From positions 14,143,584 to 14,207,583 of the forward strand of contig NC_092692.1 in assembly GCF_964275005.1 (NCBI RefSeq): 64,000 bases of DNA, in the 5' to 3' direction. Shown here one piece after another: positions 1 to 64,000 of this stretch. The translations under genes and the position numbers were made by a program. The number at the start of each line of letters is the position of its first letter. Positions within the stretch are counted from its first letter, which is position 1. Origin of the DNA: Diadema setosum (lineage: Eukaryota > Echinodermata > Echinoidea > Diadematoida > Diadematidae). Under the pieces are notes generated by a model, which worked only from the letters and a program-made list of their open reading frames with translations, ran no database searches and had not been told where the DNA came from.

Positions 1-103
1 CTTCTCCAGCTCCAGCTGCTTCTCCAGACCCACCTTCTCCTTCTGGGCCTCCCCCAGGGCCTTCATGTAGGACTGAAGCTGGTTCTCCATGTGGTGGAAG
101 TCC
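1..103 (-). CDS. TMF1: TMF1 coiled-coil exon, cut by the window edge
   Basis: After acceptor TTGCCAG the frame reads DFHHMENQLQSYMKALGEAQ and continues as an uninterrupted Lys/Glu/Leu coiled coil to base 1. It corresponds to the vertebrate segment around VELENLKDEYVRTLEE. The final exons, with the conserved C-terminal domain, lie outside the window. Confidence 0.88.
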
Positions 104-3100
104 CTGGCAATGCACATCGAAGCAAGTGGTCCTTAACTATTTTTGTTGTTGTCATTGGTGTTGGAGGTGTTGGTGTTGGTGTTGGTGTTGTTGTTTATTT
201 CTGATATTGTTGTTGTGGTGGTGGTTGAGGTAGTGGTTGTTCATGGTGTTTTCCATTCAGTTGCAACATGTATACCCTATGGTCCCTTAGTCTTGTTTCC
301 AGGCACTCAGATTTAGTTTTGTATCCTTGTTTCAAAGTCTTCAATGGCTATCCATTGCAACATGGTTGCAAAACCTACTCTCTATTTTGTCTAAAACTTC
401 TTTTATGAGTTTAATATCTACATATATTTCCTATTTCCTTTCTACATTCTTTCTCATGAAATTCATTTGTGTTCCTCCTTGGACCTTAATTGGGTGCCAG
501 TTCAGAGAAGAAACTTGACATTCCATGATGAGCGAGAAGTATGTTGCTCTCAATTTCTTTTACATTATTGCATAAAATTGGCACGTCGACTCCAGGGCAC
601 ACCAATGTCAAAGTTCAACCCAGAGGCCATGATGACACAATAGGGATTTGGGGAAAAACCTAATCTCTATTCAGTGGCAATTATTTTGCAGATTGCTGTG
701 CCAACTGGAAACAAAGTTCTGTAAGGATTGACATGAATTCATGACAGCACTAGAACAGGTGTGCAAATCCCATTCCCCCCCCCCCCAAAAAAAAACAACA
801 ACAACAAACAAACACCAAATTATATTTTGCAACTGGCCATTAAATAGGCAACTCCTCTCACCTGGTTTTGGTCTCTTCCAGATTTTCAAGTCGTGCCTTT
901 TCCACCTCCAGAAGGGCAGAGAGCCGCGACTTCTCCTGCCGTGCCATGGCCAGCTGCGATTCCAGGGCCGCCATCTTGGACCCTGCCCCAAGGGCACCCT
1001 CCTGCGCGGCACGCTCGCGCTCCGTGGCTGCGGCCAGCTGGGACTGGGCATCGGCCAGCCGTTCGGTCAGGCTGCGCTCCACCTGCTCCCACGTGGACGA
1101 CTGGGCGTTGAAGGTGGACTGGAGGTTTTCAATCTGCCTCAGCAAAGGACGAGTGGCTGGAAGGAGATGAATCGTACAGAACAGACCACATTTATTCATG
1201 CATTTATGTACATGAATATATGCATTTATTCATTCATTTACATGCGACATTTTATTCATTATGCATTCATTCATTCATTCATTCATTCAGTCAATCAGTC
1301 AGACATTTAAGCATTTATTCATCATTTTCTTTTCTCATTGTCAATTTTGGTCTCACAGGTCAATGAAGGTCACTCAAATGCCTCTCCAGCCTGCTAACCT
1401 GTTCTTCAGTTTTCATGTATTCACTGCGCACAGTATATATCTTTTTTTATCTTATTTGCCCCATCACAGTGACTAAAAACTGAATATATTGTTGATCTCA
1501 ACTTTCTCTACAGTCTTGATATTTGCATATCTATATGAATTTCAGCATTTTTCGAATGTCATACATCATCAATTTTAAAAATGATACGATAGAGAAAGAT
1601 AAAATGAGATAAATAGAGAAAGTAATTGAATGTCAAAGAAAACAGAAAATGAATACTATCATATCAGTGGGCTGCGAGGGCACCCTACATACCTGCGGAC
1701 ACACTCTGGCTGAGCTCCTGGTTACGGGCTTCCTCCTCCTGCAGCCTCTCCTGGAGGTCAGCGACCTCCTGACGGAAAGACTCCTCCTTCCTGGCACTCT
1801 GCTGCTCCGCCCGATTCAGACTCAGCTGGAGGTCGTTCACCTACCACACCCAGCAAAAGGGGTCACTTTAGGTCATGTGACTTTTTCCATACTTTCAAAC
1901 CCTTATGTTTCATTGTTGTTGTAGTAGTAGTTTCTACATTATTGTTGATATTTTTGAAGGTCTTTGAGATCATAATACTCTTCCTGGTCCTGAGCTAGTT
2001 AAAACTGTTCACCTTTCATTCCCAACAAGAGGGTTACTTCAGGTCATTTGTATATATTAAAGTTAATAGGTCATGTAACTGATGATATTTCAATACGTAT
2101 TTCTCTAATCCTCACTGGAACAAGAAGTAAAAATTAGAGAGAAAAAAAGAGTATAATAATAACAAACAGAAAATGTTAGCAAGCACAAATTTGAATTACA
2201 CCTAATACTTGAAATTCACATGATGACAGCATGAACTATGGGGTATCAGATGTTTTAAACATCACTGCTCCATTCATGTTCCAGCCATCTACACATGAGT
2301 GCTCAGTAACACAGTGCATTAACCTGGGAAGCTTTGAGGAAGAGGAAAGATAGGTGCTTAGCCCCAGCTTACCTGCAGAAGCAGCCCCTCCTGCTGCCTC
2401 CTGGCCTCTAGCTGGGATCGCTCTAGGGCCAGCTTCAACTCCTCCTTGGCATTCATCTCAGCACTGAGGGCGCTTTCCTGCACTTTGCTCTCCTTGGCCG
2501 CCATGCTGCGGTGCAGCTCTGCGAGTTCTCTGCAGATGGGGGATTGGCAAATTGGCAATTCCATTTACACAGTGATAAAACACTATTAAAAGTGCTCAAT
2601 ACATACCACATTAGGAATACCATTACTGTCCATTTCCATGAATCGCTTTAATGATAGATCAATTCCTGTGTGATATCTACAGAATTATGGATGTTTTTAA
2701 ATATAGGGTGACATTCAGTGACAGTCACACTGCAAATCACTTGCAGTAAAGACACAAACAGTTCTATAACATCATAGACTGCACACCATTTTATTGAAGG
2801 GTTAAAGCTTGCTCAAGGGAATTCAGAACCATAACATCTAAAAGTGTGGAAATTGAAACAAAATTTTGATTCATGAGATTGTAATGCTATCATAGCATTC
2901 TGTATGTTTGGTTTTTTTTTTTTTCAGCAGGCTTTCATGTTTTCATCATCACGTGACTTGAATGAGAATCAGAGTTATGATGACTAGTGACACGGCATTT
3001 GCTTCTTTGACAATTGCTCCAGTCTTATTTTCTCCAAGGACTTAGGGTTAGGGTCAAGGTCGTGATTGGGATTAGAGTTAGGTTTAGGTTCATGAGTAGA

Positions 3101-6100
3101 ATTTAGTTTGGCTTAGAGTGCAGATATTTCATGAGAGCACATGTCACAGGAGCAAATGTCATAGAACCATGGAGAGTAGGTCTTTACCCCAAGGACATTT
3201 TGAGACCAAGGTTTGACTTACTTGTACGAGCCATCGAGGGCGTGCTGCGTGCTGCGGACCTTCTCTCTGGCCTCGTCTAACTCTGCCTTCAGCGATGCGA
3301 TCTCCTTCTCCTGTCTCTCTACCGCCAGGTTCAGGGTTTTGATGGCATCTGGAGAGGCATTCACATATTTGGATTACAATCAGACAATGGAAATATATGT
3401 ACAATTGCAGGTTGGGAATGCAGTCGAATGTCCGAAATACATTCAGAGGTTGAGACTGCAGTCGGAGGTTGGAAATACATTCACAGGTTGGGACAACAGA
3501 CAGTAAGAGGTTGGAAATGCACTCAGAGGATGAAAATACATTCAGAGGTTGAGACTACAGATAGAGGTTGGAAATCCACTTTGAGATTGGAAATTATACA
3601 TTGATAGGTTGGAAATACATTCGGAGGTTGAGACTACAGTCAGACGTTGGAAATACATTCAGAGGTTGGGATTACAGTCAAAGGTTGGAAATACATTCAA
3701 AGGATGGACATACATTCCTAGGTTGGAAATGCCTCAGGGGGTGGACTACAGTCAGAGGCTGGGAATAACTGCCTGATCATTCAATTTGTATACTAGATTT
3801 GTGTTTAATACTTATCACCTAGTACATCCCTGTGGTTGTACATTTCATTTTGTTTGTGTTGTTTTTTTCCTTGTTTGTGGCTGTAAGGCCCTGCAATATT
3901 TAATATTTCACTCGATTTTCAATACTCTGTTTATAAGTACATAATTATTTGTAAATAATGATTTGTAATCGTCTATCACTTCAGCTGTTCGGTCCTCATC
4001 GCGTTACTGGTAATTGCCACACCATGAAATGGCTCTCCTCATTAAAAAGAATAATAGATAAAAATCTGGGCGTGTTTTGATGGTGTCTAGTTTCTAATCC
4101 CCACGAATATCTGTCCTAGGAAAAAGTATATCTCATTCATGAATGATCATTTTCCTTCAGTGAAATCAAGTTTCAATTTGGGTCTTTTTTTTTTTCTTTT
4201 TTTTTTACATATTCTATTGCAAACAAAGCTCCAGCTCTACAAGCAATTCTTGTGTAAGCTCATTCAAAATTATCTTTTTGCTTTTACAGATTCAAATTTC
4301 ATCTTCATTTTTTTCTAATATTGATTCATCATATACTCTGTCTCTACAATTGCACACAAAGGTGTGATGTCAATCATGTGTAACTTGCACTGTCCTAAAA
4401 ATGAAACAATCCTTCCTTTTAGAAACAGAAAAGACAGATGACGACAATGACAATCTACTTTGAGATCAGCAAGACTTAACTCAGTTCTTATCATCGCACA
4501 AAAAGGTTGCTAAAGTTGCTGCTGTTGTGAAAACAGCAGTGACAGTATGCTGATATTGGCTATCTCTCTCTCTTTTTGTTTTTGTTTTTGTGTTGTTGTT
4601 TTTTTTGGCTGTGTTAGTTGTATATAATTAAGTACAATTGTAACTCATCTCTGATCACTATGCATGGGAAGCATACTGTTTTGTTTTTTTTTTTTTTGAC
4701 ATGAATATATTTCATCTCTCCTCACAAACATTATACTACTGTGTATATGAAATGAAGTAAATCACCTTTCTGTTTCTTTTCCACGTCTTCCTTGCCATTC
4801 AGTACTTCTTCCAAGTGTTCCACTCTGCCTTCAGCCTGCTGAAGCTGTTCCCTGTATCAAATTGGGGGTGACATAATATGGCATGAATTGGGGCTTGGCA
4901 TACCAGCAATTTGCCATACAGAAAGAGTGAAACAACATTAACAGCAACAACAAATTTATAATACTACACAGTATTGCAACATACAAAAATAACGTAACTC
5001 TGAGAGTCTCAAGTGATATACAGCTGTTGCAAAGTTCTATAGGGCCAGACAAAAATTAAGTTAGCAATTTCCAATCTCAATTTTCTAAACTTATTAATTG
5101 GCTGCAGATTATCTTCTTCTTTTTCTTTTTCATGACATGTCCTTCACATGGTCCCTAGATATTTCAACCTCTTTCAAATGGAGGCAACAATATTTGAGCC
5201 TTACTCATCAGTGTAACAATTTTCAAGCTGTCATTACACTTCTGTTGTGCAGAGCACCAACATTTTACTGCTATCTAGCTCACATTTCACATCAAAACAA
5301 AAAACAGATGGTTTGCCTGATTAGGAGACTATGCTATATTCCATTAGGCTGGATGTAATTAGTTGATTATTAGCATGCATGTTCCAGCACTTGGCTAGAC
5401 GAGATATGAACAAGTAATGCTGCATAAACATGTGGCAGAATTCCCATGACGGAAAGTTACCTTTACACCTATAAACTTTACAATGCAGAAAAACATGCCC
5501 ACTGAGTGACATTAACCAGATGCAGTATGGATCGATGATTCTGTACATTCAGTGTGGGCATTCCAGTACAATCCTGACTGCACATTTGTTCATTATTTAC
5601 AGCTTTCACAGTCTCAATTTGTCTTTTGCCATTTGAAATATAGACTCTGGCTCTATAATAGTTCCCATGTAAGTGAAACAGGACCCAGGTTTCTGCAAAA
5701 ACATTTTGCCTGAACTGCCAAGAAGCTTTGATACACTCGAGTTGTACATATGCTGTACCCTTCCGATATGTTATATTGGGATATGCCACATCCCCCCAAA
5801 AAAAACAGTAAATAAAAATAAATAAATAAATAAAGAATAAAAAATCAATCAATAAATCAAAAACACCCATAAACAAATACGAACAACCAAGCAAACACAA
5901 ACACATACAAAAAAAAACAAACAAACAAACAAAAAGGAGCCTTGAACTGTAAACAAGACCGGCAGGGCAAGAAGCCACTCACTTCTGCGATTTCACAAGT
6001 TTGTCCGTTTCTTTCTCCTTGGCCCGCAGCTTCTTGATGATGGTGGAATTCTGGAGCTGTTGCTTGGACAGTTTCTCTCCTTCCGTCAGCAGCTCCGCGA

Positions 6101-9100
6101 TCTGCTCGTCCTTTTCGGCAAGGAGCTTTCCCGTTGTGTCGCTCTTCTCTCTGCACCAATAAATCAGAAAAAGGTACAAAATTTCTGACTCAAGTGGGGA
6201 CAAAAGTGGATGATGCGGATACGAGAGACTGACAATTGCGTTGTATGGATTCCTCCGCCAAGAAACCACAATAGAGGTCCTATTCAGACGGAAGATTTTC
6301 ACTTCAAGGACACCCTAGACAAAGGAGTAATTAACAGGTCTCCACTTGGTTCTCTTTTGGAAACGGACACCGTAGCTTCAAGGACTGTGGTGTGCAAAGA
6401 ATAGTGCAGTATGTGAACTGCTCATCTTTCGCTAGGGTAACCAACTTTGTGGCTGTACTTTTTTATTCCACTTAAGGATTACAGGATGGTTTTCTTGGAA
6501 CATGTTGCGATTTTGGTTAACTTTTTTTATTTTGCCATCAGCTTTTCTTCACAATTTGCCATAAAGAGAAACAAGCTAACCTTGTGCACTGCAATGCATC
6601 ATGTGACACTTGACAGGCATCAGGGTAGAACGTGACAAAATGTCCTTCCTATCAATGATTTATTTCATACAGTAATGTGATACATTACAGTCAGCAACAT
6701 GGGTTGCTGTCTTATCAGTGTGCATCAAAACTGCTGAGCTGACATTAAAAGAACACTTTTCCTTGTGCTTATGCATTATCTGGGCTTTGAAAATACTAAA
6801 GTCTACTATACCAGACTTAACCCTAACTAGGCCGAGGGGGGCCTCCGAGGCCCCCCCCCCCCGACGTTCCGCGCGATGTATCACTAACGTGAAAAGCTAT
6901 CGCCGCGACGTTTCATGACTTTTTTCTGTCGAGTCTCCCGCATCTTTTGACACCAAATTTGCGATGCCCGGGCACGCGGTTCCGAAGTTTCGCATAAATA
7001 TGTACATGCATGTCAGACCAAAAATTGCTCAAAAACGTGAATTCGTGTACAATTTCAATGGAAACTGTGCTTACAGTCAAATTTCATAAAAGCATTATTA
7101 TTTTGGGGCTTTATTGATTAAAATCAACTAATAACATATTTTCTCGTTCAGAACAATGTCGCGGACAAGTTTAATCGAAAAAACAATGGAAAACATAAAG
7201 TCGAAAAAACAAAGAAATACATAAAAAATTCAAAAAACAATAAAATACTTAAGAAATTTTTTTGGATGGCTCAATTTTTTTCTCTTATATTTGCTTAGGA
7301 CATTAAAAAGAATATTTACACAAAAAAATGTGCCCATTTCGGGCTTTATTTAGTGATTTATACCAAATTGTCTGATTTCATGCATCATTATGCATAAATT
7401 AGCATAATTTAGCATAAATGACAATTTTTCGAAAATCTAACTTCGTAGTACTTTAGATTACATCATGGGCAATGTGTGTGCCAATTTTCGTCGCGATCGC
7501 GCGGTCGACGGCCGAGATCTAGAGGGGGGGGGGGGCCTGGGAGGCCCCCCCCCCCGGCTCTATGATCTACCAAAATAGCCCGGCCTAGTTAGGGTTAAAC
7601 TCCAGACTTATCACATACTGTAAAACGAGGAATGTTCCAGGCAGAGGTATCTCCCTTTTCAAGAGATACTTGGGGTTGGAGAGTCTGTGTAAATGTTGGG
7701 GGTCAATATGGCAATGGACAAAGAAAATGAAAGGACCTTCTGGAAGAAAAACTGGGGTCAACTGCGGACATGACATCATATAACTACAACATGCATGAGG
7801 AAGACTTCAGGAAAACAAACAGGACACAGTGTGTCCATCACAGGACCAGCAGTGCATGTGCTGCACTTTTATTGTAGGATGAAGCACGCACATCAAGGCT
7901 GCACTGCCCCATTTGGTATAAATTAAGTTAAATGGGGGGGGGGGGGTTGTTAAAAAAGAAAGAAAACAGCGATTTCAATGTTGATGTGCATGACAGCCAA
8001 CAAATGACATTCACTTCCTGTTTCATGGAAGTAGCCACACATGGAAGGACCTCCCCTTTCCCCTGTTGCAGAATTTTAACCTCTACCTCATTGCAAACAA
8101 ACCTGGTACCAAAAACTGCTTATCAATATCACATGTATCTACCAAAGCCCCTTTGACCCTGCCCCCTTTTTTCTTACTTTCTAGGTACAATGAGGGTTAA
8201 TGTTTTGCTTCATTGCAGCCCTATTTTAATATGAATTGCAAAAGATTAAAAAGTGAGGATCCTAGCAAAATCCTGAATGACACCACACTTAACTATTCAT
8301 GGCAGGAATCATCAAATGTAATGTTGACGAAACAATGCATATCTATTTGTATTTCTTGTGACGATGCCAAATGATACTGATAATGTAATAATAATTCTGC
8401 TTGTAATGATAATAATGATAATGACAATGATAATGACAATGATAATAACAATGAAAATAATAATAATAATAATAATAATGATAATATCATCATCATAATA
8501 CACAATATTACACCACAGATTTTACTCACATGTCATCAAGGGCCTTCTGCATCTTCTGCGAGTCCTTCTTGAACTGGTCTCGCTCGCGGTTGGCCGTTTG
8601 CAGCTTCTTTTCCATGGCGCTGATTCGCTGGGTGAATTCCTTCGTCAGCTCGTCCACGTCGTACGACTCGCTCTTGCGGGCCTCTTCCGATTCATGCACT
8701 TGTCTGCAGTTAATGTAAAAAAGTTGATGTGTGCCATGAACATAATGTGAATGTGCACATGGTTCATGATATCCCAAGTGCTGTTTGAAACAATGGATGA
8801 ATGCGTGTAATGAATTTGATCCATGTCATAATTGAAAATTAAGCCGTCGTGTAGCGAGATGAGGTGAAAACTTGGCAAGTGATTGTTGTCAGTCAAAACA
8901 AATGATAGTAGCCATATTTACCTTATGTGAGTACTATATTCCTACAATGTCATGAACATTGAGAAGATGCTAGGATATTGGCAAGTACATCATACATAAT
9001 AATTAGGGAAAGAAAAAGAGAACTAAAAGTAGGCAATATGTTTTGAGATATTTGACAAAAGTCAAGTATACTAGACAGTGTCTCAAAATAGCACCTTTGT

Positions 9101-10256
9101 GCTTTCTCTTGATTTTGCATTCCCCATGAACATTTATTGGAGAAACATATTGATATTGCTACAAGTAATACAAGTGACACTACACTCAAGAATACTGTAT
9201 GTTAATGAACTATATGCTATTCCCAAGTAGAACATCCTTGATCACTACAATTAATTGGACTTCCTGTTTCAAATAATGACATTAAACAAATGAGCGCCAG
9301 TCAGTTGAAATATTGTCCACTAATGCACAAAAAGTCTACCATATGGGGATACCCTAATTAGATTTAGAGATCTATACGGCAGCAAACTTTGTTTACTTGA
9401 CAATCACCACTGTGAATCAACGACCTCGACTTGTCAGGCATGCATCATGCTCTACTAATTTCATGAAATAAGATTTAAGAATATGTATATTGTGTAGATG
9501 ATAAAGAAATGTTATTCAAGCACAAACTGCCTCACTTCAGGATTGTTGCAGATGAATAGCAAGTGAGGAGAGAGTATTATCAATTCTCGACAGACTAACT
9601 CTCTACTCAGAGAGTGTGCTGGTATTATACTAAATTTCTTCAGGATTTTCCATAAATACCTGAAAATGATGACTTTATGATGATTTCAGTTATATTTCAT
9701 TTCTGTGTCAGAACTTACTGAAGAAGCAGAGAACACTAACTGCAGTGATATCACTATTATCTTCTTTATTTCTGTTACTGTTCTTATTGTTTATTATTAT
9801 CATTATTATTCTACTAATTACAACTTTGTGACGATGACTACAACAGCTACTAGTTTTAAATGCTACTGCTACCACTACTAACACCACCATCACCACTGCT
9901 ATTGCCAATAATTATCATCATCATGATCACTATCATTATCATTTCATCACATCATCATCAGTAATATCATAATCATCATCCAAACATCACCCTTATCACC
10001 ATCACCACCATTATCATCACCATCACTAGTATCATCATCATCACTATCACTTACTAGTATCATCACTATTACCATCATCAGTCACCATTATCACAATCAT
10101 CATCCAATTATCACCATTATCACCATTACCATCATTACTACCATCATCACCACCACCATCATCAGTCACCATTATAATGATCATCATCCAATCATCATCA
10201 CCATTATCACCATCACCATAATCATCATCATCATCATCATCATCATCTTTACCATT

Positions 10257-10315
<59 letters not shown>

Positions 10316-13300
10316 TCTCATCCTCATCCTCTTCCTCCTCCTCATTTCTTCACTCACGTTTTTAGGACAGAAACAGAGTCTTGCAGCTCCCCATTCTGCT
10401 GGCTCAGATGAATGATCTGTGCTTCCCTGGCCTCCAGAACTTGTGCCATCTCTGCCAATCTCTATCATTCCCCAAAGAGAAGGAAAGAAAATTCAGTGCA
10501 AATTTAACAATACGGCTTACCAACTGAATAGTCTAGATTCTCAGCGATTGGAAAATTTGATATTTCCACATAATCTTGAGCAATTCATGATGCCACAGAG
10601 ATACAATATTTTGTTGATCTTTGACACAACCTTACTCTTCTTCCTTGCCTTTACAACGTGCTACTGTGCAATGTGCTACTGTGCGATATCAGATACCATA
10701 TCCTTTCCTCCACATCAACAGCAGTTACAACTGTGGTAGTTAGAAGAGCATGCTATAAATTTCAACAAAACCAGGAAAATTGTATACATTTGTATATGTA
10801 TAATAGAGTAAAACCTAGACCTCAACTCTATCTCTAAACCCTAGGACTCAGAAATGCTTTCCTCTCACTAAGAAAACCCCAACTCCATTCCAATCCTTGA
10901 AATCCTATACCCTTGAAGGCACAATCATTGATAGGGTATAGGTGCACACATGGAACTCATTCCCCAACTACATCTACACACTTTATCCACTTTTTTTTTT
11001 TTTTTTTTTTTTTGAGGGGGGGGGGAGGGGTGGGAGTGTGGAGGAAGAAGATTGTGTAACATATTTTCTGGTTGCAAACATCTCAAATTCCAAGATACTT
11101 AAAGAGGACTTTAAGGTAGATTAATGCAACAAATCTCTATAATAATTTACTTTTACCAGTTGCAAGGTGATCATTCTTGACCTAGATTAATGACTTTCCT
11201 TGTTTCAATTTGTCACAAGAAAACAAATGTGGCAATTACATATCAAAAGTATAATAATAACGCATTTTGTCATAATGTTCTTTTACAGCAGCAGACACCA
11301 CTAGACAATCCATACTTCACAGTTGAACAAGTGTTAGCAGGATTTACTGGCACATTACCACTGCCTGTGCTAGATCAATGGACATTAACAAATTACTGGA
11401 ATTGAAAACACATTTCTGAAGTATATGAGATAAAACAAATAACATCACTTGCTACTTGTACTTGTCAAACAGTGTATCCAAGTCACTGCACAGAACCTTT
11501 GCCTCCAGCAAGGACTTTGCCTCCAGCAAGTTTGAAATGTTCAGCGAATGTATCAGCATGCAATAACAACAGACTAGCAAATATTCTGCACTCCTTAAGC
11601 CCCCGTTCCACTATCACGATTTGGACCCCGATCTGTCCCGATCTAGCAGATCGGGAGAGAGCGGCAAAAGCGTACGGGGATCGGAAGCATCGTAGCAGCA
11701 GCGTGTGGAGGTCGGGGGTTGGAGCGGGCATTTTTTCAGATCGGGAAGAAATTTTGAACCGGTTCAAAATTTCTTCCCGATCTCCCCGATCAAAATTGAC
11801 ATATTTTTAATCGTACGGCAAGCGGGGAGAGCGTCGTGACAGCGTAAACGCAGCGGGGAGAGCGTAGTGACGGCGTAAATGCAGCGGGATGAGCGTAACA
11901 AAGTCTTTCTGAGCGTAGTAACATCGGCACAAGAACGGGAAGTAATTTTAGCTGTAATTTTCGAAGAAGAAGAAGAGATGAAGAAAAAGAAGAGAAGAAA
12001 GCAGCAAAGCAGCTACCCAAAAGGCGAAGAAAGAGAGACTGCACGTGGTGCTGAAAAAGGAGGAAGAGGACATAGCAGAATTTTGAGGAATATAAAATTA
12101 CTACAACTGGAGGGAGCAAGGACATCAAGAAAAAGCCTTGGAAAAATCAGCACGATACAATATGCATTGTGCACAGTCCACAGTATATTTCTTCGGTTCT
12201 GCATGCTAATAAGTTGACTGACTGCAGACCGACAGTCGAATCGGGGTACATCGGGGCACATCGTCACTTTTCAGCTCTCTGAACGGGGTAACAGCGTGAT
12301 AAGATCGTATAGATCGTTCAGAGCGTAGATACAGCGTGCATTGATCGGATAACATCGGCAACATCGCACTGACAGCATAGCTACATCGTTCTAAAGCGTA
12401 CCGGCAGCGGCAGAGATCGTAATGTCTCATTCCCGATCATCGTAGTATGAGCGTAGCAAGCACTTGGTAGTCGTAACTGCAGCGTACTTAGAGCGTTCTA
12501 ACATCGTACTGTGTCCAGATCGGCTCAGGTTTTACCCGATCCTTCCCGACCTGAGAAAATTGTCAAATCGTAGCGAGAACGGCATAGTGGAACGGGGGCT
12601 TTAGTATCAAACAGCTTACAATGTAATTTCCATTAAAAAAACAACAACAACTCCATATATGCAAACCAACAGGCACTTTGACCCCAAATTTTGATGTGAA
12701 ATTTTGATCCCATATGGAAACTAGAGATCAAGTTTTGTGGAAATAAAGCTGACTTACACTTGCACGACAGGGCCACACAATGAGGTGGAAATGAATGAAT
12801 GTGACAGAGAACTTCACCCGAATGTGTCTTCTGCACCAGAGCAAATGTCTTTCTGCTGTCCACCCTCGAACAGCACATCTTGTTCACTACACTGGAAACC
12901 GATCACTGGCATGTTTATACAAAAAGTGTATGCCTCAAGACTTTTTCTCAGCAGATAATTAGGTGCATTTTCAGGCCTCATACTGCTTCTGACCGAGTTC
13001 CTCTTTTATCTGCTCCAGATTTTACTCTTTTTGTCTTCTTTTCACCCCTTTTCATCAGTTTCACTAGACCACATTGGCTAAGTCTCAACACACACAAACA
13101 GAGAACAATGACACTGTTTCTACAGTGAGTGGCTACATAGCTGTCAATAGCCTTTTTGACTGCCCAATCTAGAACAAACAACGAGGTACGTAAAACCCTG
13201 TCGGTGAGAAGAAAGTTAAAAAGCTGTAACGCCACCTCTTTTTTCTTTAGAACTTTCTTTTTTCCCCTTTTCCGAAGAGCAAACAGTTGTTGTCGGGTTC

Positions 13301-16300
13301 CTTTCAAATGCAGGAATCTACACATCTTCCATATCCTGCCGTATCCATAATAGACTACCACTTGTGAATGATATGTTCTATTCCGAGGGCTGCTGGAATG
13401 CGCAGTACGAGAACAAACAAAAGACCAGCTTCAAGACATACTAAAATTCCTGGATGCTTTTGGCCCAAATGGCAAACTCCCCCCCCCCCAAAAAAAAAAC
13501 AACAACAACAAAACAACAACAACAACAAACAAACAAAAAACAAACAAAAACAAAAAATTAGCCATTCATTCCAATGTGCAACATGCTCCAATTAACCCTA
13601 TTTGTGCAGGGGACTGTCTTAAGTTTTAGATGGGTAAGAGTCACTAACATTTAGCAAAAATGTGAAAAATGTGATGGTACATTGATGATTACCACTGCAT
13701 AAAGATGTGATAACAGATGGGGGTGTGGTAATCTGTTTGACACATTTTGACAAGTATTCTGGGAATTTCAAGCATTTGTGCTCTTTAATACAGTAACCCA
13801 CTTCTTTCAAGTCCAAGTCTGGAAACTTAAGATTTATAGCATTCTATGTCTGCCATTACCATAGGCAGTTGTGGCCTGTTTGAGCCAATAAAATCTTTAA
13901 ATCTGACAGTTTGGTGGCGCGAGAAAGATACGCGTATGTGGTAGCCTTGCAAAAAAAAAAAAAAATGTAACAATCCATTCTGAATTTTTGACCCAAACAG
14001 GCCACCAAAAGATGACCACTTTTTTATTTTGGTAGCTGGGCATCAATTTTTAGTTTTATGTTTAGCCCTGCCACTAATGTCAAGCCCTGCCATAGTCCAT
14101 CTGCTTGTATTCCATTTTGTGTGTGAGACTTTCGGGGCAATTTCCATGTCAACTAGATGTACGGATTCCAGAAAAGTTGAAATTCAGTCTAAGTGATTCG
14201 ATGGAGGAAAAACTAGAAATGTCGCTTTGGCGACTGGTATGCCTCCGCCATAATGCATGATTTTCCCAATAGGTCTTGATAGTACATGTGGACAATGTGT
14301 GATTACATTTTCACAAAATTGGCAAAATATTGAAATGACAAGTTTGTCACAAATGTGTTGAATGTTCACCTTCCTTGACCTAGGTTTAATTGGATGAATA
14401 GGAGAGCATGTATCTAGGGATTTAAGGACTTTAACTCGACTTTGACCCATTCATACATTTAGGAATTGAGTAATTTTCAAGGTACAGGTGTGGAGAAAAA
14501 GTGCAATTTCTGAATTGAATAGTAAATTGTTACCATTTTCATCTGGCCCTTGACCCTAAAATTCATAAGATAATCACTTTCAGGTAGAACATGCATAATA
14601 TGTACTAAGTTTCAAGACAACTCGAGCCACTTCCGAGATATGGAGGAAAAAGTTATTCAGCACTTTCACTTGATCTTTGACCTTTTGACCTTTGAGGCAA
14701 AAAAAGAAGAAAAAAAAAAAACTTTCCAGAGAATTTCTATTAGGTTACACATGTATGCATACACCAAGTGTAAAAAAAAAATAACCCCGCTGGCATTGCA
14801 TGATAGGAGGGAAATAGTAAAATTTGGAAGTGTTGCACTTGACCTTTGACCCCTGACCTTTGACCCCATGAACCCTACATTCTCTAGATAATCACTTCCA
14901 GTCAGTATATGTATATACTATGTTCCATGAAGATACCTTGAACAATTTTCCAAGGTATGGAGAAAAAAAAAGTTTTAATATTTTTACTTGACCTTTTGAC
15001 CTTTGACCTTTGACCTCATGACCCAACTTTCACCAGAGAATCTTAATTGGGTAATACATGTATACACTAAGTTTCAAGAAAATATCTTCAGGCATTCAAT
15101 AGATATGGTGGAAATAGTGAAATTTTATGTATTTGACCCTGACCTTTTGACCTTTGACCTTTGACCTCATGACCCAAACTTTCACCAGAGAATCTTAATT
15201 GGGTAATACATGTATACACTAAGTTTCAAGAAAATATCTTCAGGCATTCAATAGATATGGTGGAAATAGTGAAATTTTATGTATTTGACCTTGACCTTTT
15301 GACCTTTGACCTTGAGCATGTGCACCCAAAAGTTGATAGGCACAACTTCACCCCCTAATACACATACATGCCAAGTTTCATTAGGATACCTCAACGGGTT
15401 TTGATAGTTACCTTGTCCACAAAATTCATTACGGACGGACGGAAGGACGGACGGACGGAAGGACGGACGGACGGACGGACGGACGGACGGACGGACGGAC
15501 AACCCGAAAACATAATGCCTCCGGCACCACTTCGTGGCGGAGGCATAAAAAAAAACTGTCGTGCAGAATTTGTAATTCATGGAAACCGTAACAGCTATCC
15601 AATGTCTACTAAATTAAGCTTGCCCAACCTAGCAATAACTAACCTACAACTGCGTTCAGAGTATTACTCCCTGCAAGGAAATACGAAGTCACAGGATCGA
15701 GGTATGTCAAACCTGTACAACTCATTTACATTGCCATGAGGCAAGAAACATCCAACAAGAATGTTGGTCCATCAACAAATCTTGCCAAAGAATGCAGGAG
15801 CATGCTACTAGAATAGTATACTTTATTAAGATTAAAGGTACTATTTACCATTGACAGAAGTGATTTTAAAAACTGTTTGAATTATCACATTTGATGCATT
15901 TGTCTGGGTCAGTTGAATATCCTACCATATAAAAAAATTGCAATAAAGCCTAAAATATAAGGAGATATCACTATTTTTCTCAATAAACCATAACTGTAGA
16001 CAGTTTATTTAAAAAAAAAATGTTATTCTAACTATTGTTCACATTTTGTATATTTAACAATACTTAACATTGATTATACTGATTAAAATTTTTACATTGG
16101 TCGTGATCTGCAACTCACATTTTAGAACTTAGGGACGGACTAAAGCTGGGTTTTTGTCTCATCTGCAAATGGTACATAATGCCTTTAATGTGTTCCACGG
16201 AAACTGGAGCAGCTTACCTTCAAGAGTTTCTCCGGTTGCAGTGCATCACTCTCTTGAAGCTCGTCTTTGGGTGAGGTCGGATCACCAGCACCTAGCATCA

Positions 16301-19300
16301 TGAACAGAGAGAGGGAGACAGCAAGAATGAGTGTGAGTGAGAGGATCAAAGAGTCTTCTACTACCCTGATGCTCCCCCAGTCACTTTCACCACCCCCGAA
16401 TACACACCAATCGGATCTCGGAGCCACCTTAAGGAGCAAAGTCTCCCTCGGTCCGTGACTGGCCGCCGACTATTTGTCCGTCACGCCGGCGTGACGCAAA
16501 GCCTTACCTACTGACTCTCACTTAAGCATGACTGCAAACAAGTCTTCTAGGAGCTTCTCCCTTTTCGCTCGTCTCCCAGACACTTGTGGATCTTTTATAG
16601 TGAATCAATGTTTGGAGATTGTTGAAATGTGTGACATGTACAAGCACATTGCATGTGTGTTTATAGTGTCCATAGCCAAAGCCTACAGATGTACACCAAG
16701 ATCTACATTTCCAGAAAACACTAAAGAAAAAACAACAGCGACTTTGCAGGGAATGTGTATATAATTGAATGTGTGTGTGGCCAAACCCTAATGCTTGTTA
16801 AGGTCACTTTAAAGTGTATGTACTAGATCTGATTGTCAACTGTCAACATTGTACAGACTGACCCCTCTGTTTAGTGATTTAAAAAAAAAAAGTTACCTGG
16901 CACTCAAGTTACAAATACAGTACATACATTGTACACAATTCTACAAAGTTGATGAAATTTAGTCCACCAGATTAAAAAAAAAAAAAAAAAAAGCTCCTGT
17001 ACAGTACATGCAAACATTGCATTCTGGTAAGGCTGCAACCATAGCTATGACTCCTTTTCTTCTTCTTTTTTTTTTCTTTGTTCAGACATGGCTTTAAAAT
17101 GACGCAGGTTCCGCGGTGTTGGCAAGTGAATTGTTTACGGTAAGCTTTGAGCTGTCCTCAAATAATCAGCACATAAAGTGTACCGTTTTGACAGATGGTC
17201 TGTCCAAACACTAGGCCCATTCAGGCACAAGTTATGAGGTTCTGCATTGCCATGCAAAATTCAATTTTATAATGTAGCCGCTGTTATCAAAATGCATGAC
17301 CCCCCTCAAAAAAAAAAAAAAAATACTCATTTTATTCAGCTGCAAGCAAACACTTTGAGGAAGTCCAACCAAAAATAAATAAACTTCAAAAGAAAGAGAA
17401 AAATCTTCCCTGCACAACAATACAAAAATGACAAAAAATCCAATAAGAAACAAGGAAGATATGACATTTTGAAATTTCACATTTTTCTGAAAACATTTCT
17501 TGACCAGTCCATATGCAAATGTGCGAGTTCATGATGTCATAGGATACCCTAACAATTTTTCAAGTATGCTGAAATTCGGACAATTTTTTATTTTTTAGCT
17601 AATACAAGTATAAGCATGTTCCCATACCAAGACATGTCAGCATTAACATCTGTTCTTTTTTATTATTATTTTAGGTGGTTTTAAGTCAAGTTTTATGTTT
17701 ATACAGCTGAAAAATGGCATTTTTGTCACTTCTGTATCATATGAAATGAATAAGAAATTGTGAGAGCATGACATCGTCAACTTGCTGATTTGAATGTTTT
17801 TATTTGACTGGTCAAGATGTGTTTTCAAAAAAAAAATGTGAAATTTCAAAATGCCATATCTTCCTTATTTCTTATCAGACTTTTGTCATTTGTGCATTGT
17901 TCTGCAGGGAATTTTTTTTTTCTCTTTCTTATGAATTTGATAAAATTTTGGAGTGGATTTCTTCTTTAAATCTTCACGCTGCGCATGCTGTTTACCTAAA
18001 AACAGACAGAGGGCATGATCCTGGGTACTCCAAACTCAGATCAACCATTCTGTAGGCCTGTATGATCAGTGCTAGGACCTAGTGCAGCAGGCTGCATCAT
18101 GGGGGAAAAAAAACCTGAGCTGTTTTTGTTTTTGTTTGGGGATTTTTGTGTGCCACTAATGTACACTGCAGAAGGCAAATTTTGCAAGAGTTAAAAAAAA
18201 AAAAAAAAAATCAAGATGATGTGATGACTGCATCACAGAGAAATATTTTTTTGCACCACATTGCAAAAATCTTTTTTTGAAAACTGTTCAAATTTTATGA
18301 TTAAGCGATTAATAATCCTCATCATCTCAAAGGCATATCTTGAAATCATAAACATTCCAAGTTTCTTTTGACATTTCATGTCTGTAACACTTCTAGATTT
18401 AACACAATGTAGTGCATTCTGAATACAATTATTTTCCAGTTCATTTCTGACTGCAGACTTGAACCAAAATACAAAGGGCAACTTCTACAAGTGCAAATAT
18501 TTGCAAATTTTCAACTATTTCCTTCATATATATTGCTAGCTTGGTACAGTACAATAGATTAATAGATATAACTGTAGTTCACCATGTGGCAAAAAAGAAA
18601 GAAAGAAAGAAAGGAAACAAAATAAAATGTTTGTTTCAGGACAACTTAGGCCAAATCTGTTTCCTTGTTTCTAAGGACAACGTGAGGGCTTCATATACAC
18701 AAATCTTCGAGTTGTGAGCTCTGCACTTGTCTAAGAAGGGTTTCGGTCTACACAGCTGTCTTGTTTGTAAGCATGTTTCTTCAACAACTTTACGGATGTT
18801 TGTGGTTTTGCTCTGCTATACATGTACATGTAGTTACATGGTACTGAACGCAATTTTTACTGCTTTTACTGCTTAGCTCGGGCCAGGAGCTGGCCAAAAA
18901 TGCATTCGAGTTACTGAAAGGGGGTATAAGCGTGCAGATATTTCAAGGGAGCAATTATTGCAAGAACAAATGTCATGGAACTTATATTGCCAAAGTAAGA
19001 TTTACAAGCATTTTTTTTTTCCTTTTATGATCTCCGCTTTTATGCGGGTAACGTGATGACCCACATGCAAACCAACAAAATAATGGCACTATTAGAGACA
19101 TGGTATGGTTATCAACACTGTCAGTGAAAGTGAACCACTTCCAGAGATGAACATGGGTCATGTCACACACAATGACAGGCCCGGCATGGCCTTTATCAAA
19201 ACTTTGATCCTGCGACAATTTTGATTTGACTGAAGGGTTTGAGGTGCTGGTAATGTTACATCTTGGACACATTCTACAAACTGTAGCAGCGGACTTGGCA

Positions 19301-22107
19301 TTCTTTTAGAAATTTTGACTCATTTTCATTTTTAATTTGATTGAAAAGGAAATACACACACGTTTTGACTTTCTGCCATTTAAAGACTCTATCTCTTTAA
19401 AAAAAAAAAATAATTTTTTTAAAGAAAAATAATTACAGTTGCTTTGCAAAGTGACTGGGACACTAAGACAGTGTACAAATGATGCACAGGTCTACATTGA
19501 TCAGTAGGAATTGTGTGCATATTAAAGGTAAAATGCTTTACCCCTGGACAACTTACTTTCATTGTAAGCTGGCATTCTACACTAAATTTGAGTTGTCCTT
19601 AACAGCTAATCACTAGGCTCCAAAATCTGACAGCATCTTGAGGCATGAATGAAGTATAGACACTTCAACCAGGGAGGTGACGTCTCACCTCCCTGTTTCA
19701 ACAGACCTCCCGTATTGTATTCTTCAGGAAAGTATGACGTCATGGAACTATTTAAACACTGGAGCACACAGGTGCGCAGAGTTTGCCACAACTGACCTTT
19801 CAAGGGTTCAAGATACTAGTTATACAATGGTGTACTGTGCAGAGGGCATTTCACACTAGTACACCAAGTGCAAAAATTAATATGAAATATGAAGAATGAA
19901 AATATGGCTCTTAATAACAGTGTACATCTGACATTTGCCGGAGTCAACATGTTGTAGTTTCTATTTGTTTTTTTGTTTTTCTTTTGCTCTTTTTTTTTTG
20001 CACAAATATTGAACTGCACTTAATGCATACATGTACATTGTACAATGTAAACGTGTGTGTGTACTGAATGTGTGTCTGTCTGTCTGTCTGTCAGTTTTTT
20101 TATGACTGTATTCATATTGTGTAGGTCAGACAGAGCTTTACAACAGGTTTTTTAAATTCCCGTTTGCTTGATGAACCTAGAAATTGGGCACTGCAAAATA
20201 ACAAAGAAACAGACAATGTGTCTGCAAGACAATGTGTCTGCAACACAAACATGAAGGATTTCACAGTACATGTAGGTCTATACCAATGATATTTACTGTA
20301 CGTTCAAACAGTTATTCACCAAGCAAAGGATATTCTAGAAATCTCCATTATTTTTTAACCTACCAAGTCATTCCACAGAAGGTGTTGCAATAGACTCCCC
20401 CACCTCATTCAATTCTTCTTCATTTTTGTTAATAGGCACTATTGCACAGAGAAGTATCAGTCAAGCCATTGCAAGATGAATTTGCAATCAACTGAATAGA
20501 TCCTTGTCATTTGATTGGTTGTTTGATATTGATCATTTGTCCCATTTTACTATTATGTCATCATTCGTGCAATTGTGGCTCCATTTACCATGTAATCTTG
20601 GATCTGTGCAATTTGCTCCAGTTGCACGCACGCCACGAGCCTGGCACCCTATGTATTAAGTAAAAGCTTGCATAATTTGCAGTGTGCAATGCGATCACGC
20701 ATACTGACAGACAAAGCGCTAGTGTAAATAGCACTCAGCACTCTCTCGATTTCAAATCTCACACATTCTCTCTCGTTTCTAAATTCATAGAACATCAAAT
20801 GACAAGGATCTATTTTTAGGTGTAAAATAATGAATGTTTTTTATTCATGCAATGGAAAGAATATTTCATTCGGTGATGGATGAAATTATTGATCCATTTC
20901 ACTCAGCTGCGCCTCCTTGAATGGATCATTTCATCTTTCACCTCAGGAAATATTGTCCATTGCACTCATCATTATTCATTATTCACATTCACATTCACAT
21001 TCATTATTTACACATTGTCACTGCTTGTTAATGTTGTCAAGCATTGCTAATTAGCTATTTATGCAGTGCATGCAATCTATACATCATCACAGTAAAGACC
21101 CATTCACTTTTACTGTTGATGCCATCAGTTGTAATGATGTACACTTGTACAGCTGTGTATGTACATAATGTGTACATAAGATCACTTTCACAATTATAGC
21201 CATTATTCAGATTACTTAAATATTATGACATTTTTCCCCTCAAATTACCCCATCCGAAACAAAAACAAGAAAAAAATCATTAGTATTCTACAGCTTGTAC
21301 AATCCTTCTACTCAGAACAACAAATATCTGGAGACAGTTCTACCTGTTTAATCATAGTGCATTTTCCTTGTGGCAGAGGTACAAATACACTGTATACTCA
21401 GGCTGCTATGCATGTAAGTATTTGGGTGTGGATGCAATAACAGGCACTGTTTATGAAACAGATATTGATGTATACAGCAGAAGAACCTGTACTTTAACCC
21501 ACTGAGGATGGACTGATTTTGCTACAACACCCGTTTCCCATAGACACCTGCCGAGTATACTCGGGACTCATCCTCAACGGGTTAAAGTGAAATTCCAGAC
21601 AATTTACACTTTCACATTGATGTAAGCTACAAATCAACAGTGCCACCTGCCATGTACTGTAAGACCTATAGATTTGTGGAAGTTATTGTCGTCCTTGACT
21701 GGAGAATAATGTAGCAGTGTATGTAATTCCATTAAAAACCACTTGCTTAAAGGTAGTGTTTATCATTGGGAGCAGTGATTTAAAAATTGTTTGAGTTATC
21801 ACATTTGATGCACATGTGTAGGTCCGTAATATGACAAAACATCCTACCATATGAAAAATTTTGCAATGAAGCCTATGGGAGATATCAATACTTTTATCAA
21901 TAAACTATAAACTGTAGATGGTTTATTCTGGAAACAATTTTATTTCAACTATTGTTCAAATTTTACTATAGCTATTGTTCAAATACAAGTGTGAAAATCA
22001 TCCGGAAGTCTCCTCTATTAAAAGCCTTTGAGATCATGCTCAAATGGTGTTATGCAGCTGTGAAGACAAAGTTAGCATTGTCATTTTGATGAATTACATC
22101 GTGGCAG

Positions 22108-22144
<37 letters not shown>

Positions 22145-25100
22145 TTGTTCTTATTTTATGACCATATGCCATATGAACCCTTTTAACATACCAACATACA
22201 TGTACGTACTTTTTCCATCTTGTAATACAGTACATGATTGCCTACAATGTACATTCATAAAGCAAAGAGGCCATTCAGTCCAAATGAAAGCAATAAATAC
22301 AACATGTACTGTTTGTTTGTTTTCTACAGTTTTTTTTTCCCCAAAGTGGCAGCAGAGGTCACAATGAAAAGTTCATACGTTTATAGAACATGGCTTGGTG
22401 CTGTCCGATTATAAGAATTGCCTGTAACTTGGAAGACATGCTGATGTTGTATGGCAAAGAACATGTTGACTGTACCAGTGTACATGTATAGAAAATTAAT
22501 CTTGAAGGCATCAATATGTACAAGTATTTAATCAATTCAAAATACCAGCATAGTTTATCAATTATACCCTTTTGCTGAACAATGTAAATAGTGCCACCCC
22601 TTCTAAACACTGGTTTCTAATGGTCATACACTGTCCGAACAGGGAAGACTTACAGCATGTTGGCCACAACACCACATCCACTGAATACAACTGTATGAGC
22701 AACTTCAACTCATCCGACCAGTTGGATCCACTTTGAATTGACCCACATACCAGCACTTGAAGGCATTAAAATGGAGATATGTGTATTTTTGTAAGATAAA
22801 GATAGATTATACAAAATATTATATGTGATTGAAGGTAACTATGAAAACAAAAACACAAAGCGCAATGATTAAAAAAAAAAATTATGCAACTAGACTTAAT
22901 GTGAGCAAAACAAAATCAGACAGCATTTACTGGAAAGACATTTTTTTTTTTTTTTTGGAGGAGGGGTGGAGAAATGAAAGGAAAGTCTGCATAAGAGTGA
23001 ATAGCATTTCTGTATAGGACGGATGATAATAACAACAGCAGCAGTGAAACTCACCATCTTCTTCGTCTGGAGGAGGTCTTGGTGTAACCTCCACCTGTCC
23101 AGCGTCCGTGCCAGATTTCTGCTGTCCTTCCTCATTCGGTGTGGGCGTCGAGTTATGATCATCCCTGACAGTACTGCTCTCCTCCGAACCGGACCGCGGT
23201 CGCTCGTCGGTGCTCGAGGACGGCGTGGTCTTGTCATCCTGGTCCTCGGACTCGACGTCGGCTGAGTAGGAAGGTGAGGCCCGCTGCATGAGAGCAATGG
23301 AGGCCTGCTCCACCAAGTTACCCACGTCTTGCGCCTGCGCTGCCGAGTGTATGGAATCGGGCATGTCGTTGAATCGCCCCTCCGAAATGATGCTGAAGTC
23401 GCTGTCGGTCGGGCTGCGCTTCCCGTTGGAGGAGGACGAGTAATGCTTGGGAGACTCATTTTCGGGGGATTCACGCGTATCGTACAGATAGACAGACGAC
23501 TGCTCACTGGCTGTGTGTTCATTAATCACAACAAAGTCACTGTCGCTTTTGACCGAGGTCTGTTCGTCGGTGTTCTCAGATTCTGATTTGACTTCTACGT
23601 CACTGCTTTTTCTACACAAAGGAAGACCTGCATCCGCTGCCTCCAATTTCTCGTCAGCCTCCACAGTCCCAGTACTCGTGGAGTTACTACTTTCCATACT
23701 TTGACTGTGAACTTCATTGCCACAGCTTTCCCCTTCCTCTCCAAACTCTTTCACATCGCCAGACTTCACCAGCAGAAAACTGTCGGTTGACCGCACTATA
23801 TCTGCATCTATTGCACTTGCCTCCACTTTTGATGTCGGTTCTTCAGATTTCTGTGCTTCCACTCTGTCAAGAGACAATCCCGTGGCTTCATCACTACTCT
23901 TGGGACAGGCTCCCTGCCTTGGCAAAACACTCTGTGACTGAGATGAACCCACATCGACATGGAGGGGAGTTAAAATGGTTTCACTCTTGGATTCCTTAGC
24001 TTCAGATTTTTTCTGTCCAGGGTGAGGCTTCTTGGCAAACCTAACAGCCCGTCTTTCTTTCCCTCTTTCATCTGAGTCATCACTGTCATCTTGTACAGGT
24101 TTGCTCTTCGTCTTCGAGGTCTTTCCAGTTGCTGGTTGCTTTCCCGCCTTTTCCGTCGCAGCCTCTCTGGTTGCTTCATCGACTTTCTCTGGTGCCGGCG
24201 TTTGCTTGGCTGGAGTCCTTTTGGGCTTGGCAGTCCTTACAGGATCACTACCCTGGGCAAGAAATTCACTGAAGAAGCTGTCCCCATCATCCAAGGAAAC
24301 ATGGCTGCTGGATCTTAGATTTCCTGTGAGATACAAGCAGAAATCAAATAGAAGAGTCCCAGTGGCATCATTCTATCAGTGTTTTCAGTTTGATCTGTGA
24401 CTATTTAACACACATTATGTCAAAAGTAGACAAGCACTTTCTATGTACACCTGTACAATGTGTATATCTCTTTCAAGAAAACATTGAATCAAGTTATTAT
24501 AAATTCAACTGGAGAGAGAATGCTGAAAATTCTCTAATCCAACATAGAAACCATCATTTATAAACTGAGTAACATTCAACTGATCAAATAACATTTTACT
24601 ATTGGTATTTAGCTGACAAAACTGTGAATGGGTAAATTATGTAACATAAAAGTACAACAGCACAGGCTCTCTGTGAAATATGATAAATTGGCAAAGAAAC
24701 AACAGAGCGGTAATTAGTATTGATGGCAAACACAAAACAGGTTGTCATTTGATTGCAGAATGTACAATGTTAATTATGTAGCATTGTCATAAGACTAATT
24801 GATTCATTGTCATCAAGTTGCTTAATATTGGCATAGATATGCAATGACTGGCTACTTAGGTGATTCGCTGTGGACATGATAAAATTTGGTTGTAGGCTGC
24901 ACACTGTACCCCAAGTTCACTGCTTTACTTTATTTCTGTGAAAAATAGTGCTGTGTTATCGCTGGAGAATACTGATGTCGTGATGAATGCACTATTTGCA
25001 GCAGGGGTAGTTTCATTCATTCATAAAACAGCTAAAGAGCGTCAAGTGTGCTTAGTTTTGATTGGGGAGGGTACTCTTACACTCTTTGTAGCTCTCAAGA

Positions 25101-27810
25101 TCTCGCATCTGATTGGGCCTTTACTTGATCAAGGAATGAAACAGTCCCTGCCATATCGGCGAATGGTATAGGCACAACGGCCCTGTCACATCACACAAAG
25201 GAATATACAATGTACATCTGTATCTGATTACTCGTAGAACCCTTGGAGGGGATCTACTAGTGTCTAGAACTTCTAGTACTACCGGTACAGACTGCAGTAA
25301 ATTTAGTACTAAGTTAGTACCTACTGTACACTCACAATGTACTACAGTCTACTGTCTAGTTTATTCTGCACTTCTCTCTAACTAACATACACGCAGCCGC
25401 TGTCGCGAAGCGACGCGGCTGCACCTGTATTCCTCTCGTATACTACAACGTACAACGTAGGTAGTCGGAGAGCTAGAGGGCGCCTCTCCGACTACCTACG
25501 TTGTACGTTGTAGTATACGAGAGTGAATGCCATTCATAATAACACGCAGATGAGGAGTGAAGCAATAAGGACGTTTACAAACCTGATTTCAGCCACAGAT
25601 TTCAGTGAGTTTTTGACGTAATCAAACAAAAAATCGCATACCGATTATTGAATGATTATCATAGATTACGATAATTCCTTGTATTTTAGTTTTCCACGAT
25701 TAATAAAGATATTTATGAAGGAGTCGCACAACCACACTGAAAAATGACAACGTCTGCGAAGGAATAGAGGTGCAGCCGCTGTCTCTACAGCGGCTGCGTG
25801 TAGCTACACTTCTCTCCAGCAAATTGTTGGGGGCCTTTGCCTTGCTGCCGTTTAGACTATACGTACTGCCTGGCCATCACTGAGCTGATCACGTATCATG
25901 TTACTATTGTTAGGAAAACTAAAATTCCCCTCTACAACTGTACAGTAAAATGTTCCAAAATTTTGCTCTTTGAACTAAGTCTGGAAAGAGTTCCATATGT
26001 ATGTACCCCCCCCCCCCATAAAGTAGGACTCCAGGGTCTGTGTTACCCTAGGAGTAGGACTGACTTTAGGACACCCAGATCAATCATCAATGTTAGATTC
26101 TATTTCATAGGAGGCAACCTTGACAGTAGTATTCTAGTAAACTTAATACTTCCAAAACAATCAGTCCTGGAGATGTTTCGGCATACTCGTGAAATAGGCC
26201 CCACCACTGCGTGTCCGTACTTATACTACGGCGGCTCGCCTATTTATACTTGTGAATTCAGCCCCACCGCGTGGCGTTCATTGGTACAGTAGGTAAGCAC
26301 GGCGGTGGGGCTTCCTTCCACAGTATAATACTCGTGAATGCGGCCCCACCAAATGGCGTTTACGCGAAATTGATACAGTGGTGGGGCCGATTTCCACAGC
26401 ATAGGTATAGCATCTTTCGTCCTCCCTTTCTTCTCGGAAGGACTCCCTAATGTCCCTCGACTAATTTAACGGCCAATTTAACCATAAATACAACGCTTAC
26501 CGGTCATAACGTCCCCACGTCAAAACGTCCCCGAGCCAAAACGTCCTCGGGTACGACCAAAACGTCCTCGGGTGCGACCAAAACGTCCCCGGGCCCAGCT
26601 GGCACTAAAACGTCCTCGGGTCAAAATGTTCTCTGTCATGAATTTTTTTTAAAATAAAATCTAAGTATCACTTATCAATTCATAACGGTAAATGTGAAGA
26701 AATTTTGTTATTTAGAGCAGCATTTAACAGGTTAGGTGGCTCGCTGCTAGCTAGCTGTGCTGCCGTGCGCGCTGTCTGCTCCTATGCAACGCGAATTCGA
26801 TGCAACGCAGTGATCGCCGAGCGAGTAGTTGCGATCAAGATTCCCATTAAGTAGATAAGTGACAAAAAAAAAAATGGTGAAAATTCCATTTCTACTGGAC
26901 TCGAATCTCACTCAGATGCAAGTATTTAGGTTACTGGATAATTAGGGTGAGTTTGTGCATGTTTGGAGGTCATTCGACAAACAGGTGCGAAAGTACACTA
27001 GCGACAATGCGCCAGAGTGTAATGTGTGGCACGCATTTGACCCACAGAGATAGCGCGTGCGGACAAAAGCGGGGACGTTCTGGTACGCGACCCGGGGACG
27101 TTTTGGTTGGAACACGGCGGGGACGTTTTGACCCGGGGACGTTTTGACCGGATTCGAATACCACCCTACCTAACCCTAAACCCTAACCCTAACCCTAGGA
27201 CCTACCCTTGCTTGCTAACGCACGGGTGCACGCGCACTGCGCGCGGTGGGGCCTATTTCACGATTTTGCCGATGTTTTTTGGCTGTGGGCAGTCAATGTG
27301 GGGCTAGCCTTGCTGGCTAATGTAATACATAATCATGTACAGTGTAGGCTAGAGTCTAGAGACCAAGTTTGCCAACGTCCACTCAATCACAGCAAAACTG
27401 CCAAAAAAAAAAAAAAAAAAAATCACTTTTCTGCCAGTTTGCGGTTTGCGTCTGCCTGGTCAACAAAATTAAATAAATGTGAATCAGCTCCACTTCAGAT
27501 AGAATTTCTAGATTTAGGTCTTTCGTGCTACTAGCTAGGGGAAGAAACATGGGGGAATAGCATTAAATTTACCTTTCCCAAAATTGCTTGCATCAACATC
27601 TTCTGTTGCGGGAGTCGAACTTTGGTCACTCACACGCGTGGACCCCGAACTTCTCGGTGGTCTGCTGCCGGAGCTGCCGCTACTCGCACTCGAAGGGCTG
27701 GTGTCCTCCTCGTCCTCCCTTATATCCAAAACTTTGTCAATTGATTTTTGTGCCGTCGAAAGAGCCGTCTTAGCAAATGAAGACAAACTTGCCTGATTAA
27801 ACCAACTCAT
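1..27810 (-). CDS. TMF1: TMF1 (TATA element modulatory factor / golgin ARA160), C-terminal end outside the window
   Basis: Coding exons, 5' to 3' on the minus strand: 27810-27573, 24323-23055, 16291-16218, 10461-10358, 8703-8530, 6150-5983, 4851-4766, 3348-3222, 2529-2373, 1840-1693, 1156-862 and 103-1 (continues outside). All junctions have GT/AG and frame is kept throughout, giving about 981 residues against about 1090 in human TMF1. The start MSWFN, the FFSEFL motif, EGEKLSKQQL and TRPLLRQIENLQ all match the family. Layout: conserved amphipathic N-terminus, acidic Ser/Thr-rich disordered region (about residues 80-510), then continuous coiled coil. The family's C-terminal TATA/Rab6-binding coiled coil would lie below position 1. 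TMF1 is a Golgi coiled-coil tether also described as a DNA-binding and androgen-receptor co-regulator. Introns of up to 6.8 kb are filled with repeats. Confidence 0.95.
862..1156 (-). CDS. TMF1: TMF1 coiled-coil exon (TRPLLRQIENLQ block)
   Basis: 295 bases, residues about 849-946. It starts TRPLLRQIENLQSTFNAQSS and continues with ERSLTERLADAQSQLAAATE, both clear matches to vertebrate TMF1. A heptad pattern runs throughout. Acceptor CTTCCAG lies just upstream, and donor GTGAGA follows position 862. The exon is more GC-rich than its introns. Confidence 0.94.
3397..3765. repeat. Minisatellite with about 19-bp units
   Basis: Alternating units of the form GAGGTTGGAAATACATTCA and GAGGTTGAGACTACAGTCA repeat imperfectly in the TMF1 intron after exon 8. 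The array begins about 50 bases from the exon boundary. Confidence 0.85.
5983..6150 (-). CDS. TMF1: TMF1 exon encoding the core of the TMF DNA-binding coiled coil
   Basis: Encodes residues about 620-675, including EKDEQIAELLTEGEKLSKQQ followed by NSTIIKKLRAKEKETDKLVK. This segment is nearly identical to human TMF1 and is the most conserved stretch of the gene in this window. It corresponds to the family domain named TMF DNA-binding. Acceptor GGTGCAG and donor GTGAGT flank it. The 168-base length leaves the phase unchanged. Confidence 0.94.
6821..7594. mobile_element. 774-bp non-autonomous DNA transposon with TTAA target duplication
   Basis: Terminal inverted repeats CCCTAACTAGGCCG and CGGCCTAGTTAGGG are flanked on both sides by TTAA (6817-6820 and 7595-7598). 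Just inside each end lies GGCCTCC/GGAGGCC-like sequence with long C or G runs. The interior is AT-rich and has no transposase frame. TTAA duplication is characteristic of the piggyBac and Kolobok superfamilies. It lies in the TMF1 intron between exons 5 and 6. Confidence 0.85.
8395..8490. repeat. AT-rich microsatellite (ATAATG/ATA)n
   Basis: Runs of ATAATGATAATGACAATGATA change into a pure ATA array about 40 bases before TMF1 exon 5. Frames through it give only poly-Ile or poly-Leu peptides. Confidence 0.9.
9893..10345. repeat. Long (ATC)n / CATCAC microsatellite
   Basis: About 450 bases of ATC, ACC and ATT trinucleotides, ending in a nearly pure CAT run at 10257-10315. On the minus (transcribed) strand this is GAT/GTG repeat and begins within about 15 bases of the donor of TMF1 exon 4. 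Confidence 0.95.
11598..12600. mobile_element. 1.0-kb Harbinger-like non-autonomous transposon rich in AGCG/ATCG words
   Basis: The ends AGCCCCCGTTCCACTAT and ATAGTGGAACGGGGGCT are exact inverted repeats flanked by TTA on each side, fitting the 3-bp TWA target sites of PIF/Harbinger elements. The interior has no transposase frame but is packed with ATCG and AGCGTA words at about 8-12-base spacing. It lies in TMF1 intron 3. Confidence 0.8.
12601..14239. other. Intronic stretch without recognised genes
   Basis: TMF1 intron 3. I see only poly-A/CAA runs near 13490-13560 and a short inverted pair, GTGGCCTGTTTG near 13870 and CAAACAGGCCAC near 14000. No exon with family similarity is visible. Confidence 0.6.
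14240..15545. mobile_element. 1.3-kb dispersed repeat with TGCCTCCGCCA ends and GACCTTT arrays
   Basis: Ends TGCCTCCGCCA and TGGCGGAGGCA are inverted repeats flanked by TA. The interior carries many GACCTTTGACC repeats and a tandem duplication with a 152-bp period (about 15031-15310). A (GGAC)n microsatellite lies near the right end (about 15433-15500). No protein frame is present. Repeats of this style are widespread in marine invertebrates; superfamily not determined. Confidence 0.7.
15836..16184. mobile_element. 349-bp TTAA-flanked MITE, family with AGGTACTATTTACCATT ends
   Basis: The left end AGGTACTATTTACCATT matches the reverse complement of the right end (AGGCATTATGTACCATT) at most positions, and TTAA lies on both sides. 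A second, more decayed relative is at 21751. It sits 34 bases from the donor end of TMF1 exon 3. Confidence 0.75.
17338..17990. repeat. Foldback element with arms of about 150 bp
   Basis: The segment ending near 17508 (…TTTGAAATTTCACATTTTT…GACCAGTCC) reappears as its imperfect reverse complement from about 17806. A central loop of about 300 bases separates them. Outer limits are approximate. No coding frame. Confidence 0.65.
17991..20495. other. Intron 2 stretch without recognised genes
   Basis: TMF1 intron sequence with homopolymer runs, a small GAAA repeat near 18597 and an 11-bp-arm hairpin (AGGGAGGTGA / TCACCTCCCT, 19670-19695). No exon, RNA gene or bounded transposon recognised. Confidence 0.55.
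20496..20813. mobile_element. 318-bp MITE with perfect 20-bp terminal inverted repeats
   Basis: ATAGATCCTTGTCATTTGAT at 20496-20515 is exactly repeated in inverted form at 20794-20813. The interior has no reading frame of note. The target duplication is unclear. Confidence 0.75.
20838..20985. repeat. Imperfect palindrome, about 145 bp
   Basis: GCAATGGAAAGAATATTTC on the left pairs with GAAATATTGTCCATTGC on the right. Inside them GATGAAATTATTGATCCATT pairs with AATGGATCATTTCATC, and the centre is CACTCAGCTGCGCCTCCTTG. It is a hairpin-forming repeat immediately beside the MITE at 20496. Confidence 0.7.
21493..21585. mobile_element. 93-bp TTAA-bounded micro-element (copy 1)
   Basis: TTAACCCACTGAGGATG at the left mirrors CATCCTCAACGGGTTAA at the right. 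The centre holds CACCTGCCGAGTATACTCGG. Similar copies are at 52836 and 54270. Confidence 0.7.
21751..22050. mobile_element. Decayed MITE related to the one at 15836
   Basis: Begins AGGTAGTGTTTATCATTG after TTAA (21747-21750). It shares many blocks with 15836-16184, such as TTGAGTTATCACATTTGATGC and the CATCCTACCATATGAAAAA block. The right end is eroded and its limit is approximate. Confidence 0.65.
22108..22141. repeat. (TG)n microsatellite
   Basis: About 17 uninterrupted TG dinucleotides within TMF1 intron 2. Apart from this repeat, the intron from 22142 to exon 2 at 23055 shows no recognised feature. Confidence 0.95.
23055..24323 (-). CDS. TMF1: TMF1 large second exon, acidic disordered region
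   Basis: 1269 bases encode residues about 80-502. It opens with NLRSSSHVSLDDGDSFFSEF, matching the conserved ENFFSAFL motif of vertebrate TMF1. The remainder is rich in Ser, Thr, Glu, Asp and Lys and looks disordered, including KSDSDFVVINE and SDFSIISEGRF motifs that may be short linear interaction sites. Acceptor CTCACAG is at 24330-24324 and donor GTGAGT is at 23054-23049. The open frame continues past the donor into Cys/Tyr codons, which I treat as intron read-through rather than protein. Confidence 0.92.
24324..25389. other. TMF1 intron 1, part without recognised features
   Basis: AT-rich intron sequence. From about 25250 it is unusually rich in TAGTAC/GTACTA words. No exon or RNA gene seen. 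Confidence 0.55.
25390..25800. mobile_element. 411-bp foldback transposon with hairpin ends and a perfect 40-bp palindrome
   Basis: The ends CACGCAGCCGCTGT and ACAGCGGCTGCGTG are inverted repeats flanked by TA. Each end can itself fold, because GCAGCCGCTGT is followed by ACAGCGGCTGC or a near match. Inside, 25433-25472 and 25484-25523 are exact reverse complements (40 of 40) around an 11-base centre. No reading frame. It lies in TMF1 intron 1. Confidence 0.8.
26500..27151. mobile_element. 652-bp element with multiple AACGTCCCC end repeats
   Basis: The left end begins CCGGTCATAACGTCCCC and carries about six AACGTCC[C/T]C motifs separated by short spacers. The right end carries four inverted GGGGACGTT motifs and closes with GACCGG. 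The interior is AT-rich and non-coding. Clustered subterminal repeats of this kind are typical transposase-binding arrays; superfamily unknown. Confidence 0.75.
27168..27198. repeat. Short interstitial telomere-like (CCCTAA)n tract
   Basis: About four CCCTAA units, one of them CCCTAAA, sit directly after the AACGTCCCC element. It is far too short and too embedded to be a chromosome end. Confidence 0.8.
27573..27810 (-). CDS. TMF1: TMF1 first coding exon with start codon
   Basis: Starts at ATG 27808-27810, reading MSWFNQASLSSFAKTALS, then QKSIDKVLDI. This is the conserved N-terminal amphipathic segment of TMF1. A Ser/Pro-rich stretch follows. The exon ends after TTTGGGAAAG in front of donor GTAAAT at 27572-27567, in phase 1. 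The first two bases of exon 2 complete a Gly codon. No other in-frame start is needed because the family begins with MSWFN. Confidence 0.95.
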
Positions 27811-28599
27811 CTTTAATCTTCAAGACGTTCTAAGGCATCGTTTACGTGAAAACAACCCACTTTATTACTAAAGAAAATACAATTCTTCAACTCGTTTTTC
27901 TTCGCCAAGGAGCGTACACGTAAACATCAGCCATCCAGTCCACAGTGCAATGACCTATGACATATGACAAGGCTTAATCGATTCTGCAATAGATAGATGA
28001 CAAGTTGTTACGTGCAAAGTAGAAATTTTGAGCTTATTTTCTCCAATTTAACCAAGAAAGTATTCACAAATATCCTGTGTGTAGGTTATGTGCAAATAGT
28101 AGACTGATTTTACACCATAAAAATCGCATTTAACATTTTTAGTGGAACACACTATCTTAAGACAATATCCCCATTCTTGTAATGGAAGGATCGTTCATCA
28201 AGTAATAGGTAACAAAAAATAAAAAATTTGTCAAAATTCAAGAAAATTACCTTTTTTATGTCTTGATTTAAATTGTAAATTTTTATTTTATTTTTTTTAA
28301 AAGTTTTTAATTATATTTTTTCTTGAATTAACATTTGTAAAAGTGATATCAAAGCTGGTTTTGATATAATATCGTTATTGTTGCCAATTTTAGACGCTGG
28401 TACACCAACAGGGGAAAAAACTGTCAATTATCTTTACAGTTTGCACAGATATGAATGTAATAGGTTTTCTTGGCAAAAAGATAGTACCAATATATGAAAT
28501 ATTGATAGATAACGAGGATTGACGGCACATTTTACAACATGAGCCTGCCACAAAATCTTATTAGAATCATGTCGTTTTGGTACTCTTTCCCGCCAACCG
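27811..28599. promoter_or_regulatory. Presumed TMF1 5' leader and promoter region
   Basis: This is the sequence upstream of the TMF1 start codon, on the minus strand. The first 100-150 bases are less AT-rich than the following AT-rich stretch, which would fit a 5' untranslated leader and core promoter. I recognise no TATA box or defined factor site, so this is placed by position only. Confidence 0.35.
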
Positions 28600-28708
28600 T
28601 CCCCAGTGGCGCAATAGGTTAGCGCGCTGTACTTATAGACAGTACCCAGCGCCGTCTGGCTACACTGTAGGCATGCGGAGGTTGTGAGTTCGAACCTCAC
28701 CTGGGGAA
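28600..28708 (+). tRNA. tRNA-Ile (anticodon UAU) with an intron
   Basis: Acceptor stem TCCCCAG (28600-28606) pairs with CTGGGGA (28701-28707). The D-arm region TGGCGCAATAGGTTAGCGC and T-arm GTTGTGAGTTCGAACCTCAC match animal tRNA-Ile(UAU) closely. The anticodon stem CTGTA (28627-28631) pairs with TGCGG (28674-28678) using G-U pairs. Anticodon TAT is at 28634-28636 and an intron of about 35 bases follows A37 (28638-28672). A T-run terminator (TTTTCTTTT) begins at about 28715. Metazoan tRNA-Ile(UAU) genes characteristically carry such introns, removed by the tRNA splicing endonuclease. Confidence 0.93.
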
Positions 28709-29284
28709 ATAGGTTTTCTTTTGCTCTACGCGTTACCGTTTAATTTCGGCTTTAATGAGTTGGAGCAAATCCGCACGTCATGATTCAAAGACTTTCATGT
28801 CAAAGAAGTCATGATAAGAGGCTAGAACAACCTACTCTTAATTGCCATGTGATAGCGGAGGGAAAGATCCCCAAACGAGTAATAACGTTGTCGTTGCCAT
28901 GGTCCAGAAAATGGGAAGTTTTGCCATTACGTATTATTGTGGTCCGATTATTTTTAAAGTATAAAAAAGGCTAAAAAGGTTAAAATTTGCATATATATCC
29001 TCAGTCTAATTTGCTGAAATGTTCTATAGCATTCTGTTTGTCTGATTTAATTGAATATCAAATCCAATGGACAACATTACTTGATACCATTGTATAGCAC
29101 TAAGGTGTACTGACCTACAATAAACAAAGTTATTACAATTTAATCTGAACATGAATGAGAAATGGATCACGGTAGTTCGATAATAATTGACGAATGTATA
29201 GGCCTGAGTAAATCAGTGTAAATAGGTCAGACATGATTGATAATGTTAACTGGATTGATGGATATATGCCCCTAAGGGCCTTAT

Positions 29285-29400
29285 CAGGAGTGGATCCATG
29301 AATTGCGTTTGTGGGGGGGGGGGGGGGGCATAAAAAATGTTTCACATGGTGCCACTTCCGGGTTTATTCAGCTGACAAGTAAAAAAAAAAAAAAAAAAAC
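29285..29400. mobile_element. Fragment of the GTGGCAGATC element family
   Basis: GGAGTGGATCC, a G-run and GGTGCCACTTCCGGGTTTATTCAGCTGACAAG match, in the opposite orientation, parts of the elements at 36760-37014 and 38191-38444. Limits approximate. Confidence 0.5.
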
Positions 29401-30203
29401 ATTGCAGCCCTTGTACTCTGTAGCCTACTACTAGTATACGATGCACCGTTGGCTTTAAGGAGCGTATTAATTACCACGGAGCTTCATTGTTATAAGCTCC
29501 TTGATTATATTTAGGCCTATCTGATATGTTGGATTACGTTAATTAATTTAAGAGCGGGCTGCTTGTTATTCTTCCACTGTTTGTTGTGTTTATTATTCAT
29601 GCCACTATCAATGTATATTCATATGTTGACTTGTGTGTCTTCCATAAACCTTTTCATATGTTTAATATTCGACAAATTTGTTAAACACAATATTCTGTTA
29701 TATAGGCCTACATTATTATGCTATAATTACTTTCGCAATTATTCCAATTATTACATAATACCTATAGCTATTATTTCATTTTACATGTTCCATCTGATTA
29801 ATTAAACAACGTTTCAATAAATCTGGCCTCCTGCGACATCCTCTGTCATCATTTTTCCCACGAGATATTACCTACAAAATAATATCTGTATAACACATAT
29901 ATCAGTTCAGTTCAGTTTAGGTCGTTTATTCATTTCTACAATAAAAACAAACAAACATGCAATGCATACATACAAAAATACAATATTTGATAAGAATGTA
30001 TAACATAATAGATATAACAAATTAACAGAATAACGTACTTAGATATTTAACTGAGGAATACAGCCTTTGGTAAAATTAAATGTGAAATAAAAAAAAAAGA
30101 GAACTTGGAAGAAAGCTTTATTGAAGCATTGTGAGGATGTAAATTCTCTTAAACCTTCTAATGAGGTATTTTACCGATATGTTACAACAAGTGAGATTAA
30201 TGG

Positions 30204-30250
30204 GGAAACACATAAAACACACACGCACACACACACACACACACACACAT
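30204..30250. repeat. (AC)n microsatellite
   Basis: A run of CA dinucleotides interrupted by one CG, within the untranslated tail of the LINE. Confidence 0.9.
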
Positions 30251-30453
30251 ACAATACAAAGATATACAGATACAAAATAAGGGAGATCAACTTTTTCATT
30301 AATAATTCAATAATTCAGTAGTAATGACCTTTGAGGGATTTTCTTTAAACAATCATAATGTTTGACATGACTTAATATTATTTGGTAATGAGTTCCAGAT
30401 GACAGGAAAGCTAAATCTGACAGATCTTTGAGTAAAAGTGGAGTTAACTTTAA

Positions 30454-31014
30454 AGGACAAGTCCACCTTCGTATACATAAGGATTGAGAGAATGCAGCAA
30501 TATTAGTAGAACACATCAGTGAAAGCTTGAGGAAAATCGGACAATCAGTTCAAAAGTTATGAATTTTTGAAGTATCTGCGCAGTCACTGCTGGATGAGAA
30601 GACTGCTACAGTGTATGATGTCACATGCGTACAACGATGTAAGGAAAATAAAAAGAGAAGTTCACAAAACTTAACTTTTTGAATAAAGTGCACATTTCTT
30701 CGACTTGTTACTGACGTGTATTAAGGGTAATATCATTCCCCCTGCCTTCTGAAAGAGAGAAGTTGAGAATTCTTTCGCTATGCGAGAAAAAATGGAAATA
30801 TGTTGAATTTTCTTTAATCTTTCTTTATATCGTTGTACTCATGTGACATCACAAGCCACAGTAGTCTTCTCATCCAGTCGTGACTGAGCAGAAACTTGAA
30901 AAATTCATAACTTTTGAACGGATTGTCCGATTTTCCTCAAACTCTCACTGATTGTGTTCTACTAATATTGCTGCATTCACTAAACCCACATTTCTATGAA
31001 GGTGAACTTGTCCT
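30454..31014. mobile_element. 561-bp long-inverted-repeat MITE, AGGACAAGTCCACCTTC family (copy 1)
   Basis: AGGACAAGTCCACCTTC at the left mirrors the GAAGGTGAACTTGTCCT right end, with TTAA on both sides. Inverted similarity continues inward for about 200 bases per arm (GAGAATGCAGCAATATTAGT, ATGAGAAGACTRCTR). It has landed in the LINE. No coding frame. Confidence 0.88.
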
Positions 31015-31768
31015 TTAAACAAATTAAAATATGGTGAATATTGCTATTTATATTAAACATTTGCATTATGTGCAATGGTAACATGTTTTTGAAATAAAAG
31101 AAGCCGAGTATTGCAGTATGGTAGGAATATAGATCTTGAAGTTGTATATTCAGTTATTTAAACAGTGGCATATACGAATGAAAACTATAATGACTCCCTG
31201 TGCAAATACGTACAGCCATTCTTTTGTAATTTCAAAATAGAATTTAATTTGTACTGATTATTGGACTGTTGCCCCAAACTGGTAGACAATGAGACAAATA
31301 GGGTAATCAACGAATTATACAAAATAAGGAGAACAGATCGGGATAAGCAATATTTTAGTTTGTGTAAAATGCCAACACTCTTCGAAACCTTATTTTTCAC
31401 ATAATCAAAATGCTCATTCCATTGTAAATGTCAGTTGTCAATTTGAATTAAAAAAAAAACTTACGTGATTACATTTCTTCAATAACTTAAAATCAGTAGT
31501 GAACAATATCATCTATACCTCAATATTACATCTATTTTGAAATGGAACAAAATATATGTTTTATCATAATTCACAAATAACTTATTGGTTTTAAACCCTT
31601 TTGTAACTTTACTCAATTCATGTTCAACAGTTTCTTTTAAATTCTTTACATCAGATTGGGTATATAAGATAAAGTGGTGTCATCAGCATACAAAACAAAT
31701 TCAATTATTTTGAGAGGATTTTGTTATGTCATTAATGTACAATAAAAATAAAAGGGGACCCAAAATAG

Positions 31769-31772
<4 letters not shown>

Positions 31773-31825
<53 letters not shown>
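31773..31825. repeat. (AT)n microsatellite
   Basis: About 26 AT dinucleotides at the upstream limit of the LINE fragment. Confidence 0.95.
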
Positions 31826-31830
<5 letters not shown>

Positions 31831-32141
31831 CAGTGTATATCATATAAATAAGCCGGCCTATTTATATGATAAAATTAATAAGCCTACACGTATATATCAT
31901 AATCATACATAATAATTTGATATGAAGAGTTTGATCGCGAAACAGGGACTTTTAAGTGTCATTTTAAACATTTTAAAGTAACTCCATCATCACAATAGAC
32001 TATAATAAGTGAAGCCAAATAAAATCCTTCCAACGATGCTTCATTTTACATTTTGTAACGAGGAACATTCCATGTTGAGAATAATCCTATTTTTACATTT
32101 CGCAAAATAAATACATGCGGTATGAGGAATGCAGAACTTAA

Positions 32142-32707
32142 AGGACAAGATCACCTTCATAGACATGTGCTGGGTTTAGTTAATGCAGCAATATTAATAA
32201 AATACATCAGTGAGAGTTTGAGGAAAATATTCTGACAATCCGTTCAAAATTGATGTTTATGAATTTTGTAAATTTGAAGTTTCTGCTCAGTCACGGCTGG
32301 ATGAGAAGACAACTATAGCTTGTGTTGTCACATTTTGTACAACGATATAAAGAAAGAATAAAGAAAATTCAACATAATACAATGTTCACTTTTCTCGCAT
32401 AACAAAAGAACACTCGACTTCTCTCTTTCAGAAGGTAGGGTGAATAATATTACCCTTAACATACGTCAGTAAAGAAATGTGCACTTTACTCTTTTTATTT
32501 TCCTTAGTATCGTTGTACGCATGTGCCATCATACACTGTAGTAGTCTTCTCATCCAGCAGTGACTTCGCAAATACTTAAAAAGGATTAACTTTTGAACGG
32601 ATTGTCCGATTTTCCCCAAACTTTCACTGATGTTTGTTTGTTTGTTTGTTTGTTTTACTAATATTGTTGCCTTCATTCAATCCACATGTATAAGGTGGAC
32701 TTGTCCT
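32142..32707. mobile_element. 566-bp MITE of the AGGACAAG family (copy 2)
   Basis: Starts AGGACAAGATCACCTTCAT after TTAA (32138-32141) and ends TGGACTTGTCCT before TTAA (32708-32711). Long imperfect inverted arms are as in copies 30454 and 41321. A small GTTT expansion lies near 32635. Confidence 0.87.
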
Positions 32708-33588
32708 TTAAAGATGGCCCTTCCCTTTTGCATTCCTTCCCAAATAGCAGAGAACATGATATATTCTACCAGAATGACAAGACTATCGTAAATCTATAAC
32801 ATTTCTGTGATATTTGAAGGTTGTTAGCCGTTAAAATTCAAATAATGCACCAAACGCTCACCGTAACGTATTCTGTGTACTAGGCACAGCTACATACATT
32901 AATCCTCCTGTGGTTGTAATAACAATATATTATACTTCGAACAACAGATATGCATGTTAAAGCTGTCAGAAAAGAAGAATTCACTAGCTTCTCTTACTTT
33001 GTTATCAATGACAAATAACAACACACCACTTACATGAACTACATGTACAACTAAGTGCATCACACAGGTCTGTAAAACTAGACTAGTATTTAGATTTGTA
33101 ATTTTTGCGTAGTTCGCAAAAAAATTATTCAAATCTTAACGGTCAATTTAACTAAACAAATAAAGACCCTCTTGAGTTCAAAATTTACAGGAGGTTTCCA
33201 AACAGTGTTTTCTTCAATAGCTAAGTGTTCTCACCAATTTTTAAAAAATTTGCATGCAAAAGGAATTGGCTGTCTTTAACGTTTTGCGATACGTTGTATA
33301 ACACTTCGTATGTGACATTTTACATGTTTATGATAGAATTACATACATGTGTGTGTGTACGTATAGATGTCAGCAAAGTGCAGTTTGAAATTCAGTTCAT
33401 TATACTTTTGACATGAAGCGGAATACACCGCATATCGAATTGTATGCGCTAGAGAGAGATATACGGTAGACTGAAATAACAGAGCGAATGGAATTCAGAC
33501 TAAGGATGACGCACGTATACTCGGATGAAGTGCGTCGGATTGCGCAATACGCCATAGGTTTATAAGTTCACTTTCACGTTCACTGTCG

Positions 33589-33708
33589 GTGTCAGCTCGA
33601 TAAAGTGGTTACTTCGCCTGATTTTGTATTTACCACCAGCGGTGAATTATGGAACATACCATGGGGATCGAGCCCCATTAGAAACCACGAACGCAATCTG
33701 GCACTTTT
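33589..33708 (+). ncRNA. vtRNA: Vault RNA-like polymerase III gene, locus 1
   Basis: About 116 nt plus a T-run. GTGTCAG (33589-33595) pairs with CTGGCAC (33698-33704), followed at once by TTTT. The 5' part reads CAGCTCGATAAAGTGGTTACTTCG, close to the conserved AGCTCAGCGGTTACTTCG of vertebrate vault RNAs (box A). GGGGATCGAGCCCC (33663-33676) fits box B. The 3' part has ACCACGAACGC, near the GCGGGCGC element of vault RNAs. TATAAG at 33561 lies 28 bases upstream of the start, as polymerase III genes with upstream TATA do. Vault RNAs bind major vault protein particles. It differs in sequence from the two duplicated copies, so it is a separate paralogue. Confidence 0.75.
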
Positions 33709-33722
33709 GCCACGCGAAGACA

Positions 33723-33741
33723 GATAATAATGATAATAATG

Positions 33742-33814
<73 letters not shown>

Positions 33815-33820
33815 TAATAG
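33723..33820. repeat. (AAT)n microsatellite
   Basis: Nearly uninterrupted ATA repeats starting about 15 bases after the terminator of the first vault RNA-like gene. Frames across it encode poly-Asn or poly-Tyr and are not genes. Confidence 0.95.
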
Positions 33821-33824
33821 TAAC

Positions 33825-33974
33825 AGGGGCAGATCCAGGAATTCGCTAAAGGGGAGGCGCCTTTACAAAAGGAGGGCGCATCCCCCCCCCCCCGCATTTT
33901 TCTTTTTATTCCGTTTGTTCAAAACAAATAAAGAGGGGGCGCGCGCCCGGTGCTCCCCGTCTAGATCCGCCACT
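33825..33974. mobile_element. 150-bp element of the GGCAGATCC family
   Basis: AGGGGCAGATCCAGGAATTC at the left mirrors CTAGATCCGCCACTG at the right. A long C-run lies inside. Related elements are at 36760 and 38191. Confidence 0.6.
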
Positions 33975-34277
33975 GAATAATATTGATTTTATAGAAGAAT
34001 AAAAACGTTCCGCGGCCATTCATAGGAGTGTTGCGCATATTCAAATTGAAATGTGAAATAGTCATCTGAACGATTCCCCACTAGCGGTCTCCAAAGATGA
34101 CAGCGAATGATTTGAACTTTGGCCGTTCTTATATTAAATTATTCAATACTCATGTACCATTTAACTTGAATAAACATTCAAGGGACGAAGTTCAAACTCT
34201 CATGAATTTACAGTAATCCCTTCAAGAGGCCGATTATCCCTAACTTTAAAACACTAAAAATCGCTCACAGAGCAGAG

Positions 34278-34395
34278 CTGGTCCATTCTAAACAGTGGTT
34301 ACTTAGTAGTTTTTGCACACGGGGGTTCGAACTTAGTATTTTGCACACGGGGGTTCGAACCCACGTGAGGATCATGCGCGCAACCTGGCACTTTT
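34278..34395 (+). pseudogene. Degenerate vault RNA-like locus with duplicated box B
   Basis: The 3' part matches the intact loci: GGGGGTTCGAACCCACGTGAGGATC, then GCGCGCAACCTGGCAC and TTTT (34392-34395). GTGGTTACTTAG (34295-34306) retains most of the box A side motif. The 5' stem partner of CTGGCAC is not recognisable. A block of about 26 bases containing CACACGGGGGTTCGAAC is present twice, giving two box B copies. TTTAAAA near 34245 may be a remnant TATA. I read it as a decayed paralogue; the start is by analogy. Confidence 0.55.
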
Positions 34396-35188
34396 GTTGC
34401 CATGACGAGGAGCTATTTTACACCGGAAACGAATTGTGATTTGATTTGATTTGATTTGATTTATTCACAAAATGCATAAACATACATTATTCACAAATAT
34501 GTACATAGTTTGTACATGAAACATGTTATTATACATTTTGTGTGGATCGTCATAAGCTATGAAAAGCTTGACTGGGACGTCCAGTATGGATAACGTACAC
34601 ATAATATGTACATAAACATCATACAAAACTTTTCTAAAACTCTCTAACCATAAATCATCGTTGATCGTCAATTTAACAGGTTTCTCTTGAAAAATTTGTT
34701 ATTATTGTGAAATGGAGAATTTTTCTTGGGATTCTGTTTTCACCGGACACTCACGGTGGTAAAAGGATTCTTGAGAAAATGTGCCGGAAGAGAGGTTGGT
34801 TATTAATAATTTTGTTCTCATAATCAGTATCTTGTTTTACCTCCAAGTATTTTTGTTTTTGTTTTTGTTTTCTTTTTCTCATCAATCTCTTTTCTCTAGT
34901 TTGGTCCTAAGTTGAACCCGTGTTCCTTACCTAAATCTTCGCCCTTGGTTTCTCTACTGGGACCTAAAACATGATTACTTTTAAGTAATTTTATTTGCAT
35001 TTCTCTAGCATTTTTACTCAGATTCAAATTTTCATAAATTGATCTCCATGTTTTATGTTTGTAATAAGGGTATTATTCTATTATGTTCATCCTAGCTGGA
35101 TATGTCATTCCTCATTCTGTTTTGTTTCATTTGATGTGTCTTTCATTGGGAAATATGAAACTAAATTGAAGTGAAATTGAAATACTAG
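34396..35188. other. Intergenic stretch without recognised genes
   Basis: Contains a short (TTTGA)n tract at 34437-34462. Otherwise it is AT-rich sequence with no frame, RNA gene or bounded element that I recognise. Confidence 0.55.
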
Positions 35189-36038
35189 TAGTTTCTACAT
35201 AAAATCAAAGAATAGATCTGATCAATGTAAAGGAATGTATAAAAAAAAAATATGCAGTTCTACGCCCCCCATACACGTCTTTTGCACTAGCAATAAACTG
35301 TCACGCAAACCCATTTTGAAAGAAAGTTAAAGACAACGATGGTTGAAAGAGTACTTGCAAGAAAGCCCTAATCTATAATTATGCATTTTGCCGCAAACTG
35401 ATGATGCGATTAGGCTGCTTTCATTTTGAATGAAGTGCAATCCAATTCACTGAAACTCATCTCTTATGTTATTTGGTGAGTTTATCGTAAGTAATTACAA
35501 CACAATTCTTGTTCTTATTTCACAGTTATTAAGATAAGATGATAAGGAAAAAATAATTAAATTAGGGTCTTAATGTAAGACCCTAAAAAAAGAAAGAAAG
35601 AAAGAAAAAAGGTGAGCACTTTATAAACCAAATCAATTGTATTCCTTTTCAGGGATAGGTCAGGTCATTCTTTCTTTTTTAGTTATCTTTTCTTTTTCTT
35701 TAGAAACAAAGATGGAAATGTAAATGAAATGAAGTGGAGTGATATGAAAACACGGGATTTTTTTCGAACTACTCAATATTTTTGTCACATTCTGTTGATT
35801 TTTAAATTACTGCATAACATTCGGCCCATATACATTTAAGGACTGTCATGAAATCGGGGAGGGGGAGGGGGTAGTACTTACCCTCACGTTCCGTACGTGG
35901 TACATGGTTTGAGCATGAATCATGCGCATCTGTACAATTGAATGGTCGCAGCTGAGGGATGTGTGGGCGGGGCTGCCACATTCTTGGTCAAAGTACTAGT
36001 ACAAGATAAGCATGAGTGTAGTGTACTCCTACTCGCTG

Positions 36039-36046
36039 TATAAATA
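36039..36046 (+). promoter_or_regulatory. TATA box of vault RNA-like locus 2
   Basis: TATAAATA begins 29 bases before the predicted start at 36068. A GGGCGGGGC box lies about 100 bases upstream. The same element occurs in the duplicate (37857-37864), and a TATAAG occupies the same position at the divergent locus 1. Confidence 0.7.
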
Positions 36047-36067
36047 GCAAATTGTGCGCCCTCTGTC

Positions 36068-36191
36068 GTGCCAGCTCGACATTGTGGTTACTTCGCTTTG
36101 CCTTTGATCTATTCGCCAATTGGATTGCTTCGGACGCTATGTGGGGGGTTCGATCCCCACGTAAGAACCACGGGCGCAAACTGGCACTTTT
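36068..36191 (+). ncRNA. vtRNA: Vault RNA-like polymerase III gene, locus 2
   Basis: GTGCCAG (36068-36074) pairs with CTGGCAC (36181-36187), then TTTT. CAGCTCGACATTGTGGTTACTTCG matches the box A region of vault RNAs. GGTTCGATCC (36147-36156) is a perfect box B within a GGGG/CCCC stem. ACCACGGGCGCAAA corresponds to the GCGGGCGC stretch before the 3' stem in human vault RNA. The RNA would be about 120 nt, within the family's range. It is not a tRNA: no anticodon arm can be drawn, and about 22 bases separate the T-arm-like hairpin from the closing stem. It is identical to the copy at 37886. Confidence 0.8.
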
Positions 36192-36242
36192 ATATCCTTA
36201 ATCGAGTTTTTCTTCCTTATTTCCACATTGATTGTCAATTAA

Positions 36243-36624
36243 AGGGATCGTATAGTTTTGGTTAAGACCTAATTTCAGGTTTCTAACATTATTTGGTGAG
36301 ATAATGAGAAACCTCTTATGAAATATGAAAGAGCATGTAATTCCATGAGGAATTCAATGTTTATTTGATGAAAATTGGTTTTGAAATGGCTGAGATATCC
36401 AAAACAGAGTGATTCCAATAAAGTGTGGGACCTACATTTTATTACGATCGCTTTGTTTTACTTTGTTTATGGATGTTTCAGTCATTCTAAGCCCGATTTT
36501 CATCAAATAAACTTTGAATTCCTCTTAAAATGGTATGCTCTGTACTATTTCATACGTGTTTTCTTGGTATCTCGCAAAAAATTAAAAGCCCAATTTTCAT
36601 CTCCACCAATACTGTACCATCCCT
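36243..36624. mobile_element. 382-bp TTAA MITE, AGGGATCGTATAGTTTTGG family (copy 1)
   Basis: Ends AGGGATCGTATAGTTTTGG and CCAATACTGTACCATCCCT are imperfect inverted repeats between TTAA (36239-36242) and TTAA (36625-36628). The duplicate unit has the single uninterrupted site CAATTAAGAAAG near 38055, so the target duplication is directly shown. A second copy is at 56383. Confidence 0.93.
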
Positions 36625-36759
36625 TTAAGAAAGTACGATTTGACCCTTGATAATTCTTGAATGCTGTTCTGGACTATAACTCCTACATTCCGAATTTCAT
36701 TTTGGTTGTTTTGTTTACTTGTTTTCACCTGTTTGTTTATTTTTCATTTTTTTTTTTAC

Positions 36760-37014
36760 CAGTGGCAGATCGGGGGGGGGGGGGGGAGGGGCATCAGGCG
36801 TGCACCCCCTTAAATAATTTTGAAAATAAAGAAATGAAAAGAAAAAAAATGAAAGGGAGCACTTTATTTTTTTTAATTGTGAGTAGCACCAGAAAATTGC
36901 ACTGATGCACAGGAGCCTTTTTTTTTCTTTTTGCTTGTCAGCTGATTAAAGCCAGAAGTGGCACCATAAATATTTTTGTGCACCCCCATTTACAGAATTC
37001 CTAGATCTGCCCCT
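36760..37014. mobile_element. GTGGCAGATC element (copy in left unit)
   Basis: CAGTGGCAGATC at the left and GATCTGCCCCT at the right are imperfect inverted repeats. A G-run and GGTGCACCCC-like sequences lie inside. It is shared with the right unit, so it predates the duplication. Confidence 0.6.
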
Positions 37015-37885
37015 ATTCCCACAAAAGAAAAAACAACTAAGATTACACTGTGGCTCTCACAACACTTGAAAGCAGGCCTTCAGTTCATGAGCGAAAGCAA
37101 GAAAACACACACATAGTTTCTACATAAAATCAAAGAATAGATCTGATCAATGTAAAGGAATGTATACAAAAAAAAAAAAAATATGCAGTTCTACGCCCCC
37201 CATACACGTCTTTTGCACTAGCAATAAACTGTCACGCAAACCCATTTTGAAAGAATGTTAAAGACAACGATGGTTGAAAGAGTACTTGCAAGAAAGCCCT
37301 AATCTATAATTATGCATTTTGCCGCAAACTGATGATGCGATTAGGCTGCTTTCATTTTGAATGAAGTGCAATCCAATTCACTGAAACTCATCTCTTATGT
37401 TATTTGGTGAGTTTATCGTAAGTAATTACAACACAATTCTTGTTTTTATTTCACAGTTATTAAGATAAGATGATAAGGAAAAAATAATTAAATTAAATTA
37501 AATCTTTTCTTTTTCTTTAGAAACAAAGATGGAAATGTAAATGAAATGAAGTGGAGTGATATGAAAACACGGGATTTTTTTTCGAACTACTCAATATTTT
37601 TGTCACATTCTGTTGATTTTTATATTACTGCATAACATTCGGCCCATATACATTTAAGGACTGTCATGAAATTGGGGAGGGGGAGGGGGTAGTACTTACC
37701 CTCACGTTCCGTACGTGGTACATGGTTTGAGCATGAATCATGCGCATCTGTACAATTGAATGGTCGCAGCTGAGGGATGTGTGGGCGGGGCTGCCACATT
37801 CTTGGTCAAAGTACTAGTACAAGATAAGCATGAGTGTAGTGTACTCCTACTCGCTGTATAAATAGCAAATTGTGCGCCCTCTGTC

Positions 37886-38009
37886 GTGCCAGCTCGACAT
37901 TGTGGTTACTTCGCTTTGCCTTTGATCTATTCGCCAATTGGATTGCTTCGGACGCTATGTGGGGGGTTCGATCCCCACGTAAGAACCACGGGCGCAAACT
38001 GGCACTTTT
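37886..38009 (+). ncRNA. vtRNA: Vault RNA-like polymerase III gene, locus 3
   Basis: Sequence-identical, base for base as read, to 36068-36191. GTGCCAG is at 37886-37892, GGTTACTTCG at 37904-37913, box B GGTTCGATCC at 37965-37974, closing CTGGCAC at 37999-38005, TTTT at 38006-38009 and TATAAATA at 37857-37864. Upstream sequence is also conserved, so both copies should be expressed if either is. Confidence 0.8.
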
Positions 38010-38190
38010 ATATCCTTAATCGAGTTTTTCCTCCTTATTTCCACATTGATTGTCAATTAAGAAAGTACGATTTGACCCTTGATAATTCTTGAATGCTGTT
38101 CTGGACTATAACTCCTACATTCCGAATTTCATTTTGGTTGTTTTGTTTACTTGTTTTCACCTGTTTGTTTATTTTTCATTTTTTTTTTAC

Positions 38191-38444
38191 CAGTGGCAGA
38201 TCGGGGGGGGGGGGGGGAGGGGCATCAGGCGTGCACCCCCTTAAATAATTTTGAAAATAAAGAAATGAAAAGACAAAAATGAAAGGGAGCACTTTATTTT
38301 TTTTAATTGTGAGTAGCACCAGAAAATTGCACTGATGCACAGGAGCCTTTTTTTTTCTTTTTGCTTGTCAGCTGATTAAAGCCAGAAGTGGCACCATAAA
38401 TATTTTTGTGCACCCCCATTTACAGAATTCCTAGATCTGCCCCT
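38191..38444. mobile_element. GTGGCAGATC element (copy in right unit)
   Basis: Near-identical partner of 36760-37014 carried along by the segmental duplication. Confidence 0.6.
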
Positions 38445-38820
38445 ATTCCCACAAAAGAAAAAACAACTAAGATTACACTGTGGCTCTCACAACACTTGAA
38501 AGCAGGCCTTCAGTTCATGAGCGAAAGCAAGAAAACACACACATGCCAACAACAACAGCAACAAATAAGTCGTCCCAATCACTCGCATCCAGACATTCCG
38601 ACTTTTACACGACTGGGGGCAGGGAAAAGTCTATTACTCTCCATTAACAAGTAAACTATCAAAGACTGAGGCAAAATGAAGTTACTATTACACTTAGCTA
38701 TAGAGACAAAATAATGTTCCGGTTCAGAACAGAGGATCCAAAAGTGATGGGCTTGATGAATGTATGCAGATAATCAGGGAATGGATTAATACATGTATGT
38801 AAATGAATAAAAGTGACATA

Positions 38821-39006
38821 CAGTGCACTCCCGTTATAACGAACACGGTTACAACGAAATTCCGGTTACAACGAAATAAAATTTAGGGCCGCAACATTAT
38901 CAACTCTATGTATTTTTATTGTTTATTCATTCGGTTATAACGAAATTTCGTTATAACGAAGGAAAACTGCCGGTCCCGAGGACTTCGTTATAACGGGAGT
39001 CCACTG
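38821..39006. mobile_element. 186-bp pogo/Tigger-like MITE
   Basis: CAGTGCACTCCCGTTATAAC at the left and GTTATAACGGGAGTCCACTG at the right are inverted repeats flanked by TA. Several internal GTTATAACGAA words are present. Such ends are typical of pogo/Tigger members of the Tc1/mariner superfamily. Confidence 0.9.
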
Positions 39007-39158
39007 TACAAATAAGAAGTGGCAGATGAATGAGGAAATAAATTCAAAACAAAATGTCTTAAAAGATTGATAAGTGTAAAGAAAATGAACTAATTACATT
39101 AAAAAAAAAAAGATAAGAATTTGAACGATGAGACTGGGCATCTAATTTGATGTAACTA

Positions 39159-39328
39159 CAGGTGACTCTCATTAGAACAAAATCCTTGGGACCACAAAAT
39201 TTCTTTCATTATATCCCAGAAAATGAGGTGTATGAAGTTATCAAAATGATAATTTTGGTCCCTGAATTTTACTTCGTTGTATCCATAATTTTGTTATGAC
39301 CATATATTTTTTTAATAGGAGTGCACTG
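39159..39328. mobile_element. 170-bp older pogo/Tigger-like MITE
   Basis: CAGGTGACTCTCATTAGAAC and the ATAGGAGTGCACTG right end are diverged versions of the ends of the element at 38821, again flanked by TA. Confidence 0.75.
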
Positions 39329-39936
39329 TACACTTCACTATTTCAATTTGTAGACTGAGCAGGAGTTCACTGCACTTTTGCTGGATACATTGTACCATAC
39401 ATATACACACACAAACACAAACACACACACACACAAACACTCTAAACAATACATTAGAACAATATGCAGGTGTGTTTCTGTAACTGACTTAGAAAAGTTC
39501 TCCTTTCCCGAAAATGAATCAATTACTTTTTCAAAGGATTAAGATAGTAACCTAACAGATAAATTCATATCCATGTATCATAAACATACCACACTTTCCA
39601 GATTTCGGCCTCTTCAAAGTGCATTTTTTAGTTTTGTGCATGGAAAATAATTCAGGAAACAAGGTTCTTCATTTCTATGAAAAACTCATTGCACTTTTAT
39701 TCAAGTACAGACATATTCATGGCAAAAAAAAATTAACATTTTTCTTTTCACGAAATGCCCTGACCCAGCTGATTACATGTGTTGCGCTGCCAAAAATACA
39801 TTCATGACTCAGAGTCTGGTTTAGAAATTACATCTGCGTATACTTGCATCTTTGACATCACTAATTCCAATCAGGGCTTTGTTCAAAGGCTATAAATCTG
39901 CAATGTATTTTTGTACAATGACAAATACACGAAGAA

Positions 39937-40471
39937 TACACTGCAAAAAGTCCGGTGTTAAATAGTGAACACCGAGCTGGTGTTAAATTTTCGGTGCTCA
40001 TTTGTGGTGTTAGATTAACACCTACGGGTGTCATTTCCAAATTTTAAACTGTTTTTTGAAGAGTTTCTTAGTAACTGCACTTCTTGTTGATTTTTAATTT
40101 AAACAAGACGATCAAGAATTTTACATTAAAATACTAGATTTTTGAAAAAATGTGAAAATAAATTTACACCAAAGTAACACCAGCTGGTGTGGTCTCTTAT
40201 TGAAGCTGGACGGGTGTTAAACCATTGATATTAACACCAACAAATATCAAATCAACACCATGCGGTGTCATTTTTGAATTAACACCAGTACAGTGTCAAA
40301 ATAACACCAGGTACAGTGTCAAATTAACACCACGAAGTGTCAGGTGAACACCTTTCAGCACCATCACAGTGCATTTTTAACACCTGTGGGTGTGGTCCTG
40401 TATTGAAGTTTGATCGGTGTTAGATTTAACACCCGTGGTGTTAAATCTAACACCGATGTTTTTACAGTGTA
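39937..40471. mobile_element. 535-bp element with TACACTG ends and repeated GGTGTTAA words
   Basis: TACACTGCAAAAAGTCCGGTGTTA at the left mirrors TAACACCGATGTTTTTACAGTGTA at the right. The interior contains about twenty GGTGTTA/TAACACC half-sites, including a hairpin GGTGTTAGATTTAACACC / GGTGTTAAATCTAACACC at 40415-40455. No reading frame. Confidence 0.75.
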
Positions 40472-41320
40472 GTATATTTTTTAGACAGTAGCTGGAAGAC
40501 AAATTGAATACAGGTGTACAGGTACACATGAGAATATATTTTTATGCATTGCAAATTTACAAGAGACTTTTTTATAAAAATTAAATATTTCAATCATGTC
40601 CCATTGAGTGTCAGTTTTCTAATATCACATCTTTTTCACAGACCTCAAAATATGCTGTCTTTATGAAATAGGTAGACAATATGTATTGTGTAAGAATCCT
40701 TATTTGCTGTTAAAATGAAAGATGGCCTATATTCATTATACCTTTATTCTTATGGGAGACTCACGTTTTCCCTGTCTCACATGTTTTGTGACAAAGTCAA
40801 ACATCTTGTAAAGGAGTTGTAAAGACAATTCGTCTCTTGAGTCAATATGAAATGACTTTCATGCATTTCACACACAAAAAAACCCCACCAAAAACCAAAG
40901 GAACACTTCAAAGGATATAACACAGTCTAGTGGAAACTTGGGACAATTGCATCAACAACAATAAACAAAAGGGTTTTTTTTTTAACTGACAAAAGACAGG
41001 CACTACAACAGGTAACTTGTTACAGGAGTAAAGGACAGTGAAACTACAATCTGTAACATAATACAACTGTCATAAATTTGCACTTATATACACATGTAAT
41101 ATTAGTATTCTTCATGATTAAAATTTGATAAAAGGAAAGATCTGAAATGTGCACTATGACATAATGAGTAAATAGGGAAACCCACACTATGGCGAGGTTG
41201 CTAGGACCACCAATTTTACCTTATCAAACCAAGTACATGTACATTGTTGAAACGCACTGAAAAGAGATCAGCTACATACACTAATGCAACAATTAAGACT
41301 GCCAATTTCACCCCATTTAA

Positions 41321-41872
41321 AGGACAGCTTCACCTTCATATAAGGATTGGGAGAATGCAGCAATATTAGTAGAACACATCAGTGAAAGTTTGAGGAAAAT
41401 TGGACAATTGATGCAAAAGTTATGAATTTAAAAAATTTTTCTGTTGGAACTGCTGGATGAGGAGACTACTAAGGCTCGTGATGTCATGAGTACAACAGTA
41501 TAAAGAAAATGTAAAGAAAATTCAACATATTTTCACTTTTTTTCACATAATAAAAGAGCACTTGACTTGCCTCTATCTAAAGGCAATGGGAATAATATTA
41601 CCCATAACATATGTCAGTAATGAGTTGAGGGAATGTGTACTTTTTTTAAAAGATGAAATTTTGTGAAATTCTCTTTATATTTTCCTTATATTGTTGTACG
41701 CATGTGACATACATTGCAGTAGTCTTCTCATCCAGCGGTGACTGCACAAAAACCTCAAAAAATTCATAACTTTTAAACGGATTGTCTGATTTTCCTCAAA
41801 CTTTCAATGATGTGTTCTACTAATATTGCTACATTCTCTCAATCCTTATGTTAATGAAGGTGAACTTGTCCT
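41321..41872. mobile_element. 552-bp MITE of the AGGACAAG family (copy 3)
   Basis: Begins AGGACAGCTTCACCTTCAT after TTAA (41317-41320) and ends AAGGTGAACTTGTCCT before TTAA (41873-41876). It shares the long inverted arms of the copies at 30454 and 32142. Confidence 0.88.
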
Positions 41873-43326
41873 TTAATGAGGATACACAACAGTACATTAG
41901 CAAGCTCATCATAACGGGGATTCCCAGTATGTGATTCCACCCCGAGAGGAAGCTACACTTCAGTAACCTGTCACAGGGCTTGACATTAGTGGTGTTCTCC
42001 AAATTTCCAAAAGGCTATCTCTTGGGGCCCCATCCGGCAGCTAAAATTCAAAATGAATTTTACATTTCCCTTTATTTTGGGCCGCGACATTTCTTTTCGG
42101 GCCACAAAAATCTAAAATACAAAGATTTACGTGGCCCAAGTGGGCCCACAGAGAAAAAAGGTATTGAGCCCCGCCTATAGGATAACCAAAATTCCTACAT
42201 GCTGCTGATGCACCAATGTTTGATATTTTGATATATGATTTGACCTGCCTCAATTCACATATCAATGCTTTAATTACTTTGTTTCTAAAACATTAAATCG
42301 GTCATGCAAGACAATAGCATGTTCATAGCCTGAACAGTCTTAAAAGATATGTAGACGAAGCGAAGGAAAAATGTAGTCTTACACATAGAAAAGTTTTACA
42401 TTTACATGTGTCCATCATGATCTTTTATACCACAGGAACTCCCCTCATGTCATCTCTTCCATTAGAATGACCCTCCTTTGTGATAACTTTAAAAAACTGC
42501 AACTCAATGATAAATGACACAATGACCATTTACATGAATAGTTGTCACTATAGCAATTGCCATCTTGGTATCAAGGTACAGTCTTGTTCTCTGATGTTAA
42601 GTGTTTCACTCAAGGCACATAGTCAAAGCTTACCCTAGCATACCCCACACATGGTATACAGTACTGCAGTCCAGTCCTGAAGCTTGGCATGATACTTGCT
42701 CAGTGATTAGAATTATTGCACTGTGCATCACCGACTGCACAGCTCTTTCATTTTACATGTGTACAATGATCTGATCTCATCCTTCATCTTGTGTTTTCTA
42801 AAGCTTAGGAAACATTGTTGGTAATGTTTCATTGTAAAGCAAGACTTTGCAAACTCTACACAACGCAATTCATCTGATCATAATCTGAACTTCATTAGAT
42901 GCAGAAAGCCATCTCATACTCTGTGCCCATTTCACAAGGCAAGTTTCAATGTCATGCATAATATGCACGGTGATAGTAACCATCCTCACCTTCACACACC
43001 ATCTGACACTGACTGCCGCATACACAAATCACTGTGAAATTGTTAAATCCCCAACACATCTAGTCTTGCAGTACACTCATGCCATGTGACCATTACTTGT
43101 ACAGATAAACATCACATTTTCCCATTCTACACAGTAGCGGACACAGATTAGGCAAACTTTTCAAATGCTGTATTTGTAAGATGGATTGATAGAAGGCCAA
43201 TCAGTGTCTTCTAAAGCAAATCAATAGTTTTATGTACTTTGCTTTTTTAGTCAAAGCAAACGGGAATGAACTGATGTTGTCATCTCCTGACCGTGTCGAG
43301 ACCGTGGACAAATCTGCTTCCAAATT
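41873..43326. other. Region downstream of TOP3A, probable 3' untranslated sequence
   Basis: Lies immediately 3' of the TOP3A stop codon on the minus strand, so part of it should be 3' UTR. I did not identify a convincing polyadenylation signal. A GGGCCAC-rich stretch at 41960-42180 resembles repeat sequence at 46200. Confidence 0.4.
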
Positions 43327-43358
43327 TCACTTCTGTGGACACGACCTTTTTGTGTGGC
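43327..43358 (-). CDS. TOP3A: TOP3A terminal 10-codon exon with stop
   Basis: After acceptor TACCACAG the reading is GHTKRSCPQK and stop TGA (43327-43329). Joined to CSICHEE it gives CSICHEEGHTKRSCPQK, aligning with the human C-terminus CSLCHQPGHTRPFCPQNR. The match of a CCHC knuckle plus the family end is the reason for calling so small an exon 3.7 kb away. Confidence 0.88.
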
Positions 43359-46300
43359 CTGTGGTACAAGAGAGAAACCAAGTTAGATCATGAAGCACAT
43401 TCAAATTTTCATGAGATAACATAAATCTAGATGATTTTGCAAAAATTCTGAAACTATACACTGAATTACATTGTACTGATAATGGTAATATTGGAGAATG
43501 TAATTTAGAGTTTGAGGAAAAGTAAAATACAGTTAAACTCGCCTAAGTCGACATCGCATATGTCGAATAATCGCCTAAGTCGATGATTTTAAAAAGTCCC
43601 GATTTTTCCCCATTGACTTACGTGTATTAATTCACTCACAAGTCGAATTTTGTAAGTCGAATACCCGCCTAAGTCGATGAAATTCAAGGAACACTTTCAC
43701 GGAAAAACCATTGAATTCACTGTGCCTAAGTCGAATAAGATTTTATTGTGTAATAAATCACAGCCAAAATCATGAGACGCCAGTTTTTGTTTACATACAG
43801 TATATACCAAAAGAAACTTTGCGTTGATAAACGCAAGTGGTTTCACCTGAATCGTTAGTAACGCAAAATAACGATCGGGAAAATGAACGTTTGTACAGGT
43901 AGTAACGATGAGTAACGATCCCTAGCGCAAATTAACGATGTTTCGTTAACATTAACGAAAGGTAACGCAAGAACTGACGCCAGATTTTGGTTTTGTAACG
44001 AGACCTGGTGAAAGGACGACGTAATAACCCCGGCCGAGTGTAGGGATCTATGCCTTATATTTATCGGAGTCTTTTCGCAAATCGAATCACGATTTCGCGA
44101 ATGGTTAATTTGCGACCGGGTCACCAAGACGCACGCCGGGCCACCAAAAAAGCCGGATGTCTGCCTTCAGTTTTGGAAATGAACAGCGGTAACAATTGGC
44201 TCCATAAGATGCTAGAATAAACGTCATATGTTTGCTTTTAATTTTGGAAATGAATAACGGTAATATTCGACTCCGTGTAATACTAAAATAAATGTTGGAT
44301 GTTTGCTTATACTTTTGGAAATGAATAATGGTAAGATTCAGTTCCGTACGGTGCTGAAATTAATGTCAGATATTTGATTTTGCGTTCGGAAATGAATAAG
44401 GATAAAAGAAGGCTCCGGAAGATGCTGAAATGAATGTTGAATGTTTGCTTTGACGTTCGGATATGAATAATAATGATATTCAACTCCATACGATGATAAA
44501 ATAAATGCCGGATTTTTACTTTTACGTTCTAAAGTAAATAATAACATTCAGCTCCGGAAGATGCTAAAGTAAATGTCGAATCGAATTATGCCTATGACGT
44601 TCGGAAATGAATAACAATAATGATCAACTTCGAACGACGATGAGATAAATGTCGGATGTTTGCTTTTACTTTCGAAAGTAAATAGCATTAACATTCGGCT
44701 CCAGAAGATGCTAAATAAATGTCAGATGATTGTTTTTACGTTCGCAAGTGAATAGCAGTAATATTTTTCTCCATACAATGCTAAATAACTGTGGGATATT
44801 TGCTTTTAAATTTCGAAATGAATAACAGTAACATTTAGCTGCGTTTGATGGTGAAGTTAATGTTTGATATTTGCTTTGACGTTCGGAAATGAATAACAAT
44901 AGTATTCAACTCCGCCCGATGACAAAATAAATGTCTGATGTTTGCTTTTATGTTCGAAAGTAAATAGCAATAACATTCAGCTCCGGAAGATGCTAAAATA
45001 AATGTTGAATGTTTGCTTTGGCGTTCGGAAATGAATAACAATAGTATTCACCTCAGTACGATGATGAAATAAATGCCGCATGTTCGCTTTTACATTCGAA
45101 AGTAAATAGCAATAACATTCAGCTCCGGAAGATGCTAAAATATATGTCGAATGAACCCTTTGACGTTCGGAAATGAATAAAAATAATATTCAACTCCGTA
45201 CGATGATAAAATAAATGCCGAATGTTCGTCTTTACGTTCGAAAGTAAATAGCATGAGATGTAACATTCGGCTCCGGAGGATGCCAAAATAAATGTTAGAT
45301 GATTGCTTTAACGTTGGGAAGTGAATAGCAGTAACATTCTGCTCCATAATCAAGATGCTGAAATAGATATCAGACATTTGCTATTTCGCGAAATGAATAA
45401 CAATAACATTCAGCTGCGTTTGATGGTAAAGTAAATGTCGGATGTCTGCCTTGACGTTCGAATATGAATAACAGTATAACATTCGGCTCCTTACGATGCT
45501 GAAATAATTGTCAGATGATTCATTTCACTTTCGGAAGTGGACAGCAGTAACATTCGGCTCCTTAAGATCATAAAATAAATGTCGGGTGTTTGCTTTTGAA
45601 TTTGGAGATCGAATAACGGTAATATTTTGCTCCGTACGATGCTAACATAAGTAACAGATTGTTTCTTTTATATTTGGAAATGATTAACGGTATCAATCGG
45701 CTCAGCTAGATGATAAGATAAAAAGCGGATGTTTGCTTTCATGTTAGGAAATGAATAAGGATGATATTCAGCTCCGTAAGATCCTAGAATGAATGTCGAT
45801 TGCTTGTTTTTACATTTTGATAATGATTAACGGTAACATTCGGCTCCGGAAGGTGTTCATACTTGTAAATGGTGTATGGATGATTGCTTTTACAATCAGA
45901 AATAAATAACGGTAACTTTCGGCTCTTTACGATGCAAAACCAAATGTCGGATGTTTACAAATGTCTGCAAATGCTCCCACTTTCTCATTTCAAACGTAAA
46001 TTTTGACCACCTAAAAAGGCATCAACTTTTATAATAATCTATAAGCCTATTTGCTAAATCTTAGAACTCAGAATAACGGAGTAAGATGATTAAATTTCCT
46101 ATTTATTTATCTTAGACGTGGGTACCGTCCTGTTTCACTTCAGTAATACTTAAATTTATTTTTCTATGTTTAGTAGGACCGATTTAGTTTTGCTTGTTTG
46201 TTTTTTTCGGGCCACCAAAAAATGAAAATCAATCATTTTATAAAAGTAAAAGTTAGTGTGGAGCCGTGGCCTGCATCAATGTGGATAAAGTTTCTTGCTG

Positions 46301-46527
46301 AAAGGCATATATCGGGCACACCGCTCCAGCTCTCGGCTCCAGAGTAGACAAGTACATGTACAGTACGTGTGGTGTAACTCTAAGTCGATTTTTTTCGACT
46401 TACGCACAAGTCGAAAATCGCTTAAGTCGATGTGTTTTGCTCAGTCCCGAGAAGATCGACTTATGCGAGTTTAACTGTAATTGACTGTGAAGGCAGATTT
46501 TACCTAATTGAAGCAGAATTTATTATT

Positions 46528-46572
<45 letters not shown>

Positions 46573-49500
46573 AGTTATTTACATGTATCAGTTATTTACA
46601 GACTTCATGTAAGGAACAATATGTACAGTATGCATTGACACCTTACATTGAGCATTTTGTGAAGGTCTATGTTCGAGCTCATTTGTCCTCACTACTCAGT
46701 GGTACTGCTTAAATCTCAACAATTCTTAAGTCTCTTCAAATTCTGGCAAGTAATCTCAAACTGTCCATGCACAAACAGTTATGCATCAGTGAGACAAGGC
46801 TCTCAAACTGTCCATGCACAAACAGTTATGCATCAGTGAGACAAGGCTTGAAATAACTGTTAAATGTGAGCAAGCACTGTATAAACATCCCCCTAGGCAT
46901 TATTTTTCCACAAACCCTGCATCCACAAAGAATATACTGGTTATCTTGTCGATTTCTTTTCTCTGACGTGAAAACACTGATTGCGAAAAATCCTGTTGTC
47001 TTCAATCTGAAGCTATATACTGTATCTCACTGCTTGCTTTGAAAGCCCCACACATTCTCAACTTCAACAAACTAACCCTCTTCGTGGCAGATACTGCAGG
47101 TTGCTTTCCTCCTCTTGTTGTCTTTGGAGAAACCCTTTCCACCCCAACCTCCTCCACCTCCTCCTCTTCCTCCTCCTCTTCCTCTACCTCCTTGAAATGA
47201 GGAATGGCCCCCTTCCAGGAAAGACAAAACAGTTTCAAATAAAAGAGGAGAAATAGAATACAACTTTGACAATCAGTGCATAACAATGGATACAAGTATG
47301 TTGATGTTCAAATAAATGAAAAAGACACCACAGCACACAAACAAAATATGTTTCTGATTTTGAGAAAATTCAAGGGATAGAACCAGATCCATTGTATATT
47401 TCTTAAAGAGAAGATGCACAGAGAAGTTCCCAGCTACCAATTCAGAATGACAGATAGGCAAAATATCCCCAGGATTCAATGGGTCAAGTGCCTCTTAATT
47501 ATGATGACTGAAAATTTGTAAATCTGTTGAGATTGAGAGGACAGCATCATACATACCTCTCCCAAAGGATGAGCCTCTCCCAAAGCCTCCTCCACTGGTC
47601 CTCGGCTCCTCATCAGCCCACTGGAAGAAGCTGCACTGCTTCTCTCTTGACTTCCCGCAGACGTAGAACTGTCGCCCCTTGTTTGGACCCTCCTTCTGGA
47701 CTGTGCGTCTTTCAGGGGCAAAAAAAAAAAAAAAAAAGAGGGGAAAAACAACAACAACAACATAAAAAAGGTGGTTAGGATAGAATGAAGGATATCCTTT
47801 TTTAAATTCAGTAAATCTAATTTTACGAGGAGTATAGATTACATGCAGTAAATCTTCTCTGAACAATTCAACAAGAAAGTGAAGGGACAGTCCATGTATT
47901 TGACTGTTTTCTAACAGCTCTCATTATCTCATTAACAAGCAAAACAACTGTAGCATACCCCAACATCACACACACAGTGGGTACAACTTGTTTCAATGAC
48001 TCTTCTTTCCCTTGGCATTCCACTTAACTTTACTTAACTGGTGATTTCACTCTGGTGTTTGTAAGGAGTTGTGCCGAAGATTGTGATTCTTGCACAGAAA
48101 GCGCACAAGCAAAAGATGCTGATCCTTTGTGGTTTGCCCTACGTTACTAGCAACAGTTGAATTACGATAACAGCTCAACACATGGTATTACGTGACAAAA
48201 AGAAGAACCTCACTAGCTCAACACGAGAGTGATGGTAGTACTCACTGTACTGCTGCACCATTGCACTGACACATGATCTCCCCCCAGACGTTAGTGGAGC
48301 TGCCCTGGTCACCGCCATTCCTGCCACTGTCTCTGAAATGTCTCTGGAATGTTCCATTTGTGGATCCAGGGGCAGAAGAGTTGAAGCCTCCCCTACCACC
48401 ACTGTTGAAGTGAGAGTCATCTCCTGCTGACTGGCCCTGGGTGTTCTCATCCGACCACAGGAAGAAGTTACAGCCTCCCGACTGACACTTGAAGAACTGA
48501 CGACCTGTTGGGAAAAAGATTTAGCACGATATTAACTCAAATACTCAGAACTCTTGGTGCAGCATAAAACTTCTTGCACTTGTACAAAGAGGATATGATG
48601 CCTTTCTATGGTATTTTCCTTGTAAAACTGCCAACAAAAACTTAGGCTGTGTGCTAACAAAATATACATATGGACACTTGGTAATTCAAGTGTAAGGTTG
48701 TAGGGCATAAAAACGAAATGCCTTTCAGAGTGGTTTTAAAGTGTCAAGTATTGCTACACCATGATGTACACTCTCCCCTCCTCAATCCCACTTTTGCTAG
48801 CCATGTAGCATGGAATTTTCCCCCTGAATCTTGGACAATGAATCAGGAAATATGTCTCTCATTCAGAATCCCATTGACTTGACAAAGACTCGCATACTCA
48901 TTTGTTAACCACTATTATCAAACTTGTCTAGCTTTATGAAAGATGCACCCCTTACCTAGTAAGGAAGGAAAAACAAAACAAAACAAAACAAAACAAACGA
49001 CAAACAACAACTGTACTCATGCCTGAAATCACTATGCAGCCACAGTATAAATACACAAACTATATAACGAACAAGGCACTGAACAGCAATGAGGAGGCTT
49101 CTACAATGCCTAAGGGTAAAAAATTAAAAATGCTGGAAGATTCAAACCTTGATTGGGTCCTTCCTTTCGAACGGTAAGTTGTATAGCGTCCTGACCACAG
49201 TTACACACCACAGCATTGCCAGAACTGTCAGACACGTCTCTCCCATTCCTGTTCCTACTGGATGCATGGGATTAAAGGTGATCAACAACTATAAGTGCAT
49301 AGCTAATCCATGCATCTTGGAACATTGGATCTCTAGTAATATTCATTGTAATATATCAAGACATCTTTGATAATCAAAGACAACTTTGTTGCAAAAAAGT
49401 CAATAAAAAAAAATGATAATCAGTCACAGCTACAAACAGCATCATATCTCCCTGTTTATCTTGTAGTTGTGAAAACCATTATACTATGTCATAACCACCA

Positions 49501-52500
49501 ACAGCAAGGTAGGACAAACTGTATTTCTTATTATCGCAGGCGATATTTGCAAAGCACTGTGCAGCCCTCCATGGGAAAAAACGGCTCACCAATCAAACGA
49601 TAAAGAATGATAAAGGCTAATAAAAGAAAGACAAACAATTTCACAGTATACTTTACAAATCAGGATCAACTTAAAGTCATGCATTACTTTGTAGTAAAGT
49701 TTTGTAACAAGCTTTGTAAAGTTCAGTTTTTATCCTGCTCTGGTCAATTCATTTCATACCTGGAAGCTATCTGAGACAGGGGTGCCCTCGTAGGTCCAGC
49801 AAATGATGATGTCGAATATGACCTAGATGATGATGATGAAGTTCCATTCCATCCCCCTCCTCCTCCCCCTCCTCCTCTTCCTCTTCCTCCTCCTCCTCCT
49901 CCATATGTCCTGTTATTGGCTGATGATGAGGATGATGTTCCTCCAGAGTTGAACCAATGTGCTGCCTCCTCATCATCACCATCATCTCTCTGTGTTCCTC
50001 CACCGAACCTACCACCACCTCCTCCACCACCACCTCCACCTCCTTCTCCTCCTCCTCTTCCTCCTCCAAAGCCATTCCCTCCTCTGTTACCAAATCCTCC
50101 ATCCCCTCTTCCTCTGCCTCTTCCAACATGCGAGGCTGACATCTGTCCACTTCCTCCTGTAAAATTTGATAACAAAAATACTTTGCAACAAACTATCTAT
50201 CAATAATGCCTACATACTGACTGCTTTACTTCAGTTATAAATAGATATGACCCTAGCACAAACATTTAGGTTTGCAAGTTAAAGATGGGCACATATCCTT
50301 CGTAGAAACAATGAACGACAAATACTTTTGCTTCATTTTACTTTGCAGCAAACTATCTATCAACGATGCCAACATACTGACTGCTCTACTTCAGTTACAA
50401 ATATTAAAGTATATGACCTTAGCATAAACAGTGACAAGGTTTGCACGTTGAAGATGGGAACATATCCTTCAAAGACACAATGAAAGACGAATACTTTTTG
50501 CTTAATTTTAATTTTTGCTGTTGTTAATACCACAAATTATCTGAAATTAAGTCCAAGAGGTATAACTTGACTTTCTATTCAACCTAATGTTTTTCAGCAT
50601 TAAATCATAATATCAGCATTCTACACATGCAAATATATTTTTACCACTATCTCATGATTGCTGTAAGGTGTTTTGATTTTACAGTTTAAATAAAAAATGT
50701 TATGGCTTTTGTGCACTCACTGCTCTGCAAATCTACCAATAATTTAACACCATCAAACTCTCACATGTTTTTTTTTTTTTTTTTTTTTTTAATAGTTTTA
50801 TTCAAAAGTACATTGGATGGCAACTGGCAAATCAACAAGTGTGCACTTCTTTTTTTGCTCAGTTATTTGGCCTTGAATGATTTTCAAAAATCACCTGTAG
50901 CTGACTGGCTCCCTCGTCTGAGGTAACTCAGATTGAGATCGAGGACATCCTTGAGGGTGGAATCACAGCCTCCAATGCATCCTTTGTACCTGCGGAATAT
51001 CATTTAAAGAATAACAGTTTCATACCAGGGGTCACAAGCAGTACATGGTTGCCAACCACTGCACATGAAAGAAAACAAACAAACAAACAAACAAACAAAT
51101 TAAGAAATAGATAAACAAACAAATTAAGAAATAAACAAACAAACAAACGCTGTACTGATTCAACAGTATAAAGTTATGGTTATACTCACATGCCAAACCA
51201 GTAATGACAAGACATATGTTTGGGTTTAAAACGGGAATATTACCCATGCTAATCAAGCTAGATCTAATGTAAGGAAAAACATGGCTGCTTTCAAATTGAA
51301 AGAAGAATGAACATATCAAAATACTCCCAACCATCCACAGTTTTTTGAGCTGCATTATATCTTTACTTACAAACCTATGTGAAAAATAACATCTTGAAAT
51401 ATAATTTCCAATGAAAAATGTATGACCTGTGAACCATATAGTCATCTTTTCACTACATATCGTCTGTTGAGAATGAGAAGGGCGTTAAGTGGTCTTGAAC
51501 ACTATAGGTTTTGTGGCAACTTAACGCCCTTATCATTCTCAACAGACGAAGAGCTGCCAAACATGAAAGAATAAAAGAATGTTTCATAATCAATTTACAG
51601 GTTACTTCTGCATGGTGTTCAATCTATATTACGTATATCTCTCTCAATGGATACACATTTGCGCCAGGAGAGCTTTATTGTCATGATAGTGAAGGTAGTC
51701 TGCTCATTCACCACATGTAGTTTTCTTTGACACGTCAGCATATTGTAGGTTTCAGTCTTGTAAGTGCTTTGTTTGGGGGGTTTTTTGCATGCTGCCATGA
51801 GAAGCAACCATGTTAGCACTGAACACAGCAAATATGTCCAAGAAATAAACGTTTTTCACTCACTCCTGTGGCATCATTGGCGGAACAGCTCCGCGCTTGA
51901 ACTTGAACTTGATCTTGTGGACAGGGCCGGGGCGACACTGGAGGAAAATCGAAGTGAAGTGGAGGCATGACAGCTTTGGTGATTGACACTCTTTGCTATA
52001 TATTCGACACTCACTTTCTTTTATAGCTCACAGTGATAACTACTGAAGATTTTGCTTTATCAGTGCATGATAACTTGACTTCAGTAAGAGCTGAAAATTT
52101 TGGGATTAATTTTTCATGCAGAACAAATTCAAGTGAAATTTTACCTGCTTACAATTTCACAGATGAGAGTATTTTTGTACATATTTCAATTCCTCCAAAG
52201 ATATGTTTCTGTGTTCTGATTCTAGGAAAATGAATGACTATTTTCAAAACTAAAATTTTTTCTTGAATATTTCCATGACATAAATAATTAATACCCACTT
52301 CAACACTGCAAAACATTGTATGTATAAGGCATACACTGAAGGCACTATGTGTGAGCTCAAAATGAGATTCCATGCTTCAATACTGTATGAGCTGAAATAT
52401 TTTGCATACAGATATTTTTGCAAACTGCTACTTGTTGGATATTTTCACATTATTAATTTTGCAGTTGCGAGGGTCTAGTAACTGTTACTTTACTTTTCAC

Positions 52501-55500
52501 AAAACAAGTAAGAATGCGTAACAAGCAATAATACTTGTACAGACTGTTTTTACTCAGTGAGTCCCTTTGCTGACCATAAACAATCCGTGTGTTCTACATT
52601 CAAAGTACATGTACTGGAAATAGCATGGTGTTATCGATACTGCTATGCTGCTGTCACAGCCCACGAGGAATGCTATACCTCGGCTTACAATGTAGTTACT
52701 AGGTGAGTGCAATCCAGCGCTGACATGGTTGAATTTTACATGCAAACGTGTATCATTCTTATTATATACGACGAACAGGTTTTAAAAAAAATTGTCTCAT
52801 ACAAAGTGAACACAATATGTGGACAGAATTTCCCTTTCACCCGTTGAAGATTAGTCAAGTATACTCGGGCAGGTATCTATGAGAAATGTGTCTTAAAACA
52901 AAATCACCTTGTCCTCAACAGGTTAAGAAGAGAAGAGCTATGTAGGTGGTAAAAATGTGAAACAAAGGAAATAAGGAGGTTGCACATGCTATCAAGGAAG
53001 AAGGACAGTAGAGAAGCTATCAAGAAGAGCAAAACACTTGAATGTATCCTACAAAATAGAATGTTGTGTTTCCCACACATTGAGATGTTTCACACGTACT
53101 TCTTGGCAGACCGTGTCTGAGAGCTCAGCCGACTCCACGGCCGCTGGTAGCCAGACCGCTGCCTTGCAGGCTGGGTAGCCCATACAGCTGACCATCCATC
53201 CCCCTGTCTTCCTCTCCTTGAGGGACATGGGCTGACCGCACTGGGGACACGACCGGACGATGGCCGGGGTGCTCACTGGTAGGGCTGGATGGGACAGAAT
53301 GAGAATGTATTCCAATCTACTCCAACGTCTCTCCCTTGTTCCCTCCCATCAAGATGCATTTAAAGTCAATTCACTTCAATTCATTCAGCGCAACAATCCC
53401 TATATCTTTCCATATATCTGGAAAAAATTTTTGTTTGTTTGTTTAAGCAAATTGGAAATCATTATAAAAAAAGGCATTGAATGTAACTCTGAGAAAAGAG
53501 TACAGCAAATGCTTGTATACAACACACAACATGATGCTACAATACATTTTATAAAACATAATACATTGACCCCAAAGTAAATGTAAAATGTTAACAAAGT
53601 AAAATATCATAGCAGTATTAACATATCAAGGAAGACCCACATGCATGCCTTAATGCATTCCTGAGCATCTACTCTCTCTTTTGCATCTTAATGCAATAAT
53701 GGTTGAGCTACTTTTCAATTACACTTTAATTCCAAATTCCCCATCCCCATCCCCCAAAACCCCCTCCCAAAAGAACAAAAAACAAAAACAAACAACATGT
53801 ATACAAGCATACACACGAGCATGACATCGATAAATTATGCTCAAGATCCACTGCTCAATAAAGGGAGAATAAAGTACTTTCAAGAAACATCTAAACACTC
53901 TCTTCCATATAATTCTGAAGTTGGAATGATTAGTCATATATCTCTTGAGATAAACCCTATTTGTTGATTAATTCCAATCCATTCACAGATGATTGTTTTC
54001 AACATTCTGGAATATTTACCTTACTGTGCTACCTTCCCTAATATGTATCAAATTTCTACCCATCAATAATCCACTGCAATACTTATTTTGATTTCAGCTC
54101 ATATAACAACTTCAATTCTGACTTGTCTTCTAATTAAAAGTCAACATTCCCTATTTAGATTCATTCTTACCAGCAGCATTCTGTGACTGGGCTGGCTGCC
54201 CCAAGTACTGCTCCAGGGCATTATCAAGTGTTGTGGCCTGCACAGATGGGACAAAAGCACAGATTCTTCTTAACTCATTGAAGACTAGTACTCAGACAGG
54301 TGTCTGTGGAAAATGCATCATAGTAAACCCAGCTCGTCCTCAATGGGTTAAAAAGGAACAATACTAATTTTGTTCTCATACATTTTGAGTATTGATATAC
54401 ATTGAGTTTCAGTCATCAGAACAAGTACTTGGCAGGGGTAAAATGAAGTGACTTCAATAATCTTCATCACCAGTTCTACAAACAGTATCAGCACAATCAC
54501 AAATCATGAGGTATACATGAGAAGTGCTGTGAGATAAAACTGACTCGGCACAATTGATGCACTTCAGACTGAAAAACAAAAGACAGTATGACCTGTCATG
54601 TCAACTGAGATCTAAAAAGATGTTAACACTGTTCAAAGTCTTTGGAGCTAGCACTCCTTGTTCTCAAATAGCTACTTGTCTCTATAATCTTCACACTGAT
54701 ATACCATGCTGATATCTTTTCAAACGCTCAGTGCGGCAGAACCAGTGAATGATTCTGATGACTGTATGTTGCTGTATCTAAAAAGATAGTTCCAACGGGT
54801 GAGTGAATTTTGCATTTGAAAAATGTATGAAGTGCATTTTGTATGAATGCCCACTGAAATCCTGCAGCAAGAAATGAGAATGTGACTGTTCTATGAGGAC
54901 ATGAAAAAATGCATACATTTATGAAAAGAAAAATCATTACAATGATCATGCTACAGGCAGTGATTGAAACGTACACACCTTCCGAGCTGCCTCGATGAAA
55001 ACTTGCTTGTATTTTTCCACTTGCTCCCCAAGGACTGCGTCAGGATTTTTCTGGCCATCACATATTCTACGGAAAGTGCCACATGCAAGGTTTTTTGTTG
55101 CATATTTGATCACAAATAAACAAGAAATTTCCTTACACATATTTGCCACAATAACAAGTTCTCTCTCGAGGGAGACTTTTTCTTCTTTTATTTATTGTTT
55201 CATGGCACAGTGCATAACCTCCAATTTTTGCTAGGTTTTTCTTTCAAATACTAAGCCTTTCAGAAAACTATAAGCATAATTCAATGATCCATTCATATTG
55301 TGGCATATAGAGCACCATTTTGTATTCAACAAACATGTTTGAATCTGCATTCAATACTTGCTCGCTCACAAAATGCTTCTTTTAAATCATAACATAAATC
55401 ATATGATATCTATCCATCTGAATTTTTGTTCTTCCTGTTGCATTTGTTTCTCTTCTTTTGTCTGATTTGTTTTTCTGGGTGAGCACTCTGATTTGTTGCT

Positions 55501-58500
55501 TTACTTTCTATGACTTTTCATACATATACACTGTAGATTAATAAGTAAATGGTAATAAGAATGAGAATGATATTTCATTAATGATGGTTTCTATTGTACT
55601 ACTTCAACTTGTGATACTACTCACAATGATAATCATCATCATTATCATCATCACCATCTATGCATAATTAAGAGGAAGAAAAAGACAAGTAGATACAATT
55701 GTACATTCATCATAAACCATGTTTAATGAGGGACTTACTTCTTGAGGTCTGACTCCAACTCTGCCCTCAGGTTGGGCTTGGAGAGCTCATAGCCCATGTT
55801 GTCGTACCCTTCCACCAGCCCCATGCCCAGTTCTCCTGGCACCAGCCTACCGTCTGGCCTCACCCCAACGTACAACCTTGACTTGATTGTCTCAATGTGC
55901 TCTGCATGGGTAGCATCAGTGCCTGCCAGGATTAGTTAAAGACATGAGTCATGTTTTTGTCTATTCAAGGGATGAACTATGGTTGGACATGAAATGACTT
56001 TATCCTCTTCATTCTTTTTTTTTTTCTTTTACTAATGTCTTCCATGCATAGTCTTTATTGCACATGTAGACAAAATGTCAAAATGTACAACACAGCAACA
56101 TCCTTTCAAGCAATTTCATGTAGTGGTTTATACATCCATTCTGACATTGACCACTGCCATCTACAAAAAAAGGTTGAAAATCTATATGATATCTGTCATG
56201 GTTGTTACGAGGCAATGTTTCACATGCTGCATTCTGCTAATGTTGCAGAGAGTATGTATCCTTCAAATAGTATTAGTCCCAATGACATTTATTCTATGTT
56301 TACTGTGCAGAATAGAGTACAAGCATCAATGCAAACAAATCCCTGCAAATACTAAGTAAACGATTGACACAATAATGTTTAAAGGGAACGTACAGTTTTG
56401 GTTGAGACCTAATTTCAGGTTTCTAACATTTTTAGGTGAGATAATGAGAAACCTCCTATGAAATATGAAAGAGCAAGTAATTCTATGAGGAATTCAACGT
56501 TTATTTGATGAAAACTGGTTTTGAAATGGCTGAGATATCCAAAAAAGAGCGATTCTAATAACGTGTGGGACCCACACTTTATTACGATTGCTTTGTTTTA
56601 CTTTGTTTTTGGATGTTTCAATTATTCCAACCCCGATTTTCATCAAATAAACTTTGAATTCCTCTTAAAATGGTATGCTCTGTGCTATATCATAAGTGTT
56701 TTTTTTTGGTATCTCGCAAAAAGTTAAAAGCCAAATTCTCATCTCCACCAATACTGTACCATCCCTTTAACGTGAAGGCCCATTTCCTGTTGAGAAGCAG
56801 TGGTGCTACTGTGCATGATGCTCGTGCAGCAAGCAAGTTTCAGGAAGCTTATGCTTCATCCAACCCTGGACGGGGAAAACGGAGGCCAGGAGCTCACCAA
56901 TGCCATGTTTGTCCATGAGGGAGATCAGGTCGGCTTCTGTGAGGAGGGGTGGTGGCTGGGTCTGACCGTCGGTCATCTGGACAAACACACAGATACGTGT
57001 ACATGCAGACAGAATTGACAACACAATAACATACACTAGAACAATGACTGGATACATTGACTTTATATTGTACGTTAGGTGAAGTGCAAAGATCGTCAAT
57101 TGGAAAATGAATATCAAAAGCTGCCAAATTGGGGCAAAGGTCATTTGATCACCTGCCCCACATGTATTGGTAGGGTCCTGCATTCACACAGAAAATCATT
57201 GTGCTCACTGTCTTTGATTGAAATGAATTAAAAGAAGCATTACCTTATATGGAACAATTGGGGTTTGGGTGGGGTGAACAGATGCAAAAAACGGGTATAT
57301 AATAATATGATGGTGCTTTTTCCCCCTCCCCTCATTTCCTGCACTAACCCTCAATCCCTTGGTGATTCTGTCAACAAGATATATTTTAGTCCATATATCA
57401 AGAGGTTGCATATCCAAGAGGATTAGTATTAATGCTGTTGGCAATCTAGAAGTGTTCAAATGTTGAGTTAAGTCTTGCACTGCTGGTTCTTGAGCCTAAG
57501 ATTTCTAAATGTACAATTCATACTAAATTGCTCATTTATAGCATGACTTGTGATAGGCTGGATTGGCACCTTGTGACACGAATTGCTTTTGTTCTAACAC
57601 ACTGTCTTTGACTGTAATCAAGAATTCTTGCCTACTACAAGAAATGGTGCATGGTTTTGTCATGTAAAAGTCTACATATCTGCAATCCAAGTGTATAGTT
57701 AACCATAATTCAAATGTATTTCAACCAGGCCTTTGCCTACAGTGAAGTGAAAGAGCACAATGGCAAATTAAATGTATGCTGCATTTGAGATCATGCTCTT
57801 CTTTGATTTATATGTTAGCTTCAGACTATCACTGATATATGTCTTTGCATAGTTTGAGAATATCACATTCAATTCATGGCCAACATAGGCAATCTGCAGC
57901 ATATCAAACTGCTCTTTTATTTCCATCCAGTCTAACAGGGCTTTCACCTCTATTGTAGTTGGCTCAAACTGCTGTCCCTCTTCAAAGGTTGGAATGGTCT
58001 TGGCATTCCAGCGGTCATAGGGATAGACGTCGAGGTAGTTACGGGCGATGATCATCAGGCCAGTGGCAGTGAACTCCTCTGATGCTATGGTGATCGCGAC
58101 GATGGTTTCCTTACCTTGTGCATCCTGTAAGGGAAAGATGGAATGATGTGAGACTAACTAGAATGAGAAAATGTAGGAGTTGAGGAGAAGCTATGGCAGT
58201 CAATAGCAAGACTCAATATTTGACATTATATCCTTCCCTACTAAAATGATATTTAGCGATTGGTTTACATGGCATGATGTGACCAAACATAACATTGCTA
58301 TGATGCTAATAATGTTTAAACAAAATACCAATGGAGAAAGATATGTTATACCATGACACCATACCACAAATAGTATGTCATAGATTACACAGACATGCAA
58401 TCAACCACTGTTTTTTCATTGACAGCATGTGTAAAGTACTATCGGTACTGGCCTCATAGACCACCATATAAATTGTGTCCACCCCGGTGTTTTTTTCGTC

Positions 58501-61400
58501 TGTGCTGTAATATACAATCATACACATTCTAACATATTTACTACTTTTTATTTAAAGATTCTTTCATGGTGGAATATACACAAATATATATCATGCACTG
58601 TTTTGAGCTTCTAGTGACATTATGGATTCTTTAGTGACGGAAATTGCACTATTTTCTTTTGGGCTAGGGCCCTTAGAAGAGAGTGCTTTTCCAGCCTCCT
58701 TGGAATCCATAATTTCAATTAGAATCTCCGAAAGTGCAAGGAATATTTCTTGACTATGCCATGCAGGAAAAAAAAAATGCAAGTAATAGCCACATAACAG
58801 CAAAGTGTGACTGCTAAGTCAGGACAGAGTTGCCCCCTCCCCCACCATGCTCTGGGGTTTTCCTCAGTCTTCTTTGTGCAAATGCCTGCCACCCAAACCT
58901 ACCTGGGAGCAACAGGCAAGGAAGTGACGAACCACCAGTTCATAGACCCTCTGCTCGTTGCCCTGCAGGTTGCTGGCATGTTTAATGGGGTGGATGGGGG
59001 GATGGGCGTGGTCGGTCTTGGTGCCCTGCCTTGGGGTGGGGCCACGCTGCAGTATGCCCCCAGCAAAGGCTGATAGAGGAAAACAAATACACTGTTAATG
59101 TAAGTCCAGTTCAAAGGGAAGTTAAATCTACAAATTGAATCAGTAGCCTTTGATGTATCTTGCAGTGAATGTGTTAGAGAGCATGATTTAATCAGATTCA
59201 ATCTCATAACATTTTAACTTACAAATAACAGATTAGAGTTCTAGGGTCAAGATAAAACAGATAATGACCAATACAGACAGAGGATGTTCATCAAACTCAC
59301 CACCCCACTGTGGATCTTGTGTTTGCTTCTCAATGAGAGGCACCAGGTTCAGCTCCTTTGGGAAGATGTTGGTCTCAGTACGGGGGTAGCTGATGTATCT
59401 GCAAAGAACACACAACAAAACAACAATAAAGTATTTCATTATTCCGTCTCTTTGTGAAGTAGGATCCAGTATACAGTGTAACTCCTATATTACAAATTTA
59501 TATTGGACTCATGTACTATTTTATTACAATGTGATATTGTTCCATGCATGTAATCTATCCATCCAAACAGAGCAGAGTAATGACACAGTTATGAAATGCA
59601 TGATTTAAGTGGCTCACTCTGCTTCCCATAAAATATCATTGTTCAGCTTTATATCTCTGCTGCTATCTGCAGTGTATAAACAACTACAAGTGTATACTGA
59701 GCTAGAGAAAACAAAAAAACATGAAGCAAAGGTGAATGAATGTAGATGCAAATGCTGACTGAAGCCCAATTCCTCTCAAACTCAATGGAAAGTTAGGGAA
59801 TTTTTGAGATTCACACCAGACCACAGGATAGAAGATTGTCTTATCTTTTGCATTTCAGCTTTCATGCTATTGTACAAATAAATGCAGAATGGTTTGTTTT
59901 GCATACCCTCCAAACCACTGTCTTCACTACTATATTGATCTTGAGAGGCAAGAAATGGTTTCAAATGCAAGTGTCAGAAAGACAATAGCCAAATATTATA
60001 AATATATGGTAAGTGAACATTTCAATCATAATTCAAGATTTCAAAGATTAAAGAGTTTATAGGAATCAGCTCTCACTGCCAGGATACTGAATTCAAAGAA
60101 GCACAAAACCTTGACTACTAGTTTCACAACAGTTTTACACTGTTCAAAACAATTCAAGAGCATCTTTGAACAGCAAGAAAAAGAACAGGAATACACGTGC
60201 ACACAACATAGGAAAAATAGTGGAAGACATTCTGAAAAGCAAATGACATTTGCAGTTAGTTAAAGCACTCTTGTGACCACGTAGTAATATCAAATTTGAC
60301 TTCGAAAAGCACATCCTTTTACATACCCCTGAGTGTAGAGCTTCTCTGCAATTTTCATAGCTTGCTGAGCACTGATCTTCAACTTTCTTGCAGCCAGTTT
60401 TTCAAGTTCCTAGTGAGGTCAAAGATCAGTGAGACATAGAGCCCATGTACAGAAAGAAAGAGACAAATTGAAGCGAGGACACACAATACGAGTGAGAGAA
60501 CATTTTGCATTGTATTTACTGCATAGTAAGCAAATGAACTACATTGTAGCATATACCAGAAAGATTCATCATCTTCCCCTATGATATGCTACATGTTATC
60601 TTAATCTTCATACTTTCCAGTTGCATACATACACTAGTTTTTCCCTAAATCTAATCAGTCAACCACCCCATCATATTCTCGTAGTGACATGTACAGTGTA
60701 GTGCCTACACAAATTCCAGAAGGGTCTATTTTCTAGTCATTCTAAAGCAAACGTAGCAACAAGAAATTATCATACTCACAAGGAGAATTAACACAACTTG
60801 GTAACACAGTGCTATAGGCTGAGCTAAAACTTTTGCTGCCATTTGAGTGACAAAAGGACAACCAATGAATGCTGTTTCATCAATTGACTCGTGTCACAGA
60901 GTATGGATGTACCGATACACAAACTTACCACAGTATCCAGAGGAAGGGGCCTCCACTTGCTCTTTGGTTTGCTACGCACCTCAACCACAGTAGCTAAGGG
61001 ATTCTAAATATTAAACAGAGTAGCAACAGGTGGAATGCTCGCTCAAAAAGGATCAAGATGATATGTCAAACTCAAAATTTTTTTTTTTTGAAAACAAGGT
61101 AAGTAGGTTACAAAATAGCATGTGAATGTACACAATCAAATACACACTGGCACATGTCCAAATCAAACTGTATTAAGCGCATGTGCATGATGTAATACAT
61201 ATATTGCAAGATGTTATCATTTTACTTAGGATACCTTGTAAATCAAGTTACTTCTGTCAGTGTATTACAATTTCATATGAACTCATGCCTGGACAGTGAA
61301 GAGTAGGAAGGTTACACTCAGCAAACACTAATTTTACCTGAATGTGCACAACTGAAGCAATATGTCGTGCGTACTGAATTGAAGTTAATAAAAATAAAAT

Positions 61401-61478
<78 letters not shown>

Positions 61479-63481
61479 GTTTCACCTAAAGTTCCTGGGT
61501 CAGCTCTTCCGTAAGCATATGCACAGTAAACCTGCCTGGAATATTCTGTGTTGACTTACCTCTGTACATATGTCATAGAACACTTGGCAGGCCAGCTGGT
61601 CAAACAATCGGTGTCTCTTCCAGTTGAAGTCCACCAAACCCTCTTCTGTCTGGTGGGAAACTGTCCATCAACAAATATAAGATGTGAAAACAGATCAGAA
61701 CTCAAAAACATGCACATAGTCCCATCCAAATACAGCCATGCTGGAACTATGTATGTAATCAACATTTGTAAAATGATCCCAGAATTGATCATATCTGACC
61801 ACTAACACAATTCATTCGGATTTCTGGCAGTTGGTGGAAACATAGCAGAATTTTTAAAAAGTAGCAAAAGTGGGAAACTGTGCATCAACACATATACTAC
61901 TGAATATATGACAACAGATCAGAATTCAGATCTTGTCATCTCATTTCATAACAAACCTAACTGCCATGTATGCAAATACTTTGTCCATGCAAATACAGCA
62001 ATGTTGAAAACTATGTAATCAACATTTATAAATGAATTCAAGAATGAATTGTAACTGACCACTACTACAAATTAATTTCAGGTTATTCCTGGTAGATGGT
62101 AACCTTGTGGTTCAAAATACCTTTGATCTTGTAGAAAGTCTCTGGGATGAAGGCCTCCACCTGCTTGTAGCGCTCCACCACGAAGCCCAGGGTGGGGAAC
62201 TGGCAGGAGCCAAAGCTAATGAGCTGATTGGCCAGAAGTTCTGGGAAGACTCTCTGGAGGCGGAGGGTCTGAAACCTGGTGAATGCTGCACCTGGAAATT
62301 CAATTACGGATGGATGCTAGTATGAATGATATTACTTGGTGACTCAAAACTATAAAGATCAATTTCACGCCAACATATAGTGGAAACTGACCAAATGTGC
62401 CTGTTGACTAGTCAAAGAGACATTTTAGTCAAATTCAACGGTTCATGCCTCACTAGGCTATTACCAAGATTAGACTGGTAAGAGGAGTGTGTAGACCTTG
62501 ATGATGATGACAATGATATGATTCATGATTGAAGATGTCTGATGAAAACAAATGAAGAAAATGCAGAGGGAGAAAAGAATAATCTAAATGACGTAAGATG
62601 TAAAGCTGAGGACGATGATGATGATAATGATAATGATGACAAGGATGATGATGATGATGATGATGATAAGAAAGATGATGTTGATAAGGGACTTATAGAG
62701 GTCTATTTCTCCTACCTATCCTGAGATCAAGCTGTTGCCTGACGTCCACTGCTTGAGACACCCGCTGGTCAGGTCTGCCCAGATTACGACATGCATTGGC
62801 AATGGATCTGCAATCAGAAGAAACAAAAGTAGGATGGGAGTGGGGGAGAGGATGACTATCACATAGCACATCATACCACTATAAAGAAACAGGAGGAGGT
62901 GTGATACTAAGTAGTGGACTAAGCATTCACACTTAAGTTGATAGACATGGATTCATGGCTGAAAGCAAATTCCATGAAAGCACAAAAGATCATTCTTTAT
63001 ACTTATACATATTGTGGTTATTTATATGGTTATCCATCTATAGGCATATGCTCTTAACACTCCCATTCTAACAGAAAACTTGAAATACCATGGAAAGAAG
63101 TACCATGTGTTGCCTTTTGCTTGGTGGCAAAAGGTGCAAAGATGCATGTACAGTTGTATGATGAAGAAACTGGACTGGACTACAGTCTACTACTATCTTG
63201 TGTGTGAAGTTTAACTGTGGTATCAAAACACTGTTATGTAGTCATTTATCCAGTCACAGTCAAATATTTGCAATCCTAAACAAAAAGAAAATGAGAAATA
63301 CACTAAATGCTTTATAGTAATAATCTTTTCATTTCATAACTAACTTCACAGATTAAATAGGTTTTCCACTTTGCTTAGGAAATGAACTGTAACTAAGTTT
63401 GCTCTAACATGTACAAAGTCCAAAGCACACTATGTTCTATACTTACTGAGGAGTAATTTCAGAGAACCTTGCACGATACAC
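43327..63481 (-). CDS. TOP3A: DNA topoisomerase III alpha (type IA), N-terminal part outside the window
   Basis: Exons 5' to 3' (minus): 63481-63447, 62807-62716, 62291-62121, 61660-61560, 61003-60929, 60409-60327, 59398-59301, 59069-58903, 58124-57948, 56976-56898, 55922-55739, 55066-54979, 54237-54171, 53284-53100, 51937-51864, 50989-50895, 50156-49760, 49254-49148, 48504-48246, 47708-47557, 47190-47077 and 43358-43327. These give 943 codons plus TGA with every frame joined. The protein starts at VYRARFSEITP, just after the Toprim domain, and runs through the type IA core with catalytic SYPRTE, a C4 zinc finger, a Gly/Arg-rich linker, two GRF zinc fingers and a CCHC knuckle. TOP3A works with BLM-type helicase and RMI1 to dissolve double Holliday junctions, and also in mitochondria. 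The two GRF fingers separate it from TOP3B. Confidence 0.96.
43530..46477. mobile_element. 2.9-kb pogo-like non-autonomous transposon containing a satellite array
   Basis: CAGTTAAACTCGCCTAAGTCGA at the left mirrors TCGACTTATGCGAGTTTAACTG at the right, each followed by TA. CTAAGTCGA words recur for about 200 bases inside both ends, like a transposase-binding array. No transposase frame is seen; most of the interior is a 71-bp satellite. It occupies the last intron of TOP3A. The TA site and CAG ends suggest the Tc1/mariner-pogo group. Confidence 0.85.
44153..45962. repeat. 71-bp satellite array, about 25 copies
   Basis: The landmark GGAAATGAATAA recurs at 44175, 44246, 44317, 44388 and 44459, a period of 71. 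Units carry TTCGGCTCCGTAAGATGCT, AAATAAATGTCGGATGTTTG and CTTTTACGTTCGGAAATGAA blocks. Copies have diverged by roughly 10-25 percent, so the array is not freshly amplified. Minus-strand open frames here are by-products. Confidence 0.92.
46526..46570. repeat. (AT)n microsatellite
   Basis: About 20 AT units just outside the right end of the 43530 element, in the same TOP3A intron. Confidence 0.95.
46754..46848. repeat. Exact tandem duplication, 47-bp unit
   Basis: TCTCAAACTGTCCATGCACA and the following 27 bases occur twice back to back without mismatch. It is a recent duplication in the last TOP3A intron. Confidence 0.93.
47077..47190 (-). CDS. TOP3A: TOP3A penultimate exon, RGG-like tract and first half of CCHC knuckle
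   Basis: Encodes GGRGRGGGRGGGGGGWGGKG, then KDNKRRKATCSICHEEG. The in-frame TAG right after looks like a terminator but lies inside the donor GTTAGT. Splicing to 43358 gives the complete knuckle. Confidence 0.88.
47557..47708 (-). CDS. TOP3A: TOP3A GRF zinc finger 2
   Basis: Reads RTVQKEGPNKGRQFYVCGKS, then REKQCSFFQWADEEPR, completing the finger started in the previous exon. It is a near match to human RTVQKDGPNKGRQFHTCAKP. A Gly/Arg tail (GGGFGRGSSFGRG) leads to the next exon. Acceptor CTGAAAG follows a T-run of about 18. Confidence 0.95.
48246..49254 (-). CDS. TOP3A: TOP3A GRF zinc finger 1, split over two exons
   Basis: Exon 49254-49148 encodes VVCNCGQDAIQLTVRKEGPN and exon 48504-48246 continues GRQFFKCQSGGCNFFLWSDE. 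Together they form a complete GRF finger with its C-x-C...C...C pattern. The second exon then runs through a Gly/Ser/Asn-rich spacer and begins GRF finger 2 (IMCQCNGAAVQ). GRF fingers bind single-stranded DNA in other proteins. Confidence 0.95.
49760..50156 (-). CDS. TOP3A: TOP3A exon encoding a Gly/Arg-rich linker
   Basis: 397 bases encode VGRGRGRGDGGFGNRGGNGF, a run of glycines, RFGGGTQRDDGDDEEAAHWF, a Ser run, and a second RGRGGGG block. It then leads into GRF finger 1. Human TOP3A has only a short linker here. Splice frames on both sides fit (acceptor TTTTACAG, donor GTATGA). The plus-strand poly-Pro and poly-Ser frames here are shadows. Confidence 0.9.
50179..50507. repeat. Diverged tandem duplication, unit about 163 bp
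   Basis: AACTATCTATCAATAATGCC at about 50190 and AACTATCTATCAACGATGCC at about 50350 begin two copies, similar at roughly 85 percent. It lies upstream (5') of the TOP3A Gly-rich exon, within the intron. Confidence 0.8.
51461..51548. repeat. 88-bp hairpin element with 30-bp arms
   Basis: CGTCTGTTGAGAATGAGAAG plus GGCGTTAAGT (51461-51490) pairs with ACTTAACGCCCTTATCATTCTCAACAGACG (51519-51548) with a single mismatch, around a 28-base loop. Intronic in TOP3A. Confidence 0.88.
52836..52926. mobile_element. TTAA-bounded micro-element (copy 2)
   Basis: TTCACCCGTTGAAGATTAGT at the left and GTCCTCAACAGGTTAA at the right. The centre contains AGTATACTCGGGCAGGTATC, homologous in inverse orientation to the centre of 21493-21585. 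Confidence 0.65.
53100..53284 (-). CDS. TOP3A: TOP3A exon with C4 topoisomerase zinc finger
   Basis: Encodes a four-cysteine finger: SCPQCGQPMSLKERKTGGWM, then VSCMGYPACKAAVWLP. It corresponds to human KCPQCNKDMVL...SCMGFPECRSAVWLP. Two in-frame acceptors nine bases apart (53285/53284 and 53276/53275) are both possible; the first is annotated because it is the first AG after the pyrimidine tract. Confidence 0.93.
54270..54351. mobile_element. TTAA-bounded micro-element (copy 3)
   Basis: TTAACTCATTGAAGACTAGT at the left and CGTCCTCAATGGGTTAA at the right. The centre has ACTCAGACAGGTGTCTGTGG, shared with copy 2. It lies 33 bases upstream of the start of TOP3A exon 54237-54171. Confidence 0.65.
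55739..55922 (-). CDS. TOP3A: TOP3A core exon GTDATHAEHIETIK
   Basis: Reads GTDATHAEHIETIKSRLYVG, then PGELGMGLVEGYDNMGYELS. These are conserved type IA motifs: GTDATHA follows the KHGIG of the preceding exon. Donor GTAAGT follows directly. Confidence 0.96.
56383..56766. mobile_element. 384-bp TTAA MITE (copy 2 of the 36243 family)
   Basis: AGGGAACGTACAGTTTTGG and CCAATACTGTACCATCCCT ends between TTAA (56379-56382) and TTAA (56767-56770). About 93 percent similar by eye to 36243-36624 and in the same orientation. In the TOP3A intron next to exon 56976-56898. Confidence 0.92.
59301..59398 (-). CDS. TOP3A: TOP3A exon with the catalytic tyrosine
   Basis: Reads YISYPRTETNIFPKELNLVP. The second Tyr (codon 59386-59388) in SYPRTE is the residue that forms the covalent 5'-phosphotyrosine link with DNA in type IA enzymes. 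The Arg of the motif is also conserved. The exon ends ...QDPQWG before donor GTGAGT. Confidence 0.97.
61401..61478. repeat. (AATC)n microsatellite
   Basis: About 19 uninterrupted AATC units in a TOP3A intron. Confidence 0.97.
61560..61660 (-). CDS. TOP3A: TOP3A exon reading VSHQTEEGLVDFNWKRHRLF
   Basis: Acceptor GGACAG at 61666-61661 is chosen because the previous codon must be completed by TT to give Val, which restores human-like IKVTH. An alternative CAG eight bases further in breaks the frame. The acceptor end is duplicated in the upstream intron (near 61870). Confidence 0.93.
61653..62100. repeat. Diverged intronic tandem duplication including a splice acceptor
   Basis: GTGGGAAACTGTCCATCAAC at 61653 recurs as GTGGGAAACTGTGCATCAAC at 61869, and following blocks (ACAGATCAGAA, GTAATCAACATTT, CTGACCACTA) recur in the same order. 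The unit is about 215 bases. The left copy contains the real acceptor of exon 61660-61560. Confidence 0.75.
62121..62291 (-). CDS. TOP3A: TOP3A exon, type IA central core
   Basis: Reads AAFTRFQTLRLQRVFPELLA, then QLISFGSCQFPTLGFVVERY. It matches the human TOP3A segment AAFTRFQTLRLQRIFPEVLA nearly residue for residue. The QFPTLGFVVER motif is a hallmark of the type IA core. Acceptor TTTCCAG and donor GTATTT bound it. Confidence 0.96.
62610..62672. repeat. (GAT)n microsatellite
   Basis: GATGATGATGATAATGATAA-type repeats, about 45 bases before the end of TOP3A exon 62807-62716. The poly-Asp frame is not a gene. Confidence 0.9.
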
Positions 63482-64000
63482 CTGAAGGTTTGGTTTCACT
63501 GTCAGAATAAACAGAAGAGAACAACATGTACCTCATAGTGCATAAATGATTTGTCACTGCATTTATATGATTTACAACAGAATTAAATAGAGAAATGCTT
63601 GCTGAAATATCTTTTGGCACATCAGAAGCAAAACACATGCAACATCTGTGTTTAGAAAAGTTGCATTCCATAAAACAGAAATAGCAGCATCTTGGACAAA
63701 GCAGGGCATTTCTTTACAGTGAGGCTCACATCTTGGCATTACAGATTTAAAGGAACCAGTATCTTAACATAAGACAGTTGCTGATGAAATGAAGGAAGAC
63801 AGCTTTGTCTGTACTCTGAAAGAAACCCTTTATTTTCAGACAACTGAGACAAATGCAAAATAGTGTATCATCCACCTACAATATTTTACTGCATAACATA
63901 AAGGGAAGTACAAATTGTACAATTGACCATGAGATACAAGTATAACTTGAGAACCTTTCATAAAATGAAGGAAGTATTAACTCAAATTAAATATTACCCT
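63482..64000. other. TOP3A intron running off the window
   Basis: No exon with TOP3A similarity is visible on the minus strand. The exons for the Toprim domain and start codon should lie beyond 64000. Confidence 0.6.

Follow-up and report, generated by a model that had tools for sequence, protein, structure and literature searches.

Three vault RNA-like genes lie on the plus strand of the window, by which we mean the whole 64,000-nucleotide stretch of the Diadema setosum genome that was analysed, in the interval between TMF1 and TOP3A. Both of these neighbours are on the minus strand, and this placement, given in the original prediction, agrees with Pfam exon matches, of which the Topoisom_bac match taken alone is below its curated cut-off. 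The genes, their component parts and a degenerate fourth copy are as follows.

33561..33566, plus strand: TATA-like box of gene 1 (sequence)
33589..33708, plus strand: vault RNA-like gene 1, 120 nt; RF00006 35.2 bits (cut-off 34)
33589..33595, plus strand: 5' strand of closing stem P1 of gene 1, pairing with 33698-33704 (MFE fold)
33605..33610, plus strand: 5' strand of inner stem P2 of gene 1, pairing with 33683-33688 (MFE fold)
33665..33675, plus strand: box B of gene 1, 10/11 to consensus
33698..33704, plus strand: 3' strand of P1 of gene 1, followed by TTTT at 33705-33708 (sequence and MFE fold)
about 34286..34394, plus strand: degenerate fourth vault-like copy, found by eye; box B region doubled, GCGCAACCTGGCACTTTT end kept
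36039..36046, plus strand: TATA box of gene 2 (sequence)
36068..36191, plus strand: vault RNA-like gene 2, 124 nt; RF00006 39.7 bits, R1 39.3 bits
36082..36089, plus strand: 5' strand of P2 of gene 2, pairing with 36166-36173 (MFE fold)
36147..36157, plus strand: box B of gene 2, within a hairpin, 11/11 to consensus (MFE fold)
36181..36191, plus strand: 3' strand of P1 of gene 2 with TTTT (sequence and MFE fold)
37857..37864, plus strand: TATA box of gene 3 (sequence)
37886..38009, plus strand: vault RNA-like gene 3, 100% identical to gene 2; RF00006 39.7 bits
37965..37975, plus strand: box B of gene 3, matching the consensus

The elements that the original prediction described are present in the sequence where it placed them, namely the GTGYCAG...CTGGCAC stems, GTGGTTACTTCG, box B, the ACCACG(A/G)(A/G)CGC block and TTTT, as are the TATA boxes 28-29 bases upstream, which start at 33561, 36039 and 37857. 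Box A in the window copies matches the 11-base consensus at 8-9/11 at best, D and anticodon arms are lacking, and paired 5' and 3' ends close the RNA in the folds of both distinct window sequences. All three of the predicted loci are present, but genes 2 and 3 are identical across the gene and a 150-nt upstream flank and are situated inside a tandem duplication with a copy spacing of 1.8-1.9 kb in its left part, such that the window holds two independent sequences and not three. The degenerate copy at 34286-34394 was not listed in the prediction; it has neither an Rfam match nor a match to our own model R1, and folds poorly. We also note a long ATA/ATG repeat shortly 3' of the gene 1 terminator.

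The covariance-model search with the Rfam vault model, proposed earlier as a check, places all three loci above the cut-off, although the margin for gene 1 is only 1.2 bits. Gene 1 is also weak under R1, scoring 18.6 bits, below the 19.5 bits of an ordinary tRNA. The RF00006 E-values over the window and 4227 families are 5.2e-4 for gene 1 and 2.8e-5 for genes 2 and 3, and genome-wide (912.7 Mb) are 1.8e-3 and 9.5e-5 respectively; a chance Rfam match is ruled out by these values. The other Rfam matches between 33400 and 38200 (Phe_leader, AdoCbl, miRNAs, SmY and others) are all under their own cut-offs.

A larger cluster ends on its right-hand side with the window genes. The genome contains at least 26 genes of this family, of which 13 lie within a single 97-kb cluster. 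This copy number is a lower bound, with 49 of 56,520 first-look candidates having been scored. The RF00006 cut-off is exceeded at 18 of the 24 genome places listed, with a best E-value of 1.6e-8. DNA searches, which see close relatives only and missed known diverged copies, returned exactly two places with gene 2, and with the core of another copy (L018:5815-5940) returned that copy and one other vault gene. Copies range from 85 to 183 nt in length; all 26 end in a T-run, 23 have box B (the three without it may be dead), and 15 have a TATA at -31 to -26, compared to 3.2% of random sites. Among the 19 copies included in the tree and flank comparison, mean identity is 0.61 inside the genes but 0.48 and 0.47 in the flanks, close to the random value of 0.46, and the similarity is thus confined to the genes; the tree has long branches at L016 and gene 1. 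The major vault protein (MVP) gene is present in the same genome. The covariance matches, the paralogue family, the Pol III-type signals and the MVP gene support the proposal that these are vault RNA genes.

A more elaborate architecture is seen in the paralogues: 17 of the 26 family copies have a tRNA-like cloverleaf inside the nested outer helices P1 and P2 (15 clear, 2 partial). The cloverleaf is made up of D, anticodon and T arms together with part of an acceptor stem and can be placed atop P2; the remaining nine copies have the vault parts without it. The Rfam tRNA cut-off is passed inside 12 of the 26 copies (35.9 to 54.1 bits), and ARAGORN calls seven bodies as tRNAs, with Glu, Asp and Val anticodons at 14.1 Mb on C8 and Asp and Gln anticodons on C6. 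The body at 17.68 Mb on C8 is class II-like and has a variable arm, and the variable arm is paired in the L039 copies. In alignment A2, which comprises 11 of the final 17 cloverleaf copies, U8, A14, A21, TTC and A58 are invariant in all 11; the acceptor stem pairs only 3 to 6 of its 7 positions in every copy, and U33 is present in seven and missing in four. With acceptor stems that pair only in part and U33 absent from a good share of the copies, these are tRNA-like domains, and we reject the reading as decoding tRNAs.

RNAalifold, run on 11 copies, recovers P1, P2 and the cloverleaf unaided. In A2, 93.3% of cells are paired (P1, 95.5%; arms, 88.6-100%) and 15 of 34 pairs are compensated, whereas slid controls are at most 48.8% paired. 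Alignment A3 has 20 rows (the 17 cloverleaf copies plus two short forms and a truncated L018:5815-5940 duplicate, but not window genes 1 to 3, L016, either L019 copy or L040) and was fitted to the structure, its L039 anticodon register differing from the MFE register; 22 of 34 pairs are compensated in these model-fitted rows. Further pair types barely, if at all, exceed shuffles (25 versus 25.1 in A2, and 45 versus 42.4 in A3). P1 and P2, which carry the vault motifs, are conserved and partly compensated in both alignments. The anticodon stem alone is 89.1% paired in 11 copies, compared to 63.0% when shuffled, with covariation of 0.607 versus 0.149. Among the eight cloverleaf genes of the C8 main cluster this stem varies in sequence with pairing kept in 36 of 40 cells and 6 compensated (0 of 1000 shuffles); only here and, modestly, in P2 is there variation enough for support within the cluster. 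In single-sequence MFE folds all 17 cloverleaf copies form 5-6 of the 6 P1 pairs, and the T, D and anticodon stems form in 15, 8 and 5 copies, respectively. All three arms appear together in the consensus register in three of the 17 (L013:9226, L017 and L038), and two L039 copies fold all three in a register of their own.

The interpretation that we favor, at a probability of roughly three in four and on sequence evidence, is that the window loci are vault RNA genes transcribed by RNA polymerase III and form the diverged right-hand part of a family that numbers at least 26; on 17 of its copies, two of them only partly clear, a cloverleaf can be placed, with an anticodon stem kept by compensation. 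Since the D and T arms fall on box A and box B, their conservation alone requires no fold, and the copies could instead be ordinary vault RNA genes in which upkeep of these two boxes for Pol III produces the look of a cloverleaf and the RNA has no tRNA-like fold. The scarcity of MFE folds with all three arms is in keeping with this, but we consider it unlikely, as the anticodon stem is not a promoter element and yet covaries within one cluster and across the family, and the paired variable arm of the L039 copies also argues against it. That these are tRNA genes with an unusual paired leader and trailer, whose transcript would be processed into a functional tRNA, is suggested by the seven ARAGORN calls and by Rfam tRNA scores reaching 54.1 bits. 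Such an arrangement seems very improbable given the partial acceptor stems of all 11 A2 copies and the absence of U33 from four, the conservation, partial compensation and vault motifs of P1 and P2, and the nine copies without a cloverleaf.

The alternative named in the original prediction, a SINE, receives no support, and we find it scarcely credible that the copies are scattered tRNA pseudogenes or a family of SINEs derived from tRNA. Tandem copies, the degenerate copy beside gene 1, boxes A and B, T-runs, a family count that is a lower bound, and the ATA/ATG repeat downstream of gene 1, readable also as a SINE tail, are all compatible with such elements. However, the gene 2 and L018 core DNA searches each return two places (close relatives only), and the C8 cluster anticodon stem has compensatory changes. 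In 25 copies (gene 2 standing also for its identical duplicate, gene 3) there are no A-rich tails and no flanking repeats longer than 6 bases that might be target duplications, and the ATA/ATG repeat is absent from the 40 bases examined at copies other than gene 1. The rather doubtful scenario of repeated capture, in which different tRNA genes were inserted several times into a vault scaffold and the between-group covariation reflects different donors, concerns origin and is compatible with the interpretation we favor. The bodies do differ by group (Glu/Asp/Val at C8:14.1 Mb, Asp/Gln on C6 and class II-like at C8:17.68 Mb), and some presumably resemble Lys and Leu/Ser tRNAs; against capture, closely related copies within a single cluster show compensation too, and a DNA search that skipped very common words found no near tRNA gene for one body.

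If the loci are indeed vault RNA genes of this family, TFIIIC would recognize the D arm as box A and the T arm as box B, with TFIIIB bound at the TATA working alongside. The transcript of about 120 nt would stay whole and not be trimmed into a tRNA, because P1 and P2 cap the incomplete acceptor stem, and would join vault particles built of MVP. Proteins that recognize the shape of tRNA, modification enzymes among them, might hold the RNA by its tRNA-like elbow. The window copies would have had their D and anticodon arms lost or replaced and would retain P1, P2 and the hairpin that holds box B, the parts that vertebrate vault RNAs are also taken to keep. The sequences hint at kinship between vault RNAs and transfer RNAs. 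A tentative possibility is that vault RNA began as a cloverleaf with two additional helices capping it, a form kept here, and that the vertebrate RNAs were reduced to these helices and the T-arm with its box B; each copy might then have a partner of its own, the anticodon loops being diversified while the scaffold stays constant.

Stadler et al. 2009 is reportedly the main paper on vault RNA evolution. That paper is outside the scope of the literature compared, in which we found no report of a tRNA-like domain in vault RNA, including the accessible parts of PMC550661, PMC7058938, PMC10491885, PMC2770079, PMC8704543 and PMC9179338. A vault RNA whose tRNA-like domain is kept by selection would bear on the origin and function of vault RNA, since descent from a tRNA gene, or the capture of one, can be tested; one genome here provides a natural series from the full cloverleaf to reduced forms like the window copies. 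tRNA is among the substrates of the enzyme NSUN2. Human vault RNA is modified by NSUN2 as well, according to the available part of PMC9179338, and a tRNA-like domain would be a possible structural reason for this.

These genes share with tRNA-related SINEs a tRNA-like head with box A and B, but few copies were found, no A-rich tail or target duplications were seen in them, and their stems covary. The paralogues, the window copies excepted, resemble cytosolic tRNA (RF00005) in their D, anticodon and T arms and in U8, A14, G19, A21, TTC and A58, but the acceptor stem is incomplete and continued by P2 and P1, U33 and the anticodon are not kept, and there is no free 3' end for CCA. Purified vaults of the sea urchin S. 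purpuratus contain an RNase-sensitive band of apparent size 26.5 kDa, as described in the available part of PMC550661, and such RNA thus exists in an invertebrate deuterostome, the sea urchin RNA being compared here without sequence. Vertebrate vault RNA genes lie beside protocadherins or SMAD5 (PMC10491885, available part), and the neighbours here, TMF1 and TOP3A, differ from that vertebrate setting. Relative to RF00006, 17 of the 26 copies (15 clear, 2 partial) have a cloverleaf between the P2 strands and lengths are 85-183 nt, whereas the model has 99; features that the copies here share with RF00006 and the vertebrate vault RNAs are the closing stem, GGUUACUUCG, a second stem with a CC...GCGC block at its end, box B, the T-run and the occurrence in local clusters.

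The three vault RNA-like genes that the original prediction placed between TOP3A and TMF1 contain the parts described for them, and a search with the Rfam Vault covariance model (RF00006) puts all three above its cut-off on the plus strand, with nothing else above it in the whole window. Genes 2 and 3 are identical in sequence and lie inside a tandem duplication. The predicted setting holds on both sides, with domains of a type IA topoisomerase gene consistent with TOP3A and a TMF1 exon on the strand opposite the vault genes:

5979-6314, minus: TMF_DNA_bd exon (TMF1), domain match
33589-33708, plus: gene 1
36068-36191, plus: gene 2
37886-38009, plus: gene 3
53049-53348: Zn_ribbon_Top1, above its cut-off
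57768-58157, minus: Topoisom_bac, 28 bits, below the cut-off of 35.1

The window lies at C8:14143584-14207583 (C8 being NC_092692.1) of the 912.7 Mb genome. Ten more vault copies are present upstream of its start and with the window genes form a cluster of 13 (C8 14084080-14181592), a span that includes the TMF1 exon.

Genome-wide, Rfam Vault at E <= 10 matches 24 places, 18 above the cut-off; at the same loose E there are matches in 7 of 14 control genomes, none above the cut-off. A further copy (L018:5815-5940, positions within a genomic stretch) was revealed by a tRNA match with vault-like flanks. Our own covariance model, R1, was built from 11 copies including this one, and its E-values are rough. 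With R1 the six places that fall short of the Rfam cut-off reach 32 to 102.5 bits, and one additional copy (L039:594-723) emerges. The family thus has at least 26 members, a lower bound because scoring covered only 49 of the 56,520 first-look candidates. Gene 1 has 35.2 bits with Rfam Vault but 18.6 with R1, less than a real tRNA at window 28603 (19.5), and genes 2 and 3 have 39.3 with R1; the probable assignment of gene 1 rests on its Rfam score and the shared motifs. The tRNA gene (28600-28708) has an intron of about 36 nt and, by eye, anticodon UAU, and is absent from the ARAGORN calls. A degenerate fourth vault-like copy with a doubled box B was seen by eye at about 34286-34394; neither Rfam nor R1 gives it a score, and 29 of 200 shuffles fold equally well.

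A tRNA-like cloverleaf is present in 17 of the 26 copies: the 11 of our alignment A2, L033, L038, two in L039, and L036 and L041, where it is less clear. Matches to tRNA inside the paralogues turned up when these were scanned and, counted only between the outer stems, exceed the Rfam tRNA cut-off (29 bits) in 12 of 26 genes (35.9 to 54.1 bits). ARAGORN calls a tRNA in seven vault-gene bodies across the C8 cluster, C6 and C20 tiles, which do not cover L033-L041. RNAalifold, unaided, recovers from the 11 copies the closing stem P1, the inner stem P2, an acceptor-like stem of 4 bp, a D arm of 4 pairs, and anticodon and T arms of 5 pairs each. In A2, 93.3% of 374 cells are paired (shuffles, 83.6%; slid versions, 35.0-48.8%) and 15 pairs are changed on both sides, with no excess of extra pair types (25 versus 25.1 in shuffles); its anticodon stem is 89.1% paired versus 63.0% shuffled, with covariation of 0.607 versus 0.149. 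An alignment of 20 model-fitted rows, biased toward structure by construction, is 93.0% paired, shows compensatory changes in 22 of 34 pairs, including every one of the five anticodon-stem and four D-stem pairs, and has 45 extra pair types versus 42.4 in shuffles.

Within the C8 cluster, the eight copies with a cloverleaf share an overall identity of 0.81, which drops to 0.67 for the anticodon stem and to 0.59 for its loop. In that stem 36 of 40 cells pair and six are compensated, each number being reached in 0 of 1000 shuffles, and pairing beyond shuffles despite divergence argues that it was maintained after duplication while the loop diversified. P2 has modest support (11/1000 shuffles); P1 and the acceptor, D and T stems are too invariant for support of their own. 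The weak point of the cloverleaf case is single-sequence folding, in which P1 forms in 17 of 17 copies, the T stem in 15, the D stem in eight and the anticodon stem in five, and all three arms together, in the consensus register, in three (L013:9226-9347, L017 and L038).

The bases holding the tRNA elbow (U8, A14, A21, TTC and A58) are invariant in the 11 A2 copies. A decoding tRNA is rejected, as no more than 3 to 6 of the 7 acceptor-stem positions pair in any of the 11 and U33 is found in seven; P1 and P2, bearing the vault motifs, are conserved around the cloverleaf. A SINE is disfavored by 25 copies with no A-rich tail and no flanking repeat over 6 bases; gene 1 does have an ATA/ATG repeat after it. 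Similarity is restricted to the genes themselves in the 19 copies compared. Gene 2 as a DNA query, in a search detecting close relatives only, finds two places genome-wide. All 26 copies end in TTTT, and 15 have a TATA start at -31 to -26, compared with 3.2% at random sites. In five of the 17 cloverleaf copies the D arm matches the 11-base box A perfectly. Nine copies lack the cloverleaf, three of them also box B:

Genes 1-3, window
L012:1893-1980, 88 nt, inner part gone
L013:2939-3023, 85 nt, inner part gone
L016:3635-3740, 106 nt
Two L019 copies and one L040 copy, 158-183 nt

The 88 and 85 nt copies group with L013:7788-7908 in a tree, share an internal loss and are both without box B; from sequence, they may be pseudogenes or TATA-only genes.

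Other elements adjoin the window genes. A long ATA/ATG simple repeat (33723-33812) begins just 3' of gene 1. An insertion of about 382 bp (36239-36624), palindromic in part, resembles a TTAA-target MITE: its ends are inverted (AAAGGGAT.../...ATCCCTTT) and it shows a TTAA duplication. The matching site beside gene 3 is empty, so the insertion arrived after genes 2 and 3 had duplicated, unless it was lost there by precise excision. Close to each vault copy is one element (33825-33975, 36760-37013 and 38190-38450) that appears by eye MITE-like; its inverted ends follow the pattern CAGTGGCAGATC ... GATCTGCCCCT, with small differences from one element to the next.

On C4, three adjacent exons match MVP_shoulder, and a C4 exon matches major vault protein among solved structures (3.7e-21); a further MVP_shoulder match is on C18 (15016677-15016829), outside the main MVP gene and perhaps an MVP paralogue. 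Vault RNA genes are expected here since purified sea urchin vaults contain an RNase-sensitive band, interpreted as vault RNA (PMC550661); a review calls its sequence undetermined (PMC10491885). The portions of the literature examined hold no description of a cloverleaf in vault RNA. From the gene anatomy, covariation, family and MVP observed here, a plausible scenario is that Pol III transcribes the genes from TATA and internal boxes, that P1 and P2, closing off the incomplete acceptor stem, would keep the RNA whole, that it would be packed into vaults, and that the tRNA-shaped domain could be a handle for RNA-binding or modifying proteins; the window copies may have a reduced or different role. 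L039:594-723 and L039:1501-1630 fold with D, anticodon, paired variable and T arms in their own register, and their core resembles a class II tRNA in its folded variable arm.
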